A DNA stretch of 64,000 nucleotides from assembly GCF_009754915.1 (NCBI RefSeq), contig NZ_WPIK01000003.1, positions 186,001 to 250,000 on the forward strand. Reading direction: 5' to 3'. Below, in pieces: positions 1 through 64,000 of this stretch. Numbering within the stretch: the first letter of the stretch is position 1; every line of letters starts with the position of its first letter. Position numbers and translations under genes: made by a program. A model generated the notes under the pieces. The model ran no database searches, had not been told where the DNA came from, and saw nothing but the letters and a program-made list of their open reading frames with translations. Source of the DNA: Mucilaginibacter arboris. Its GTDB lineage: Bacteria; Bacteroidota; Bacteroidia; Sphingobacteriales; Sphingobacteriaceae.

Positions 1-263
1 GTTTAGACAGGGTTGCAAACCTGTTAATTAACAAAAACTTCAGCTTAAAACTTGCTGGCCATACTGATAATACAGGATCTGCAGAGCTAAATATGAGATT
101 ATCTAAAGATCGTGCAGAAGCTGTTAAAGAATATTTAGTAAGCAAAGGAGCTAACGCATCACGTATTGAAGCAACTGGTTATGGACAAACTCAACCAATT
201 GCAAGCAATAAAACTGCTGCTGGCCGCCAACAAAACCGTCGTGTAGAATTTACATTGTTCTAA
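1..263 (+). CDS. OmpA-family C-terminal domain protein (5' partial)
   Basis: The 3' end of a gene that begins outside the window; about 86 residues are visible, ending at TAA 261-263. The visible part is a C-terminal OmpA-like peptidoglycan-binding domain: it contains LAGHTDNTGS, a long helix with RLSKDRAEAVKEYL, GANASRIEATGYGQTQPIA and the terminal NRRVEFTLF. In this family the NTDxxGS-type loop and the final arginine-rich NRRVE segment bind diaminopimelate in peptidoglycan, tethering the outer membrane to the wall. The N-terminal part (beta-barrel, TPR or TSP3 repeats) is not visible, so the full architecture is unknown. A strong hairpin terminator follows 22 bp downstream. Confidence 0.88.
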   Translation, partial: LDRVANLLINKNFSLKLAGHTDNTGSAELNMRLSKDRAEAVKEYLVSKGANASRIEATGYGQTQPIASNKTAAGRQQNRRVEFTLF

Positions 264-284
264 AAACACAGTTTTTTAATCATT

Positions 285-322
285 AAAAAAGGTGTGGCGT
301 TTATACGCCACACCTTTTTTTT
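285..322 (+). terminator. Rho-independent terminator after the OmpA-like gene
   Basis: A perfect 10-bp stem (GGTGTGGCGT 291-300 and ACGCCACACC 305-314) with a TTAT loop, preceded by A6 and followed by T8. The A-run upstream could let it work in both directions. Confidence 0.9.
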
Positions 323-340
323 GTAAAAGTTATTTTTTTC

Positions 341-430
341 ATGCTTCTTTTATCACCTAAAAATTGATGAAGAACAACTGCTAAGGTAATTAAGCGTATA
401 AACCTTAAAAAACAGTGCTAAAAGAAGCAT
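341..430. repeat. Paired palindromic repeat unit (ATGCTTCTTTTA family)
   Basis: The left arm starts ATGCTTCTTTTATCACC at 341 and the right arm ends GTGCTAAAAGAAGCAT at 430, enclosing about 40 bp of unrelated sequence. It lies between the OmpA-like terminator and the RRM gene. This is the first of many such units in the window. Confidence 0.85.
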
Positions 431-552
431 AAATAATTTCAGCGTATTAATTTAATTGGACATAATTTAAAATATAAATTTTTTTAATAGTAAAATATAG
501 ATTTAATATAAGTATTTTTGAAATAGATATACAATCAAATTAAAAAACAATA

Positions 553-1035
553 ATGAACATTTTTGTAGGAAGCCTTCCATTTGCTTTGGAAGAAACCAAG
601 TTGAAAGAAGTTTTTGAAGCTTATGGTGAAGTATCATCAGTAAAAATTATTATTGATAAGTTTTCAGGAAGAAGCAAAGGATTTGGATTTGTGGAAATGC
701 CGGATGATGCGATGGCACAAAAAGCAATTGACGAATTAAACGGATCATCTGTTGAAGGGCGGTCAATAGTAGTCAATAAATCTGAAGACAAAAGAGACGA
801 TTCAAGAAGAAGCAACAGTGGCGGCGGTTATGGCGGCAACAGTGGCGGTGGCTACAAAGGCGGCAACAGCGGCGGTGGTTACGGTGGAGGCGGTAACAGC
901 AGAGGTGGCAGCGGCGGTTATGGCGGCGGCGGCAGCAGCAGGGGCGGTGGCTATGATAAAGGTGGCTACAAAGGCGGAAGCAGCAGCGGTGGCGGTTACA
1001 AAGGCGGAAGCGGCGGCCGTAAAGACGAATATTAA
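553..1035 (+). CDS. Glycine-rich RRM RNA-binding protein
   Basis: A 160-residue single-RRM protein. The RRM fills residues 1-80, with RNP2 at the start (IFVGSLPF) and RNP1 as KGFGFVEM near residues 38-45. The tail, about residues 85-155, is a low-complexity stretch of GGGYGG, GGGYKGG and SSRGGG repeats ending GRKDEY. The family resembles cold-induced RNA-binding proteins of cyanobacteria and Bacteroidota that act as RNA chaperones in the cytoplasm; that role is inferred. The start is ATG 553, with no earlier in-frame start that keeps the RRM boundary. The upstream region is very AT-rich, with a possible -7 element TATTTTTG at 513-520 but no clear -33 TTG. A terminator follows at 1111. Confidence 0.93.
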   Translation: MNIFVGSLPFALEETKLKEVFEAYGEVSSVKIIIDKFSGRSKGFGFVEMPDDAMAQKAIDELNGSSVEGRSIVVNKSEDKRDDSRRSNSGGGYGGNSGGGYKGGNSGGGYGGGGNSRGGSGGYGGGGSSRGGGYDKGGYKGGSSSGGGYKGGSGGRKDEY

Positions 1036-1110
1036 AAACAGGTTTACCAGATAAATTTACAAGGCTATCATAAAAGTTTTTCTTTTTGGTAAATTGTATT
1101 ACACACATTT

Positions 1111-1156
1111 CAGGTTGTAAAAACAGTATCATGCTGTTTTTACAACCTGTTTTTTT
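1111..1156 (+). terminator. Rho-independent terminator after the RRM gene
   Basis: A 16-bp perfect stem (CAGGTTGTAAAAACAG 1111-1126 with CTGTTTTTACAACCTG 1134-1149), a 7-nt loop and a T7 tract to 1156. Confidence 0.93.
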
Positions 1157-1239
1157 GTAGGATGATTAGCAAAACAGGAAGGTTAGTTGTCACGACCATT
1201 TAAATTTAAAAAGGTATTTTATTTTTTCTTCAATATTGG

Positions 1240-1269
1240 TTGACGGACAATGCAAGATTTATATCTTTG
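1240..1269 (+). promoter_or_regulatory. Bacteroidota sigma-A promoter of tRNA-Glu
   Basis: -33 TTG at 1240-1242 and -7 TATCTTTG at 1262-1269 are separated by 19 bp, matching the TTG-N19-TAnnTTTG consensus. The tRNA begins 65 bp downstream. Confidence 0.8.
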
Positions 1270-1334
1270 CCGAAGATTTTAAATTAAACGAGGACCAAAC
1301 AAAAGCGGTCAAATAAAAATCAGCCATGTTAAAT

Positions 1335-1409
1335 GGCCCGTTCGTCTAGGGGTTAGGACGTTAGATTTTCATTCTAGAAACAGGGGTTCGATTCCCCTAC
1401 GGGCTACCA
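1335..1409 (+). tRNA. tRNA-Glu (UUC)
   Basis: The cloverleaf can be drawn by hand. Acceptor GGCCCGT at 1335-1341 pairs with ACGGGCT near 1399-1405. The anticodon stem TTAGA/TCTAG closes the loop TTTTCAT with anticodon TTC. The T arm contains GGTTCGATTCC. The discriminator is A1406 and CCA is encoded at 1407-1409. It is flanked by its own promoter and terminator, so it looks monocistronic. Confidence 0.96.
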
Positions 1410-1430
1410 GAATCAAAGTCAAATCATTCA

Positions 1431-1468
1431 AAAAGCTGTAAATTCTTGATTTACAGCTTTTGTTTTTT
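1431..1468 (+). terminator. Rho-independent terminator after tRNA-Glu
   Basis: Stem AAAAGCTGTAAAT (1431-1443) and ATTTACAGCTTTT (1449-1461) with a 5-nt loop, followed by GTTTTTT. Confidence 0.88.
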
Positions 1469-1581
1469 CCGGCAAATCCCCGTTTTATTCACGAAATCGT
1501 ATAGCTGCAGTAGTAACTCGGTGATGGAGTTGCTATCTTTATCAGGACAAATAGTTAAGGGAAAGCCTTAACTTTAGAAAT

Positions 1582-1854
1582 ATGTCAACAATTAGAAAGC
1601 AGTACGACCGGGAGTTTAAGGTTATGGCTGTAGAATTAAACAAGGGCCATTCAGATCTGGGCGTGCTTGCAAAAGAACTGGAAATCAGGTCGGCTTTATT
1701 GTACCGCTGGCGCAGGGAACTGGAAACGAAGGCAGAAACCAGTTTTCCGGGACAAGGGAAAGTGATTTACATACCTGAGCAGGCAGAAATACGTCGGCTA
1801 AAGAAAGAACTGCTGGATATGCAGCAGGAGCGTGATATACTAAAAAGGCTGTAG
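1582..1854 (+). pseudogene. IS3-family transposase OrfA (frame-disrupted end)
   Basis: A 90-residue helix-turn-helix protein of the IS3 OrfA type: the HTH is about residues 5-50 (YDREFKVMAVEL, LLYRWRREL), followed by a leucine-zipper-like segment (EIRRLKKELLDMQQERDIL). It stops early after DILKRL. In the -1 frame the sequence continues KKAVGIFSRSDGKHSG, the usual OrfA end, so the stop marks either the programmed -1 frameshift site of IS3 elements or a one-base loss in the A-run. Because the following orfB lies in yet another frame and is truncated, the element is probably dead. Confidence 0.75.
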
Positions 1855-2302
1855 GCATCTTCTCTAGGAGCGATGGCAAACATTCCGGTTCATAAAAGAT
1901 AACAGGGTGGTATTTAATATTGGGAAGATGTGTAAAGTATTTAAGGTAAGCAGAAGTGGTTATTATAGCTGGCTGTATAGTAATTTATCTTTATGCGTCA
2001 ATGAAAATCAGCAACTTACTAAGCAAATATTGAAAGTTTACCAAACCAGCAACTCTACTTATGGCAGTCCCGGGATTGCAAGGGAACTAAACAGGCAGGG
2101 CATAAAAGTATCCAGGCCGCGAGTGGCGCGGCTGATGCAGAAAGCAAAAATCAGGAGTATCATTAAAAAGAAATTCCGGGTTACCACTGATTCTATTCAT
2201 AAGTTTCCCATCATGGAAAACAAGCTGGAACGTAATTTCAAACAGGGCATAATAGGCAAGGCTTGGGTGGACTCGCAACGGAAAAAAACAGCAGGCTTGA
2301 TG
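1582..2302 (+). mobile_element. Remnant of an IS3-family insertion sequence
   Basis: Contains an orfA-like and an orfB-like reading frame of IS3/IS150 type, both damaged. The element ends abruptly at a dispersed repeat arm at 2303, and the catalytic DDE part of orfB is missing. The left terminal inverted repeat should lie somewhere in about 1500-1580, but I could not identify it because no right end survives for comparison. No target-site duplication can be assigned. Confidence 0.8.
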
Positions 2303-2317
2303 ATTTTTAGGTGGTAA
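1907..2317 (+). pseudogene. IS3-family transposase OrfB, truncated
   Basis: A 136-residue remnant of a normally 270-290-residue transposase. The N-terminal part is recognisable: KMCKVFKVSRSGYYSWL, then the HTH_21-like region with TYGSPGIARELNRQGIKVSRPRVARLM. Homology is lost after IIGKAWV, just where the DDE domain should begin (typically WVxDITY), and the frame ends with MIFRW encoded by the repeat arm, whose TAA is the stop. The nominal GTG start at 1907 is arbitrary, since the same frame upstream still reads FRFIKDNR, as in intact elements. The catalytic core is absent, so it cannot transpose itself. Confidence 0.85.
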
Positions 2318-2326
2318 AAGAAGCAT
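2303..2326. repeat. Single repeat arm at the IS3 break
   Basis: ATTTTTAGGTGGTAAAAGAAGCAT, a right-hand arm of the ATGCTTCTTTTA family. It provides the last codons and stop of the truncated orfB. No left arm is seen nearby, so the rest of the unit and of the IS may have been deleted together. Confidence 0.85.
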
Positions 2327-2358
2327 GGACAACTGTGAAAAGTGATATGCCCGGTCCA

Positions 2359-5070
2359 TCAAAATACCTGTTTAAGCTGAATGGCATTTAAAATAGCCTC
2401 TCCTTTTAAAGGCTTAAAATTAACGGTAATACCTGCACTATTTTTTGCAGAAACCCTAAAAGTTGTGGTATAAGCTGTTTGTGGCACTAAGTAATTTTGA
2501 GTGCTTAATGATGGAATAACTGTGGTGCCATTAATTAAAACATCAAACGCTCTTTGTTTTGCTTCTGCGGTTTGTGCAGCATTGCCCAGGTTATAGACCA
2601 ATGCCGGAGAAGTTGCTTTGCCTTCCAGTTCTGCAAAGCCAAGGGTAAGCTCATACTCGCCATCGGGCACATCAAATTTAAAAGCCTGAATGCCTGTTCG
2701 CTGGGTTTGGTAGATTGCATCCATATCAGTGCCGTATATATCTTTATCAGAGCCAAAACTTTGACGGGACTGGGCTGGCATCGTAAACACTTTACCGCCA
2801 ATATATCCCCAGCTGCCTTTGTGGTAGGGTTGCTCCGGCATCCAAACCTGGGCTAATTTTTCGTCAACAAAAAAACGCCTGTCGCCCAAACTGATATTGA
2901 GATCGGTATATTGTAAGGGTTTATTTTTAAATAAGGCGGGTATAAGTTTAAAATTTATTTGTGCTATGTCTTCACAAACTACACCATTAACAGTTGATGC
3001 AGCTTTAATCGTGTTATTCCCATTTGTAAACGGAACCTGAAATACAGCAACGCCTGAATTTGTTGCCTGGTTCTGCAGCATCTTACCGTTGTGCCATAGT
3101 TGTACCTGTACGCCATTGGTAAAAATATATACTTGTTGTGTACAGGTATTGTTCAAATCTGCAATTCCGGTCCTTAGTTTCCAACCTGTAGCACCTATTT
3201 TTAGAAACGGTTTCTTGAGTAAATTAGCCTGATAAAAGAAGTAGGCATCCTTAGGGATACGTTCACTGGTAGTTATTCCTTTTGTGTTGATATGCGGCGT
3301 GGCATCTTTGCGCTGCTCTGAATTAAAGTCGACCAGGTTCCATATAGCAGCACCGGCTACAAAAGGTTTTTGTAATATGGTTTTCAGGTAATATTGATGG
3401 TAATAGGTTTGATACTCAATGCTTTTATCAAACCGTTCGGGCTGAGTGCTGTGGATCCTGGTATCTGCATCTGCACCAAATTCGGTAACAATCATTGGTT
3501 TTTGAGGAAACTCCTGATGATATTTATCTAAAAAACCTGCAAAATCTTCAATCCGTGGAGAATACCAGCCCGGGTATAAATTCCATCCAACAATTTGAGG
3601 CACAGCGGTTAAGCCTACACGGTTATACAAATTATAATCACCATGACAGGGAATCATCGTATATCGCCCGCTATCCTCCTGGTGGGTAAGAGCTTCGATT
3701 TGTTTAGCCAGGGCAGTAATGCTGGCAAAATACCGGTTTTGCTCGTCCGAATTTTTTTCATACTTCGGCCTTAGCAGTACCTCATTCATATAGGCCCAAA
3801 TAATAATGCTGGGATGGTTAAAGTTCTGCCGGACCATTTCTATCTGCATTTGCTTGCAGTTGTTGTAAAAGGAGTCTGATTCGGTTATATAATTTACGAT
3901 AGGGATTTCTACCGAAGCCAGCAAGCCCAGCCTGTCGCAAGCTTCTAGAATTGCCGGGTCCTGAGGATAATGCGCAATACGGACAAAATTAGCGCCCATG
4001 TTTTTAAGCAGCTCCATATCCCGCTGATGAATGGCATCGGGCAAGGCATTGGCCATATCTTTAAAATCCTGATGGCGGCTGGCACCAATCAGCTTCAAGG
4101 GCTTTCCGTTCAAATAAAAACCTTTGGCCGCATCAAAGCTGTACCAGCGCAGCCCAAGCGGGTTGCTTACCTCATCCAGTAAAGCACCGGTGGAACGATC
4201 AATGATTTTAGAAACTATGCGATATAAATAAGGATCATTCGGCGACCATAAATGCGGCATCGTGATTTGCTGCTGCTGCATAAATGCCGTGTTGCCCGAA
4301 GCATTAGCCTTTACTGGGCTTTGTACTTTTTTGATCAGTTTACCTTCGGCATCACTAATCTCTGTCATTATCATCAGGTTGCGGTTCGATGTAAACCTGT
4401 TGGTAATCTTTCCGCTGATGCTGATCGTTGCAGTATTGGCATTAACTAAAGGAGTTTTAATTTGTATCCCGGAAGAAGCATAATTATCCATATCAAAATG
4501 AATATTATCGGCTGTTATCAGGTAAACGTCGCGGTATATACCACCAAAAAATGTAAAATCAGCATCAAGCGGAGGTATGCTTTCGTTGTAACTATTGTCC
4601 AGTTTAACCAGTACCTCGTTTGCTGTTAAACTATCATTGCCTGCTTTAAGGTAGGGCTGGATTAAAAAGCTGAACGCAGTATAGCCACCTACATGTTTTC
4701 CGGCGAGCTGGCCATTTACATAAACTTCTGCTACCTGATTTGCCCCTTCAAAGTAAAGGTAAGTTTGTTTATTTTTAACGGATGCCGGCAGGTATAAAGT
4801 TTTTTTATACCAGCTAATCCCGCGGTAATAGCCAGGTTCATCATCGGTTACATCCTCTGTATTCCAGCTATGCGGAATAGACACCGACTGCCACCGTACA
4901 TCTGCTGGTTGCTTAGCGGGAAGGCCTTTAATATCGCCCTTATGAAAGCTCCAGTTACTATTAATGCTTTGACGGATCCTGGTTTGAGAGTGGGCAGAAG
5001 CCACAAAAAAACATACATATAGCAGCGGTAAAAAAAACTTAATCATCATTAAAGCTGGTTTAAATTTCAT
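2359..5070 (-). CDS. GH2 beta-galactosidase-like enzyme with C-terminal malectin domain
   Basis: A secreted glycoside hydrolase of 903 residues. After a signal peptide (FFLPLLYVCFFVASAHS) come a GH2 sugar-binding domain (about 30-215), an Ig-like domain (about 220-330) and a TIM barrel (about 330-620). The barrel has acid/base Glu430 in WAYMNEV and nucleophile Glu530 in VTEFG. About residues 730-900 resemble a malectin/CBM57 module (GYIGGKVFTMP, FDVPDGEYELTLGFAE). GH2 enzymes remove beta-galactose, beta-glucuronate or related sugars; galactosidase is the default guess. The first seven codons (MKFKPAL) lie in the outer arm of a dispersed repeat, so ATG 5049 or 5046 (MMIKFF or MIKFF) may be the real start. 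It is transcribed toward the IS3 remnant. Confidence 0.9.
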   Translation of the reverse strand: MKFKPALMMIKFFLPLLYVCFFVASAHSQTRIRQSINSNWSFHKGDIKGLPAKQPADVRWQSVSIPHSWNTEDVTDDEPGYYRGISWYKKTLYLPASVKNKQTYLYFEGANQVAEVYVNGQLAGKHVGGYTAFSFLIQPYLKAGNDSLTANEVLVKLDNSYNESIPPLDADFTFFGGIYRDVYLITADNIHFDMDNYASSGIQIKTPLVNANTATISISGKITNRFTSNRNLMIMTEISDAEGKLIKKVQSPVKANASGNTAFMQQQQITMPHLWSPNDPYLYRIVSKIIDRSTGALLDEVSNPLGLRWYSFDAAKGFYLNGKPLKLIGASRHQDFKDMANALPDAIHQRDMELLKNMGANFVRIAHYPQDPAILEACDRLGLLASVEIPIVNYITESDSFYNNCKQMQIEMVRQNFNHPSIIIWAYMNEVLLRPKYEKNSDEQNRYFASITALAKQIEALTHQEDSGRYTMIPCHGDYNLYNRVGLTAVPQIVGWNLYPGWYSPRIEDFAGFLDKYHQEFPQKPMIVTEFGADADTRIHSTQPERFDKSIEYQTYYHQYYLKTILQKPFVAGAAIWNLVDFNSEQRKDATPHINTKGITTSERIPKDAYFFYQANLLKKPFLKIGATGWKLRTGIADLNNTCTQQVYIFTNGVQVQLWHNGKMLQNQATNSGVAVFQVPFTNGNNTIKAASTVNGVVCEDIAQINFKLIPALFKNKPLQYTDLNISLGDRRFFVDEKLAQVWMPEQPYHKGSWGYIGGKVFTMPAQSRQSFGSDKDIYGTDMDAIYQTQRTGIQAFKFDVPDGEYELTLGFAELEGKATSPALVYNLGNAAQTAEAKQRAFDVLINGTTVIPSLSTQNYLVPQTAYTTTFRVSAKNSAGITVNFKPLKGEAILNAIQLKQVF

Positions 5071-5085
5071 CGAAAAAAATTTATG

Positions 5086-5143
5086 ATGCTTCTTTTATCA
5101 GCATAAAATTTGTGTCTGTATTTTATGCTGATAAAAGAAGCAT
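5086..5143. repeat. Perfect hairpin repeat unit upstream of GH2
   Basis: Two perfectly complementary 24-bp arms (5086-5109 and 5120-5143) separated by 10 bp. The left arm begins ATGCTTCTTTTATCAGCATA. The variable core (TCAGCA) is identical in both arms. This is the cleanest unit in the window, 16 bp from the annotated GH2 start. Confidence 0.95.
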
Positions 5144-5345
5144 AGCAAATAAATGTTATAGTTGGTTACAGGTTGCAATGTAGCCGGATTACACCTTTCA
5201 AACACCATGTGGATATCTCATAAAAGCGTGGCATATGTCTTAAAAAGGTTAATAAGCCAGGCTTTATAAGAGAACCGGCACAAAACGTAGTGTTGTGGTT
5301 AAATTTATTGCTGGTGCTTTCTTACGCACCTGCGCAGCATAATAA

Positions 5346-5469
5346 ATGCTTCTTTTATCCCATAAAAATTTACGCCAGCTATAATTAAACTTTTATGGTT
5401 AATAATTAATTGCTCTTATTGATACCTTATCAAATACAAATCATAATTTTTATGTGCTAAAAGAAGTAT
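5346..5469. repeat. Paired repeat unit
   Basis: Left arm ATGCTTCTTTTATCCCATA at 5346 and a right arm ending ATGTGCTAAAAGAAGTAT at 5469. Both arms carry CATAAAAATT after the core when read inwards. The right arm has GTAT in place of GCAT. Confidence 0.85.
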
Positions 5470-5576
5470 GATTATTTTAAAATCAGAATACAGTGATTAA
5501 ATAAAAACAGGGTTCAACTTAACTTTATATCAATGAAGTTGTTTAAACTTTTTTTCTGGCCTTCTTTTTTGGGCCG

Positions 5577-5763
5577 ATGCTTCTTTTATCAGCTAAAAAT
5601 GCTGGTCATTAAATTTTGATTTTTTAGGCCGGTGCTTCTTTTATCACCTAAAAAATGTTAACTATTGCTTTTTTGATCCACTAAAGACCTATAAGGTTTT
5701 CAAAACCTTATAGGTCTTTAGTGATTAAATGTAAACACCAATTTTACCCGGTAAAAGAAGCAT
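5577..5763. repeat. Three-arm repeat cluster
   Basis: Left arms start at 5577 (ATGCTTCTTTTATCAGC) and 5632 (GTGCTTCTTTTATCACC); one right arm ends at 5763 (ACCCGGTAAAAGAAGCAT). The flank at about 5535-5576 resembles the complement of the flank at 28283-28315, showing that similarity extends beyond the arm. A 45-bp palindrome lies between the second and third arms. Confidence 0.85.
5679..5723. repeat. 45-bp near-perfect palindrome
   Basis: Arms of 22 bp (5679-5700 and 5702-5723) around a single C, with inner sequence ACCTATAAGG TTTT/AAAA CCTTATAGGT. It is unrelated to the ATGCTTCTTTTA arm. A terminator, a second REP-like family or a protein site are all possible. Confidence 0.85.
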
Positions 5764-5833
5764 GGGCACCAAACCTGGGCCTGCCGAAGAACCAGATTTA
5801 AATTGGTACCAAAAAGTTTAAACAACCTCAATA

Positions 5834-8110
5834 TTAATTTATTGTACTTGCAAATAAAGGGCCATTAAAACCTTTTTTCTTAATTACCACACTTTGGCCT
5901 CTTGTTAAATTTACCCGGTAAGTATTTTTAGCAACCATTTTTAATTCAACTTTTTTCCTTCCGATAAAAGCTACCGGTTTTTTGATGGTTGTGGTGAAAG
6001 TACACCTGGTACCGGCAAGGCTTTTAATAACTATAAATTCTGTTTCCCCGTTAAAAAGTTTTGCACTTACCTCAAATGCGCCTTCAGCTAACCATCTATC
6101 AAAATACAAATTTTTCCATTCATGAGGAACGGCAGGGAAAATGCGGATCTTATCTCCCCACGATTGCAACAGCATATCCTGCAAGGATTGTGCGGCTGAA
6201 AGCGGGGTTTCAAAGCAAGGCCCGTTTTCTTTGTATAATCCATTTGGTAACAAAAATTTGTACAGCCCGCGGATGTACTTTAAGGCATCATCGCCTTTAC
6301 CAATGGCAGCGGAAATAGAAGCTGCACCGGTATAACTGTAGCCCTTTAATGCTTTTGGATCACTTAGCCAGGTGGACAATGATCTTTCGATAAGCGGAAT
6401 ATTTTTTGGCTGATCCGCATTAATCAGGTATAACGGATAAATCATCAGTAAATGCGAATAGTGCCGGTGCGATACCGCAAAGGGAAGGTCGGCACCGATT
6501 CTGAACCCGGTTTCATCAACAGGATAATCTGCCAGGTTGTTTAAAATATCGCTCCAGTTGCTTCTTTTATCAGCATTAATATTTAATATTTTTGATGAAG
6601 CTATCAAGGTTTGCAAGCCCCATTTAAGCAAGCTGATATCGATGTTTGCATCTTTGGTTTCACCGGCCTGGCCGGATTTTTTCTCCGGATATTCCGGCGA
6701 GTAACCAACAGGAATATGATATTTTCCATCCTGCTCTTTTTTAATCAGGTGCAGGTAGTAACTCATACTTTTTTCGAGCAGCGGATAGCAGCTTTCTTTT
6801 AAAAACTGCTTATTCATGGAGTAGCGGTACATCAGCCACACATTGTGCATCACCCAGGGCAGATTGGCATTGATATGCTGATAACGTATATCGTCATCAG
6901 CAGAACCAATCAGGTCCTGTGCAGTGGTAATAGACAAATAAGCAGCATCTTTTCTCCATTCGGGCGGAACTACATTATTGATTAAATGTTGCTGATAGCG
7001 CTTCAAAGTGTTGGGCAACGATGCAGCTATATCTAAATGATTAGAGGTGTTTAGAGCCCAGTAACAAAGCTGCACGTTTAAGTCCCAGGTAATATATGGC
7101 CAGGGCGTGGGCTGAAACCACGGACCGGAAGTATCCATAACAGGCCCGTTTGCACGGCTTGCACAGCCCAGCTTATATATTTGCTGCCAGTAAAAACTTT
7201 CCAGTTTTTTATCGGGAATAGTCATGAAGCTTTTGCGATAGTAGGTATGCCACCACTGTAAATGGTCCTGGTAATTTTTAGCGTAGTTTGTCCGGCCATT
7301 TACAGTTAATAAGCGCACTGCCTGATCCGTAGCTATTTGTTCAGGATAGGAATTTTGTATCGTTAACGTAAGCAGCGATTGATGGGCAGATAACTTTTCC
7401 TGTTTCCACGCAGTGGTATATTGCCCTCCGGCCAATAAGTTTTGCGTGCTTACATTTACACCTCTGATGCGGTTATAAATGGGTGCAGGATTAGGTTGAT
7501 ATACCTTTAAAATGCTTCTGTATTTTTCACCATAAACTGCGGCAAACTTTGGAATAATATCTGCGGATAAAGGAAATAATATTTTACGTGTGGATTTAGC
7601 TTCGTCGGGATGCCAGGTCAAAGTATAATTTTCATTACCTGTTGTCGTGATGTCTGTAAAAATAAGGTCCTTTTGGGCAGACACCTCATGTTTCAATTTT
7701 AAGCTGCCTGCAGTAGTTTGTATCGTGCCTGTTAGCTCGGCGTTCCAAAGGCTTAACCTTAAATTGCAAGCGGTAATTTTTCCTTTGGTTTGCAGTTCAA
7801 AATGGCCGATGGGCAATCGTGGGCGGCTATATGCCGTCCATCCGGCCGTGCTGTCGCGGTGGTCCTGCACATCTGTTCTAAAAACCTGAATCATGATCCG
7901 GTTTAGGTCCGTGCTATCGCCATAAACCATAGAAGCTATAAAACCATTGCCAAAAAACGGGGCCTGCTCCCAGGAAACAGGCATTTTGTTGAATGTAAGG
8001 TCATGAGCGGATAAAAACCTGTTCCAATCCGGGTTTTTGATCACAGGCTGTCCCTTCAACGAAAAAAAGTAAAAAAACAAGATGATGCTTAGCCAGTATG
8101 CCTTTTTCAT
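5834..8110 (-). CDS. GH95-like alpha-L-fucosidase/galactosidase family protein
   Basis: A secreted protein of about 758 residues. ATG 8110 is preferred over 8128 because it gives a standard signal peptide (MKKAYWLSIILFFYFFSLKG) and the extra codons lie in the outer flank of a repeat. The N-terminal beta-domain begins with WEQAPFFGNGFIASMVYGD, typical of GH95. The (alpha/alpha)6 barrel contains PYITWDLNVQLCYWALN, aligning with the conserved Asn pair of GH95, and GYSPEYPEKK with the acid Glu. The region that usually carries the Asp/Gly/Asn of the general-base loop reads GPCFETPLSAAQS, so specificity or activity may differ. GH95 enzymes cut alpha-1,2-fucose or alpha-L-galactose. A repeat arm is embedded at 6558-6584. 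A unit at 8155-8249 lies just upstream. Confidence 0.82.
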   Translation of the reverse strand: MKKAYWLSIILFFYFFSLKGQPVIKNPDWNRFLSAHDLTFNKMPVSWEQAPFFGNGFIASMVYGDSTDLNRIMIQVFRTDVQDHRDSTAGWTAYSRPRLPIGHFELQTKGKITACNLRLSLWNAELTGTIQTTAGSLKLKHEVSAQKDLIFTDITTTGNENYTLTWHPDEAKSTRKILFPLSADIIPKFAAVYGEKYRSILKVYQPNPAPIYNRIRGVNVSTQNLLAGGQYTTAWKQEKLSAHQSLLTLTIQNSYPEQIATDQAVRLLTVNGRTNYAKNYQDHLQWWHTYYRKSFMTIPDKKLESFYWQQIYKLGCASRANGPVMDTSGPWFQPTPWPYITWDLNVQLCYWALNTSNHLDIAASLPNTLKRYQQHLINNVVPPEWRKDAAYLSITTAQDLIGSADDDIRYQHINANLPWVMHNVWLMYRYSMNKQFLKESCYPLLEKSMSYYLHLIKKEQDGKYHIPVGYSPEYPEKKSGQAGETKDANIDISLLKWGLQTLIASSKILNINADKRSNWSDILNNLADYPVDETGFRIGADLPFAVSHRHYSHLLMIYPLYLINADQPKNIPLIERSLSTWLSDPKALKGYSYTGAASISAAIGKGDDALKYIRGLYKFLLPNGLYKENGPCFETPLSAAQSLQDMLLQSWGDKIRIFPAVPHEWKNLYFDRWLAEGAFEVSAKLFNGETEFIVIKSLAGTRCTFTTTIKKPVAFIGRKKVELKMVAKNTYRVNLTRGQSVVIKKKGFNGPLFASTIN
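6558..6584. repeat. Repeat arm inside the GH95-like coding sequence
   Basis: TTGCTTCTTTTATCAGCATT matches the family arm (as at 5086) at nearly every position, with TTGC in place of ATGC. On the coding strand it encodes NINADKRSN, in frame, in a loop just before WSDILNNLADYPV. Confidence 0.65.
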
Positions 8111-8154
8111 ATTACTATTTAAGAGCATGTTTAATTTTGTTCAGTTTATTTCCG

Positions 8155-8249
8155 ATGCTTCTTTTATCACCTAAAAAAACAGAAAGTTGCAATACTTCTT
8201 TTAGCAGCAGGTATTAAAAAAACAAGATTTACAGGCATAAAAGAAGCAT
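8155..8249. repeat. Paired repeat unit upstream of the GH95-like gene
   Basis: Left arm ATGCTTCTTTTATCACC at 8155, an extra degenerate left arm ATACTTCTTTTAGCAGC at 8192, and a right arm ending GGCATAAAAGAAGCAT at 8249. Flanks form outer inverted repeats (GTTTAATTT and TTTTAAAC). Confidence 0.85.
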
Positions 8250-8380
8250 CCTGATTTCCTTTGATATACATTTTAAACAGCCTTTAAATTATTGTATCGG
8301 ACCATTGTATATTCCGATGTTAGGTTTACATCATTTATTTCTCGGAAAATTAAATTTTAAACAATTTCATAAGCACTCGC

Positions 8381-8404
8381 ATTTTTAGGTGATAAAAGAA
8401 GCAT
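8381..8404. repeat. Single repeat arm
   Basis: ATTTTTAGGTGATAAAAGAAGCAT; identical in the core to the most common variant (TCACC read from the other strand). The downstream flank CTAAAAAAAGAGGC resembles the flanks at 28283 and 34476. Confidence 0.85.
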
Positions 8405-8514
8405 CAACCCTAAAAAAAGAGGCTCCGAAAAGGTTAACAACTTCATATTGATAAAGTATTAATGTTGATTATTGAAAAAAACCAGCAAGAGATATGCCTC
8501 TACATCAGTAACTT

Positions 8515-9366
8515 CTATTTAAGCCCGAGAGTTGCTTTTAACCATTTTTCTGCCAGTGGAGGCCAGGCTTCAGCCGCCGGGTTGCCGCGACGTAAACCAT
8601 AACCATGTCCGCCTTTTGGCGTAACATGAAATTCGAAAGGCAGTTTAGCTTCCCGAAGTGCCTGGCCAAGCGGAAACGGAATATTATAAGGGTCATCGGC
8701 AGCAACAAAAACAAACATTGGCGGTGTTTCTTCGGTAGGTTTAACTTCCGGGATTAGCTTTTTATCGGATGTGGTTAATGAACCCGGATAGATCAGCAAT
8801 GAAAAATCGGGCCTGCAGGAGATAGAATCGATCTTGTCCTCGGGCGCATAAGACCTGTTTTTGAAACCGGTAGTGGCCCGGGCAGCCAGGTTTCCGCCAG
8901 CCGAAAACCCCATTACGCCGATCATGTCAGATTTTAATTTCCATTCAAAAGCTTTACTGCGTACGAGCCTTACCGCCCGCTGGATGTCCTGAAAAGAGCC
9001 CAAAGTTTTAAGCGGAACACGGTATTCTAATACCAATGCCATGTAACCTTGCGCTGCCAGCCAGGCTGCAACTTCTTCTCCTTCCAGGTTAACGGCCAAG
9101 TATTTATTACCGCCGCCGGGGCAGATAATTACCGCTGCACCGTTGGCATTTTTGCCGGGTTTGTAAACCATTAGTGCAGGGTCGGTAATGTTGCTGATGC
9201 GGTGAATGTTATTACCGCTCGTATTTGCGGTATAGTCAACCGGCGGATGCTTAACTTCCGTTTCGCCGGGAACCGTGCCAGGCCAGAGTTTGATAACAGA
9301 TGATTGTGCAAGCGATAAATTCGTAAGTAAACAAAATGCTAATATGGTGATCAGGTTTCTCATCAT
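8515..9366 (-). CDS. Secreted alpha/beta-hydrolase, acetylesterase-like
   Basis: 283 residues with a signal peptide (NLITILAFCLLTNLSLAQ) and one alpha/beta-hydrolase domain. The oxyanion-hole segment is AAVIICPGGGNKYLA, the nucleophile elbow is GFSAGGN, the acid lies in FVAADDPYNIP and the catalytic His in GGHGYGL. This is the pattern of PUL-associated esterases (BD-FAE or acetyl-xylan esterase-like), which remove acetyl or feruloyl groups so that glycosidases can act. The exact leaving group cannot be read from the sequence. A lone repeat arm lies 39 bp upstream of the start. Two ATGs (MMRN) start the frame and either could be used. Confidence 0.88.
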   Translation of the reverse strand: MMRNLITILAFCLLTNLSLAQSSVIKLWPGTVPGETEVKHPPVDYTANTSGNNIHRISNITDPALMVYKPGKNANGAAVIICPGGGNKYLAVNLEGEEVAAWLAAQGYMALVLEYRVPLKTLGSFQDIQRAVRLVRSKAFEWKLKSDMIGVMGFSAGGNLAARATTGFKNRSYAPEDKIDSISCRPDFSLLIYPGSLTTSDKKLIPEVKPTEETPPMFVFVAADDPYNIPFPLGQALREAKLPFEFHVTPKGGHGYGLRRGNPAAEAWPPLAEKWLKATLGLK

Positions 9367-9404
9367 CGACAGTTAATTATTATTATATTTTTATAGCTTT
9401 TTAC

Positions 9405-9430
9405 ATGCTTCTTTTATCCTATAAAAACTT
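9405..9430. repeat. Single repeat arm upstream of the esterase
   Basis: ATGCTTCTTTTATCCTATAA at 9405; no matching right arm before the next gene. Confidence 0.82.
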
Positions 9431-9447
9431 GTATTATTTGGATCTGT

Positions 9448-10723
9448 TTATTTTGAATTTGAAGGGATGAGTTGTACCTCAAGTATTTTCATTAAACCGG
9501 CTTTTCTAATTTCAAGAGGCGTTATGGTTAGCGGATAAAGACCTGCTTTTAAAGCAATTCTCCCCAGTTCCTGTTCTGTTATTTCTTCTCCTTTTGGTAT
9601 AGATGCAATTTCACCTTTCTTTATAAGACCGTCAAGTCTCAGTTCAAAGCTACCTTCATGGGCATTATCGGCAACATATTTTAATACAACTTTGTAAGTA
9701 GCTGCCTTTGCCAGCCGGACATTCCATTTAATGGTTTGGTTCGTTTTTTTCCATCCATCCACATAATATTTTCCGGCTTTACCATCTCCAAAACTAAAAC
9801 CTTTGCCAATCAGTTCAGCATCAAATGCCAGCAACCTGTTTGCTGGACCCGTGCCGGAAAGCAAGCGCGACTGGTCGGTTTGTATTTCACCCCGTGTTTC
9901 CAGCACAACAACTGCATCTACACTGTCGGGAGCTTTTGACGGAACACGAATGTTTATATCCAGCGGATCAGCGCGTTTAAATGTTAAAGCTTTTTTTACC
10001 GGATCAGCCAACAAACAGGCTTTGCTGATATTGCTTTTTAACCCGCCCAGTATCAGGTTTCCATCTTCCGGCCAGTTGAACACGTGTAGATACAACAAGT
10101 TATTTTTCGGGATCCTCCCAGTCAAACGCGTGCGAGTAATAAAAGCCGAACTTTAAACCATACTTTTTACAAGCTGCCGAAAGATCTACCATTGGGTCAT
10201 GCTTCCAGGCTGTTTGTTTGACCACGTTATAATCAGATACATCCGAATTAAACATGGCAAAACCATCATGGTGCTTGGCCGTAATAATGAGATAACGCAT
10301 ACCGGCATTCTTAGCGGTTTTTACCCATTCATCAGCATTAAACTTTACAGGGTTAAAGTGATGGGCCAGCTCCAGGTATTCTGTACGCGGTATTTTCTCC
10401 TTTCGCATCAGATGCTCTGCATAACCACTTACTTTTTTACCTTTCCACTCGCCGCCCGGAAGCGAATAAATGCCCCAATGAATAAACATGCCAAACCGCG
10501 CATCGCGCCACCAGGCAATACGGGCATCATGTGTTTTCATAGAAGCTGTCCACCATCCGTTCGTGGCTTCATCCATTGCCCTTTTATCCCGGACGTTTAC
10601 GGTGTTAGAAGTGCTTTTATCTTCATCCCCTTTATCTTGTGCAAAAGCATTTACTACTAACAAGCAGAGTAATAAAACAAATAAGCTGCGGCTTAACATT
10701 ATGATTTTTTTGTTCATAACCAT
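9448..10723 (-). pseudogene. GH29 alpha-L-fucosidase broken by an internal deletion
   Basis: Two pieces of one gene. The N-terminal 207 residues (10100-10723) have a signal peptide and the start of a GH29 barrel: WWRDARFGMFIHWGIYSLPG, GMRYLIITAKHHDGFAMF, YGLKFGFYYSHAFDW. It ends at TAA right after DWEDPEK. The C-terminal piece (9448-10125), in another frame, begins at once with NNLLYLHVFNWPEDG, the segment after the barrel in GH29 enzymes, and continues as a beta-sandwich domain. About 200 residues or more between them, including the catalytic nucleophile Asp, are missing, and the frames do not match. Loss of fucosidase activity is therefore expected. The short overlap (10100-10125) is the junction. 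Misassembly is the main alternative. Confidence 0.88.
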
Positions 10724-10761
10724 GCTTGATCGTGATTTTTTACCGTTTGTTTAAATTGGCT

Positions 10762-10786
10762 ATGCTTCTTTTAGCACACAAAAATT
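10762..10786. repeat. Single repeat arm upstream of the GH29 remnant
   Basis: ATGCTTCTTTTAGCACACAA, with the GCACA core variant, 39 bp from the gene start. Confidence 0.82.
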
Positions 10787-10977
10787 AGTGTTTGCGCTGT
10801 GCTTAGTAAAAACTATCGCATTCTGTTCAGCGCAAACCCTGTCAAACTTATATGAGTTGTTAGACTTTTAAGTTCAAGGTCCAAATCAAATTATTAGAGA
10901 TAGTATGAACCAGTTTGGGCAAATACAATAAGCTTTAGGTTGATAAATATCAACCGTTTTAAAATTGTGTTAGGTTG

Positions 10978-11060
10978 ATGCTTCTTTTATCACCTAAAAA
11001 TCTTTAAACTTTTATCGAAGCTGTTTTTAAAAATGAATTTTTAGGTGATAAAAGAAGTAT
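10978..11060. repeat. Paired repeat unit
   Basis: Left arm ATGCTTCTTTTATCACC at 10978 and right arm AGGTGATAAAAGAAGTAT ending at 11060. The cores match perfectly (TCACC/GGTGA); the right tip is GTAT. Confidence 0.88.
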
Positions 11061-11093
11061 TGCCGTTTTTTGAAGTATGGATTTAAACCGTTT

Positions 11094-11891
11094 CTATTGA
11101 TGAGATTTGGAAAACTGCTTCTGTACCTTTAGCATCTGTACTGCAAACCTTTTGCCCAGTTCATCCGCAGATTTTCCGTTAAAATGGGTGGTATCCCCTT
11201 TATCAGTCAAACCTTCAGAAGTTGCCAAACCGGTGAATGGAACTTTTTGAGGCAGCAGCGCCAACTGCTGGTTAATATTGCTGTAACCTGGCCTGTACCT
11301 GCCAAGCTCACCTGCAATAAATGGCAGTTGTTTATTATCAACCACTTCACGCATGCGGTTAATTAGCGCAGTCAGTTTATCTAAATAACCTACAGCTCTT
11401 TCCGGACTACTGTTCGACTCGCCCTGGTGCCAGATGACCCCTTTTACAACACCATATTTCATGGCTGCTTTTATCCTTTTTACCGCATCGTCATAAGGAT
11501 GGGTTTTGGTTGCTTCATCGTAAGCACCAGGTACCCAGTGTTCGATAGGGGTTCCGCCTACTGCACAAGGGATCAGGCCAATTTTAACATTAGGATCAGC
11601 TTCGGCCATTTTTATCCCAAAGGCCAAACCCGGCCCGGCACCGGCAACTTTTGGTTTATCAAAATGCACAGGATGTCTGGCTTTTACCCACTGGCTGTCC
11701 CTGGTAAACATAAAAACGCGGTCGTTTCCTTCGTTTTTAATATCATCGGTTATTGGGCCGCGGCCTGCCATGTTGGATTGACCGATCAGGATGTATAACT
11801 GAAATGAAGGGTCGGGCTTGGTTTGTGCTTTTCCAGCAGAAGTAAAACTTAAAATAGAGACGATCAGTATTAAAAAATATTTATGCTTCAT
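11094..11891 (-). CDS. SGNH/SASA-type carbohydrate esterase
   Basis: 265 residues with a signal peptide (LILIVSILSFTSAGKAQ). SGNH-hydrolase motifs are clear: GQSNMAGRGP (nucleophile Ser), GGTPIEHW, WHQGESNSS (block III) and DTTHFNGKSADELG carrying the Asp and His of the triad. The domain matches the DUF303/SASA family used for acetylxylan esterases (CE6-like) and sialate O-acetylesterases. In this PUL it most likely deacetylates the polysaccharide outside the cell or in the periplasm. It lies between SusD and the GH29 remnant on the same strand, with a repeat unit 46 bp upstream. Confidence 0.88.
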   Translation of the reverse strand: MKHKYFLILIVSILSFTSAGKAQTKPDPSFQLYILIGQSNMAGRGPITDDIKNEGNDRVFMFTRDSQWVKARHPVHFDKPKVAGAGPGLAFGIKMAEADPNVKIGLIPCAVGGTPIEHWVPGAYDEATKTHPYDDAVKRIKAAMKYGVVKGVIWHQGESNSSPERAVGYLDKLTALINRMREVVDNKQLPFIAGELGRYRPGYSNINQQLALLPQKVPFTGLATSEGLTDKGDTTHFNGKSADELGKRFAVQMLKVQKQFSKSHQ

Positions 11892-11936
11892 AAAATAAGT
11901 AAATAAGACCTGTTGAAATGTTGTTTCAAATTTTTA

Positions 11937-12024
11937 ATGCTTCTTTTATCGCCTAAAAACTTGATAGTTGATGGTCAATAGTTCAACAATACAAACACCA
12001 ATTTTTGGGTGCTAAAAGAAGCAT
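11937..12024. repeat. Paired repeat unit between SusD and the SGNH esterase
   Basis: Left arm ATGCTTCTTTTATCGCC at 11937, right arm GGGTGCTAAAAGAAGCAT ending 12024. The cores differ (TCGCC against GCACC). The interior includes the low-complexity stretch TTGATAGTTGATGGTCAATA. Confidence 0.87.
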
Positions 12025-12072
12025 GCATGGTATTTCAATTACAGGTTTAAAATTTCGAAAAAATATTTGTTA

Positions 12073-13707
12073 TTAATAACCTGGGTTTTGCGGCAATACG
12101 GCACTTATATTAGCATCGATCACACTTTGAGGTATGGGCAATAGCTGGTCCCGTGGTTGTATTAAATTACCTGAAATTACATTATGTAATTTGGTGCGGG
12201 TCAGCCAGGTTTTTGTACGCAACAAGGTATAACGCCTGTCTTCTTCAGAAAATAATTCACGTGAACGCTCATCCAGAATAAAATCGAGTGTAATTTGTGA
12301 TGCGGTAATTAATGGTGCATGAGCCCGGGTACGCAACGCATTTATTGCAGTTGCAGCCCCTGCTAAATCGCCTAAACCTAAATCAGCTTCAGCCAAAAAC
12401 AAATAATCTTCACCGGCACGTATCAATATCTGATCATTGTAGGAGGATGAGTTATTTACATCCAACGGACTCGTGTAATCCCATTTACGGGTGCTTGGCC
12501 AGTTCGGGTTGGATAATTTTTCATTTGAAGTACGGTCAACCGGTACAACTTGTCCTAATGTATATCCCTTAGGTATGCCTGCAGGGTTATTGATGGTATA
12601 GGAAAACCTCCACGCATAATCAGATCCACGGTCATCGGTAGGATCATAAATTGACAATGCCCACTTAGTTGGCCCAATACGGCCAATTCCCCTTCCGCCA
12701 AAATCGGCACTGGGTAAAAATGGACTGGCTGACTTGCCATCGGTTCCTTTAACTGTTAAGGAATAATAACGGTTAACCCAATAACGGCGCATAATATTGT
12801 TTCCTTCGCCTCCGGTTACATTCAGTTCATTTTGCAATACCCATAAAGCTTCGGTATTGCCCTGACTACGGTCAGAGTTACCGTCTAAAAACATATCGGT
12901 AAAAGCAGTACCGGGGTTTTTCGCGTTTGCGCCATACCTATTATTTATTAAAGCGTAAGCAGTGTTAGTGGTTACCCTTGTCGCATAATCTTTTGCTTTA
13001 GTGAAGTTACCTTGTGTAAGATAAAGTTCTGCCAAGTAATGTTGTGCCGTTCCTTTAATTACCTTTCCGTCATTTGTATTAGTAACAGGCAAATTTGCTT
13101 CGGCAAATAACCAGTCGGCTTCCATAGCGGCCTGCACATCTGCTACTTTCGCCCTGCTAAAATCGGTTTTAAAGTTTGCACCTGTAGTTTCCGTTAATGT
13201 TAAAGGTACATCGCCAAATAAAAAGGTTAAATGCCTGTAACACCATGCCCTGATTAATCTTGCTTCAGCCAGTGTCTGGTTTTTTTGATCGCCTGTCATG
13301 GTTGTATTAAGTGGTACACGGCCAATAATGGTGTTTGCAGCATTAATAGTTTGATAAAAATATGCCCATAGCTGGCTATATTGTATAAATGCGGCATTGT
13401 TTGCAGCACCCCAGTTATTGTAAACCGTGCCCGGCGAACCCGGGTAGTTGGAATAGCTGTTGTCAACCCCTTCAACAGTAACTTCCGACGTCATATCGTT
13501 AGATGGATCAGCGGTTGTGATACCAGCCCTGTAACGCCTAACCTGGTAATAAAGCCCGTTTATGGCATTTTGAAAACCATTATAATCTACAAACAAATTA
13601 TCAGCAGTTAATATGGCTGGCGGATTTTCATCCAGCGCATTTTTTTTGCATGATGTAACGCAAGCTATCAGCCCCGCACAAACAAGTATTTTATTAAAAA
13701 ATTTCAT
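12073..13707 (-). CDS. susD: SusD/RagB-type glycan-binding lipoprotein
   Basis: The outer-membrane surface lipoprotein that pairs with SusC to capture oligosaccharides. About 544 residues from ATG 13707, chosen because the longer frame from 13743 would overlap the SusC gene while 13707 gives a lipoprotein signal (MKFFNKILVCAGLIACVTSC). Typical SusD features follow: NGLYYQVRR near the N terminus, EARLIRAWCYRHLTFLFGDVPLTL in the TPR region, RAGEDYLFLAEADLGLGDLAGA, and the end ERSRELFSEEDRRYTLLRTKTWL followed by LLPIPQSVID. It begins 22 bp after the SusC stop codon, so the two are co-transcribed. Which glycan it binds cannot be read from the sequence. Confidence 0.95.
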   Translation of the reverse strand: MKFFNKILVCAGLIACVTSCKKNALDENPPAILTADNLFVDYNGFQNAINGLYYQVRRYRAGITTADPSNDMTSEVTVEGVDNSYSNYPGSPGTVYNNWGAANNAAFIQYSQLWAYFYQTINAANTIIGRVPLNTTMTGDQKNQTLAEARLIRAWCYRHLTFLFGDVPLTLTETTGANFKTDFSRAKVADVQAAMEADWLFAEANLPVTNTNDGKVIKGTAQHYLAELYLTQGNFTKAKDYATRVTTNTAYALINNRYGANAKNPGTAFTDMFLDGNSDRSQGNTEALWVLQNELNVTGGEGNNIMRRYWVNRYYSLTVKGTDGKSASPFLPSADFGGRGIGRIGPTKWALSIYDPTDDRGSDYAWRFSYTINNPAGIPKGYTLGQVVPVDRTSNEKLSNPNWPSTRKWDYTSPLDVNNSSSYNDQILIRAGEDYLFLAEADLGLGDLAGAATAINALRTRAHAPLITASQITLDFILDERSRELFSEEDRRYTLLRTKTWLTRTKLHNVISGNLIQPRDQLLPIPQSVIDANISAVLPQNPGY

Positions 13708-13729
13708 TTTTATGAGGTTTAATTTACGT

Positions 13730-16714
13730 TTATAAACTAACATTTAATCCTGCCACAAATTCCTTTATTAAAATAGGTATGGAAGTGTTGCTTGCATCCA
13801 ATTCAGGATCGAAACCCTTCCAAGGGGTAATTGTAAATAGGTTGCGCCCTTCAACAAACAGCTTTATCTTAGATATCTTCAAACGTTCCAAAAGTTTCGG
13901 CGAAAAACTGTAAGACAGCAAGAGGTCTTTTACACGTAAATAACTGGCGTTTTGAAATATGGCAACACCATAAATATTAGGCTGATAAATAGGGGAAGCC
14001 TGTAACTGTGCGTTAGCATAATAGTCATTTGTAGGGTTAGTAGGCGTCCAGTAATTTTTAGCATAAGTATTTTTTTCAACTGCCGTATTTACATTGTCAG
14101 AAAGAGTGGTATTTTGTTTAATTACCCCGGCTACACCTTGCACAAATGCATACAAAGAAATATTTTTGTAGGCAAATGTATTTGCTAATCCATAAGTAAA
14201 CAGCGGCTGTAAACTCCCTATAATTGTCCTGTCGGGCCCGGTTATTTTACCATCGCCATTTAGATCGGCTACTTTAGCGTAACCCGCTTGTGTATTTGGT
14301 TGCGGTGATTTTGTCAGATCATCGGTCAACTGCCATACCCCTAAATATTTGTAGCCAAAATTTACTCTTATAGGGTGGCCTATAAACCAGTTGTTAGCGG
14401 TGTCACTTTTGCCTGTGCCATACAAGTCAACAATCTTATTACGGTTTAAAGAGAAAGTGCCGGTTGATGTCCAGGTAAAGTCTTTGCTTTTAATATTGGT
14501 ACTGGTTATACCAATATCAATACCCTTATTGGCCGTTTTACCAATATTTTGAATGATGTTGCTAATGCCGTTTGTGCTAGGAATAGAGCGGTTTAACAAT
14601 AAATCATGGGTTTTTGCCGAATAAATATCAACAGAGCCCTGGATGCGCCCTTTTAAAATGCCAAAATCTAAGCCCCCGTTTAAAGTATTTGTTGTTTCCC
14701 AGTGTAAATCAGGATTAGCCAATGTTGAAGGTATATAACCAGGTGCGGTGGCCGAACCGTTTAAATAAGTAGCATTGCCTAAAGATGCAAAAGTTGAATA
14801 AGCCGCCACCGCCTGGTTACCATTGCTGCCATAGGACAATCGTAGTTTTAAATTATCGATCTGGTCTATGTTTTTCATAAATTGCTCATTACTAATATTC
14901 CAGCCCAGAGCTACCGAAGGGAATATGCCATACTTTTTATCGGCACCAAAATCAGACGCACCGTCACGGCGTACGGTAGCTGTTAAAAGGTAACGGCTAT
15001 CGTAAGAATAGTTAAACCGCCCCATTTGCGATAACAGGCTTGTTTTGGCGTATAACGGCGCTCCTGAAGCAGGTACATCTACAGACGTAAGTAAAGCTAT
15101 ACGTGCCTGGTAATAAGTTAGCACATCATTGGGGAACCCCGTTGCAGTTAAGGTGTGATTAGTAACAATATCGTTTTCATAGCTATATAACGCAGTAAAA
15201 CCGAGGGTGTGCTTGCCAAATTCACGATTGTAATTCAGAATGTTTTCTATCGTGTAACTATTGCTTACATTACTTGCGTCGCTAATCCGGCCCTGCGCTT
15301 CCAAACCTGTTTTGGTATTACGGCCATAATAGCTGTTTTGGTCCCGGGACGAATGTGTAACACCCGTGTTAATACGATAGGTTAATCCTTTTAGCGGTAA
15401 TTTCACTTCAAGAAAATTGGTTGAATAAATTTGATATTCCAGATCTGAATTATTAACTAAGGTGGGTGCAAGCGGGTTGGCATAATAAACTGTTTCCGGC
15501 CACGGATAGATGGTCGGGGTTACGCCATCAGTCTGGAAAGGTGTAGTTAACGGGTTAAAAGTAAAAGCACTGTAGTCGCCGCTTAAAGACGCTGGCATTC
15601 CGCTGCGGTTATCGAAGCCTAGCCGGGTAGATGTGCCGTAGGTTAACCATTTAGTTATATTTACATTCAAATTTGCTGTGGTAGATAACCTCTTGAAATG
15701 ATCGTTAACATCTACACCATTAACATCAAGATAGTTAAGGGAAACAAAATATTTAGAATTGTCTGTACCACCACGTACCGAAACTGCATTTTGCTGGCGT
15801 GTGCCATTTTTTACTGCCAGGTCAACATAATTAGCAAAATTTCCGGAATTGTAGATTGCGGTTTCAGATGGGGTAATAGCTCCTGGGTTTCTGGCCATTT
15901 TATAGGCGTAAAACTGTTGTGGGGTTAACACTGCAGGTATTTTGGTAAATTTGTCAACGCCAAAAGATCCGTCATAGGCAACAACAGGTTTTCCTGATGT
16001 TCCTGTTTTGGTAGTAACCAATATTACCCCATTGGCGCCCCGTGAACCATATATGGCTGCTGCAGAAGCGTCTTTTAATATTTCAATGCTCCCGATATCA
16101 GATGGGTTGATGTCGGTTAGGTTGCCATTATAAGGTATCCCGTCTAAAATAACTAAGGGGTTATTACTTGCAGTGATAGATCGTTGTCCGCGTATTTGTA
16201 TGCTTGCTGTTCCTTCTGCGCCACCGCCGCTTTGCGTTACCGTTAATCCCGGTACAGAGCCTTCAATCGCTTGCGCCAGATTATTATTTGGCAAACTCTC
16301 TAAACGCTTCGGGTCAACACTTACCACCGAACCGGTAATATCTTTTCGCTTTTGCGTGCCGTAACCCACTACTACAACTTCACTTAAGTTTTTGGCATCA
16401 TCAAAAAGCGTGATATTCAGGATTCCATTTGCCGGTACCGCTTTTTCCAGGGATAAAAAACCGATATAACTAAAGTCTAATACACTTCTTTGCGGTACGT
16501 TTAAAGTAAATTTACCTGCTGCATCTGTCTGCGTTCCCAGGTTTGTCCCCTTAACTTTTACGCTTACACCAATTAAAGTCAAGCCTTGCTTATCTTTAAC
16601 AATGCCGGTAACTTTTATATTCTGCGTTTGTGCTAAAGCAATTTCATAAAAAAGCGGGCTTAAAAAAAGCACCGATAGGAATAACCGAAGCCATTTTTGA
16701 TAAAAATTTTTCAT
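13730..16714 (-). CDS. susC: SusC/RagA-type TonB-dependent outer-membrane transporter
   Basis: 994 residues, the usual SusC length. Order: signal peptide to about residue 29 (FYEIALAQ), a carboxypeptidase-regulatory-like domain (about 33-112, IKVTGIVKDKQGLTLIGVSV), the SusC signature SEVVVVGYGTQKRKDITGSV, a plug domain (about 130-235, with IQIRGQRSIT and GSRGANGVILVTTK), and a 22-strand barrel ending in GLNVSL. With SusD it imports oligosaccharides across the outer membrane using TonB energy. No FecR/ECF pair is adjacent, and there is no N-terminal signalling (STN) domain, so control is more likely by the hybrid two-component regulator at 20903-25091. Confidence 0.96.
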   Translation of the reverse strand: MKNFYQKWLRLFLSVLFLSPLFYEIALAQTQNIKVTGIVKDKQGLTLIGVSVKVKGTNLGTQTDAAGKFTLNVPQRSVLDFSYIGFLSLEKAVPANGILNITLFDDAKNLSEVVVVGYGTQKRKDITGSVVSVDPKRLESLPNNNLAQAIEGSVPGLTVTQSGGGAEGTASIQIRGQRSITASNNPLVILDGIPYNGNLTDINPSDIGSIEILKDASAAAIYGSRGANGVILVTTKTGTSGKPVVAYDGSFGVDKFTKIPAVLTPQQFYAYKMARNPGAITPSETAIYNSGNFANYVDLAVKNGTRQQNAVSVRGGTDNSKYFVSLNYLDVNGVDVNDHFKRLSTTANLNVNITKWLTYGTSTRLGFDNRSGMPASLSGDYSAFTFNPLTTPFQTDGVTPTIYPWPETVYYANPLAPTLVNNSDLEYQIYSTNFLEVKLPLKGLTYRINTGVTHSSRDQNSYYGRNTKTGLEAQGRISDASNVSNSYTIENILNYNREFGKHTLGFTALYSYENDIVTNHTLTATGFPNDVLTYYQARIALLTSVDVPASGAPLYAKTSLLSQMGRFNYSYDSRYLLTATVRRDGASDFGADKKYGIFPSVALGWNISNEQFMKNIDQIDNLKLRLSYGSNGNQAVAAYSTFASLGNATYLNGSATAPGYIPSTLANPDLHWETTNTLNGGLDFGILKGRIQGSVDIYSAKTHDLLLNRSIPSTNGISNIIQNIGKTANKGIDIGITSTNIKSKDFTWTSTGTFSLNRNKIVDLYGTGKSDTANNWFIGHPIRVNFGYKYLGVWQLTDDLTKSPQPNTQAGYAKVADLNGDGKITGPDRTIIGSLQPLFTYGLANTFAYKNISLYAFVQGVAGVIKQNTTLSDNVNTAVEKNTYAKNYWTPTNPTNDYYANAQLQASPIYQPNIYGVAIFQNASYLRVKDLLLSYSFSPKLLERLKISKIKLFVEGRNLFTITPWKGFDPELDASNTSIPILIKEFVAGLNVSL

Positions 16715-16772
16715 AAATCAAATTAAAAAGAGGTTATATAAATTGGTTGTAATTACAAATCAGGCCTTGTAA

Positions 16773-16880
16773 TCAGATCATCAGGTTAAAAATGTATAAT
16801 AATATCGAAATTAAAATCAGGCTTATCAGCAGCAGTACACTGCCTTTATAGTTCAGCTTATCTTTTAATATTGATCTCAT
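16773..16880 (-). CDS. Candidate 35-residue membrane peptide upstream of SusC
   Basis: ATG at 16880 down to TGA at 16773-16775. The peptide starts MRSILKDKLNYKGS, followed by a single hydrophobic helix rich in L and I, ending FNLMI. It lies on the SusC strand with its stop 58 bp upstream of the SusC start, and an AAAGA-like purine stretch precedes its ATG. A positively charged N terminus plus one transmembrane helix is a plausible small inner-membrane protein. I do not recognise the family. It could be a chance frame in AT-rich DNA, though its composition is not random-looking. Confidence 0.45.
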   Translation of the reverse strand: MRSILKDKLNYKGSVLLLISLILISILLYIFNLMI

Positions 16881-17210
16881 TCTTTAGCTTTTCGCTTCTC
16901 CGGCCTTTTAAAGGTAGAACTACTGTCCATTAAAACTACAGGTCATTTCAGGCATTTTTACCTGAAAAATGCGGCATTACCATTTTTAAGAAATGCGTAT
17001 TTATCGTTCATAAAATTATAAACCAATCTCTTTCATTATTTTTTTAAATGCTGATTAGGCAGGTATTTCTGAACCATTAGCAGGGTATGGGCCATCAGCT
17101 ATTTGAATACCTTGGAAACTGTAAACTTAAAATTAACAACAACCATTAAATGATCAGGCAGGGTATATTTTGATGCCAGCCACTGTAGTGCTTGTATATG
17201 GAAAATGCTC
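16881..17210. other. Upstream control region between the SusC and F5/8C hydrolase genes
   Basis: No gene is seen. It should hold the SusC promoter and any binding site for the hybrid two-component regulator. The only structure I noticed is an inverted repeat TTTCAGG (16945-16951) / CCTGAAA (16960-16966), a candidate regulator site. No clear TAnnTTTG box was found. Confidence 0.4.
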
Positions 17211-17299
17211 ATGCTTCTTTTACCGGGTAAAATTTCAGGTCATGCCTGTCTTTTTTAAATGATAACACCACCATCATTTTTATAGGGTAAAAGAAGCAT
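17211..17299. repeat. Paired repeat unit upstream of the F5/8C hydrolase
   Basis: Left arm ATGCTTCTTTTACCGGGTAA at 17211, right arm TATAGGGTAAAAGAAGCAT ending 17299, 55 bp from the next start codon. It uses the CCGGG core variant, which makes TTTTACCGGGTAAAA a small palindrome of its own. Confidence 0.87.
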
Positions 17300-17353
17300 T
17301 GACTGAGTGGGAAAGCATTTTAATCAACAGCAATAATATAATATATTCAAATT

Positions 17354-20300
17354 ATGAGATACTCTTTTGCACTTTTTTTGATAGCAGTTATTGGTTTTTT
17401 AACACCTGCTGTAGGGCAGCAAATAAACCTTGCCTTACATAAACCGGTAACCGCAACATCAGAAGATAAACAATACCCGGCGAAGAATGTGGTTGATGGC
17501 ATTATCAACCGAAAATCTAAATGGATGACCAGCAGCGGTAAAGCGCCGCATATACTGGAAATAGACCTGCAAAAATATTGCAATATCAATGAAGTTGATG
17601 TTTATACAGGTATCCCAGAAGCAGAACGTACGCCTGCAGAAACTACACAGGCTGCAGGTTTCTGGTCGGCAAAAAATTTCAGGATGCAGTATTGGGACGA
17701 TTCCAACTGGACTGATTTTCCCAACGCAGAAGTGTTAGAGAACAGGCTGGTCCATGTAAAGTTTACATTCAGCCCGGTAATTACTACGTACAAGGTGAGG
17801 TTTGTTTGTGATGATGGCGAACCCATCAATATAATGGAAATAGAAGTATTAGGTACCGAAGCTCCGAATATGCCCCTTCCGCCGCAAATTACTTCGAATA
17901 TCAAAGTTGTTCCAAATATGGCTGATAAAGATGCCTCGATAACAGTTAATCCGCAGGTAGTAGGCAAATCATTAAAGTTTGTAGGTTACAACCAGGGTTA
18001 TTTTTTTCCGGGCAGCAATGTATCGGGCTGGCTCGAATATTCCAATATTAATTCTGTACGCGTTTGGGCTACCATGAATGCCTTTGTACCCGAAAATTCG
18101 GTAAACATTAATAATAACCTGAAGGATGTTCAGGAATTTGACCGGTTGAAAAACGAGCTCAGGCAAAGCCCGGAAAAAAACCGGTTTATACAATGGAACA
18201 AGCTTTATCCCTTGTACACTAAAATGGATTCATCGTCCACCAATGCCATGGTGTTTAATTATACCCTGGCAGAGTTAAAGCGGCTGCATATACAGGCCTT
18301 GCTACAGATGAACACCAATGATTTTAATGATACCTGGGGCAATAAATGGAAACAATGGCAGCGTTTTTATGCACTGGCCTACTATGCGGCAAAAACAGGC
18401 GACGTTACGATGTTTGCCATGCAGAACGAGCCCAACCATGTGGCTTCGGGGCCGATGAAATTAAACCAGTGGATAGGAGGGATGCAGATCGTCTCAGACG
18501 CGGTGCATTGTGCCGTGCAGGATGTGAACAAAAAATACGGCAAAAACTTACAGGCCAAATTTGTCGGCCCTGTTACTGCCGGCCAGAATACAGACTGGTG
18601 GGCAGGTGTTATCAAAGCTATCCGTACCGATTATCATGGCAAGCAGATTGACCACGACCTGATCGATATTTTTTCTACCCACTCTTATAACTCGCCTGCT
18701 GCAGGTTATGTAACACGTGTAAATAATATCCGCAAGGTTATTACCGATAATCATCCTTTAGGAAATCCGCTGCCTATTGTTTTTACCGAAATTGGCCGTT
18801 GGATGAATGCTTACCTGATCGATAAAGAAGAAACCATGGATTCGCCATCCTTGTTTACCGAATGGGCAGGCATTTATGCCAACAACATGAACAATGGCGC
18901 TTATGGCATGTGGGCTTTTAAGTTTGCCAACACCGCCAGCGAAACTTATCCCAGGGGAATAAAATCTGGCCATCATTTAACCTGGCAAGGCAGGCGGATT
19001 GTGGAAGATGCTTATACCGATCTGGCATTGGGGAAACATGTTAAAGCAAGTTCTGAATCGGCACAATGGCCTGCTAAAAACATTACCGATGGCAATAAGT
19101 CAGATCTTTCCGCCTGGCATTCAGATTCCACGTCAGCAGAAAAATGGCTGGAGATCGACCTGGGTAAAACACAAAAGCTGGGAAGCGCCGTAATGTACAC
19201 GGGTTCGGCAGCAGGCGTATTTACCGGGCCAGACCGGGTTAAAAAATTCAAATTACAATACTGGGCAAATAATACCTGGAAAGATATTCCCGGTACCGAG
19301 GAGAAAAACTGCAAATATGTGCAGGTTTTCCAGCAGTTTAAGCAGGCCGTTACTACCGATAAGATCAGATGGGTAAGTACTGATGCCGGGGTTGTAAAAG
19401 TAAGGGAGATCAAAGTTTTTGCAGCGGATGACGGGCCGTCGTCAAAACCAGATTTTAATATATCCGGCATACAGCGTACCGGCGAAGTGGTAAGGTTATT
19501 TGCAAAAGGGTTTAAAAACGAATTGCCGCTGCTTCAAACACAATCAACCATTACGGATAGCGGCCTGGATACTTATACTTCTTATGACCAGGAAAAGCAG
19601 ACCTATTATATGTGGCTGGTACAGCGCGGCCTGTTTGATTATCATTTAAATATTAACCTGGCCGGCCTGCCAATTGAGGCCGGAACACCAGTTATAGCCG
19701 AAACTGTTGGACCCCGCAGTTATGGCGAAGTAACAGGAATTTATCCTGTACCTAATGATAAAAACATCCGCCTCAACCTGGGGCAGCAAAGCGTAACATT
19801 GCTGACGATAACCGCACAAGCATCTAATAAACAAATTATACCGCCTGTAGCAGACGCTTTTGTAGCAGGTGGAAAAATGGCCAAAAAAAACTTTGGTACA
19901 GTCCAAACATTGCAAGTGGCGCTGAATGCTTCAAAACCTGAAAACAACCGCGTAAGTTATCTGGATTTTAAAATACCGGCGGCAAAAATTTCAGGTGCGA
20001 AAAGGATCATATTAAGGGTGAACGGTAAAGTAGATCAGGGTGTAGCTCCATTCCGCCTGCATGTGTATGGTATTCCGGGAAAAGTTTGGGAGCAGCAAAA
20101 ATTAAACTGGACAAATGCACCGCTGCTCGACCCGAAAGAAGCATTGATCACGATGTTGGGCAACAGGCTTTTGTAGCAGGCGAACTGGCTTTTGATAATC
20201 AAAACAAATATCATAGCCTTGATGTAACCGATATGCTTAAAAAACATGTTAAGGATAATATAACATTTGTTTTGGTTCGGGAGACACGCGAATTAGGTGA

Positions 20301-20391
20301 TGATAGCGACAAGGGGCGGCAAGTGCTTATCGGTTCAATGGAAGGCGTAAACAAACCTCAGCTTGAAATCTGGTCAGGCGATAAGAAATAA
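17354..20391 (+). pseudogene. Clan GH-A-like hydrolase with two F5/8C modules, frameshifted near its end
   Basis: The intact frame runs to TAG 20174-20176 (940 residues); the missing end continues in another frame to TAA 20391 (HDVGQQAFVAGELAF through LEIWSGDKK), so a single-base loss near 20140-20150 is likely. Architecture: signal peptide (to VGQQ), F5/8 type C module (about 25-165), a TIM-barrel-like catalytic region (about 190-560) with Glu359 in MQNEPNHV and Glu479 in VFTEIGRW as candidate acid/base and nucleophile, a second F5/8C module (about 565-700), and a DNRLRE-like beta module that carries the frameshift. The barrel resembles GH39/GH30-like clan GH-A enzymes, but I cannot assign the family. 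Since only the last accessory module is hit, activity may survive. Confidence 0.8.
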
Positions 20392-20428
20392 TGCGAAACG
20401 GATTGAGCTTTTAGGAAACCTGTTTTAG

Positions 20429-20484
20429 ATGCTTCTTTTATCGATGTAAAAAAACAAACACCTTTTACGGCATAAAAGAAGCAT
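20429..20484. repeat. Paired repeat unit (shortest, 56 bp)
   Basis: Left arm ATGCTTCTTTTATCGATGTA, right arm ACGGCATAAAAGAAGCAT ending 20484. Only the tips match; the cores are unlike each other (TCGATG against TGCCG). Confidence 0.86.
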
Positions 20485-20510
20485 TGCCGTTTTATTTTAG
20501 CTTCCGTGCA

Positions 20511-20534
20511 ATGCTTCTTTTATCACCCTAAAAA
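20511..20534. repeat. Single repeat arm
   Basis: ATGCTTCTTTTATCACCCTA at 20511, between two paired units. Confidence 0.83.
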
Positions 20535-20572
20535 TGGTGAAGCTGTTTGATTTTATTCCGGGAAAAATGCTG

Positions 20573-20669
20573 ATGCTTCTTTTAGCACTATAAAATTGGT
20601 GTTTACCAATTTCTGTAAATACAAAAGGCCATTGCGCTTACTGATTTTTTTAGGGGATAAAAGAAGCAT
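20573..20669. repeat. Paired repeat unit
   Basis: Left arm ATGCTTCTTTTAGCACTATA at 20573; right arm TTAGGGGATAAAAGAAGCAT ending 20669. Right flank CAAAGTTTAAAACGC resembles the outer arm of other units. Confidence 0.86.
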
Positions 20670-20739
20670 CGCCAATAATTGGAACAAAGTTTAAAACGCT
20701 TTTTAAGGAAAAAGAATTGGGCCGTTTTTTCTTTGTACG

Positions 20740-20761
20740 TTCTTTTGCTTGATCAAAAGAA
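20740..20761. repeat. TTCTTTTG...CAAAAGAA hairpin of a second repeat type
   Basis: 8-bp arms around CTTGAT, followed by AACAAAAATCAAG and a GC-rich stretch. Similar hairpins are, from memory, common between genes in Pedobacter-like genomes. It may act as a terminator for the two convergent genes. Confidence 0.6.
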
Positions 20762-20902
20762 ACAAAAATCAAGCATTTCGGATTGCCTCCCGGGCGAAAT
20801 GCAGCCCTGCGCGCCTGGGTTGCTATCGTTCTAACGGCTATCGTTCCGGGTGGCGTTTTTTAATCCTTTTAACGTTGCAGGATTTGCACCCAATCATCAC
20901 CC

Positions 20903-23900
20903 TTATTTTGTGTTTGAGTGCTGTGTATATTCTTTAGGTGTATAGCCAAACTGCTCTTTAAAGCACTTTCTGAAGTAGTCCACATCCATAAAGCCAACCA
21001 TATAAGCCACTTCGCTTACGTTAAATTTATTTTGCCCCAGCAGCTGTGCTGCTCTTTTTATACGTACACTTCGGATAAATTCAATTGCTGTCTGGTTAGT
21101 GAGGGCCTTCATTTTTCGATACAGAGTGGCCCTGCTCATTCCTATTTCTTTGCCCAGTTCTTCTACCGTTAAGCTTGGTTCCGCAAGGTTTGCCTCTATA
21201 AAATTCATCACTTTTGATAAGAACTTTTCGTCTGGCGAGGTAATGGCCACGTTTTGGGGCTGCAGGCTAATTTCCTTGCTATACCTGTCACGCAGTTTCT
21301 TCCTGGATTCCACCAGGTTACGTACCCTTGCTTCCAGGATATTTACGCTGAAGGGTTTGGTAATGTAATCATCAGCGCCGGTTTCCAGCCCTTCTATCTT
21401 GAATATCAGCGGTGTGCGTGCAGAAAGTAAAATAACCGGAATGTGGCTGGTGCGAATATCAGATTTAATCTTATTGCAGAGTACAGTACCATTCATTTCG
21501 GGCATCATAACATCGCTTATAATAATATCCGGGATGATCTCAATCGCTGTTTCCCATCCTTTTAAACCGTTTGGCGCTGTATAAACCTGATAATTGTTCG
21601 TAAAGATATGGGCAATAAAGTTCAAAACATCTATATTGTCCTCTATCACTAACATCAGTGGCTTATCTGTACTTTCTGTAGCGGTTTCTGCTGTATAAAT
21701 TAAGGATTGTTCGGGGTTTAAGCCTGATTGATAATACTGGGCGATATTCTCGCTATCCCTAATATCAGGGTTAATTTCCTCTGGTTTTAAATGTTGGCTG
21801 CCCAAAGGCAGTTGTACTGTAAAACACGTATAACCCCTCGCTTCCGCTGTTGCTACCGAACTTTTAACCGTTAGTTTGCCATGGTGCAGTTCTACTAAAC
21901 CCTTTGAAAAAGACAAGCCGATGCCGGTGCCGCTTACACTGAGGCGGGGATCGCTAAAATGGTTAAAGCATTCAAATATTTTATCTAAATTTTGCCCTGG
22001 TATGCCCTGTCCGTTGTCTTCCACATCAATAAAAACATAATCGTTATCCGTTTTGATATGGAGGGCAATCTTTCCGCCTTCAGGTGTGAATTTTAAAGCG
22101 TTTGAAAGCAGGTTATATAATATTTTTTCCAGTTTGTCCCTGTCAAAAAATACCTTTATTTCTTCCTGCTTACTGTTTAATTTAAAGCTGATCTTCTTTG
22201 ATCTGGCATAAGCTTCAAAGGCAATAAATATCTCCTTTACAAAGCTTACGATATTTCCTTCTGCTGCCTGGAGGTTCATGTTCCCTGATTCAAACTTTCT
22301 GAAATCAAGCAATTGGTTGATCAAACGGATCAGCCTTTCTCCGTTGCGCTGCATCAGCATCAACTGGTTCTGGATCTTGTTGTTCCCTTCATTCAGGGCA
22401 ACCAGTTTTTCAAGCGGGGCAAGTATAAGGGTTAAAGGTGTTTTGATCTCGTGCGAAATATTGGTAAAAAAGGTTAGTTTACGCTGCGACAGCTCCTGGT
22501 CCTTTTCATGGCTCAGGTGTTCAAACACCAGTTCATTTTTTAACCGGGCGGTTTTTAACGAATAATAATAAAAAGCATAAAGCAAAGAGCCAATTAGGAG
22601 TGCGTAAATTAAATACGCCCACCATGTTTTCCACCAGGGCGGCAGCACGATCAGTTTTATTGATTTTATGTTTTTATTCCACAAGCCATCATTATTAGCT
22701 GCTTTTACTTTAAAAATATAGGTTCCGGCGTTTAGGTTAGTATAAGTAGCCATGCGCTGGCTGCCTACATAATGCCAGTCTTCATCGCCCCTGAAGCCCT
22801 CCATTTTATAGGCGTACTGGTTTTTATCGGGGTTGATGTAATTTAATGCGGCAAATTTAAAACTGATAAAGCCCTGGTCATAAGTAAGGGTAATTTCATT
22901 GGTTTCGTTGATCTGGTTTTTTAGGGGCGAATCCTCATCTTCTGGTGTTACAGTTTTGTTTCGGATCAAAAAATCAGTAAACACTACAGGCGGTTTAAAA
23001 GCGTTCACGTTAATTTGATCAGGGTCAAAGTAACTGATGCCATTGATACCACCAAAAAGCAGCGCACCGTTATCATCTTTTGCAGTAGAGTTGGATGAGA
23101 ACTGGTTGCTTTGCAGGCCATCGGCAACCGAATAATTACTGATGATCAAATCATCATTTTTAAAAGGTAAACGGAAGCGCTTGAAATGAATTTTAGACAA
23201 GCCCTTGTTAGTGCTTACCCAAAAGTTGCCATCTTTGTCCTGGTTAATGGCATGTAACCACGTCATTTGTTAATCCTTCCTTTTCGTCAATCGCATAAAA
23301 CCGTCGGTTTTTACGGTCAAAATAGGTAAGGCCGCCGCCTTCTGTGCCTATCCATAAACGTTGTTTTGAATCTAAAAATAAGGTTAGGACCGAATTGTAT
23401 TGTAGGCTAAATTTGTCTGAACTATTATACTTAAATTGCGTAAATTTCCTGGTATTAGTGTCAAAATAGTTGATGCCGCGCTGTGTACCTATCCAGTAGG
23501 CGTTTTGGTCAACATCTTTCAATATAGATGATATATTGTTGCTGCTGATGCCATGTACATCCTTGCTGTTATGTGTATAACTGGTAATCCTGCCCTTCGG
23601 GTTCATAAATTGAAGCCCGGCCCCGTTGGTGCCTATCCATAAGCCGTTATCTGTGGCAGACAGGGCATAGATCTGGTTTTCGCCAGGATTAGGATTGCTT
23701 GCCAAAGACCTGTAAACGGTTACCATATGGGTCTTTACATTAAAATTCGCTAATCCATCAAAAGCCCCAACCCATATATTTCCATTTTGATCTTTACAAA
23801 GCGATTTGACATTATTGCTGATCAGCTTTTTTTGCTGATCTAAAATAGGGTACGACTGGTACAGGTTTTTTTTACGGTCTATATAGTTCAATCCTCCGCC

Positions 23901-25091
23901 TTCTGTGCCTACCCAAAATGTACCGTTACCATTATTTAAAATACTGCTCACTACCCTATGGCTTAAGCCTGGGCGGGTGCCGATAGCTTCGGCAAATGAT
24001 GTGAAATTATTACTTCCTGCATAAAAAATGTTAACCCCTCCTGCAAAGGTGCCAAGCCAGATATTCCCTGACCTGTCTTTGATGATAGACCTTACAGAGT
24101 TATGGCTTAACCCATCGGGATCATATTTATCGTATTTATAATTACTGAAACGTCCGTCTTTCAAAATACTAAGCCCTTCACGCGTTCCCATCCAGATTTC
24201 GTTGTCATCAACCATAAATATATCCCTTACAGTATTGCTCAGCAAACTGTTTGTACCGTTTGCCTGCTGCCGGTAGTTTATACAAGTGTTTTTTTCGGGG
24301 TTATAATTAAATACGCCACCGGTTTCTGTGGCTATCCAGTAATTGCCTTTTTTATCCTGTTTAATAGCGCGGATAGCGCTGCCTGTTAACTTACTGTCCT
24401 GTTGCAACACGGGTGGAGCGGGTAAGTATCGCCGTTTGCCGGTATCAAAAAAACTTAAGCCCTTGCTGGTGCCAACCCAAAGCATGCCTCTGTTGTCTTC
24501 GTAAATAGTTTGCACTTTTTTATTAGCGGTACCGGGCCCGTCGTTTTCTGAAAGATAGCTGATAAACATTTTATTAACAGGATCGTAAAGCTTTAAACCG
24601 TTATAAGTAGCTACCCAGATATTGGCTTTTTTATCTTGCAGAAAGGCAGTTATATAATCGTTTGCTTCTGATGAACTTTTAGAGATGGTATAGATATGGC
24701 TAAACCGGTTGTGGTTACGGTCGAAGAAGTTTATACCATCCGAAGTGCCTATCCATAAATTTCCCTGATTATCCTCCAATAAGGCATTGATCTGACTGTT
24801 GCTTAAACTGTTTTTATCATTAACATTATGCTTGTAAATAGTAAATTCGTAACCGTCATACTTATTTAAGCCATCTTCTGTACCTATCCAGATAAACCCT
24901 TCGCGGTCCTGTAAAATGCAGTAAACAGTGTTTTGCGAAAGGCCGTTGTTAATGGTAAGATGTTTAAATACAGCTTTTGGAGATTGGGGAAAACCATAAG
25001 AAACCAAGCCGCATAAAAAGACGGCAGTATAAACCAGCCGGCATATATAAACATACATACAGCTTTTTTTAGTTAAACAAGATGGTCTCAA
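20903..25091 (-). pseudogene. Hybrid two-component system regulator (HTCS), split by a frameshift
   Basis: Two overlapping frames make one HTCS of about 1,395 residues. The first part (23244-25091) has an N-terminal membrane/signal segment and at least ten propeller repeats of the GLSQNTVYCILQDREGFIWIGT type, stopping after GLTNDVVTCH. The second (20903-23266) resumes with HAINQDKDGNFWVSTNKGLS, then a Y_Y_Y domain, one transmembrane helix (WWAYLIYALLIGSLLYAFYYY), HisKA (FFTNISHEIKTPLTL), HATPase (NALKFTPEGG, GTGIGLSF), a receiver with DVMMPEMNG and an AraC-type DNA-binding domain. HTCS proteins sense a periplasmic oligosaccharide and activate their PUL. The site near 23250-23266 has no homopolymer. 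If the shift is real, the sensor and effector halves are separated and induction is probably lost. Confidence 0.88.
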
Positions 25092-25175
25092 AATAACAGG
25101 TTTATAAAGGAAACAGTTATACTAAGATAGCCAAATTTTAGAAGCTGTTTAAATTTATCTCCCCAAAAAATTGTA

Positions 25176-25269
25176 ATGCTTCTTTTATCATCTAAAAATT
25201 ATCGTTTGTGTCTATATCTGTGAAAAAGATTAGAAAGCCTCCCTGGTTTTTGTATGGTAAAAGAAGTAT
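25176..25269. repeat. Paired repeat unit upstream of the HTCS
   Basis: Left arm ATGCTTCTTTTATCATCTAA at 25176; right arm GTATGGTAAAAGAAGTAT ending 25269. Left outer flank GAAGCTGTTTAAATTT at 25141-25156 matches the outer arm seen at 50271. Confidence 0.86.
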
Positions 25270-25372
25270 TAAGATTGCTTCTTTAAATAACATAAGAACT
25301 TAAATATTATTAGAACTTTATCAGAACTAATGTACATTACTCCCTGTAAATCAGGACGGCGTAAGGTTGCTG

Positions 25373-26584
25373 TTACTGCTTATTCAAAGCCTTGTACCTC
25401 AGCATGGCTTCAACAAAGTAATAGTCTGCATAGGTTAAAGGCACATCAACCTCAGAATTTTTTGGAAGATGGCCAACGCTGTGCTTTAAAATATACCCGC
25501 CATTAGTACCATACGTAGCTTTATATTGCGGTGATGACAAAGTACGGATAATGGTTTCGGCTGTTTCCAGGTACTTTTTAGAATTTGCAGCATTTGTATA
25601 GCCGGCCAGCTCAATAAAAGCAGAAGCCATAATTGCAGCGGCTGATGCATCGCGATAAGCATCTGGTATATTGGGGGCGTTATAATCCCAGTAAGGCACT
25701 TTATCAGAGGGTAAGTTTGGATGATTGAGAATAAATGCCGCAATATGATCTGCCTGGGCCAGGTATTTAGGGTCCTTCGTATAACCGTACATCATGGTAA
25801 AGCCATACAAGCCCCAGCTTTGTCCCCTTGCCCATGCTGATTCATCAGCAGCGCCCTGGGCAGTTTGTTTTTTGATGACAGCACCGGTTTCCGGATTATA
25901 AATTACCAAGTGATAAGAACTATAATCCGGCCTAAAATGATTTTTCATCGTGGTATTGGCATGTGCTATGGCAATTTTAGCATAAGTAGAATCGCCGCTG
26001 GCTTTGGTAGCCCACATCAGCAGTTCTAAGTTCATCATATTATCTATGATTACCCTAAACTGGCCCGGAGCCGAATTCCATGACAGGATACAGCCCACAT
26101 TCTTGTTAAAGCGTGTGGATAGTGATTTGGCACTGTTTAAAAGTATATTCTTGTAAGCGTTATCAGGATCAATACGGTAAGCGTTACCATAGCTGCAATA
26201 CATCATAAAACCAATATCGTGCGATCCGGTATTGTGCTGTTCTTTTTCCAGCAGCTTTAATTTTTTCAGGGCATCTTGTTTTAAAACATTGGCATTTGTT
26301 GCTCCATATAAATACCATAAAGTTCCCGGCACAAATCCGCTGGTCCAATATTCAGAGGAGCTGTTTATCCATTTACCATTTTTGCTAAAGCTGCGCGGCA
26401 AACTATCCGCAGGGGTATGATCAATTAAAAACTGATATTGTGCGTCAGCATCCTTTAAATTTTTGTAGATCAGCTTTATTATTTCAGGTTTAGTTGTAAA
26501 ATGCGATTTTTTTTGTGCTAAGCTGTTTAATGCAGATATGTTTAGAGCTGCGAACAATAATAATATTAAAGATCTGTTTTCCAT
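25373..26584 (-). CDS. GH88 unsaturated glucuronyl/galacturonyl hydrolase
   Basis: 403 residues with a signal peptide (LILLLFAALNISALNSLAQ) and a GH88 (alpha/alpha)6 barrel. It keeps the two family Asp residues: Asp123 in SHDIGFMMY and Asp181 in IDNMMNLELL. Other conserved pieces are EYWTSGFVPGTLWYLYG, ADESAWARGQSWGLYGF and YRDASAAAIMASAFIEL. GH88 enzymes hydrate the double bond left by polysaccharide lyases and release unsaturated uronic acid from oligosaccharides, so the substrate of this PUL should contain uronic acid. No lyase is present in the window, so it must be supplied from elsewhere. A repeat unit lies 38 bp upstream. Confidence 0.94.
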   Translation of the reverse strand: MENRSLILLLFAALNISALNSLAQKKSHFTTKPEIIKLIYKNLKDADAQYQFLIDHTPADSLPRSFSKNGKWINSSSEYWTSGFVPGTLWYLYGATNANVLKQDALKKLKLLEKEQHNTGSHDIGFMMYCSYGNAYRIDPDNAYKNILLNSAKSLSTRFNKNVGCILSWNSAPGQFRVIIDNMMNLELLMWATKASGDSTYAKIAIAHANTTMKNHFRPDYSSYHLVIYNPETGAVIKKQTAQGAADESAWARGQSWGLYGFTMMYGYTKDPKYLAQADHIAAFILNHPNLPSDKVPYWDYNAPNIPDAYRDASAAAIMASAFIELAGYTNAANSKKYLETAETIIRTLSSPQYKATYGTNGGYILKHSVGHLPKNSEVDVPLTYADYYFVEAMLRYKALNKQ

Positions 26585-26621
26585 GTCAGTGCTTTTTTAA
26601 ATTTTATCCGATCTGTTTTAC

Positions 26622-26712
26622 ATACTTCTTTTATCACCTAAAAAACCATATCCTAACTTTGCATTTTTGGGTTACTGCAGCAGTGCCAATTTTTAAGGTG
26701 CTAAAAGAAGCA
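26622..26712. repeat. Paired repeat unit upstream of GH88
   Basis: Left arm ATACTTCTTTTATCACC at 26622, right arm AAGGTGCTAAAAGAAGCAC ending 26712. Both tips differ by one base from the consensus. The left flank TTTAAATTTTATCCGATCTG aligns with the flank at 50279-50300. Confidence 0.84.
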
Positions 26713-26773
26713 CCGCGATTTTGAAAACCTGTGGTTCGAACAGCTTTTAAACTTTTTTTTGCTTTGTGTTGAT

Positions 26774-28006
26774 TTAATCATCCGCATGGTCAATAGGCAC
26801 TTCAAGCCCTTTCCATATTTTTTTTGCTGTCCAGTCCATATCCGCTCCCTGCCATAACAAATCTGTTGAGGGCAAGCCCAGTATTAAAAAAGCTTCTGAG
26901 CAAAGATAAAGGCTGCCTGTAGAGATATAAGCTTCACCAATATCAGGCTGATGGCCGTAAATGCCAATTTGCAGCCATCCTTTTTTATCAAAAGTCCCTG
27001 GCGCTTCCACCTGTTTTTTTATAACGGTGTAAAGGGCAGCACGGACTTGCTGGGGCTTAATTTCTTTATCCAATGCGTGCATCAGCGCTATTTTTGAAAG
27101 TAACTGAAACACCCCAAAACGATAGGACAAGGAGCGGCCGATAGGCGGATAAGTGCCTTCCGGAGAGATGAGGCGTTCCTGTACCGCAGCGTACCGTTTC
27201 GACCGGCTTAATATCAGGTCATAGGTTTCTTGCTGCGTTTTGTCCTGTGCAGCCCAGGTTTGCAATACTTCCAGCAGCATAGGCTGTATCACAAAGCTGT
27301 TGTAATAATCCCAATGAAAATTGGGGCCGTCTCCGTAAGCGCCATCGCCTTTATACCAAAGTAAATGAGATTTAATGGCATAATCCATACGCATCCTGTC
27401 GCCCGATTGATCAAAACGCATTAAGGCTGCTTCAATAGTAGCGCTAAACAACAGCCAGTTGGAGTAGGAGGGGGTAATAATCCGTGATGACTTTAAAGCG
27501 GTAATCACGTTGCTTTTGGTCTTATTGTCCAGCCTGTCCCAAAGTTGATGGGGCGCCCTTAATAAAGCCTGCGACAGGAAGGCAGCGTCCACCACTGGTT
27601 GCCTTCCCTGGTTAAAGTTCATAAAATCAGGTGCCGCAGGATCGGTTGCATTATGCAGGCAGATGACTGCCAGGTCTATATATTTTTTACGCAGCTTTCC
27701 TTCCATGGTTTGGTCGGGGCCAAGTTCCAGCCAGGGTGCCATGCCAGAAAGCAAGCGCCCAAACGCCTCCAAATGTGTGCTCATTCTGTTATGGTCTGGT
27801 GTTTTGGCTTCAACAGGCATCAGCTTCTTCAACTCGTTTTTGCTTAACGCATTTAATACCGGGTCTGCAATACGGGTTAAAGTTTGAATAAGGTATTGCC
27901 GTTCCCTTACGGCATCTGCAGAAGAATCAGCTAAAGCGTGTGCTTGTAATGGTTGCCAACCAAGTATCAGGAGCATGATTACAGCTATTTGTTGCAGTAT
28001 TTTCAT
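26774..28006 (-). CDS. DUF2264 family protein, possible glycoside hydrolase
   Basis: 410 residues with a signal peptide (IAVIMLLILGWQPLQAHA). DUF2264 landmarks: TRIADPVLNALSKNELKKLMP, HLEAFGRLLSGMAPWLEL, NWLLFSATIEAALMRF, WYKGDGAYGDGPNFHWDYYNSFVIQPMLLEVL and PPIGRSLSYRFGVFQLL. The helical pattern fits an (alpha/alpha)-barrel. From memory, some DUF2264 proteins are classed as GH154 beta-glucuronidases; next to GH88 this would suit removal of uronic acid, but the activity here is unproven. It lies on the same strand as GH88 with 189 bp between them. Confidence 0.82.
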   Translation of the reverse strand: MKILQQIAVIMLLILGWQPLQAHALADSSADAVRERQYLIQTLTRIADPVLNALSKNELKKLMPVEAKTPDHNRMSTHLEAFGRLLSGMAPWLELGPDQTMEGKLRKKYIDLAVICLHNATDPAAPDFMNFNQGRQPVVDAAFLSQALLRAPHQLWDRLDNKTKSNVITALKSSRIITPSYSNWLLFSATIEAALMRFDQSGDRMRMDYAIKSHLLWYKGDGAYGDGPNFHWDYYNSFVIQPMLLEVLQTWAAQDKTQQETYDLILSRSKRYAAVQERLISPEGTYPPIGRSLSYRFGVFQLLSKIALMHALDKEIKPQQVRAALYTVIKKQVEAPGTFDKKGWLQIGIYGHQPDIGEAYISTGSLYLCSEAFLILGLPSTDLLWQGADMDWTAKKIWKGLEVPIDHADD

Positions 28007-28120
28007 AAAAGATGGATGTTAAATTTAGTAATAGCTGTAACAGCTAATGGTACTTTTTGCATTCATTATTAAATTGTACCCGCTTTAAAAGCGGTTTAAA
28101 TTCTGTTCCAATTATTGCCG

Positions 28121-28144
28121 ATGCTTCTTTTATCACCTAAAAAT
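28121..28144. repeat. Single repeat arm upstream of the DUF2264 gene
   Basis: ATGCTTCTTTTATCACCTAA at 28121, preceded by the outer-arm-like AGCGGTTTAAATTCTGTTCC at 28090-28109. Confidence 0.85.
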
Positions 28145-28190
28145 CATTAAGGCCATTTGCTTTTGATAGGTGAAGCAAGAGGTTTTGCCC

Positions 28191-28282
28191 ATGCTTCTTT
28201 TACCGGGTAAAAATTGGTGTTTTGCATCCATTTAAATCAATCAAAAAACAAAGCCAGCATTTTTGTGTGCTAAAAGAAGCAT
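28191..28282. repeat. Paired repeat unit
   Basis: Left arm ATGCTTCTTTTACCGGGTAA at 28191; right arm GTGTGCTAAAAGAAGCAT ending 28282. The right flank (28283-28325, AAAAAAGAGGGCCGG then AATTTGAACAACTT) is the complement of the left flank at 5535-5576. Confidence 0.87.
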
Positions 28283-28336
28283 CAGCCTAAAAAAGAGGGC
28301 CGGAAGAAAAATTTGAACAACTTATTTTTTATGTTT

Positions 28337-28453
28337 TTACATCGTTTGCACGCTCATGTTAATGATATTAGGAAAATAACCTCCTTGAAAATCTTTTGCT
28401 TCTATAGAAAATCCATCTGTACTTGAAGCGGATGTACTGGTGTAGATATATTT
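28337..28453 (-). pseudogene. Possible C-terminal remnant of an unidentified gene
   Basis: About 38 open codons ending SIEAKDFQGGYFPNIIN then SVQTM and TAA. There is no start codon at the 5' side; a stop lies just upstream at 28454-28456. It could be chance. Confidence 0.25.
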
Positions 28454-28757
28454 TTATATAATTTAAGTTTGGTTTATTATTGGTTATAGTGGTTAGGAGG
28501 GATATAACTGCACCATGCTAACAAATGTATAATCAATCCGGCCAATTTGTATTGGCTTATCTTTCATAAATACATGACGGATCTTTCACATTCCTTTTGC
28601 TTGCCCGTAGTGATTTATTTATTGTTGAGGAGTATTTAGTGCCTCGAAGTAAATAGGAATGAAACATCCTAAGGGTATATTTGAGTTAAACAAACCTGTT
28701 TTATATTGCCTTCAGGGACTACTTTAGTAAAGAAATGTTTTGTAAAAACCTACCAGG

Positions 28758-28860
28758 ATGCTTCTTTTAGCACTATAAAATTTGCATTTACATCTTGCGC
28801 TGCCGGCCGGATACAAAAAGCAAAGGGCTTTTGAAGATTTTTATGCGGTAAAAGAAGCAT
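28758..28860. repeat. Paired repeat unit upstream of the sialate O-acetylesterase-like gene
   Basis: Left arm ATGCTTCTTTTAGCACTATA at 28758, right arm TATGCGGTAAAAGAAGCAT ending 28860. Right flank AGAAACTTTAAACAGCTT carries the outer arm. Confidence 0.87.
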
Positions 28861-29002
28861 AGGGACATATTTTTTAGAAACTTTAAACAGCTTCCCCATA
28901 GAAATTTGGAATGAATAAAACGAAATGGATTAAACGGACATATTAATTCAGGGCCATGAATTTAAAACGGGAAGCTTTAAACCAATTTATAAAACACGCC
29001 TT

Positions 29003-30421
29003 ATGAGAAACGGCTATAATATCAAGTTAGCTTTATCAATTTTATTTCTTCTGTTTGCACATACTGTAAGCGCAAGGGTTAAACTTCCCTCCGTCATCGG
29101 TAATAATATGGTTCTCCAGCAGCAGTCGCAGGCCAAATTATGGGGATGGGCAAAAGGTAATGCGCAGGTTGGCATTACCACTTCCTGGAACAATAAAGAA
29201 TATAAAGTTAGGGCAGATGCTGCAGGCAACTGGATGGTAAAATTGGTTACACCTGTTGCTGGCGGCCCTTACCAAATAGCTTTTAATGATGGTGACCTGG
29301 TTACGATTAACAATGTACTGATAGGCGAAGTTTGGGTTTGTTCCGGGCAATCCAATATGGAAATGCCGTTAAGGGGCAATTCTTCTCCGATCCTCAATGC
29401 AAATGATATTATTGTTAATGCTGATAACCCGCAATTGCGTTTGTTTACGGTAGGGCGGGCAGCAACTTTATCACCTCAAACAGATTGTAAAGGGCAATGG
29501 AACGAATCTACTTCCGAAACAGCAAGGGATTTTAGCGCCCTTGCTTTTCAGTTTGGGGAGATGCTCCAGAAAAAGCTTCGTGTACCGGTAGGATTGATCG
29601 TATCAAGCGTAGGCGGAACAATGATCGAATCCTGGATGGGCAAAAGCAGTTTGGACGGTTTCCCGGAAGTGAAAGTTCCGGTTAGTATTGATACCGTTAA
29701 ACAACCCTATAAACTGCCTACAACTTTATTTAACGGAATGATTGCCCCTTTGTTAAACTTTGATATTAAAGGGTTTATCTGGTACCAGGGCGAAAGCAAC
29801 CGCCATGAACCCCAATTATACGGAAAGCTCTTCCCGGTAATGGTTGCCGACTGGCGCAGGCAATGGCAGCAGGGCGAACTGCCTTTTTACTTTGTGCAGA
29901 TCGCGCCCTATGGCTCTGCAGACAAAAGCAGGAGCGGCCCGCTTTTGAGGGAGGCACAATTGAAGGCCATGAGTATCATTCCAAATTGCGGCATGGCATC
30001 AACCATGGATGTTGGAATGGAAAAAAACATCCATTATATGAACAAAACCATACCGGCGCATCGGCTCGGCTACTGGGCTTTGGGCAAAACCTATGGCATT
30101 AAGGGCATTGGCTACAATGCCCCCTTGTATAAATCTATAACGATAGATGGCAACAAGGCTACCCTTAGCTTTTATTTTGCAAACTATCTTACTTCCTTCG
30201 AAAAACCCCTGACACTTTTTGAGATAGCAGGAAAGGATAAAATATTTTACCCGGCAAAAGCAGTATTAAAAGGCGGCCAGGTGATCGTGGAAAGCGGGCA
30301 GGTTAAGGTGCCGGTAGCCGTAAGGTATGCCTTTAAAGAATTTGTTGTTGCCGAATTGTATAATAATGATGGTTTGCCCGCATCCTCTTTCCGGACGGAC
30401 AATTGGGACGATATCCGGTAA
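29003..30421 (+). CDS. Sialate O-acetylesterase-like protein (SASA family)
   Basis: 472 residues. Signal peptide (SILFLLFAHTVSARV), then the typical opening LPSVIGNNMVLQQ and an Ig-like beta domain (about 25-110). The SGNH catalytic core starts at GEVWVCSGQSNMEMPL (nucleophile Ser). Block III is WYQGESNRHEPQLYG, and the Asp/His block is TMDVGMEKNIHYMNKTI. The length and order match PUL-associated sialate O-acetylesterases, which in environmental Bacteroidota usually act on acetylated plant polysaccharides rather than sialic acid. It is the second SGNH esterase and, with the alpha/beta-hydrolase, the third esterase of the locus. It is the last PUL gene before the cell-wall cluster. Confidence 0.9.
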   Translation: MRNGYNIKLALSILFLLFAHTVSARVKLPSVIGNNMVLQQQSQAKLWGWAKGNAQVGITTSWNNKEYKVRADAAGNWMVKLVTPVAGGPYQIAFNDGDLVTINNVLIGEVWVCSGQSNMEMPLRGNSSPILNANDIIVNADNPQLRLFTVGRAATLSPQTDCKGQWNESTSETARDFSALAFQFGEMLQKKLRVPVGLIVSSVGGTMIESWMGKSSLDGFPEVKVPVSIDTVKQPYKLPTTLFNGMIAPLLNFDIKGFIWYQGESNRHEPQLYGKLFPVMVADWRRQWQQGELPFYFVQIAPYGSADKSRSGPLLREAQLKAMSIIPNCGMASTMDVGMEKNIHYMNKTIPAHRLGYWALGKTYGIKGIGYNAPLYKSITIDGNKATLSFYFANYLTSFEKPLTLFEIAGKDKIFYPAKAVLKGGQVIVESGQVKVPVAVRYAFKEFVVAELYNNDGLPASSFRTDNWDDIR

Positions 30422-30631
30422 AAAATCAGCATAAAACGGAAATTGATAAAAAAGTAAGAATTTAAAAGATAAGGTAATTATTGTTACAAGGGTTTCTGTT
30501 AAATCGGTAGGGTAGATCTGATTGTCGTTTTGTCACCACAAAAAGGACGCTTTCTATTGGTTTAACTTAAAATCCCTTAATTAATTTAAACAGGCCCTAA
30601 CATAAAAATCCTCTTTCTGTAACTATTAATC

Positions 30632-30657
30632 AAGTCCGCAATAGCCGGACTTTTTTT
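30632..30657 (+). terminator. Rho-independent terminator before mraZ
   Basis: Stem AAGTCCG (30632-30638) / CGGACTT (30646-30652) with a 7-nt loop and a T7 run. It separates the upstream transcript from the mraZ promoter. Confidence 0.8.
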
Positions 30658-30729
30658 ATGTCGATAAAAACAGTATTCCTCATTTAGAAGCACTTAAAAA
30701 AAATAAAAAATTAATGTTGAAAACTTTTA

Positions 30730-30770
30730 GTGGGGAATTGTGGTAAAAGGTGGTAAAATATTTACTTTTA
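30730..30770 (+). promoter_or_regulatory. MraZ box and dcw promoter
   Basis: Three direct repeats start at a strict 10-bp spacing: GTGGGG (30730), GTGGTA (30740), GTGGTA (30750). This is the layout of MraZ operators, GTGG-type hexamers repeated every 10 bp. A -33-like TTG at 30738-30740 lies within the box, and a -7-like TACTTTTA is at 30763-30770. The mraZ start is 29 bp on. MraZ is expected to bind here and regulate its own cluster. Confidence 0.8.
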
Positions 30771-30798
30771 CTCATTAAATATTACCCTTATTGGGACG

Positions 30799-31263
30799 AT
30801 GCCACATTTTTTAGGTGAGTTTGAATGTAAGCTTGATGCAAAAGGGAGGATGATGATCCCCTCGAACCTCAGGAAACAGCTTCCGGAAGCTGAACGGGAA
30901 GGGCTTGTCATCAATCGCGGTTTTGAAAAACACCTGGTCATTTATCCGCACAAAGAGTGGGATTTGATCATGGATGAACTGGGCAAGCTCAATCAGTTTG
31001 AAAAAAAGAACCGGGAGTTTGTCAGGTATTTTACAAGAGGGGCAACGGAAATATTGCCGGATGCTGCCGGAAGGATACTTTTTCCGAAATCATTATTAGA
31101 ATACGCCGGTATCGGGACAGACGTTGTATTAACCGGAAATTTAAATAAAATAGAAGTTTGGGCGCAAAGCGCTTACGATGAGCAGTTGGATAACGAGCCG
31201 GAGAATTTTGCAAACCTGGCGGAAGAAGTAATGGGAAACCAAAGAAGCAAAACCAATGAATAA
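30799..31263 (+). CDS. mraZ: Transcriptional regulator MraZ
   Basis: 154 residues with the two SpoVT-AbrB-like half domains of MraZ: GEFECKLDAKGRMMIPSNLR near the N terminus and TRGATEILPDAAGRILFPKSL in the second half, each carrying the DxxGR(I/M)xxP signature. In other bacteria MraZ is a ring-shaped DNA-binding protein that controls the dcw cluster by binding GTGG repeats, and three such repeats lie directly upstream. Its 3' end overlaps rsmH by 8 bp, consistent with translational coupling in one long operon. Confidence 0.96.
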   Translation: MPHFLGEFECKLDAKGRMMIPSNLRKQLPEAEREGLVINRGFEKHLVIYPHKEWDLIMDELGKLNQFEKKNREFVRYFTRGATEILPDAAGRILFPKSLLEYAGIGTDVVLTGNLNKIEVWAQSAYDEQLDNEPENFANLAEEVMGNQRSKTNE

Positions 31264-32158
31264 TTACCATACACCCGTAATGCTGCAGGAATGTATTGCT
31301 GCACTTGCTATCCAGCCGGAAGGTACTTACGTGGATGTAACTTTTGGTGGCGGCGGTCATTCCAAAGAGATCCTAAACCATTTGGGTGAAGGCGGCCGTC
31401 TGCTTGCTTTTGATCAGGATGAAGATGCTAAAAGAAATGTGCCCGAAGATGAACGTTTTACTTTTGTGGAGCAGAATTTCAGGTACTTAAAAAATTATTG
31501 CCGTTTGTATGAAGCTATTCCGGTAAACGGAATTTTAGCTGATCTGGGCGTTTCTTCCCACCAGTTTGACCAGGCGGAAAGAGGTTTTTCTGTTCGTTTT
31601 GATGCCGATCTGGATATGCGGATGAACCAGGGCAGCGAACTGACGGCTAAAAAGATCATCAACTCTTATAGTGAAGAAGATTTGCACCGCATTTTCGGGA
31701 TGTATGGTGAACTGCAAAATGCAAAAACACTGGCAAAAACAGTAGTAACAGCAAGGTTAAACCAACCGATCGGAACTATTGCTGAGTTGAAAACCGCTAT
31801 ACAAAACCTCATCCCTAAAGGAAAAGAAAATAAATATTTAGCCCAGGTTTTTCAGGCTTTGCGGATTGAAGTTAACCAGGAACTGGAGGCTTTACAGGAT
31901 TTTTTAACGCAGTCGGCAGAAGTGCTGGTTTCTGGCGGACGATTAGTGGTCATGTCTTATCATTCCCTGGAAGACCGTTTGGTTAAAAATTTCATTTCCA
32001 AAGGGAAATTTCGGGGCGAAGTAGAAAAAGATTTTTATGGTAATGATCAAAAACCATTTGATGCGGTAAGCCGTGGTGCGATAACGGCATCAGAAGAAGA
32101 AATAAAAAATAACAACCGGGCACGCAGTGCTAAATTAAGGATAGCTGTAAAAAAATGA
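31256..32158 (+). CDS. rsmH: 16S rRNA (cytosine-1402-N4) methyltransferase RsmH
   Basis: 300 residues. SAM-binding motif YVDVTFGGGGHSKEIL near the N terminus, the RsmH segment NGILADLGVSSHQFDQAERGFS, and the C-terminal SGGRLVVMSYHSLEDRLVKNF followed by NNRARSAKLRIA are all diagnostic. It methylates C1402 in the 30S decoding centre. It overlaps mraZ at the start and ftsL by 4 bp at the end. Confidence 0.97.
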   Translation: MNNYHTPVMLQECIAALAIQPEGTYVDVTFGGGGHSKEILNHLGEGGRLLAFDQDEDAKRNVPEDERFTFVEQNFRYLKNYCRLYEAIPVNGILADLGVSSHQFDQAERGFSVRFDADLDMRMNQGSELTAKKIINSYSEEDLHRIFGMYGELQNAKTLAKTVVTARLNQPIGTIAELKTAIQNLIPKGKENKYLAQVFQALRIEVNQELEALQDFLTQSAEVLVSGGRLVVMSYHSLEDRLVKNFISKGKFRGEVEKDFYGNDQKPFDAVSRGAITASEEEIKNNNRARSAKLRIAVKK

Positions 32159-32565
32159 ACCGTTTAAGAGCAGAAATTCTGGAAGAAGAGGAACCGGAAA
32201 AGGAATTGATTGTTGAGGAAAAACCGCCTGCCGGTAAAATTCCTGATAACTTTTTCACTTTACTGTTCCAGAAAGGGGTTGTTTCTACCGAAGCTGCTAC
32301 CCGCATGCTGCCGTTTATGTTTTTTGTGGCTTTTCTGGCAATGGTTTATATCGCTAACCGCCACATGGCCGAAAATAATATCAGGGATATTGATAAATTA
32401 TCTAAACAGGTAAAAGAACTTAGCTGGGATTATAAAACAACTAAAGCAGAACTTTCCTACAGGAGTACATTAACAGAAGTAGAGAAAAAAGCAGATAGTT
32501 TAGGGTTAAAAACATCTGTAGAACCTCCGCAGAAAATTACGGTAACAGAAGAAGATGAGCATTAG
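32155..32565 (+). CDS. ftsL: FtsL-like cell division protein
   Basis: 136 residues. A cytoplasmic N-terminal part of about 55 residues is rich in E and K, followed by one transmembrane helix (MLPFMFFVAFLAMVYIAN) and a periplasmic coiled-coil-like segment (NNIRDIDKLSKQVKELSWDY). The sequence is too variable to name by similarity alone, but the single-pass topology, coiled coil and position between rsmH and ftsI are those of FtsL, which links FtsQ/B and FtsW/I at the septum. It overlaps both neighbours (4 bp and 11 bp). Confidence 0.85.
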   Translation: MNRLRAEILEEEEPEKELIVEEKPPAGKIPDNFFTLLFQKGVVSTEAATRMLPFMFFVAFLAMVYIANRHMAENNIRDIDKLSKQVKELSWDYKTTKAELSYRSTLTEVEKKADSLGLKTSVEPPQKITVTEEDEH

Positions 32566-34654
32566 GACCAACATACTGCTGCGCGTATATCTGGCTTTTG
32601 GCCTGATTGTGCTATTTGCTGCGGCAGTAATGGTACAGTTATGCCGAGTACAGTTTTTGCAAGGTAAAAAATGGGCAGCGATGCAGGACAGCCTTTCTAT
32701 CCGTTACGTTAATGTAGAAGCTGCCCGCGGAAATATTTTTGCCTTGGATGGCAGCATGCTGGCTACCTCTGTACCAGAATATGAATTGCGGATGGATATG
32801 GTAGATGGTGCCATAACAGACGATAAAGTATTTTACGACAAAGTAGATTCGCTGGCCATGAAGCTTTCTGCTTTTTTTGGTGATAAATCTGCCCGTGATT
32901 ATTCCCGTTACCTTCGTGATGGTCGCCGGGACAGTTCCCGTTACTTACTGATTAAACGAAAGGTTTCTTTTCAGGATTTAAAGCAGATCAAAAAGTTCCC
33001 AATTTTTAACTTGGGCAAATATGGCGGCGGATTAATAGTTCTTCAAAAAAATAAACGGATTTTGCCTTACCGTTCTTTAGCTGCCAGAACCATTGGCTAT
33101 AAAAATGAGAACGTAAAAAATGCAGTTGGTTTAGAAGGTGCTTACGCTTCTTATATCAACGGAGAATCTGGTAAAAGATTGATGCAAAGAATTGCCGGCG
33201 GTGTATGGAAACCGGTAAATGAGGATTATGAAATAGCACCAAAAGAAGGCGCTGATATTATTTCTACGCTTGATGTTAATTTTCAGGACGTAGCCCAAAA
33301 TGCTTTAGAAAAGCAGTTGATTAAAAGTGATGCAGACCACGGAGCGGTTATTTTAATGGAAGTTGCAACCGGGGAAGTTCGTGCTGTTGCCAATTTTACA
33401 AAAGTAGCGCCTGGTGAATATAAAGAGAAGTTTAATTACGCCATTGCTGGTAATCAGGATCCGGGTTCAACTTTTAAATTAGCTTCTTACATGGCTTTGC
33501 TGGAAGATCATAAAGTAGATACCGGAACAATGGTAAATACTGGTTTTTATAAAATTCCGGGGCATATCATTAAAGATTCGCATGGAAGTATCGGTGTGGT
33601 TACGGTAAAAAGGGCATTTGAAGAATCCTCCAATGCCGCAGTAGCTTATCTGGTAAATAATGCTTACCATAATAATCAGTCTCAATTTACAGATCATTTA
33701 TATGAATGGAAGCTGAATGAGAAATTAGGTTTGCAGATACCCGGAGAAGCGCAACCGGTAATTAAAAACCCTAATAATAAAAGCTGGAACAAGAACATGA
33801 CTTTGCCCCAAATGGCCTATGGTTATGAAATGCAGTTAACTCCTTTAAAAATGCTTTCTTTTTATAATGCGGTTGCTAATAACGGTAAATATATAGCACC
33901 AATTTTTGTAAAAGAGATCAGAAGGTTAGGTAACCCGATAGAGCAGTTCCAGGCAAGGGTAATCAATGAAAAAATATGTTCTGAAGTAACCTTGGGCAAG
34001 ATAAAGAAAATGCTGGAAGGCGTAGTGTTGGAGGGTAGCGGAAAGCAAATTGTTTATAACCCGCTTTACAAAATAGCTGGTAAAACAGGCACGGCGCAGG
34101 TGGCAGATGCAAACAGGGGATATAGAGGAAAACGTCAGTACCAGGCTTCCTTTGTAGGTTATTTTCCGGCTAATAAGCCTAAATATTCTATGATCGTTGT
34201 GATCAACGATCCTAAAGGCGCTTATTATGGCGCGTTGGTTTCTGGCCCTGTTTTTAGAGAAATAGCTGATAAAGTATATTCAATCGATCTGGAAATGAAC
34301 CAGGATAAACCCAGTATTCATATAGCCGGAAATGCACTATCGCCCAAAGCCAAAATTGGCCAGCAAAAAGCTACACAAGAGGTTTATTCCAAACTTGGAT
34401 TGAAAGTAACTTATGCTAAAAATAATGAAACAGAGAGCGATAGCAGTGATGATTTTTCTACGGTAAAAGAAGCATCGTCTAAAAAAGGCGCAGTGCCATC
34501 AGCGGTTGGAATGGGTTTACGTGATGCTTTGTTTATCATGGGAAATGCAGGCTATAAGGTTGCAGTAATTGGCAGCGGAACGGTTGTTAAACAATCTGTT
34601 GGTGCAGGAAGCATCATACCAAAAGGATCTAAAATTGTACTCGAATTAGAATGA
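32555..34654 (+). CDS. ftsI: Division-specific penicillin-binding protein with PASTA domain (FtsI)
   Basis: 699 residues. One N-terminal membrane helix (YLAFGLIVLFAAAVMVQL), a dimerisation domain, then the transpeptidase with the SxxK motif in DPGSTFKLAS, SxN in EESSNAAVAY and KTG in AGKTGTAQV. After a charged linker comes one PASTA domain at the C terminus (VPSAVGMGLRDALFIMGNAGYKV to the end). It cross-links septal peptidoglycan with FtsW. The linker (TVKEASSKKGAV) is encoded by a sequence matching the dispersed repeat arm and part of its flank (34459-34490). Its stop codon overlaps the murE start by 4 bp. Confidence 0.95.
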   Translation: MSIRTNILLRVYLAFGLIVLFAAAVMVQLCRVQFLQGKKWAAMQDSLSIRYVNVEAARGNIFALDGSMLATSVPEYELRMDMVDGAITDDKVFYDKVDSLAMKLSAFFGDKSARDYSRYLRDGRRDSSRYLLIKRKVSFQDLKQIKKFPIFNLGKYGGGLIVLQKNKRILPYRSLAARTIGYKNENVKNAVGLEGAYASYINGESGKRLMQRIAGGVWKPVNEDYEIAPKEGADIISTLDVNFQDVAQNALEKQLIKSDADHGAVILMEVATGEVRAVANFTKVAPGEYKEKFNYAIAGNQDPGSTFKLASYMALLEDHKVDTGTMVNTGFYKIPGHIIKDSHGSIGVVTVKRAFEESSNAAVAYLVNNAYHNNQSQFTDHLYEWKLNEKLGLQIPGEAQPVIKNPNNKSWNKNMTLPQMAYGYEMQLTPLKMLSFYNAVANNGKYIAPIFVKEIRRLGNPIEQFQARVINEKICSEVTLGKIKKMLEGVVLEGSGKQIVYNPLYKIAGKTGTAQVADANRGYRGKRQYQASFVGYFPANKPKYSMIVVINDPKGAYYGALVSGPVFREIADKVYSIDLEMNQDKPSIHIAGNALSPKAKIGQQKATQEVYSKLGLKVTYAKNNETESDSSDDFSTVKEASSKKGAVPSAVGMGLRDALFIMGNAGYKVAVIGSGTVVKQSVGAGSIIPKGSKIVLELE
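34459..34475. repeat. Repeat arm inside ftsI
   Basis: TACGGTAAAAGAAGCAT; the following CGTCTAAAAAAGGCGC resembles the flank of intergenic arms at 8405 and 28283. It lies in the non-conserved linker between the transpeptidase and PASTA domains. Confidence 0.55.
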
Positions 34655-36111
34655 AGTTACTAAAGGATATATGCAACGGAATTACTAATCTGGCTAATTT
34701 AAACAAGCCGGAACAGGAAATTACTGCGCTTGTTTTTGATTCCCGGAAAGTTGTTCCCGGTAGCCTTTTCTTTGCTGTTCGCGGAACTTTGGCTGATGGT
34801 CACCTTTTTATCGATCAGGCAATTGCTGCTGGTGCTGTTGCTGTTGTTTGCGAAGAAATACCGCAAGGCAAAAATGCTGATACTGTTTTTATCAAGGTAA
34901 AAGATGCATCCGAAGCTTTAGGTTTTGCAGCGGCTAACTTTTACGATCATCCTTCTGCTAAATTAAAATTAGTTGGTGTAACCGGTACAAACGGTAAAAC
35001 CACTGTTGTAACCTTACTATTCAAGCTTTTTAGAGAACTGGGTTACAAATGCGGCATGCTTTCTACTGTAGAAAACCGGATTAATAATGAAGTTATTCCT
35101 GCAACACATACCACACCAGATCCGATTGCTTTAAACCAGTTGTTGTATGAAATGGTGGAACTGGGCTGCGATTATGCTTTTATGGAAGTGAGTTCGCATG
35201 CAATTGTACAGCATCGCATTACCGGTTTAGCTTTTGCCGGAGCTTTATTTTCTAACATCACCCACGATCATCTCGATTTCCATAAAACTTTTGACAATTA
35301 TCTGAAAGCTAAAAAAGCATTTTTTGATGGCTTGCCAGTTACTGCTTTTGCCTTAACAAATTTAGACGATAAAAATGGCAGGGTGATGTTGCAAAATACC
35401 AAAGCTACTCAGAAAACTTATGCTTTAAAAAGCATGGCCGATTTTAAGGCTAAAATTATCGAAAACCAGTTTGGCGGTTTGCTTTTAAATATTGATAACC
35501 AGGAAGTTTGGTTCAAGCTGGTTGGCAGCTTCAATGCTTATAATTTGCTGGCTGTTTATGGCGCTGCCCTATTGCTTGATCAGGATAAAGAAAAAGTTTT
35601 AACGGTAATGAGCCGTTTATCAGGTGCAGAAGGCAGGTTTGATTATATCATTTCTCCTAAAAAAGTTATCGGCATTGTTGATTATGCCCACACGCCCGAT
35701 GCAGTACAAAATGTTTTAAGTACGATAAAAGACATTCGCAAAGGCAACGAACAGGTTATTACCGTGATTGGTTGCGGCGGCGACCGTGATAAAACAAAAC
35801 GCCCGGTTATGGCAAGTGTTGCCTGCGAGTGGAGCGATAAAGTGATTTTAACTTCTGATAATCCGCGCTCTGAGGAACCAGACCAAATTATCAGAGATAT
35901 GGAAGCTGGCATCACACCAGATCAGCAACGAAAAGTTTTTGCCATTGCTGATAGAAAAGAGGCGATAAAAGCAGCATGCCATTTAGCACAACCGGAAGAT
36001 ATAATTTTATTGGCCGGAAAAGGCCATGAAAAATACCAGGAGATAAAAGGTGTAAAATATCCTTTTGATGATAAACAGATTTTGACAGAACAATTTAAAC
36101 TCATAAACTGA
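34651..36111 (+). CDS. murE: UDP-MurNAc-L-Ala-D-Glu: diaminopimelate ligase MurE
   Basis: 486 residues with the Mur-ligase layout: N-terminal UDP-binding domain, central ATPase with the P-loop [12 protein letters not shown], the [13 protein letters not shown] segment, and a C-terminal domain with SDNPRSEEP. The DNPR motif is the marker for meso-diaminopimelate rather than lysine, as expected for a Gram-negative wall. It catalyses the third amino-acid addition to the peptidoglycan precursor in the cytoplasm. It shares its last base with the mraY start (ATG 36111). Confidence 0.97.
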
Positions 36112-37352
36112 TGCTGTATTACCTGTTTACCTATCTCTATAAAAACCACAATATCCCTGGGGTCGGCGTTTTCCAGTACATCTCGTTCCGTACGGCTATG
36201 TCTGTTATTCTTTCGCTGATTATTACAACTGTTTTTGGCGGAAGGATTATTAAATATCTGCAGAAGAAGCAAGTTGGCGAAACGGTAAGGAACTTAGGTT
36301 TGGAAGGCCAGATGCAAAAACAGGGAACGCCAACAATGGGTGGGATTATGATTTTGATGGGAATTCTAATCCCAACTTTATTACTCGCCAAACTGGATAA
36401 TATTTACATCATCCTGATGATTATTACTACCATCTGGATGGGAACAGTAGGATTTTTAGATGATTACATCAAGGTTTTTAAAAAGAATAAAGAAGGGTTA
36501 GCAGGCCGTTTTAAAATTGTTGGCCAGGTTGGTTTATCGGTTATTATTGGCTGGACGATGTATTTTAGCCCGGAAATCGTTATCCGTCAAACCGTAACGC
36601 TTCCGGTAAAATATGATGTTCCGGTAGAAGTTCATCAGCAGGGCAACAAATATATTTATACGCAGGATATTAAATCTACCAAAACCAATGTGCCTTTTTA
36701 CAAGCATAACGAGTTTGATTATGCTAAAGTGATCAAATTTATTGGTCCGGGTTACGAGCATTATGCACTGATTGTTTTCATGCTGTTTACCATTTTTATC
36801 ATTACCGCAGTTTCTAACGGTGCTAATATTACCGATGGAATTGATGGTTTGGCAACAGGAACCTCAGCAATAATTGGAATTACATTAGCAGTTCTCGCTT
36901 ATGTTTCCGGTAATACCGTAATTGCTGATTACCTGAACATCGTTTACATACCAAATTCTGGTGAACTTGTAATTTTTGCCGGTGCTTTTGTAGGTGCTTG
37001 TGTCGGCTTTTTGTGGTACAATTCGTATCCGGCACAAATATTTATGGGAGATACCGGCAGTCTGGCAATCGGCGGGATCATCGCTGCCTTTGCCATCATG
37101 ATCCGTAAAGAATTGCTGATACCTCTTTTATGCGGTATTTTTTTAATCGAACTGGTTTCGGTGATTTTACAGGTGAGTTATTTCAAGTTCACCAAAAAGA
37201 AATACGGAGAAGGCAGACGGATATTTTTAATGTCGCCGCTGCATCATCACTTTCAGAAAAAAGGTTATCACGAATCCAAAATTGTTACGAGGTTTTGGAT
37301 CGTTGGTATTTTTCTGGCCATTGTAACCATCGTAACCTTAAAATTAAGGTAG
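36111..37352 (+). CDS. mraY: Phospho-MurNAc-pentapeptide transferase MraY
   Basis: 413 residues, about 50 longer than the E. coli enzyme. Multi-pass membrane protein with GTPTMGG near residue 70, [17 protein letters not shown] (catalytic Asp-Asp), [23 protein letters not shown] and the C-terminal [11 protein letters not shown] histidine motif. The extra length is a periplasmic or loop insertion around [20 protein letters not shown], which is usual in Bacteroidota MraY as far as I recall. It makes lipid I. The gene's last codons and stop (TAG 37350-37352) overlap a repeat arm ending at 37364. Confidence 0.97.
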
Positions 37353-37364
37353 TAAAAGAAGCAT
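37343..37364. repeat. Repeat arm overlapping the mraY stop codon
   Basis: ATTAAGGTAGTAAAAGAAGC then AT. The mraY stop codon lies within it; the murD start is 29 bp downstream. Confidence 0.65.
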
Positions 37365-37392
37365 TAAGTCAAAACGAAAAATAAATAAAGCT

Positions 37393-38772
37393 TTGGAAAC
37401 AGGAAATCAAATATCAGAATTAGCAACTGCCGGAAACGGTAAGTTCCTATGCGTTCTTGGAGCCGGAGAAAGTGGCGTAGGTGCAGCTTTTTTAGCGCGT
37501 AAGCAGGGTTTTAAAGTTTTTGTTTCTGATTTCGGGCAGATGAACGAAAAGTACAAACAGCAGTTGCAGGACTGGAACATTGATTTTGAAGAGAACCAGC
37601 ATTCCGAAGAAATTATTTTGCAGGCTGATGAAGTAGTAAAAAGTCCGGGCATTCCTGAAAAAGCGCCAATTGTTAAAAAATTAAAGGCAAAAGGTATTCC
37701 GGTTATTTCTGAAATTGAGTTTGCCGGAAGATATACCAAAGCGAAAATGATCTGCATCACCGGGTCAAACGGCAAAACTACTACGGCAAGCTTAACTTAT
37801 CACCTGCTAAAAAAGGCAGGTTTAAATGTTGGCCTGGCTGGTAACATCGGGAAAAGTTTTGCTTACCAGGTTGCTGCCGAAAAGTACGATCATTTTGTTT
37901 TGGAGATCAGCAGTTTTATGCTTGATGATATGTATCAGTTTAAGGCTGATATTGCTGTACTATTGAATATCACACCAGATCACCTCGATCGGTACGAATA
38001 TAAAATGGATAATTATGCCGATTCTAAATTTCGGATCATTCAAAACCAAACCGGTGCTGATTATCTGATTTATTGTGCCGATGACGAAGAAACTGTAAAA
38101 GGAATTAACAAACGTAAGATCACAGCCAAAAAACTTCCTTTTTCTATCCAAAAAAAGGTGGAACAAGGCGCCTATCTGTCGGACGATGAGATTTTTATTT
38201 TAACGGATAAAGGAGACCTGAACATGTACATCAACGAATTGGCTTTGCAGGGTAAGCATAATATTTATAACAGCATGGCTTCAGGTATTACTGCTAAAGT
38301 TCTCGAATTAAGGAACGAAACGATCCGTGAAAGCATGGGCGATTTCAAGAACATTGAGCACAGGCTGGAACATGCAGGTAATATTGCGGGCATTAGTTTT
38401 ATCAATGATTCTAAAGCTACCAATGTTAATTCTACCTGGTATGCTTTGGAAAGTATGAATACGGATGTTGTACTGATTTTGGGTGGCGTAGATAAAGGCA
38501 ACGATTACACGATGCTGAAAGAACTGGTAAAGCAGAAAGTAAAAGCCATTGTGTGTTTGGGGAAAGATAACAAACGCATCCATGAAGCTTTTGAAGATGA
38601 TGTAGAGATGATTGTAAACACTTTTTCGGCAGCAGAAGCGGTACAAATGGCGTATCATCTGGCAAAAAAAGGGGATACCGTTTTGTTATCTCCGGCTTGT
38701 GCCAGTTTCGATCTGTTCAAAAATTATGAAGACCGCGGCCGGCAGTTTAAAGCAGCGGTGAAGGAATTATAG
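37393..38772 (+). CDS. murD: UDP-MurNAc-L-alanine: D-glutamate ligase MurD
   Basis: 459 residues. N-terminal Rossmann-like domain (LGAGESGVGAAFLARKQGFKV), P-loop ITGSNGKTTTASL, then LNITPDHLDRYEYKMDNYADSKFRI, and the C-terminal DSKATNVNSTWYALES, with LLSPACASFDLF at the end. It adds D-Glu to UDP-MurNAc-Ala. It begins 40 bp after mraY, separated by a repeat arm. It is followed by a 90-bp gap to ftsW with a low-complexity AGCCAATAGCCAATAGTTGA stretch. Confidence 0.97.
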   Translation: METGNQISELATAGNGKFLCVLGAGESGVGAAFLARKQGFKVFVSDFGQMNEKYKQQLQDWNIDFEENQHSEEIILQADEVVKSPGIPEKAPIVKKLKAKGIPVISEIEFAGRYTKAKMICITGSNGKTTTASLTYHLLKKAGLNVGLAGNIGKSFAYQVAAEKYDHFVLEISSFMLDDMYQFKADIAVLLNITPDHLDRYEYKMDNYADSKFRIIQNQTGADYLIYCADDEETVKGINKRKITAKKLPFSIQKKVEQGAYLSDDEIFILTDKGDLNMYINELALQGKHNIYNSMASGITAKVLELRNETIRESMGDFKNIEHRLEHAGNIAGISFINDSKATNVNSTWYALESMNTDVVLILGGVDKGNDYTMLKELVKQKVKAIVCLGKDNKRIHEAFEDDVEMIVNTFSAAEAVQMAYHLAKKGDTVLLSPACASFDLFKNYEDRGRQFKAAVKEL

Positions 38773-38861
38773 GAGGAAGCAAATAGCCAATAGCCAATAG
38801 TTGATGGTTCATGGTGGGTGGACGTGCGGCTATGAGCTATTAAAATATTAACAAAAATTGA

Positions 38862-40037
38862 ATGAATAGCATTAACAGAATACTTAGTCAAACCAAAGGC
38901 GACCGCTGGATCTGGCTGATCGTTATCCTGTTGTCTGTAATTTCGGCTTTAGCTGTTTACAGTTCAACAGGAACGCTGGCTTATAAACGCGGTGTTGGTG
39001 CAGAGTCAATCCTCATTAAACACATGGCCATGATATTTGGCGGTATTGCACTGATGTATGTTTCGCACAAATTGGATTACCGTTATTACTCTGGTATATC
39101 TAAAGTCCTGATGATGGTAACCATTCCGTTGTTGCTTTATACCCTTCTTTTTGGTAACCACGTAAACGATGCAAGCCGCTGGATTGCTATTCCCGGGACT
39201 GGTTTAACTTTCCAAACCTCAGATTTAGCCAAATTATCACTCATTACTTTTCTGGCCCGAAGTTTATCGCGCAAGCAGGAAAATATTAAGGATGTTAAAG
39301 AATCTTTTATGCCGATTATGGGTTCGGTTTGTGTTGTTTTTATCCTGATCGCATTAGCTAATTTATCTACCGCATTAATGCTGTTCGGTGTAAGTGTTTT
39401 ATTATTGATTATCGGCCGGATCAGCATTAAACAAATTGCAGTGGTTTGCCTGGCAGGGGCAGTTTTATTAGCAGGCGTAATATTTTTAGGGCCAAGACGG
39501 AAAACGTATGCTTCGCGTATTCAAACTTTTATGCACCCAAGCAAAGTTGACCGCGATAAATCCTTTCAGTCTGATCATGCAAAAATTGCTATTGCAACCG
39601 GTGGGATTTTTGGAAAAGGCCCTGGAAACAGTACCGAGCGCAATTATCTGCCGCATCCATATTCAGATTTTATTTATGCAACGATTATAGAAGAATATGG
39701 ATTGATTGGCGGTTTTTCACTGGTACTGATCTACCTGTTTTTATTATATCGATGCATCAAAATTGTAACCAAAGCGCCAAAAGCATTTGGGGCATTGCTT
39801 GCCGCAGGTTTAAGTTTTAGTTTAACGATACAGGCTTTTGCCAACATGGCTGTTGCCGTTGGTTTAGGCCCGGTTACTGGTGTCCCACTTCCGTTAGTAA
39901 GTATGGGCGGAACTTCCATCTTATTTACAAGTGTGGCTTTCGGTATTATTTTATCGGTAAGCCGGCATATTGATGAGTATGAAGATAACCGGAAAGTGGT
40001 TATAGGAGAGATCAGGGAAAAAGAAGTAGCAGCGTAA
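38862..40037 (+). CDS. ftsW: Septal peptidoglycan polymerase FtsW
   Basis: 391 residues, SEDS family, about ten membrane helices. Recognisable motifs: WIWLIVILLSVISALAVYSS at the N terminus, DASRWIAIPGTGLTFQTSDLAKL, TGGIFGKGPGNSTERNYLPHPYSDFIYATIIEEYG split across the conserved periplasmic loop, and TGVPLPLVSMGGTSILF at the end. It polymerises glycan strands at the septum with FtsI. The gap to murG (40038-40135) carries two near-identical repeat arms. Confidence 0.97.
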   Translation: MNSINRILSQTKGDRWIWLIVILLSVISALAVYSSTGTLAYKRGVGAESILIKHMAMIFGGIALMYVSHKLDYRYYSGISKVLMMVTIPLLLYTLLFGNHVNDASRWIAIPGTGLTFQTSDLAKLSLITFLARSLSRKQENIKDVKESFMPIMGSVCVVFILIALANLSTALMLFGVSVLLLIIGRISIKQIAVVCLAGAVLLAGVIFLGPRRKTYASRIQTFMHPSKVDRDKSFQSDHAKIAIATGGIFGKGPGNSTERNYLPHPYSDFIYATIIEEYGLIGGFSLVLIYLFLLYRCIKIVTKAPKAFGALLAAGLSFSLTIQAFANMAVAVGLGPVTGVPLPLVSMGGTSILFTSVAFGIILSVSRHIDEYEDNRKVVIGEIREKEVAA

Positions 40038-40119
40038 ATTTTAGGTCGGTAAAAGAAGCATGAACAGTTGTAAGTTAAAAGGTTATGGGTTGTAAGTTTT
40101 AGGTCGGTAAAAGAAGCAT
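40037..40119. repeat. Two direct copies of one repeat arm between ftsW and murG
   Basis: TTTTAGGTCGGTAAAAGAAG then CAT occurs at 40039-40061 and again at 40097-40119, 58 bp apart in the same orientation, separated by a GTTGTAAGTT-type low-complexity stretch. The GGTCGG core variant occurs elsewhere only inside ligA (60579-60601). Confidence 0.88.
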
Positions 40120-40135
40120 ATCAGAATAAAAAGGA

Positions 40136-41239
40136 ATGGCAAAAAGGATCATCATAAGCGGCGGCGGAACCGGAGGACATATCTTCCCGGCTGTAGCTAT
40201 TGCGGATGCCCTGAAAAAGCTGCATCCGGATACTGTTATTCTTTTTGTAGGTGCAAACGGGAGAATGGAAATGGAAAAAGTTCCTGCTGCCGGATATGAA
40301 ATTGTTGGTTTGGACATTGCCGGTTTTCAGCGTGGCTCTATCCTGAAAAACCTGTTGTTGCCATTTAAAGTTTTTAGCAGTATAAGCAAAGCAAAAGCAA
40401 TCATCAAGAACTTTAAACCTGATGCTGTGGTTGGCGTTGGCGGTTATGCTTCTGGCCCGCTTTTGTATGCAGCTTCAACTAAAAATATTCCGATTTTAAT
40501 TCAGGAACAAAACTCCTATGCTGGCCTAACCAACAAATGGCTGGCAAAAAAAGCAAAGCGTATTTGTGTTGCTTTTGATGGCATGGAAAGGTTTTTTCCT
40601 GGAGATCGCATCATCAAAACAGGCAATCCAATTCGCCGGGCATCGGTAGAAATTACCGGAAAGCGGGAAGAAGCTTTAACCTTTTTCAAGCTTTCTCCGT
40701 CAAAAAAAACAATATTGGTTACCGGCGGAAGTCTGGGTGCCGGAACTTTAAACAATTGCCTGTTGGCAGGTTCAGATCAATTGATTGCTGCCGATGTACA
40801 GGTAGTTTGGCAAACCGGCAAGTATTACTATAAAACGATTAAGGAAAAGCTGGGCGAGAATTATCATCCGAATATTTGTGTGGTCGAGTTTTTTAACCGG
40901 ATGGACCTGGCTTATGCTGCTGCTGATGTTATTATCTCTCGTGCCGGAGCTGGAACGATTGCCGAATTATGCCTGGTAAAAAAAGCAGTCATCCTCGTAC
41001 CTTCGCCAAATGTGGCCGAAGATCATCAAACTAAAAATGCTTTGGCATTGGTACGGCAAAATGCAGCAGTTTTAGTGAAAGATGCAGATGCAGAAAATAT
41101 GCTGATAAAAACAGTATTGGATTTGCTGAAGGATGAAGCAAGACAACAAAAACTAAGTACACAAATTGGCAAACTGGCTATGCCAGATGCAGATATCAAT
41201 ATTGCAAAAGAAGTATTAAAAATAACAAACGATAATTAA
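40136..41239 (+). CDS. murG: UDP-GlcNAc: undecaprenyl-PP-MurNAc-pentapeptide transferase MurG
   Basis: 367 residues, GT28 family. Opens with the glycine-rich SGGGTGGHIFPAVAIADAL, then GVGGYASGPLLYAA, LIQEQNSYAGLTNKWLAK and GNPIRRA. The second domain has TGGSLGAGTLNN and SRAGAGTIAEL, ending VPSPNVAEDHQTKNA. It makes lipid II on the inner face of the membrane. ATG 40136 has an AAAAGGA ribosome-binding-like stretch just before it, right after a repeat arm. Confidence 0.97.
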   Translation: MAKRIIISGGGTGGHIFPAVAIADALKKLHPDTVILFVGANGRMEMEKVPAAGYEIVGLDIAGFQRGSILKNLLLPFKVFSSISKAKAIIKNFKPDAVVGVGGYASGPLLYAASTKNIPILIQEQNSYAGLTNKWLAKKAKRICVAFDGMERFFPGDRIIKTGNPIRRASVEITGKREEALTFFKLSPSKKTILVTGGSLGAGTLNNCLLAGSDQLIAADVQVVWQTGKYYYKTIKEKLGENYHPNICVVEFFNRMDLAYAAADVIISRAGAGTIAELCLVKKAVILVPSPNVAEDHQTKNALALVRQNAAVLVKDADAENMLIKTVLDLLKDEARQQKLSTQIGKLAMPDADINIAKEVLKITNDN

Positions 41240-41244
41240 ACAAG

Positions 41245-41268
41245 ATGCTGTTTTTACAGCATAAAAAT
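41245..41268. repeat. Degenerate repeat arm or small hairpin before murC
   Basis: ATGCTGT-TTTT-ACAGCAT (41245-41262) is a 7-bp stem followed by AAAAATT. It aligns with the family arm ATGCTTCTTTTATCAGCATA with a few changes, so it may be a decayed copy. It lies directly in front of the murC start. Confidence 0.35.
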
Positions 41269-41269
41269 T

Positions 41270-42628
41270 ATGGAACTGAATAGCATACAACGTGTTTACT
41301 TGATTGGCATCGGCGGGATCGGCATGAGCGGTTTGGCCCGGTACTTTCAGCATCGCGGCTGTTTGGTTGCCGGTTACGATAAAACGCAAACTGCTTTAAC
41401 CACAGCGTTGGAGCAGGAAAATATCGAAATTGCGTATCACGATGAAATCGATTATATCCCTTTTGATTTTAACGAGCCGGAAGAAGGCACCCTGGTAATT
41501 TACACACCTGCGGTTCCTGCAAATTCTTTAATCTTAAACTTCTTTCAGGATAAAAAATTCACCCTAAAAAAACGTTCGGAAGTTTTAGGCATCATTAGCA
41601 AAGGCATGTTTACCATTGCCGTTGCAGGCACGCATGGCAAAACAACTACTTCCTGCATGATTGCACATGTTATGCGTGCTTCCGGAAATGATTGTTCTGC
41701 TTTTTTAGGTGGAATTGCAACCAATTATCAAACTAATGTATTGTTCGGAAGTAATGAAATGCTGGTGGTTGAGGCGGATGAATACGATCGTTCGTTCTTA
41801 ACACTTCATCCTGATATTGCCGTAGTTACTTCTATGGATGCAGACCATCTCGATATTTATGGTGATAAAAACAGCATGGTTCAGGCGTTTCAGCAGTTTG
41901 CATCTCAAGTTAAAACAGACGGAAAACTGATATATAAAAAAGGTTTGCCTTTAAATAAAGGAGTTACTTACGCAACAGATGCTGAAGCTGAAGCTATTGC
42001 GGAAAATATCCGCATAGAAAACGGAACATATCATTTTGACTTTAAAAATAAAGAAACCCAAATTAAAGCTATTCAATTAGGCATTGCAGGAATACATAAT
42101 GTTGAAAATGCAGTTGCTGCTATACAAACAGCATTATTTTTAGAGGTTGGCCCGAAGGAAATAAAAGCTGCATTAAAATCTTTTCTGGGCATAAAACGGC
42201 GGTTTGAATACATCATCAATACTAATAAAGCCATTTATATTGATGATTATGCCCATCACCCGGAAGAACTGCGTGCTTGCATTACTTCGGTAAAAGAGCT
42301 TTATCCGGATAAAGAACTGACTGTTATTTTTCAGCCGCATTTGTACACAAGAACGAGGGATTTTGCAGATGAATTTGCAGAAGTTTTATCTCAAACTAAT
42401 CATTTGCTTTTGCTAAATATTTATCCTGCAAGAGAATTACCAATTGAAGGTGTAAATGCAGAAATGATTTTGGAACGGATGAAACCTTCATCAAATGCAA
42501 AAAAATATACGGTAAAAGAAGCATTGGATTACGTGCAGCAGCAAAAGCCCGAATTATTGTTAACCGTGGGCGCAGGCGATATTGACAAAATGGTTGAACC
42601 TTTAAAAGCAGCTTTACAAAATGTTTAA
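41270..42628 (+). CDS. murC: UDP-MurNAc: L-alanine ligase MurC
   Basis: 452 residues. N-terminal GIGGIGMSGLARYF, P-loop AVAGTHGKTTTSCMIAHV, VVEADEYDRSFL, TSMDADHLDIYGD, and the C-terminal IDDYAHHPEEL and FQPHLYTRTRDF. It starts peptide stem synthesis in the cytoplasm. A 17-bp match to the dispersed repeat arm (42508-42524) encodes YTVKEAL near the C terminus; because KEA is a common codon run this one may be coincidental. It overlaps ftsQ by 8 bp. Confidence 0.97.
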   Translation: MELNSIQRVYLIGIGGIGMSGLARYFQHRGCLVAGYDKTQTALTTALEQENIEIAYHDEIDYIPFDFNEPEEGTLVIYTPAVPANSLILNFFQDKKFTLKKRSEVLGIISKGMFTIAVAGTHGKTTTSCMIAHVMRASGNDCSAFLGGIATNYQTNVLFGSNEMLVVEADEYDRSFLTLHPDIAVVTSMDADHLDIYGDKNSMVQAFQQFASQVKTDGKLIYKKGLPLNKGVTYATDAEAEAIAENIRIENGTYHFDFKNKETQIKAIQLGIAGIHNVENAVAAIQTALFLEVGPKEIKAALKSFLGIKRRFEYIINTNKAIYIDDYAHHPEELRACITSVKELYPDKELTVIFQPHLYTRTRDFADEFAEVLSQTNHLLLLNIYPARELPIEGVNAEMILERMKPSSNAKKYTVKEALDYVQQQKPELLLTVGAGDIDKMVEPLKAALQNV

Positions 42629-43487
42629 AAAACCAATTTGGAAGCACATTGCATTTGGTTTGATCTGGGCAGTTTGCCTGGGTGGTTTATTTGTGCTGAT
42701 GAGTTTTATCGGCATAAAAAGAGCATCTATGTTGTGCCGGGAAGTAAAGGTTTATATACCGGGCAATGAATATTTTGTTGACCGGCAGGAAGTCAATTCG
42801 ATTTTGCATGTAGGCAACAATACTTTGGTGGGCAAGAAACTGGAAGACATCAACATCCATCAGCTGGAAAAAACTTTGCAGGCTAACCCTTTTATTGAAT
42901 TTGCTAAAGTTTATGCCGATATGGATGGCGTAGTTAATGTAGAAATCCGCCAGCGGCAACCCATTTTGCGCATAATGAACCGGTTTGAGCAAGATTTTTA
43001 TGTAGATCAGTATGGTTTAAAAATTCCGCTTTCTGCAAACTTTACGGCACCTGTACTGGTTGCAACCGGCAACATTGATGAAGTTTTTATAAACCGTGTA
43101 GATACTTTGCATACCGCGATGGCCAAAGCTTTATTTAAAACTGCCGACTTTATCAGGAGGGATTCTTTGTGGGATGCGCAGATAGAACAAATTAACGTAA
43201 ACGCAAATCACGAGATAGAATTAATTCCAAGGATAGGCAACCAGCGGATTTTATTGGGTAATGCAGATTCATTGGATAAAAAATTTAAAAATTTGTTAAT
43301 TTTTTATCAAAAAGCGATACCTAAAACCGGCTGGGGTGCGTATAAAGTTATTAACATTAAATACGCCAACCAGGTTATTGGCATTAAAAGCGATTCTTTG
43401 TTAAAAACGGTAGCGCTAAAGCCAAAGCAAATAGTTAAACAAGATACTAATCATATTAATCAGCATTCAACTCAAAATATACATTAG
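42621..43487 (+). CDS. ftsQ: Cell division protein FtsQ/DivIB-like
   Basis: 288 residues. One N-terminal transmembrane helix (IAFGLIWAVCLGGLFVLMSF), then a POTRA-like domain (YIPGNEYFVDRQEVNSILHV, LEKTLQANPFIEFAKVYADM, GVVNVEIRQRQPILRI) and a beta domain. This is FtsQ topology, and the position between murC and ftsA confirms it. It recruits the later division proteins at the septum. The C-terminal tail is charged and Asn/His/Gln-rich. Confidence 0.9.
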   Translation: MFKKPIWKHIAFGLIWAVCLGGLFVLMSFIGIKRASMLCREVKVYIPGNEYFVDRQEVNSILHVGNNTLVGKKLEDINIHQLEKTLQANPFIEFAKVYADMDGVVNVEIRQRQPILRIMNRFEQDFYVDQYGLKIPLSANFTAPVLVATGNIDEVFINRVDTLHTAMAKALFKTADFIRRDSLWDAQIEQINVNANHEIELIPRIGNQRILLGNADSLDKKFKNLLIFYQKAIPKTGWGAYKVINIKYANQVIGIKSDSLLKTVALKPKQIVKQDTNHINQHSTQNIH

Positions 43488-43489
43488 AA

Positions 43490-44839
43490 ATGGAAAAGGT
43501 TTCTATCAGTCACGACAAAAGTTCGCCAATTGTAGTTGGCTTAGACATTGGTACAACAAAAATCTGCGCAATTGTAGGCCGCAGAAGTAAAGATCATACA
43601 GTTGAAATTTTAGGTATCGGAAAGGCAGAATCGGCGGGTGTAACACGTGGTGTGGTATCAAACATTGATAAAACAGTGCAGGGGATTACGCAGGCAATCG
43701 ATATAGCAGCAGCACAATCTAACGTAGAGATCCGGGTGGTAAACGTAGGTATTGCTGGCCAGCATATTAAAAGTTTACAGCACCGGGGTTTAATTACCCG
43801 CCGGGATTTAAACCGGGAAATTAACCGGAAAGATATTGATAAACTGATCGAGGACATGTATAATTTGGTTATGCCTCCTGGAGAAGAAATTATCCATGTT
43901 TTACCGCAGGAATTTACGGTAGATAATGAACCTGGGATCAAAGACCCGATTGGTATGGCTGGCGTTCGTTTGGAAGCTAATTTTCATATCATTTCCGGCC
44001 AAGTTACGGCTGTAAAAAACATTGTGAAATGTGTAACCAAAGCAGGATTGGAAAGCCACGAACTTATCCTGGAACCATTGGCCTCTTCAGAAGCAGTTTT
44101 AACCGAAGAAGAAAAAGAAGCAGGTGTGGTTTTAATTGATATTGGCGGCGGCACAACCGATCTGGCTATTTTCCATGAAGGAATTATACGCCACACGGCG
44201 GTTATTCCGTTTGGTGGAAATAGCGTTACAGAAGATATACGCGAAGGTTGTTCAGTAATGCGCAACATCGCCGAAATGTTAAAAACCCGTTTTGGATCAG
44301 CTCTGGCAGAAGAAAATAAAGATAACGAGATTGTTTGTGTACCAGGTTTGCGCGGAAGGGAATCAAAAGAAATATCGGTAAAAAATCTGGCTTATGTAAT
44401 CCAGGCCCGGATGGAAGAAATCATAGAACATGTTTATTATGAGATCAAAACTTCCGGTTACGAAAAGAAAATGATTGGCGGAATTGTAATAACCGGCGGT
44501 GGTGCAGAGTTAAAACATTTGCCGCAGCTGGTAGAATATGTTACCGGTTTAGATTGCCGCATTGGTTATCCGAGTGAGCATCTGGCAAAAAACGAAGTAT
44601 TACAAAAAAATATTTTTGACGAACTGCAAAGCCCGATGTATGCTACCGGTATTGGTTTGTTAATTAAAGGGATACAGAAAATGGAAGATACAGAAGTACA
44701 GCCGGTTACAGAAGTAAAATCTCAGGTTAAACCCGCAAGTGTTACTTCGGAGAAAAAACATGGTTTACTTTCCAGGATGTTGGAGAAGGGAAAGATTTTT
44801 ATCAAAGATGATATCAAAGATGAAGATTTCTTAAAATAA
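43490..44839 (+). CDS. ftsA: Cell division protein FtsA
   Basis: 449 residues, actin-fold ATPase. VVGLDIGTTKICAIVGRR at the N terminus is phosphate loop 1; RGVVSNIDKTVQGI, VVLIDIGGGTTDLAIF (phosphate 2) and GGIVITGGGAELKHLPQL (adenosine motif) follow. The C terminus ends in a helix rich in K and hydrophobics (LLSRMLEKGKIFIKDDIKDE) like the membrane-targeting amphipathic helix. It tethers FtsZ to the membrane. It starts 3 bp after the ftsQ stop. Confidence 0.97.
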   Translation: MEKVSISHDKSSPIVVGLDIGTTKICAIVGRRSKDHTVEILGIGKAESAGVTRGVVSNIDKTVQGITQAIDIAAAQSNVEIRVVNVGIAGQHIKSLQHRGLITRRDLNREINRKDIDKLIEDMYNLVMPPGEEIIHVLPQEFTVDNEPGIKDPIGMAGVRLEANFHIISGQVTAVKNIVKCVTKAGLESHELILEPLASSEAVLTEEEKEAGVVLIDIGGGTTDLAIFHEGIIRHTAVIPFGGNSVTEDIREGCSVMRNIAEMLKTRFGSALAEENKDNEIVCVPGLRGRESKEISVKNLAYVIQARMEEIIEHVYYEIKTSGYEKKMIGGIVITGGGAELKHLPQLVEYVTGLDCRIGYPSEHLAKNEVLQKNIFDELQSPMYATGIGLLIKGIQKMEDTEVQPVTEVKSQVKPASVTSEKKHGLLSRMLEKGKIFIKDDIKDEDFLK

Positions 44840-44950
44840 AAGTTTATAAATCAAAGGTAAATTCATTATAAAAAATAATTTGTAAAAACGTAATATTACG
44901 TTTTGTTAATTGAGTCGTCAATATATCTATATAGCTTAAGATCAGGCATT

Positions 44951-46576
44951 ATGCAATTTGAAATGTTAAAAGAAAAGTCGTCTATCATCAAAGTAATTGG
45001 TGTAGGCGGCGGCGGCGGCAACGCAGTAAACCACATGTACAAACAGGGTATTACCGGTGTTGATTTTATTATCTGTAATACAGATGCACAGGCTTTAGAG
45101 TTAAGCCCGATCCCCAATAAAGTACAGTTAGGTGCAAGCTTAACAGAAGGAATGGGTGCAGGCTCGATCCCGGAAGTTGGTAAAAACTCAGCTATAGAAA
45201 ATATTGACGATATTAAGCAGATGCTGGGTACTAACACTAAAATGCTGTTTATTACAGCAGGAATGGGCGGCGGCACAGGTACAGGCGCCAGTCCGATTAT
45301 TGCACAGGCAGCACGCGAATTGGATATTTTAACGGTAGGTATTATCACTACACCTTTTTCTTTTGAAGGCAAACGCCGTAAAATGCAGGCCGAAGAAGGA
45401 ATGGAAGAACTGCGGAAATATGTAGATTCTTTCCTGGTGATTTCTAATGACAGGCTACGTGAAATTTTTGGCAACCTGACTTTAGGCGCTGCCTTTGCAC
45501 AGGCAGATGATATTTTAACTACTGCAGCGAAAGGAATTGCAGAGATAATTACACTTCCGGGTTATATCAATGTTGACTTTAAGGATGTGCGTACGGTAAT
45601 GAAAGACAGCGGCGTCTCTATTATGGGAAGTTATGCTTCTGCTGGCGAGAACCGTGCTTATGAAGCCGTAAGAGGCGCTTTAGCTTCACCATTATTAAAA
45701 GATAATGAGATTGAAGGTGCACGATATATTCTCTTAAATATCAGTTCCGGCTCTAAAGAGGTAACGATGGATGAAGTAAGTATCATTACCGATTATATTC
45801 AGGAAGAAGCAGGTTTAATGGCAGATTTGATCTGGGGTAATTGCAAGGATGAAAACCTGGGCGAAAAAATCTCGGTAACAATTATTGCTACCGGCTTCCA
45901 AACCAAGGATGAGCGCGAGAAAGTGCAAAGCAGCAAAAAAGTTGTTTCGCACCTGATTACCGATAATCAACCTTTGGTTAAAGCAGTAAACGAATTTACG
46001 GTTAATACCGGAAGGGAGAATAACCAGGAGCCGTTTTTGAAAGTCAATGATGAAAATCAGGGAAACCAGATGAACAACCCTTTCCAAAAAAGGGAAGAAG
46101 CTTCCAGACAAGAACAAAGCGGAACGATCAGATACAAACTTAATGAGGATGATAAAAAGCAGGAAACCGAAAAGGATTCGTCAGGCTTTAGCTTTAAAGT
46201 TGCAGAACCGTTAAGTTTTGATAAACCTGCAGAAACTTCCTATATTGCAGAAGCAGGCAGGCCGGAACCGGTAAAACCAGAACCACAACCTGTTGCTTCC
46301 GGTGCCGATGATCAGAAAACGGATGAATCTATCGAAGAACAATTGCGTAAATCCAGGGAACGTATTATGCGTTTAAAAGATTTAAGTATGAAATTGAGAA
46401 GCGGTAACATCCAGGAACTGGAAAATGTACCGGCATATAAACGTAAAGAAGTTGCTTTACAGCAAAATACACATTCATCAGAATCGCAGGTTTCCAGGTT
46501 TTCTTTATTAGCTGATGAAGACGGAAAAACCGAGATCAGGCCAAATAATTCTTTTTTGCACGATAATGTAGATTAA
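44951..46576 (+). CDS. ftsZ: Cell division GTPase FtsZ
   Basis: 541 residues from ATG 44951 (MQFEMLKEKSS); an in-frame TTG at 44903 would add 16 residues unlike FtsZ. The GTPase core has IKVIGVGGGGGNAVNHM, the tubulin signature GGGTGTGASPIIAQAA, and TTPFSFEGKRR. After about residue 330 comes a long charged linker (Gln, Lys, Pro, Glu rich). A short conserved peptide VPAYKRKEV, probably the FtsA-binding C-terminal peptide, is not at the end: about 45 more residues follow, ending FLHDNVD. FtsZ forms the cytokinetic ring. A strong terminator closes the cluster. Confidence 0.97.
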   Translation: MQFEMLKEKSSIIKVIGVGGGGGNAVNHMYKQGITGVDFIICNTDAQALELSPIPNKVQLGASLTEGMGAGSIPEVGKNSAIENIDDIKQMLGTNTKMLFITAGMGGGTGTGASPIIAQAARELDILTVGIITTPFSFEGKRRKMQAEEGMEELRKYVDSFLVISNDRLREIFGNLTLGAAFAQADDILTTAAKGIAEIITLPGYINVDFKDVRTVMKDSGVSIMGSYASAGENRAYEAVRGALASPLLKDNEIEGARYILLNISSGSKEVTMDEVSIITDYIQEEAGLMADLIWGNCKDENLGEKISVTIIATGFQTKDEREKVQSSKKVVSHLITDNQPLVKAVNEFTVNTGRENNQEPFLKVNDENQGNQMNNPFQKREEASRQEQSGTIRYKLNEDDKKQETEKDSSGFSFKVAEPLSFDKPAETSYIAEAGRPEPVKPEPQPVASGADDQKTDESIEEQLRKSRERIMRLKDLSMKLRSGNIQELENVPAYKRKEVALQQNTHSSESQVSRFSLLADEDGKTEIRPNNSFLHDNVD

Positions 46577-46596
46577 ACTTATTGGCCTTAACTTAC

Positions 46597-46626
46597 AGGC
46601 CTTTGTTTAAACAAAGGCCTTTTTTG
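46597..46626 (+). terminator. Terminator at the end of the dcw cluster
   Basis: AGGCCTTTGTTT/AAACAAAGGCCT (46597-46620) is a perfect 24-nt palindrome followed by T5 (46621-46625), 20 bp after the ftsZ stop. Confidence 0.88.
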
Positions 46627-46718
46627 TTGGTTTTAAGTAAGAGTTGCTTGCTTCTTTTGCTGATAAAAAATATTACAGCTATTTTTACCGGGTTACTGTT
46701 ACATTAAAATAAACTGTT

Positions 46719-47960
46719 TTGGATTTATTTGATAAAATACAAAAAAATATGGGGCCATTAGGTCAGCACCAAAGCTGGTCGCATGGTTATTTCTCATTCC
46801 CGAGATTGGAAGGCGAGATCGATGCCCACATGATGTTCAGGGGAAAGGAACATTTAGTTTGGAGTTTAAATAATTATTTAGGCCTGGCCAACCATCCCGA
46901 AGTACGAAAAGCTGATGCAGAAGCTGCCGCTGCTTACGGTATGGCTTACCCAATGGGCGCCCGGATGATGTCTGGCAATTCCACTCAGCACGAAGCTTTG
47001 GAGAAAGACCTGGCTAAGTTTGTAGGCAAAGAAGATGCTTTTCTGTTAAATTATGGCTATCAGGGCATGGTTTCTATCATTGATAGTCTGGTTGATAGAA
47101 ATGATGTTATTGTTTATGATGGCGAATCGCATGCGTGTATTATAGATGGCGTCCGGTTACACATGGGCAAACGCTATGTTTATCAGCATAATGATATTGT
47201 CAGTCTGGAAAAGCAGCTTGAACGGGCGGCTAAACTAACCGAACAAACAGGCGGCGGCATTTTGGTAATTACCGAAGGTGTTTTTGGGATGTCTGGTGCC
47301 CAGGGAAAAATCAAAGAAATTGTAGCCTTAAAAGATCAATATAAATTCAGGCTGTTAATTGATGATGCGCATGGATTTGGAACGATGGGAAAAAGTGGTG
47401 CCGGTACGCACGAAGCTCAGGATTGTATTAATGAGGTAGATGTTTACTTTGGTACTTTTGCAAAATCGATGGCTGGCATTGGTGCTTTTGTTGCTTCAAA
47501 CCAAACCATTGTTAATTTTTTGCGCTATAACATGCGTTCTCAAACCTTTGCAAAAGCCCTGCCTATGCCAATGGTAATTGGTTTAAGAAAGCGGTTGGAA
47601 TTGCTGATTAACCGCCCGGAATTGCGCGAAAAACTATGGACCATTGCTACTGCGTTACAAAGTGGTTTAAGATCGCGCGGGTTTGATTTAGGTGTTACCA
47701 ACACCATGGTTACACCAGTGTTTTTAAAAGGCGATTTAAATGAAGCAACCAGCTTAACAATGGACCTTCGGGAAAATTACAGCATATTCTGTTCGATTGT
47801 TGTTTACCCGGTTATTCCAAGAGGCTTGATAGAGTTACGTATTATTCCTACTGCAACCCATACTTTAGAAGATGTACAGCTAACTTTGGATGCTTTTAGC
47901 CAGGTTTCAGAAAAGCTAAAAAATGGTTATTACAAAGAAAACAAGTTTGCTTTGGCTTAA
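46719..47960 (+). CDS. spt: Serine palmitoyltransferase (alpha-oxoamine synthase family)
   Basis: 413 residues, PLP-dependent fold-type I. Conserved parts: VWSLNNYLGLANHPEV, YPMGARMMSGNSTQHEALE, DGESHACIIDG, the aspartate pair LLIDDAHGFGTMG, and the lysine region FGTFAKSMAGIGAFV (Schiff-base Lys). The N-terminal match to the Bacteroidota enzyme, and the Sphingobacteria-like context, favour serine palmitoyltransferase, which makes 3-ketodihydrosphingosine, over KBL or BioF. The start appears to be TTG 46719 (MDLFDK) since a stop lies just upstream; the next start, ATG 46749, would remove 10 residues. Confidence 0.85.
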   Translation: MDLFDKIQKNMGPLGQHQSWSHGYFSFPRLEGEIDAHMMFRGKEHLVWSLNNYLGLANHPEVRKADAEAAAAYGMAYPMGARMMSGNSTQHEALEKDLAKFVGKEDAFLLNYGYQGMVSIIDSLVDRNDVIVYDGESHACIIDGVRLHMGKRYVYQHNDIVSLEKQLERAAKLTEQTGGGILVITEGVFGMSGAQGKIKEIVALKDQYKFRLLIDDAHGFGTMGKSGAGTHEAQDCINEVDVYFGTFAKSMAGIGAFVASNQTIVNFLRYNMRSQTFAKALPMPMVIGLRKRLELLINRPELREKLWTIATALQSGLRSRGFDLGVTNTMVTPVFLKGDLNEATSLTMDLRENYSIFCSIVVYPVIPRGLIELRIIPTATHTLEDVQLTLDAFSQVSEKLKNGYYKENKFALA

Positions 47961-47970
47961 AAAATCTGTA

Positions 47971-47995
47971 ATGCTTCTTTTATCGGATAAAAATT
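47971..47995. repeat. Single repeat arm downstream of spt
   Basis: ATGCTTCTTTTATCGGATAA at 47971, 10 bp after the stop codon. Confidence 0.83.
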
Positions 47996-48142
47996 AGGAA
48001 TTATTAATATTTGTACATCTTTAAAAGTTTTAAAAAATACCTCATTAGAACTTATATTCGATTGACTTTTATTCAAAAACAATATATATTAGCTTATACA
48101 ATTTATTAAAATAATTATTATAAAGCCTAACCCATTATCTTG

Positions 48143-48334
48143 ATGAAAAAATTTGAAGAAGTTAAAAAATTGATAGAAAGTTTGGAAGCAGATGCCGACA
48201 AATTTTATAACAAAGGCAATAGTGCAGCCGGAACACGAATTAGAAAAGGCATGCAGGATTTAAAAAATATGGCTCAGGCCATTCGCTTAGAAATCCAGGA
48301 CACTAAAAATAATGCAGAAGCTGAAAAAAAGTAA
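48143..48334 (+). CDS. Histone H1-like (Hc1-type) protein
   Basis: 63 residues, almost all charged helix: MKKFEEVKKLIESLEADADK, FYNKGNSAAGTRIRKGMQDL and an end rich in K and E. It resembles the short Bacteroidota members of the Hc1 histone-like family, with the conserved KGNSAAGTRxRKGMQ-type central segment. It is expected to be a nucleoid-associated protein, although its DNA-binding role in Bacteroidota is inferred. ATG 48143 is chosen over the in-frame TTG at 48140. Its last stop base is the first base of a repeat arm. Confidence 0.88.
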   Translation: MKKFEEVKKLIESLEADADKFYNKGNSAAGTRIRKGMQDLKNMAQAIRLEIQDTKNNAEAEKK

Positions 48335-48357
48335 TGCTTCTTTTATCACCTAAAAAT
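48334..48357. repeat. Single repeat arm at the stop codon of the histone-like gene
   Basis: ATGCTTCTTTTATCACCTAA at 48334, overlapping the last base of the TAA stop and running into the terminator at 48353. Confidence 0.85.
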
Positions 48358-48382
48358 CCGGTCCACCGATCGGATTTTTTTT
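48353..48382. terminator. Bidirectional terminator between the histone-like gene and dapA
   Basis: AAAATCCG (48353-48360) and CGGATTTT (48371-48378) with a 10-nt loop, with T-runs on both strands; the two genes converge here. Confidence 0.75.
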
Positions 48383-49262
48383 ATGAATTTAAGTTTTTCA
48401 GTTCTGCAGCAATCAGGCCGGAAACTTTAGGGCTAACATTAACCAAAGGTAATCTCAGTGTGTTTTCGCATAATCCGGTTAGTTTTAATGCTTCTTTTAC
48501 ACCTGCCGGGTTTCCGTCTATAAACATCAGCTTGGTAAACTCAATTAACTGGTAATGGATAATTCTGGCTGCTTCCCATTTTCCATCCAAACAAAGCCGT
48601 ACCATATCCGAAAAAAGCTGCGGAACAGCATTGCCAATTACAGAAATTACACCAACGGCACCTAAAGCAATCATTGGTAAAGTAACCGGATCATCGCCGG
48701 AGATCAGCATAAAACTTTCCGGTTTGTCCCGCATGATCTGGTTAAACTGGTCAAAATTTCCTGATGCTTCTTTTATGGCAATAATATTTGTACAATCGTG
48801 GGCAAGCCTTACAGTTGTTTCTGCAGAAATATTACTTCCGGTACGGCCTGGAACATTGTATAAAATAACAGGCAGTTCAGATTGGGCAGCAATGGTTTTA
48901 TAATGCTGATAAATGCCTTCCTGTGTTGGTTTATTGTAATATGGACTAACCGAAAGAATGGCATCAAAGCCTTGTTTATCCAGGTTTTTTATGTTTTCTA
49001 CAACTGCCGCTGTGTAATTTCCGCCAACACCTGCAACTAACGGAACTCGTCCTGCAACAGTTTGTGCCGTAAACTTCCAGATTTCTTTCTTTTCTAAAGA
49101 AGTTAAAGTGGCACTTTCACCAGTTGTTCCCAAGGAAATCAGGTAATCAATGCCATTGCCAATCAGGTTTTCAATAATATTTTCCAACCCGGAAAAATCA
49201 ACAGAACCATCAGTTTGAAACGGAGTAACAATTGCTACGCCGGTACCATAAAATTTTTTCAT
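48381..49262 (-). CDS. dapA: 4-hydroxy-tetrahydrodipicolinate synthase DapA
   Basis: 293 residues from ATG 49262; an in-frame TTG just before it is less likely. TIM-barrel class I aldolase with the DapA signature GTTGESATL (Thr-Thr-Gly), YNVPGRTGSNI (Tyr and Arg of the triad and entrance) and IIAIKEASGNF with the Schiff-base Lys. It condenses pyruvate with aspartate semialdehyde, the first committed step to diaminopimelate and lysine, matching the DAP-type MurE of this window. It lies alone on the minus strand. Confidence 0.96.
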   Translation of the reverse strand: MKKFYGTGVAIVTPFQTDGSVDFSGLENIIENLIGNGIDYLISLGTTGESATLTSLEKKEIWKFTAQTVAGRVPLVAGVGGNYTAAVVENIKNLDKQGFDAILSVSPYYNKPTQEGIYQHYKTIAAQSELPVILYNVPGRTGSNISAETTVRLAHDCTNIIAIKEASGNFDQFNQIMRDKPESFMLISGDDPVTLPMIALGAVGVISVIGNAVPQLFSDMVRLCLDGKWEAARIIHYQLIEFTKLMFIDGNPAGVKEALKLTGLCENTLRLPLVNVSPKVSGLIAAELKNLNS

Positions 49263-49695
49263 CAATAAAATAAGAAGCCGCTAAGATAAGATTTTGCGTT
49301 TTTACAGGAAGCTAATGTTAAACAATTATTAAGATTTAAGTGACTGATCCATTAAACTTCTAAAAACTTTGATTTGGTGTAATTAAATAGGTGCAATAGT
49401 TTGCTGTAACAGTTTAAGAATGAAAAGATAAACTTTTAATGGCCGGATCCGGATGACACAAATATGTTCGTTTTTTTGTAATACTTACAAGTAAATAAAC
49501 GTGCCTGGATAACTTGCTATTGTACATGGATTTCTAACAGACTTTGTTAATTGGGGCTTATGGCAAAAGTTTGGAATTTGTCTTACTTGACGTGTAAGTA
49601 AAAAGGCCGTTTTATTGACGATAGGTTTTGAATGAGTAAACAAGTAAAGTAGCCTCAAATGTCTGTTCTTGTCCTTACGGAACCTAAGGAAGCTA
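49263..49695. other. Gap between dapA and the GNAT gene
   Basis: 433 bp, both neighbours on the minus strand. It must contain the dapA promoter. I see no gene, no repeat arm and no clear structure. Confidence 0.6.
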
Positions 49696-50187
49696 TCAGC
49701 TGTTGGAATAAATATGTAGTGTCTGATTTGCTATCTCAAGCTTCTTTTGAAAATGAAATCCAAGTTTATTCAGAAGCTTAATCGAATTTACATTACCGGG
49801 AATTGTTGTTGCTAAAACTGGATCGCACGCATTAGCTGAGCAAACGATCGATAATATTTCTTTCGTTGCCTCGCAGGCATAACCATTCCCCTGGAATTCT
49901 GGAAGAAAAGCAAAACCAATATCAAAGAACTCCAGATACTCCCGTTTAAGAAATGATATTATTCCAATCGGAGTATTCTCCTCCTTTATTCTAACTACCC
50001 AATAGTATAAATTTTTTGTGTTCAAGATTTTACCAATATAAGCCACTGCTTCTGCCTTTGAATGAACCTTTCTGTCGCCTATAAATTTGATCCATCCTTC
50101 GGAGTTAACCAGTAAGGCCATAAATACATAGTCTTCTTCAGTTAAGGTACTCAGGAAAAGCCTCGTAGTTTCAGCGCTGTTTTGCAT
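49696..50187 (-). CDS. GNAT-family N-acetyltransferase (RimJ/RimL-like)
   Basis: 163 residues. The order TRLFLSTLTEEDY, PIGIISFLKREYLEFFDIGF, LPEFQGNGYACEATKEIL (acetyl-CoA loop of the Q/RxxGxG/A type) and NVNSIKLLNKLGFHFQKKL is that of the RimJ/RimL branch. These transfer acetyl groups to protein N termini, small amines or antibiotics; the substrate is unknown. It is a single gene upstream of which lies the best-defined large repeat unit (50271-50431). Confidence 0.88.
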   Translation of the reverse strand: MQNSAETTRLFLSTLTEEDYVFMALLVNSEGWIKFIGDRKVHSKAEAVAYIGKILNTKNLYYWVVRIKEENTPIGIISFLKREYLEFFDIGFAFLPEFQGNGYACEATKEILSIVCSANACDPVLATTIPGNVNSIKLLNKLGFHFQKKLEIANQTLHIYSNS

Positions 50188-50773
50188 CTTAATATTAGGT
50201 CTCTTTTTTGGACACTCTTCATTCCCGCAGTTATAGCTTCATGATCACTATTTACAATTGTAAATATTATGAGCCTGTTTAAATTTTATTCAATTTATTT
50301 TATATGCTTCTTTTATCAGGCAAAAAACTATAAATTTCTGTATTTCTTGTATCGATGTCATCTCAAAAAACAGAATTTATAGGCATAAAAGAAGCACTGT
50401 AATTTTTTAAGATAATAATTTGAACAGGCTCTATGTAAAGCAATTAAAATTAATTAAAAAAATCGCTGTTGAGTAATATCTAACATCATTTCAATGAATT
50501 TCGTTTTCAAAACAATCTGTCTTTAAGGAAAGGTCACAGTCGCTTAATTTATTCAATAGAATATTCGATTGCTTCCATTTCAAATTTCCCATTGGTCTCA
50601 AAGCTACGAATCAAATTTCCGATTATATATGAGTATTTCCAGTTTAAAACTATTTGAAAAGACGTAATCAGCCACTTTTCCCACTTTGTTCTAACTTGTT
50701 CCAATAAGAACAAGCTGGTTATTTGTATTTTATTCTGTTATGCTTGAGATTTGACGGATTAACCTAAGGGTCA
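50188..50773. other. Gap holding the 161-bp repeat unit and the upstream region of a membrane-protein operon
   Basis: 586 bp with no gene. The repeat unit occupies 50271-50431. At 50695-50714 there is a 7-bp hairpin (CTTGTTC/GAACAAG) without a T-run, possibly a protein site near the promoter of the next gene. Confidence 0.7.
50271..50431. repeat. Complete nested repeat unit, 161 bp
   Basis: Outer inverted repeats of 15 bp, GAGCCTGTTTAAATT (50271-50285) and AATTTGAACAGGCTC (50417-50431), with one mismatch. The inner arms are ATGCTTCTTTTATCAGG (from 50304) and GGCATAAAAGAAGCA (to 50396). This shows the family can have two nested pairs of inverted repeats about 30 bp apart. Confidence 0.88.
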
Positions 50774-51580
50774 ATGAATATTGTAACTAAAATGGGCTGC
50801 ATATTTTATGCAATTGCCACAGCAACGATTGCCGTTCAGCAGATGTTTTATGCAGACTTTTGCCCGATTTTTTTCCCTCCCTGGCCAAATCCAATTCCGG
50901 GCTATGCTTTATTTGCTTATCTGTTCAGTCTGACATTAATGGCCGCCTGCTTTTTCATTATCAGAGATAAAAATGCGTATGTGCCCTCGCTTTTACTTGG
51001 CGGACTATTACTGCTGATGCTGTTTTTAGGGCAGGTTCCATGGGAATATCTGGTCTTCCCGCATAAGAAGACACATTTAGGTGTATGGGGATTACCACTA
51101 AAGGAATTAGCCTGGGCAGGTGGGGCTTTCTGTATTGCGGGAGCCGTTGCGCCAAAAGGTAATTCTGGATGTACCAAATTCCTGACAGTGCGATTTTTAG
51201 AGAAATTAGTCCCGTTTGGCCCTTTGTTCTTTTCGACCACCATGATACTTTTTGGCGTGTGCCACATACTTTACACCCAAGGGATTGCTGATATGGTGCC
51301 TGCATGGATACCATGGCACTTTTTCTGGACTTATTTTTCCGCCGTTGCTCTAATTGCAGCAGGAGTTTCAATTATAATAAGGGTGTGGATAAGAATATCC
51401 AGTCTGCTACTGGGAATAATGATTTTCCTTTGGTTTGTGCTGCTTCACATTCCGGGCGCGTTAAAGTATCCTTTTGCAGACAAAGGCAACCTGGTATTCA
51501 GTGCTTTTTCAGCGCTTGCATTTAGCGGGATAGCCCTCGTTATCGCAGGCGCAAATAGCGACAAAAAAATAGTTTATTGA
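50774..51580 (+). CDS. Multi-pass membrane protein with internal duplication
   Basis: 268 residues with about eight hydrophobic helices and no catalytic motif. The two halves are similar to each other: PPWPNPIPGYALFAYLFSL, AACFFII and LLLGGLLLLMLFL line up with PAWIPWHFFWTYFSAVALIA, AAGVSIII and LLLGIMIFLWFVLL, each followed by a proline. The four-helix unit resembles DoxX-like membrane proteins. Function unknown. It is followed directly (next base) by the DUF1624 gene, so the two form an operon. Confidence 0.7.
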   Translation: MNIVTKMGCIFYAIATATIAVQQMFYADFCPIFFPPWPNPIPGYALFAYLFSLTLMAACFFIIRDKNAYVPSLLLGGLLLLMLFLGQVPWEYLVFPHKKTHLGVWGLPLKELAWAGGAFCIAGAVAPKGNSGCTKFLTVRFLEKLVPFGPLFFSTTMILFGVCHILYTQGIADMVPAWIPWHFFWTYFSAVALIAAGVSIIIRVWIRISSLLLGIMIFLWFVLLHIPGALKYPFADKGNLVFSAFSALAFSGIALVIAGANSDKKIVY

Positions 51581-52744
51581 ATGAAAAGAATTTATAGTAT
51601 TGATGTTACCCGAGGTTTGGTTATGGTCATCATGGCCCTTGATCATACGCGTGATCTTCTGCATGTTGATTCAGTAGCTCATTCACCCACCGACTTAAAC
51701 ACTACGACTCCAATCTTATTTTTTACAAGATGGATAACTTACCTGTGTGCCCCCATATTTGTATTTCTGGCAGGGACATCAGCCTATCTTTCACTTAGGA
51801 GGAAAAACGATATTGCTCAAAGCAGAGATTTTTTGCTTAAACGAGGAGCCTGGCTTATCGTACTTGAATTTACGGTGGTAAATCTTGGCCTCTTCTTTGA
51901 TCCTGGTTTTCATTTGGTTCTTTTTGAAGTAATCGCAACAATTGGCTTTGGATTTATCATTTTGTCCATGTTACTCAAGATATCGCCTATAATGCTGGCT
52001 ACCATCGGCTTGATTATCATCTCCAGCCATGAACTCTTTACTGCCATTCCGTTTGCCCAAGGTTCGCTTGCGTCTAAAATACTTTCACCATTATTTACCC
52101 TTACACCATTGCCATTATTTCCAGGCCATTTAATGCTTGTTGCTTATCCCCCAATTCCGTGGCTTGGCATTATGCTAACAGGGTTTGGGGCGGGCCGATT
52201 GTTTGAATTGTCAGAAGAGAGGCGCAAATCCCTGTTCCTCCGGATCGGTTTAGTATCGCTGGTATTATTTGCGGTGATCCGTCTTATTAACAAATATGGC
52301 GATCCAGTCCCTTGGTCTTTCCAGAAATCTCCGGCATATACCTTTCTGTCAATTATGAATATTAGCAAATATCCACCTTCACTCTTATTTACTTTAGTCA
52401 CACTGGGGATTATGTTTCTAATCCTTGGTACGGCGGAAGGACAGAAAAATAAAATAACTGATATTGCCTGCGTTTATGGAAAAGTACCATTGTTTTATTT
52501 TATCCTGCACTTTTATGTCATTCATACATTATTGTTAATCATACTTTTTGCCCAGGGATTCCATTGGGCCGACATGAGTTTTACAACCGGGACTTTCGGA
52601 AGACCAAAAGGTGCTGAATGCGGAGTTCCGCTGTGGGCAGTATATCTGATATGGTTAGGCGTTGTTGCAGTATTATACAAGCCTTGCATCTGGTTTGGAA
52701 AGTACAAAGCCAAATATAACTCCTGGTGGATCCGTTACCTTTAA
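51581..52744 (+). CDS. DUF1624/HGSNAT-like membrane acyltransferase
   Basis: 387 residues, about ten membrane helices. The start RIYSIDVTRGLVMVIMALDH then RDLLH, with RWITYLCAPIFVFLAGTSAY, is the signature of the DUF1624 (heparan-alpha-glucosaminide N-acetyltransferase catalytic) family, where the first-helix Asp-His region is thought to accept the acetyl group. Bacterial members are predicted to move acyl groups across the membrane onto sugars, but few are characterised. ATG 51581 abuts the stop of the upstream gene. Confidence 0.85.
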   Translation: MKRIYSIDVTRGLVMVIMALDHTRDLLHVDSVAHSPTDLNTTTPILFFTRWITYLCAPIFVFLAGTSAYLSLRRKNDIAQSRDFLLKRGAWLIVLEFTVVNLGLFFDPGFHLVLFEVIATIGFGFIILSMLLKISPIMLATIGLIIISSHELFTAIPFAQGSLASKILSPLFTLTPLPLFPGHLMLVAYPPIPWLGIMLTGFGAGRLFELSEERRKSLFLRIGLVSLVLFAVIRLINKYGDPVPWSFQKSPAYTFLSIMNISKYPPSLLFTLVTLGIMFLILGTAEGQKNKITDIACVYGKVPLFYFILHFYVIHTLLLIILFAQGFHWADMSFTTGTFGRPKGAECGVPLWAVYLIWLGVVAVLYKPCIWFGKYKAKYNSWWIRYL

Positions 52745-53202
52745 TATAAAACTGGCGGTAAAGTATCATTATTAATATTAATCCGATAGCTTAAAATCAA
52801 CTCGTTTACTTTTAAACTTTAGCATAAAAAGAAAGTTCTGTCGCTGAAACAGCAGTTTTGGGGGTGATATTTGGTGAATTACAAGATCAGTTCGGAATAA
52901 AATGGATACTGAATTGTGATAAATAGCTGATTGGATAAAAAAGCGAAACTACTCATATTCCAATCAAGATTCCGTCAAAATAGGGAAGTGTTTCTATTAT
53001 TGAGCCACCCATGCTAACAGTATTTGAACATGTAGCATAAGATTTTTATTAAAAAAATAGCAGCCTTCTTCGCTTGTTTACCGTTTTAACACAATTAGCT
53101 GGCACAAAACCAGCTGATTGTGCTCCTTGCTAAATCAATTCAACATTAGGCTTATATATTTTAATAACTTCACTTAGTATTTAATATTAAGATTGCTGAT
53201 AT
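52745..53202. other. AT-rich gap without recognisable features
   Basis: 458 bp between two plus-strand genes. I see no open frame, repeat arm or strong hairpin. The promoter of the following gene must lie near 53140-53190 but no TAnnTTTG box is evident. Confidence 0.5.
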
Positions 53203-54471
53203 ATGTATAAAGATGAAGTATTACTTCAGAGGGCAAAAAAATTGATTGAAGCCAAGTTGGGTTGGGGAGGCAGCAAAAATTGGGTCAATCAGGATTTCAT
53301 CGCTCTTAGTAAAAGAATTAATGAGGAGACCGGCAGTTCAGTAAGTCATATCACTCTTAAAAGAATTTGGGGAAAGGTGAATTACGATGGGCTTCCGCAG
53401 ACTTATACTCTAAATACCCTTGTTAAGTTTATCGGTTATGATAGTTGGCGCGATTTTATTGTAAAAAACGATGAAAGCATGGTATCGGCCGAGCTGCAAA
53501 CAGAAGCTGAACCAGGGCCGGTTATAAATGGCCGGGTAAATAAACGGGCAAGTCTCATCCTGATGTTTATTGTTGTAGGACTTAGTTTTGCCACGTTTAA
53601 ACTGGTGCGTCATAAAACCCCCAATCCGGTGGAATACACCTTCAGCAGCCACACCACGTTAAACGCGGGAATACCAAATTCTGTTATTTTTGATTATGAT
53701 GCTACAAAGGCCCCCGATGATTCCGTGATCATACAGCAGTCGTGGGACACACGCCTGCAGCGAAAAGTTTCAAAAAATGACCATCAGACCACGCTGATTT
53801 ATTACTTCCCCGGATTTTTTAAACCCAAACTAATAGTAAGCAGCAACATTGTTAAAGAGCAGGATTTGCTGCTTAAATCGGACGGTTGGGTTGCAGCATT
53901 ACTGGATAAAGACGTCCCTATTTATTTTAAAAAAAACGACGTAATGAGGGATGGAAAAATGTCTTTACCGATAGAAAAAATTAAATCTCAACACATTGGC
54001 CTGGCACCTAAGCCACCAGTGCTGTCTTTCTGTAACGTACAGGACTTTGGAGAATTGTATTCGGATGATTTTGAGTTCGAAACTTCTTTGAAAAACGATT
54101 ACCGTAGTGAATCGTCAGTATGTCAGATGACCAATATTTATCTGCTTTGCAAAGGTACTGCCATTAATATTCCGCTTTGCTCTAAAGGTTGCGAGTCCGC
54201 TTTAAACTTCTTTTTTACTACATATGAAGTTTCAGGCAAAAAAAGAGACTTATCCGCTTTTGGCGTAGATTTTAATTCATTTACAAAAGTGAGGGTCCAG
54301 AGTAAAGCGGGCAAAGCAAAAGTTTTTTTGAATGATAAACTGGCTTTCGTAGTCGATCATGGGATCACCAAATCAAAAATTATTGGTATTGATATCGCAT
54401 TTCAAGGCACAGGTAGTGTGGATTATGTGAAACTTAGAAATGAAAAAGTGAGCTTTGAGGATGGATTTTGA
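53203..54471 (+). CDS. Unrecognised membrane protein with N-terminal DNA-binding-like region
   Basis: 422 residues. Residues 1-90 form a soluble, helix-rich domain (LQRAKKLIEAKLGWGGSKNW, FIALSKRINEETGSSVSHIT, LKRIWGKVNYDGLPQTYTLN) that reads like a winged or helix-turn-helix domain. A transmembrane helix lies near 115-133 (ASLILMFIVVGLSFATFKLV). The remaining 285 residues should be periplasmic and look like a beta-rich lectin-like fold, with Cys pairs in the middle. This topology resembles one-step membrane regulators, but I do not recognise the family and assign no function. Confidence 0.6.
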   Translation: MYKDEVLLQRAKKLIEAKLGWGGSKNWVNQDFIALSKRINEETGSSVSHITLKRIWGKVNYDGLPQTYTLNTLVKFIGYDSWRDFIVKNDESMVSAELQTEAEPGPVINGRVNKRASLILMFIVVGLSFATFKLVRHKTPNPVEYTFSSHTTLNAGIPNSVIFDYDATKAPDDSVIIQQSWDTRLQRKVSKNDHQTTLIYYFPGFFKPKLIVSSNIVKEQDLLLKSDGWVAALLDKDVPIYFKKNDVMRDGKMSLPIEKIKSQHIGLAPKPPVLSFCNVQDFGELYSDDFEFETSLKNDYRSESSVCQMTNIYLLCKGTAINIPLCSKGCESALNFFFTTYEVSGKKRDLSAFGVDFNSFTKVRVQSKAGKAKVFLNDKLAFVVDHGITKSKIIGIDIAFQGTGSVDYVKLRNEKVSFEDGF

Positions 54472-54515
54472 TCAAAATGAAAGTCCTTTGACTTGAGTTA
54501 GAATATTCTGTTCAA

Positions 54516-54548
54516 AACTAAAGTGTATAGTTGACTATCACTTTAGTT
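54516..54548. terminator. Bidirectional terminator between convergent genes
   Basis: AACTAAAGTG (54516-54525) pairs with CACTTTAGTT (54539-54548), with a further 4-bp inner stem (ATAG/CTAT). T-rich on the plus side (ACTTTTTG) and on the minus side (TTTTGAACA). It overlaps the last codons of the minus-strand NTF2-like gene. Confidence 0.75.
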
Positions 54549-54880
54549 ACTTTTTGATTGCTGTCGAAACATAACATTTCAACTGCCCTCTTATTGGTTG
54601 CAGTATTTAGATAATAAATAGACAGGCTGTCAATACCGACAAGCAAGTCCAACAACTTAAAATGCAAATCCGGTCGTCTTTTCATAGACGTTCTCCAATA
54701 GTCTCTTATCGCTTCTTTTCCGAACACTTTTCCGCCAGAAGTGGGCACCACCTCTAACGCCCTTGGAGTTTCAATCCAAAAATCATCTCGATATTTTAAC
54801 AGAACCCGATCAATATCATGCGCATTCCAGGCATTAATCCATTCCGCTGTAAATGCTTCGGCAAATTCCTTTGTTATCAT
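54518..54880 (-). CDS. NTF2/SnoaL-like protein
   Basis: 120 residues of cone-shaped NTF2 fold: a first helix FAEAFTAEWINAWNAHDIDR, then LLKYRDDFWIETPRA, GKVFGKEAIRDYWRTSMKRR and a beta-sheet end with KVTKVIVNYTL. Such proteins bind or isomerise small ligands, and function cannot be inferred. A related but broken protein lies 480 bp upstream on the same strand. Confidence 0.82.
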   Translation of the reverse strand: MITKEFAEAFTAEWINAWNAHDIDRVLLKYRDDFWIETPRALEVVPTSGGKVFGKEAIRDYWRTSMKRRPDLHFKLLDLLVGIDSLSIYYLNTATNKRAVEMLCFDSNQKVTKVIVNYTL

Positions 54881-54941
54881 TGTCTGTATATTTGTAGTAT
54901 TTGATTAACACACCCTTAACCATATGCTTGTATCCTTCTAC

Positions 54942-55364
54942 CTAATGCGTACGTTCAATTGCGCGTTTAATTCCTCCGTTAATCATGTTCCCATAGTCAT
55001 CATCCGGCAGAAACTCGGCCCAATTATGGGCCAGCTGATAATGTTCTTTAGCCTTAATATGGTCATGTAGACACTCATAGCCTTTGCCAACATTTAAGTA
55101 AAGGGACGGCAGGCTTGCTTTTATACTTTCATCCTGTATTTGTAAAGCAAGATCCAATGCGATTTGGTCCCATCCGAGCTTGTCAGCTAAGGTCTCCTGG
55201 AGTCGTGCAACGTAATGAGCAGCCGTAAACTTCTCAAAATTATTAGAAGCCTCGTCCCATGCCTGCTTAAATAACTGTAAGGCTTCTTGTGTTTTTCCCT
55301 CACCTTCTAAAGTCATTCCTTCTGTGCAAAGTTTAACTACCAGATTATTTGGATCAAAGTTCAT
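54942..55364 (-). CDS. Tetratricopeptide-like helical protein
   Basis: 140 residues, all-helical. LCTEGMTLEGEGKTQEALQL followed by FKQAWDEASNNFEKFTAAHY, and YLNVGKGYECLHDHIKAKEH followed by YQLAHNWAEFL, are TPR-like pairs. Orthologues in Bacteroidota are sometimes labelled rRNA adenine methyltransferase, but no SAM-binding motif is visible here. Its start overlaps the end of the upstream NTF2-like remnant by 4 bp. Confidence 0.72.
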   Translation of the reverse strand: MNFDPNNLVVKLCTEGMTLEGEGKTQEALQLFKQAWDEASNNFEKFTAAHYVARLQETLADKLGWDQIALDLALQIQDESIKASLPSLYLNVGKGYECLHDHIKAKEHYQLAHNWAEFLPDDDYGNMINGGIKRAIERTH

Positions 55365-55797
55365 GTGGTGTATAGAGTAAAAGAAATATCATAAGAAAAG
55401 GTCACTTCTTCGGTTATATTTTGTTTAATCGTAAAAGTCTGTATCGACTTGATTGTTGTACCATCTGCACTTTTGAACCTGTAAACGTCATAAAAAGAAA
55501 AGGCTGAATTGTCAGCTGCTATTATATGTCCGTTTACCAAGGCATCAGGTCCATGGGTTATTATCGCGTCGAGGGCAAGTTCTTTTACTTTCGAAGTTTT
55601 ATTATTTTCAAGTTCTGCCAAAAAGTTTTCTTTTCCGGAATTTTTTCTGTCCGACTATATTTCCAAGAAGATTTTCCGGAATAGTGTCTGTCATAAAAGC
55701 CAATATCTGCATTTGCAATATATAAGTTTTTAAGGATAATTTTTCTGGGTACATTTCTACAGCCTGGTTGTATACTAGTTTTTGTCATTGCTATCAA
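55361..55797 (-). pseudogene. NTF2-like gene with at least two frameshifts
   Basis: Three frames hold successive pieces of one protein: KTSIQPGCRNVPRKIILKNL then ADIGF in one, MTDTIPENLLGNIVGQKK in a second, and NSGKENFLAELENNKTSKVK to the end in a third. Together they make a typical NTF2-like nuclear transport factor protein of about 140 residues (ITHGPDALVNGHIIAADNSA, FYDVYRFKSADGTTIKSIQT). One shift coincides with an A6 run near 55645, so error is possible there; the other is near 55693 in a mixed sequence. It is probably inactive. Confidence 0.75.
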
Positions 55798-56251
55798 GAT
55801 CTATCAATCATCTACTCTACTAGTCAACGGTAATAGAATTTCCAGAAACGCTTAAAAGCTTGCTTCAAAATTAAATTGCAACGCTTTTAATAACAAACAA
55901 ACATCCTTTTCTTATTGATACAAGGCCGTACAAAGTGGAACAAACGATTCATTCCGTCTATTAAATGCCTTCTGCTTCGAAATTATAATCTTAAACTGCT
56001 GAATTGACGCAGTAAAAAAGTGCAAAGCAAAATGCGTATTTTGAATAGCTATAAGCTATAAAAAAACTTGAGCTTCTGTCTATAACTACTTGAATTTTAT
56101 TATGCAGATGTTTTTTCAATAAGAAACCCTTTATGGACATTAACTCAATACAGGAAAAAACTTGCGTACATTTATGATTTAATGCTCATTATAAAGTGTC
56201 ACTCCATAATCTTGTCACGTTTCAAGTTTTAATAAAAACTTGAAAAAAAAT
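55798..56251. other. AT-rich gap upstream of the ArsR operon
   Basis: No gene recognised and no repeat arm. The control elements of the ArsR operon begin at 56252. Confidence 0.55.
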
Positions 56252-56296
56252 TTGCGCAGTTAAATAACTGCATTATATTTGCAGTCAAATAACTGC
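56252..56296 (+). promoter_or_regulatory. Promoter with two operator palindromes for the ArsR operon
   Basis: -33 TTG at 56252-56254 and -7 TATATTTG at 56274-56281 with a 19-bp spacer. Two 16-bp palindromes overlap it: GCAGTTAAATAACTGC (56256-56271) between the two boxes and GCAGTCAAATAACTGC (56281-56296) at the expected start of transcription, with centres 25 bp apart. They differ in one base. This is the arrangement expected for autorepression by a dimeric ArsR/SmtB regulator, which is the first gene. Confidence 0.85.
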
Positions 56297-56299
56297 ATA

Positions 56300-56638
56300 A
56301 TGGAAATTCGTAGAGATGTATTTCAAGCCATAGCTGATCCAACCCGCAGGGCGATATTAAGTTTGGTGGCTTTAGGGGCAATGACGCCGGGTGCGATTGC
56401 CGAAAACTTTGATTCGTCTAGACAAACGATCTCAAAGCATATACAAATCTTAAGTGAATGTGAACTGCTTAATCAAACCCAATCCGGCAGGGAAATTCAT
56501 TATCACTTTAACCCCAATAAAATGAAAGAAATAGCAGAATGGCTGGAGCCATACCGCAAAATGTGGGATGACCGGTTCACAGCAATGGATGATCTATTGC
56601 GGGAAATGCAGGAAAAAAAGCAAAAAACTAACAAATAG
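56300..56638 (+). CDS. ArsR-family transcriptional repressor
   Basis: 112 residues from ATG 56300 ([11 protein letters not shown]). An in-frame TTG at 56279 lies inside the promoter and is excluded. The winged helix is typical: [40 protein letters not shown] and [20 protein letters not shown]. No metal-binding ELCVCDL motif is present, and the relation to VOC, DoxX and SRPBCC genes downstream matches the family that regulates AHSA1-type genes. It likely binds the two palindromes at its own promoter. Confidence 0.92.
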
Positions 56639-56667
56639 CTCAATACTAACAAATTAAAACCAATACT

Positions 56668-57090
56668 ATGACAAAACAAATGTATCCTTGCTTATGGTTT
56701 GATGGTCAAGCCAGGGCAGCAGCAGATTTTTACTGCACCATTTTCCCTAATTCTAAAGTAATCAACGACTCTGGGATGGTTGTAAATTTCGAACTTAACG
56801 GCGAGTTCTTTATGGGCTTAAATGGTGGCGATAACATTAAATTTAATGAAGCCGTTTCTTTTGTTATCCCTTGTAAAGACCAGGAAGAAATCGATCACTA
56901 TTGGTACAAACTTACTGCAGATGGGGCTGAGGAACAGTGTGGCTGGTGTAAGGATAAGTTTGGCTTGTCCTGGCAAGTAGTGCCAACCATATTAGGCGAA
57001 CTCATGTCAAATCCTGAAAAGGGGCAGCGTGTTGTGCAGGCATTTATGAAAATGAAAAAATTTGATATTGAAGCATTAAAAAATGCCTAA
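56668..57090 (+). CDS. VOC-family PhnB-like protein
   Basis: 140 residues. YPCLWFDGQARAAADFYCTI and FPNSKVINDSG at the start, NGGDNIKFNEAVSFVIPCKD and EEIDHYWYKLTADGAEEQCG then WCKDKFGLSWQVVPTILGEL are diagnostic of the PhnB / 3-demethylubiquinone methyltransferase-like branch of the vicinal oxygen chelate fold. The reaction is unknown. It is the second gene of the ArsR operon and overlaps the DoxX-like gene by 8 bp. Confidence 0.88.
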   Translation: MTKQMYPCLWFDGQARAAADFYCTIFPNSKVINDSGMVVNFELNGEFFMGLNGGDNIKFNEAVSFVIPCKDQEEIDHYWYKLTADGAEEQCGWCKDKFGLSWQVVPTILGELMSNPEKGQRVVQAFMKMKKFDIEALKNA

Positions 57091-57481
57091 TGCCATGAAA
57101 AGTAATAAAATTATTTATTGGATTAGCACAGGATTGTTCTGTGCTTTTCTCTTACTAACCAGTATTTCATACCTCACTGATCCGAAGTTTGTGGATATTT
57201 TCAAACATTTAGGATTTCCTCAGTATTTCCGCGTAGAGCTTGCCGTTGCAAAAATTTTAGGTGTATTAATCCTACTTCTTCCGAAAATAAAACCAAAATA
57301 TAAAGAGTGGGCTTACGCAGGTTTTGGGATTACTTTAATTTCAGGTTTAATTGCTCATTTTAACAGTAGCGACTCAGTTGGGTACATTATTAATGTTCTT
57401 TTCTGGTTTGCTCTTTTAGTAATTTCATATAGCTATTGGCACAAAAGAACCAATGAACGAATAAATTCCTCCATCACTTAA
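57083..57481 (+). CDS. DoxX-like membrane protein
   Basis: 132 residues with four membrane helices: IIYWISTGLFCAFLLLTSIS, ELAVAKILGVLILLLPKI, WAYAGFGITLISGLIAHF and NVLFWFALLVISYSY. The HLGFPQYFRVELAVAKILG segment is typical of the DoxX-like group. ATG 57095 (MKSNK) is an alternative start that avoids overlap with the VOC gene. Probable role unknown; its operon partners suggest response to a small toxic or xenobiotic compound, which is inference. Confidence 0.85.
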   Translation: MPNAMKSNKIIYWISTGLFCAFLLLTSISYLTDPKFVDIFKHLGFPQYFRVELAVAKILGVLILLLPKIKPKYKEWAYAGFGITLISGLIAHFNSSDSVGYIINVLFWFALLVISYSYWHKRTNERINSSIT

Positions 57482-57501
57482 TTATTGTAAATAAACTAAA
57501 T

Positions 57502-57978
57502 ATGGCTAAGCAAATAGAAGTTACAAAAATCTTTAATGCCCCAATTGAAATGGTTTGGCAAGTTTGGGTAGATCCCGAACTTGTTAAGCGCTGGTGGGGA
57601 CCAAAAAACTTTAGTTCTCCTATGGCAAACATAGATTTTCGGGAAGGTGGCAAATCATTAGTAAGTATGCAGGCACCGAAAGAAATGGGAGGGCAGGAAT
57701 GGTATTCCATTTGGAATTATGTAAAAATTATACCGATGGAAACAATTGAATTTATTCAAAGCCTGGCCGACAAAGATGGCCATAAAACTGACCCTACTAA
57801 AGTAGGTATGCCGGCTGACTTTCCCCTGGACATTAGAACTGTTGTAACTTTCAAAGAACTTACGGATAGTAAAACCGAAATGAAGGTTACCGAATTTGCC
57901 GATTTCGGCATAATCAGCAACCTTGCACAAATTGGTTTGGAACAAAGCCTTGACAAGATGGCTGCTATTTTTAGTTAG
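57502..57978 (+). CDS. SRPBCC/AHSA1-domain protein
   Basis: 158 residues: KIFNAPIEMVWQVWVDPELV then KRWWGPKNFSSPMANIDFRE is the AHSA1 signature, followed by GGKSLVSMQAP and a helix at the end (LAQIGLEQSLDKMAAIF). The fold forms a hydrophobic ligand cavity. It is the last gene of the ArsR-VOC-DoxX-SRPBCC operon. Confidence 0.9.
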   Translation: MAKQIEVTKIFNAPIEMVWQVWVDPELVKRWWGPKNFSSPMANIDFREGGKSLVSMQAPKEMGGQEWYSIWNYVKIIPMETIEFIQSLADKDGHKTDPTKVGMPADFPLDIRTVVTFKELTDSKTEMKVTEFADFGIISNLAQIGLEQSLDKMAAIFS

Positions 57979-58015
57979 CGGTAAGCACTAAAAGACAGCC
58001 CCTAAAACTGACAAG

Positions 58016-58342
58016 TCATTTTTCATGAAGGCATAAACTGTTTTCGTCCAAATCTTTCAGCCACGCAAAGCGACCCCAAGGAGTGTCATCAATTTTACCG
58101 GCTTCAATCCCCTTTACTTTTAACTCTTTAATTTCATTTTCAATGTTATCCGTTTCACAAACAATACCCTGAAAACTTGCAAGCGAAATGGTAGTATCGC
58201 TACCGGGAAGACCCATTTGTATCCACGTTTCACCGTGGGCAGCAGGTGCTTCAATAATTACCTTGAAACCTAATTTAAGATAAAATTCTTTGGCTCTTTG
58301 CCTGTCCTTTACAGGAATCATAATAATTTCTACTGATTTCAT
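58016..58342 (-). CDS. VOC-family glyoxalase-like protein
   Basis: 108 residues. VEIIMIPVKDRQRAKEFYLK then LGFKVIIEAPA, with WIQMGLPGSD, GIVCETDNIENEIKELKVKG and DTPWGRFAWLKDLDENSLCL, is a single glyoxalase/bleomycin-resistance domain. The enzyme activity is not clear. Divergent from the GlxA-type regulator, with which it may share a control region. Confidence 0.86.
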   Translation of the reverse strand: MKSVEIIMIPVKDRQRAKEFYLKLGFKVIIEAPAAHGETWIQMGLPGSDTTISLASFQGIVCETDNIENEIKELKVKGIEAGKIDDTPWGRFAWLKDLDENSLCLHEK

Positions 58343-58473
58343 TTTATTCGATTTATTAAATTATTTTATAAAAATACCGTCATTAAACAAGTAAACCACA
58401 GGGTTAAAACGACAAACTTACCCGCCGTTTGCGACAGGTAGTTTTTATATTTGAGGCATAAATATCATGCGGA

Positions 58474-59439
58474 ATGAAGCACGTATCCATCTTACCATTA
58501 TATGATGCAACGTTGACAAGCATTGACAGCAGTTATCAACTGTTTAGCAGAGTTAACGACTTTATGAAGTATCAAGGAAAGCCGCCTTTTTATAAAATTG
58601 AGGTTACAGGGTTAACGAAGAGTACAAAATTTTCAAACGGGCTTTATAAGATTAGTACGCAAATGACTGTTAACCAAATAAAAAAGACAGATGTAATTGT
58701 ATTGCCCTTACTCTGCGGAAACTTTAAAAAAGCAATTCAGGAAAACAAGAAATATACCGATTGGCTCATTGCTCAATACCATAGCGGTGCAGAAATTGTT
58801 TGCCTTTGTGTAGGCTCATTTTACCTTGCTTCTACTGGACTATTGAATAACAAAAAATGTGCTGTTCATTGGGCTGCAAAGAATGAGTTTAAGGAAATGT
58901 TTCCAAATGTAAAAATCATAGACGACAGCATTATTACGGATGAACGAGGAATTTATACCTGCGGTGGCGGATATTCTTATTTAAATTTGCTACTATATAT
59001 TTTTGAAAAGCATTTAGGAAGGGAAATATCTGTTCTTGCCTCGAAAATGTTTGAAATTGACATTGAGCGAAAAAGCCAGAACCCTTACGCAATATTTATA
59101 GGACAAAAAAAGCATGGAGATGAATTGGTGCTGAAAGCACAGGAACTTATAGAAAATAACCCTACTGAAACTTTAACGGTTGATAGTATTTGCGAAAAAT
59201 TCAACGTAGGAAGAAGAACCTTTGAAAGAAGGTTTAAAAAGCATACTGGTAATTCAATACTGGAATATATTCAAAGAGTAAAAGTTGAGTTTGCCAAAAA
59301 ATATTTAGAAACAGGACGAAAAACAGTGAACGAAATAATTTATGAAACAGGCTATAACGACATTGATGCCTTTAGAAAAATTTTTAAAAGAATTACCGAC
59401 TTGTCCCCGATTGATTATCGGAAAAAATATTCGGTTTGA
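58474..59439 (+). CDS. GlxA-type AraC transcriptional regulator
   Basis: 321 residues. The first half is a DJ-1/PfpI-like domain: HVSILPLYDATLTSIDSSYQ then LF, VIVLPLLCGNF, and the nucleophile-elbow segment VCLCVGSFYLASTGLLNN with its Cys. The second half is an AraC DNA-binding domain (LTVDSICEKFNVGRRTFERR then FKKHTG, VNEIIYETGYNDIDAFRKIF). Such regulators sense a small molecule or amino acid and activate adjacent genes. A -7 box TATATTTG is at 58446-58453, 21 bp before the start. Confidence 0.92.
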   Translation: MKHVSILPLYDATLTSIDSSYQLFSRVNDFMKYQGKPPFYKIEVTGLTKSTKFSNGLYKISTQMTVNQIKKTDVIVLPLLCGNFKKAIQENKKYTDWLIAQYHSGAEIVCLCVGSFYLASTGLLNNKKCAVHWAAKNEFKEMFPNVKIIDDSIITDERGIYTCGGGYSYLNLLLYIFEKHLGREISVLASKMFEIDIERKSQNPYAIFIGQKKHGDELVLKAQELIENNPTETLTVDSICEKFNVGRRTFERRFKKHTGNSILEYIQRVKVEFAKKYLETGRKTVNEIIYETGYNDIDAFRKIFKRITDLSPIDYRKKYSV

Positions 59440-59544
59440 CACTTGGCATAACTAGAGTGAATAATGTGTCTGCCGCTAATACTGGGTAAAAGGCCGTACA
59501 GCAGCAGTACACTGACCATTAGCTTAAGTAAAACATCAAACACA

Positions 59545-60129
59545 ATGACATTCCCTTTTGACGAAGAAATTATACTTGAAAACTCATTTGCATTATTAAG
59601 ACCTCTGCAATTTTCGGACGTTGATAATTTGCTAAATGTTGCCATAGGTGATAAAGACTTGCTTCAATTTTCGCCAATGCCGGTTTATACAAAGGAATTG
59701 CTACAACAATATATCGATAAGGCCGTTAATCACAGACAAAGCAAAATTCGTTACGCTTTCAGCATATTTGACAAAACGAAAAATGCCTTTGCTGGCAGTT
59801 CAAGTTTTCTAAACATTTCAAATGTTGACAGCAGGCTTGAAATTGGTGCAACCTGGATTGGCAAAGAATTTCAAAAAACAGGACTAAATAGAAACTGTAA
59901 ATACTTAATGCTAAATTACGTATTTGACAACCTCAACGCAGACAGAGTTGAGTTTAAAACAGATGAAAGAAATTTAGCATCAAAAGCAGCGATTGAAAAA
60001 ATAGGCGGACAATTTGAAGGCATTTTAAGAAGCCATACTGTATTAGCTAACGGCTTTAGACGAAATACCGTTTATTATAGCATTTTGAAAAATGAGTGGA
60101 CAAACTTGAAGCAAAGGTTTTTTAGTTAA
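59545..60129 (+). CDS. GNAT-family N-acetyltransferase
   Basis: 194 residues from ATG 59545 (MTFPFDEEI); the longer frame to 59464 adds 27 residues that do not look like the family. Order: LENSFALLRPLQFSDVDNLL, AFAGSSSFLNISNVDSRLEI then GATWIGKEFQKTGLNRNCKY (acetyl-CoA region), and NLASKAAIEKIGGQFEGILR. It belongs to the RimJ/RimL-like branch; substrate unknown. Confidence 0.88.
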   Translation: MTFPFDEEIILENSFALLRPLQFSDVDNLLNVAIGDKDLLQFSPMPVYTKELLQQYIDKAVNHRQSKIRYAFSIFDKTKNAFAGSSSFLNISNVDSRLEIGATWIGKEFQKTGLNRNCKYLMLNYVFDNLNADRVEFKTDERNLASKAAIEKIGGQFEGILRSHTVLANGFRRNTVYYSILKNEWTNLKQRFFS

Positions 60130-60203
60130 TCCTGATTACTGTTTAACAGCCATAATAAAAATAAGAGGCTAAATTAATAGAGGAATGAAGATCAGCTTAA
60201 CAA

Positions 60204-62366
<2,163 letters not shown>

Positions 62367-62759
62367 TCATCCCCCAATCCCGCTTAACATGCTAAATAAG
62401 ATTATACCAAAAACAATCAGTGTAATTACAACATACAAATAATCTTTTTCAAGCACAAAACTTACTATCGAAAGTAGTATGCGGGCAATAGGCGTAGCAA
62501 TCAGCAATAAAATGCCCAATTGTATGATTGCCCTTCCTTTTATGGCGGCCACGCCCTGTAAAATACCCGAAATTGTTTTTAAAAAGCCGGGTTCGCCGTT
62601 AAAAGTATGGTAAGCAGGCTTTTCTTGTCCGTGCCGGTACACGTAAATTATACCTCCTATAAAAACAACCGACATGGCCAGGATAACGCCCCAGCGCAGC
62701 AGCGAACCAATGTAAAACTGCACATCAGACTCTTTAAAAACCTTTTTTTCGCGGCTCAT
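62367..62759 (-). CDS. DUF1634 membrane protein
   Basis: 130 residues with three hydrophobic helices: GVILAMSVVFIGGIIYVY, IIQLGILLLIATPIARILLS and YVVITLIVFGIILFSML. The spacing and the RHGQEKPAYHTFNGEPGFLK then TISGI loop match DUF1634. It overlaps the TauE gene by 4 bp; this pairing is common and suggests a shared role in transport, possibly an accessory subunit. Confidence 0.86.
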   Translation of the reverse strand: MSREKKVFKESDVQFYIGSLLRWGVILAMSVVFIGGIIYVYRHGQEKPAYHTFNGEPGFLKTISGILQGVAAIKGRAIIQLGILLLIATPIARILLSIVSFVLEKDYLYVVITLIVFGIILFSMLSGIGG

Positions 62760-63592
62760 ATTTTTCCGGTTAGTCCTTTATAAATCATTTGTATGGCCAC
62801 TACGGAGATCACGATAGCAAAAATGACTTTAAGCGATTTGGAATTTGCTTTTACCAGGATTTTTGAACCGGTAACTGCGCCTAAAACTACGCCTAACATT
62901 ACCGGCATAGAAAGTCCGGGATCAATATAACCACGCTGCAAATAAACCACTGCGCTTGCTGCTGCGGTAACGCCGATCATGAAATTACTGGTCGTGGTAG
63001 AAACTTTAAAAGGAATGCGCATGATGTTATCCATCGCAACCACTTTTAAAGAACCGGAACCAATGCCTAATAAGCCAGAAATCATACCGGCAAAACTCAT
63101 CAGTCCAAATCCGCCAAAAATATTACGGACACTGTACGCAACCATTTTTCCATCCTGGCCCGGATAAGTATTAGCGAGTTTAAAAAAAGTTGCCGGTTTG
63201 CTTGAGGTAGGATCGGCCTGCGAATTTTTCTTTACAAAAGACATGATAGCCGAGAAAAGCAAAATCAAGCCAAAAATAACAGCAATGGTTGGTGCAGAAA
63301 TATAACTTGCTAAATAAGCACCTAAAACAGCGCCAACAGTGGTTGCAATTTCCAGGAACATACCTAAACGCATGTTCGTAATGCCTTCTTTTACATACGC
63401 TGCAGCCGAACCGGAAGAAGTTGCGATAACCGAAACCAGCGATGCGCCGATGGCATAATGAATATCTACATCAAGCACCAGCGTAAGAAACGGAATGATA
63501 ACAACACCGCCGCCTAAACCAGTTAAAGAGCCGAGCAAACCGGCAAAATATGCGCCAAGCAAAATATACAGGGTTAAAAGAAGTATGGTCAT
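62756..63592 (-). CDS. TSUP-family transporter (TauE/SafE-like)
   Basis: 278 residues with about eight membrane helices. The duplicated signature is visible: GSLTGLGGGVVIIPFLTLVL in the first half and GMISGLLGIGSGSLKVVAMD in the second. TSUP proteins export or import sulfite, sulfoacetate or related organosulfur anions. The start is ATG 63592, and its first codons (ACCATACTTCTTTTAACC) resemble a repeat arm. Confidence 0.88.
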   Translation of the reverse strand: MTILLLTLYILLGAYFAGLLGSLTGLGGGVVIIPFLTLVLDVDIHYAIGASLVSVIATSSGSAAAYVKEGITNMRLGMFLEIATTVGAVLGAYLASYISAPTIAVIFGLILLFSAIMSFVKKNSQADPTSSKPATFFKLANTYPGQDGKMVAYSVRNIFGGFGLMSFAGMISGLLGIGSGSLKVVAMDNIMRIPFKVSTTTSNFMIGVTAAASAVVYLQRGYIDPGLSMPVMLGVVLGAVTGSKILVKANSKSLKVIFAIVISVVAIQMIYKGLTGKI

Positions 63593-63617
63593 TCCGGTTG
63601 TAAGATTAATACTTTAA

Positions 63618-63640
63618 ATGCTTCTTTTATCGATGTTTTT
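63618..63640. repeat. Single repeat arm upstream of the TauE-like gene
   Basis: ATGCTTCTTTTATCGATGTT at 63618; the same TCGATG core variant as the unit at 20429. It lies in the 48-bp gap between two minus-strand genes. Confidence 0.82.
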
Positions 63641-64000
63641 TTAAGAAGTTAAACCAGCAGGTAAAGTGTAAGGCTGAGGTTTTGGAATGAGCGGTAAAGA
63701 GCGCGTTTTTTTAAAGGCAAAACGCTGCTGCTGGTAAGCAAACCTGGAACTTGTTTTTCCTAATAATTGAAAGTTATTAATCAGCTTTAAAAAATAGACT
63801 GTTGAAAGTGGTGCTGATTGCGGCGGAAGTGCCAATAAATCTGCAACTTCATTTCCTAACAGATAACGCATCAATTGCATGGTTTCTTTTTGAGGAAAAG
63901 ATGCATCAACAGATGAAAAATAATTAATTAAAGACCGGGTTAAAGCCTGGCCATGAGCAGAACTCTTAAAATTCCTGGTGCTGATCGCTTCGTCCAACAA
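63641..64000 (-). CDS. DUF2236/MpaB-like oxygenase, 5' partial
   Basis: The C-terminal 119 residues of a gene running off the right edge. MRYLLGNEVADLLALPPQSA resembles the late part of DUF2236 (ER-bound oxygenase MpaB-like, latex-clearing related) proteins, followed by a helix LINNFQLLGKTSSRF and a basic tail ending TLPAGLTS. The frame is open to the window edge, so the start is outside. The heme-binding histidine region is not visible, which keeps this assignment tentative. Confidence 0.6.
   Translation of the reverse strand: MLDEAISTRNFKSSAHGQALTRSLINYFSSVDASFPQKETMQLMRYLLGNEVADLLALPPQSAPLSTVYFLKLINNFQLLGKTSSRFAYQQQRFAFKKTRSLPLIPKPQPYTLPAGLTS

Follow-up and report, generated by a model that had tools for sequence, protein, structure and literature searches.

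An element with two pairs of inverted arms

Why does a 161-bp stretch of the Mucilaginibacter arboris genome carry two pairs of inverted arms, one around the other, and what is the word that forms the inner pair? The stretch lies at 50271–50431 of the window, by which we mean the whole 64,000 nucleotides of DNA analysed here, bases 186001–250000 of contig C23 in the organism's own genome (G000; 4.16 Mb, 83 contigs). Two congeners are designated G001 and G002. The original prediction placed outer arms at 50271 and 50417 around the inner arms, and the sequence bears this out. The features, with coordinates in the window, are as follows.

50271–50431, + strand: full MITE copy, both ends present (161 bp; profile positions 1–161, E 8.4e-36, this copy being one of the 30 used to build the profile)
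50271–50285, + strand: left outer arm, the transposon tip GAGCCTGTTTAAATT (from the sequence; compare the IS5-family remnants L105 and L106)
50417–50431, − strand: right outer arm AATTTGAACAGGCTC (from the sequence)
50304–50317, + strand: left inner arm, a copy of the genus-wide motif ATGCTTCTTTTA[TC]C, with the 12-mer TGCTTCTTTTAT at 50305–50316
50385–50396, − strand: right inner arm ATAAAAGAAGCA, a second motif copy facing the first (from the sequence)
50268–50270, no strand: left target duplication, TAT (from the sequence, locus L001)
50432–50434, no strand: right target duplication, TAT (from the sequence, locus L001)

The outer arms are complementary at 93% and the inner arms fully so. 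Relative to the tip GAGCCTGTTTAAATTT, the element has no mismatch on the left and two on the right. The 161-nt strand has a folding energy of −45.4 kcal/mol, and because this beats all 200 dinucleotide shuffles (mean −21.6, sd 3.65; none as good), the inverted-arm structure is beyond chance. The element has no coding capacity, with at most 53 codons and no overlapping listed ORF (at least 120 aa). An Rfam scan of the window returned nothing on it, the sole match above gathering score being a tRNA.

Copies of the element in the genome and window

Positions 50231–50471 of the window, searched against G000, gave 46 further rows at E <= 0.001 and 71–87% identity. Scoring covered 40 of the 1024 first-look candidates, and four or more of the rows are second hits to a copy already counted (other strand or half); the figure of 47, the element itself included, is therefore one of rows and not of copies. 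Many of the matches extend to both outer tips. When 30 fetched loci were put in one orientation, they aligned over approximately 161 positions with the consensus GAGCCTGTTTAAATTTTATTCAATTTATTTTcTATGCTTCTTTTATCACCTAAAAA...TTTATAGGCATAAAAGAAGCATTATAATTTT...AAATTTAAACAGGCTC, so that similarity does not stop at the inner arms but reaches the outer tips. The outer and inner arms therefore belong together in a single, imperfect terminal repeat some 45 bp long. Both arm pairs that had been predicted do exist, but they are not a separate pair nested around another.

The outer 12 bases were also searched alone, with two mismatches allowed, in sampled DNA of the three congeners. This gave 28 non-overlapping inverted pairs 100–220 bp apart, against 13 direct and 11 everted control pairs, which were counted with overlaps and are not rare. 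At least one core with no more than one mismatch is present in 21 of the 28, and the six coreless pairs are all weak tip matches. The left core was recognised in 20 of the 28 pairs, and in 15 of these 20 it lies 30–32 bp from the start of CTGTTT.

Twelve further matches to the MITE profile lie in the window.

8123–8281, + strand: near-complete MITE copy (= L015), target duplication TAA, profile E 2.5e-32
20541–20696, − strand: MITE copy, profile E 2.5e-24
28755–28893, − strand: MITE copy, one end incomplete, profile E 7.5e-18
26591–26722, + strand: MITE copy, right end incomplete, profile E 6.1e-15
11908–12046, + strand: degraded MITE copy, profile E 3e-14
25142–25274, − strand: MITE copy, one end missing, profile E 2.5e-13
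28091–28175, + strand: MITE copy, left part, profile E 3.3e-13
10975–11091, + strand: MITE copy without left outer end, profile E 4.7e-13
5054–5153, − strand: short MITE-like copy with a long inner palindrome, profile E 3.6e-11
28186–28283, − strand: short MITE-like copy, profile E 3.6e-10
17208–17301, + strand: short MITE-like copy, inner part only, profile E 2.4e-9; similar stretches occur in G001
320–454, + strand: degraded MITE-like copy, profile E 3.6e-9

Five of the units in the window, at 5051, 8126, 25141, 28092 and 28860, had been predicted to share the outer sequences. All five match the MITE profile; the copy at 8123–8281 is near complete, and the rest lack part of the element or one tip.

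MITE copies are dense between the carbohydrate-degradation genes at 2359–30421 (GH2, GH95, GH88, DUF2264 and a SASA esterase), a region that contains one of the window's six intra-ORF cores. A search of window 12000–20200 in G001 and G002 returned repeats only and no syntenic genes. MITE density is very high in a 40-kb stretch of G001 (C98:1–40000; L060, L061), with 34 MITE-profile matches, 29 of them near full length, in a count where both strands of a near-palindrome can be included. A related longer unit, which starts GAAGTTGTTTAAACTTTTTTTCTGGCC and carries motif copies, is found at about 5535–5772 of the window and at L031:1145–1410. It contains a near-perfect hairpin, CTAAAGACCTATAAGG...CCTTATAGGTCTTTAG, and is perhaps a second element family.

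Insertion footprint and candidate transposase

Transposition should leave its mark at the flanks, and we looked for target duplications and for empty sites in the relatives. Among 39 tip pairs with a nearby core (L014 counted in two registers and a few weak tip matches included), 18 have equal 3-bp flanks. The expectation with right flanks shuffled is 7.4, and none of 5000 shuffles gave as many. Matches of 2 bp and 4 bp showed no excess in the same 39 pairs, and 21 of the 39 copies have no equal 3-bp flanks. One clean empty site was found: G000 reads ATTAAA[GGGCCTG...CAGGCCC]AAAG, versus ATTAAAG in G002, between ORFs C1:72862–74505 and C1:74775–75356. This precise case is one of nine intergenic regions aligned between the congeners, the other eight being too diverged or otherwise different; regions with extra sequence in G001 or G002 alone yielded no clean empty site. 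The 161-bp unit thus inserts with a 3-bp, mostly TAA- or TTA-like duplication. With its terminal repeats, IS5-like tips, length of approximately 161 bp, 3-bp duplications and empty site, it is the MITE-like element with defined ends that the original prediction envisaged.

The source of the transposase was sought in the same genome. An 855-bp insertion sequence lies at L031:1463–2317, with ORFs that match DUF4096 and DDE_Tnp_1. Its longer ORF scores over the NCBIfam IS5_3 cut-off, and the shorter matches the same model below the cut-off. Its left tip, GAAACTGTTTAAATTTTGTT, agrees with the MITE consensus at 17 of 20 bases and its right tip at 12 of 20, and TTA stands on both sides. No motif core is found inside it. 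In G000, PF01609 was found at only two places. Because the L031 insertion sequence is single-copy in G000 and was not found in G001 or G002, where MITEs abound, it is no more than a candidate mover. Two near-identical remnants, L105 and L106, start GGCCTGTTTAAATTTTGTT(T/C)AATAATAATTTTATGG, a tip closer to that of the MITE. Each keeps a 73-aa ORF with a match to the C terminus of IS5_3 (E 1e-10 and 5e-9), and on the Pfam model DDE_Tnp_1_2 (cut-off 29.2 bits) L105 scores over at 30.9 and L106 under at 26.8. Elsewhere in G000 (C45, L032), a PF01609 transposase fragment with an internal stop adjoins a MITE copy. Given the likeness of the tips and the length of the duplication, the MITE was probably mobilised by an IS5-family transposase.

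The element resembles MITEs derived from the IS5 family: it has no room for a gene, measures about 160 bp, has terminal repeats with IS5-like tips and a short target duplication, and its copies are intergenic. It differs in that each terminal repeat contains, as its inner part, a chromosomal word found throughout the genus, and in that its cognate transposase is a putative one. REP/BIME elements also form short inverted pairs in many intergenic copies; here, in contrast, solitary copies of the word within genes arose by substitution.

A genus-wide word in the inner arms

The inner 12-mer had been proposed as a second motif of the element. That holds, and the motif is also genus-wide outside MITEs. 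The word accumulates throughout the genus: G000 contains TGCTTCTTTTAT 1105 times (586 + 519), against 4 + 1 for the reversed word, and the two congeners contain it 1027 and 640 times; the 57 other genomes examined from the family and class have 0–10 copies each. Words of this motif are the top over-represented 10-mers in samples of all three congeners. Exact copies of ATGCTTCTTTTA outnumber all one-mismatch forms taken together, 167 to 98 in 364 kb of G000, 86 to 38 in the sample of G001 and 67 to 49 in that of G002. A single scan for the extended motif in viral contigs found none.

A simple ORF caller, set to at least 150 aa, assigns about 84% of the DNA of contig C1 (300 kb) plus the window to ORFs; 75 of the 212 cores in that DNA lie well inside them. 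In C1, cores occur at 0.27 per kb inside ORFs and at 2.2 per kb outside them; the figure inside ORFs of the window is 0.12 per kb. Copies within and outside ORFs share a context of AT before the core, C at +11 and an A/T run from about +16 to +22. Loci merged at 200 bp are spaced more evenly than random in C1 (CV 0.80 versus 0.99; 0.3% of simulations as low); even spacing was not seen in the window.

The 3-bp duplications and the empty site allow the MITE reading to stand alone, and the element might be an ordinary MITE, its inner arms a mere sub-terminal repeat and the genome-wide word unrelated to its spread. We think this unlikely. The inner arms match the extended chromosomal word, A-run included, and the core columns of the MITE alignment are conserved better than the tips, although the latter is suggestive only because the copies were gathered by similarity.

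Conversely, a transposon could have spread the word and then decayed around it, leaving every copy as MITE debris. In keeping with this reading, MITE-profile matches, some of them short and resting largely on the core, take in 34 of the window's 45 cores, and in 300 kb of C1 they take in 36 of 167. However, 131 of the 167 C1 cores lie outside such matches, the L031 insertion sequence has no core, and the copies in genes arose without insertion (see below); we regard debris as a very improbable source of the word as a whole.

A third possibility is that inverted word pairs are transcription terminators or mRNA-stability hairpins and that the word is kept for that purpose. The strong fold of the element would suit such a role, as would the opposite orientation of 18 of 23 neighbour pairs within 150 bp in C1. 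Yet 122 of 167 C1 copies have no neighbour within 150 bp, copies sit inside genes, and in the folded 161-nt strand the T-run of the MITE falls inside the stem, not after it. This explanation seems to us highly improbable.

Copies within genes arise by substitution

The copies inside genes allow insertion and substitution to be told apart. In gatA, all three congeners read AATGCTTCTTTTA(T/C)CGACCAAAAATTA, and 27 orthologues of other genera have different codons; one of these 27 loci has a one-residue insertion within the 23-codon stretch. At the gatA site, 79 named outgroup loci have neither an indel, over 12 codons, nor an exact core. The 1464 kb of these 79 loci contain the core 7 times and the reversed control 6 times. 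Three sites, out of 57 C1 ORFs with a core, were comparable to the outgroup; their 157 comparisons (106, 47 and 4), which include gatA loci of both sets and in which the same species may occur twice, have no indels and no exact core. Seven further sites, in MetH, PGDH, ThrB and DHDPS, are gapless by eye at the motif residues relative to the best solved homologue. Two cores lie in the DHDPS-family gene of the window, where the motif residues align without gaps to the solved dihydrodipicolinate synthase 2ehh.

48766–48775, + strand: motif core in the DHDPS-family gene (48381–49265, − strand), present in both congeners, gapless relative to 2ehh
48490–48499, + strand: second core in the same gene, present in both congeners

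At the gene sites compared, copies of the word arose by substitution and not by insertion. The same test was used to judge that Haemophilus USSs are not insertions (PMC1626085). As an origin of the tested gene sites, MITE debris is ruled out by substitution without insertion.

Once present, the copies in genes are conserved. G002, at 81.1% nucleotide identity over 75 shared ORFs, has 22 of 28 cores unchanged, versus 13,276 of 87,923 other 10-mers (15.1%); in 46 ORFs common with G001 the figures are 17 of 19 and 9,103 of 56,873 (16.0%). Of four-codon stretches encoding the same residues (ASF, KEA, KRS, LLL), 19 of 29 with the core and 2 of 41 without it have the identical nucleotide sequence in G002, and the residues themselves are kept in 20 of 29 and 17 of 41. 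Counted site by site, the core is kept at 21 of 25 sites in G002 and 15 of 17 in G001, with one more site unalignable. Two of 42 codon alignments have an indel near the site, both in one G001 gene. This conservation could reflect selection, biased conversion through uptake, or both.

A possible uptake sequence

The best explanation, and one we consider probable though well short of certain, is a MITE superimposed on a genus-wide word that resembles an uptake sequence and is carried twice by the MITE. The word consists of the core ATGCTTCTTTTA and [TC]C, followed after a few free bases by an A/T run. By analogy with known uptake systems, we infer an uptake bias toward word-bearing DNA. Surface receptors would bind ATGCTTCTTTTA, cells would bind and import DNA with the word better than other DNA, and bound fragments would pass through ComEC and then recombine. 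Mutations that create or restore the word would spread by this bias, and the word would build up by point substitution wherever tolerated, mostly between genes and also in housekeeping genes. Its accumulation, we propose, is due to repeated biased uptake and recombination. The MITE has two facing word copies just inside its tips; with every insertion the genome would gain uptake sites, and fragments bearing the element would therefore pass from cell to cell more readily than others.

The strongest competing reading gives the word some other role on the chromosome that would leave the same evolutionary footprint, such as a Chi-like recombination or repair hotspot, a segregation or nucleoid-protein site, or a HIP1-like iterated word, likewise gained by substitution. 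The distribution data show that the word is favoured, not the reason. Chi- or KOPS-like sites would show strand polarity, and there is none in the 300 kb of C1, where cores number 84 on one strand and 83 on the other. HIP1, the iterated cyanobacterial word, is a palindrome, unlike the word here. Moreover, the A/T run stands at a fixed distance after the core both in and out of ORFs, resembling the conserved segments reported after the Haemophilus USS core (PMC1626085). All told, another chromosomal function strikes us as unlikely, and we keep to the uptake-like word as the preferred reading.

ComEC is present in G000. No PilT/PilB/GspE-type (type II/IV secretion) ATPase exceeded the cut-off there, with one partial match at 22.9 versus 24.9 bits; the same family was matched in 14 of 14 control genomes, in 13 over the cut-off. 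The well-studied uptake systems rely on type IV pili. Uptake need not depend on a pilus motor, since Riemerella, another member of the Bacteroidetes, is reported to require a different set of components for transformation, namely ComEC, DprA, a helix-hairpin-helix protein and outer-membrane proteins (PMC8459023). A fuller scenario is that the uptake word ATGCTTCTTTTA had an independent origin in a genus of Sphingobacteriaceae in which no type IV pilus motor is recognisable, that it was captured twice in the terminal repeats of a MITE, and that the MITE rides on DNA sharing between cells. This we offer tentatively, giving it a little less than an even chance.

The USS of Pasteurellaceae and the DUS of Neisseriaceae share several traits with the word here: a short core with hundreds to thousands of copies and few one-mismatch forms, no orientation bias, a higher density in non-coding DNA while still common in genes, and origin by substitution rather than insertion (PMC1939737, PMC1626085). 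The uptake-enhancing sequences of H. influenzae number 1471, 65% in ORFs and approximately 10% as inverted repeats, with no orientation bias and few one-mismatch forms (PMC1939737). The present word differs in phylum, in sequence, in having no type IV pilus ATPase above the cut-off beside it, and in that some copies are borne by a transposable element; its uptake role here is a putative one, read from sequence. If the reading is true, an uptake-like word in Bacteroidota would be an independent replicate of the Pasteurellaceae and Neisseriaceae uptake sequences, and a MITE that bears it would be both a new route of spread for a selfish element and a new source of uptake sites. It would also bear on how uptake words arise and whether a type IV pilus is needed. 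The Correia elements of Neisseria are likewise MITE-like repeats in a genome with an abundant uptake sequence; their conserved sub-terminal repeat is not known to be the uptake word, unlike in the MITE here. Among the titles and abstract openings that our literature search returned, none described an uptake sequence in Bacteroidota or this word, nor an uptake or transformation experiment for this genus.

Another word, ATGCTGTTTTTA[TC]C, is over-represented as well: the three congeners have 214, 194 and 212 copies of it, against at most 3 in 38 other genomes; an example is at G000:C1:18267–18280. DUS dialects have been reported (PMC3630211), and we offer "dialect" of the main word only as a label for this second one. 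In the o26/o27 intergenic region, G000 has ATACTGTTTTTACC, a related form, where G001 has ATGCTTCTTTTATC, as if the one were a dialect of the other.
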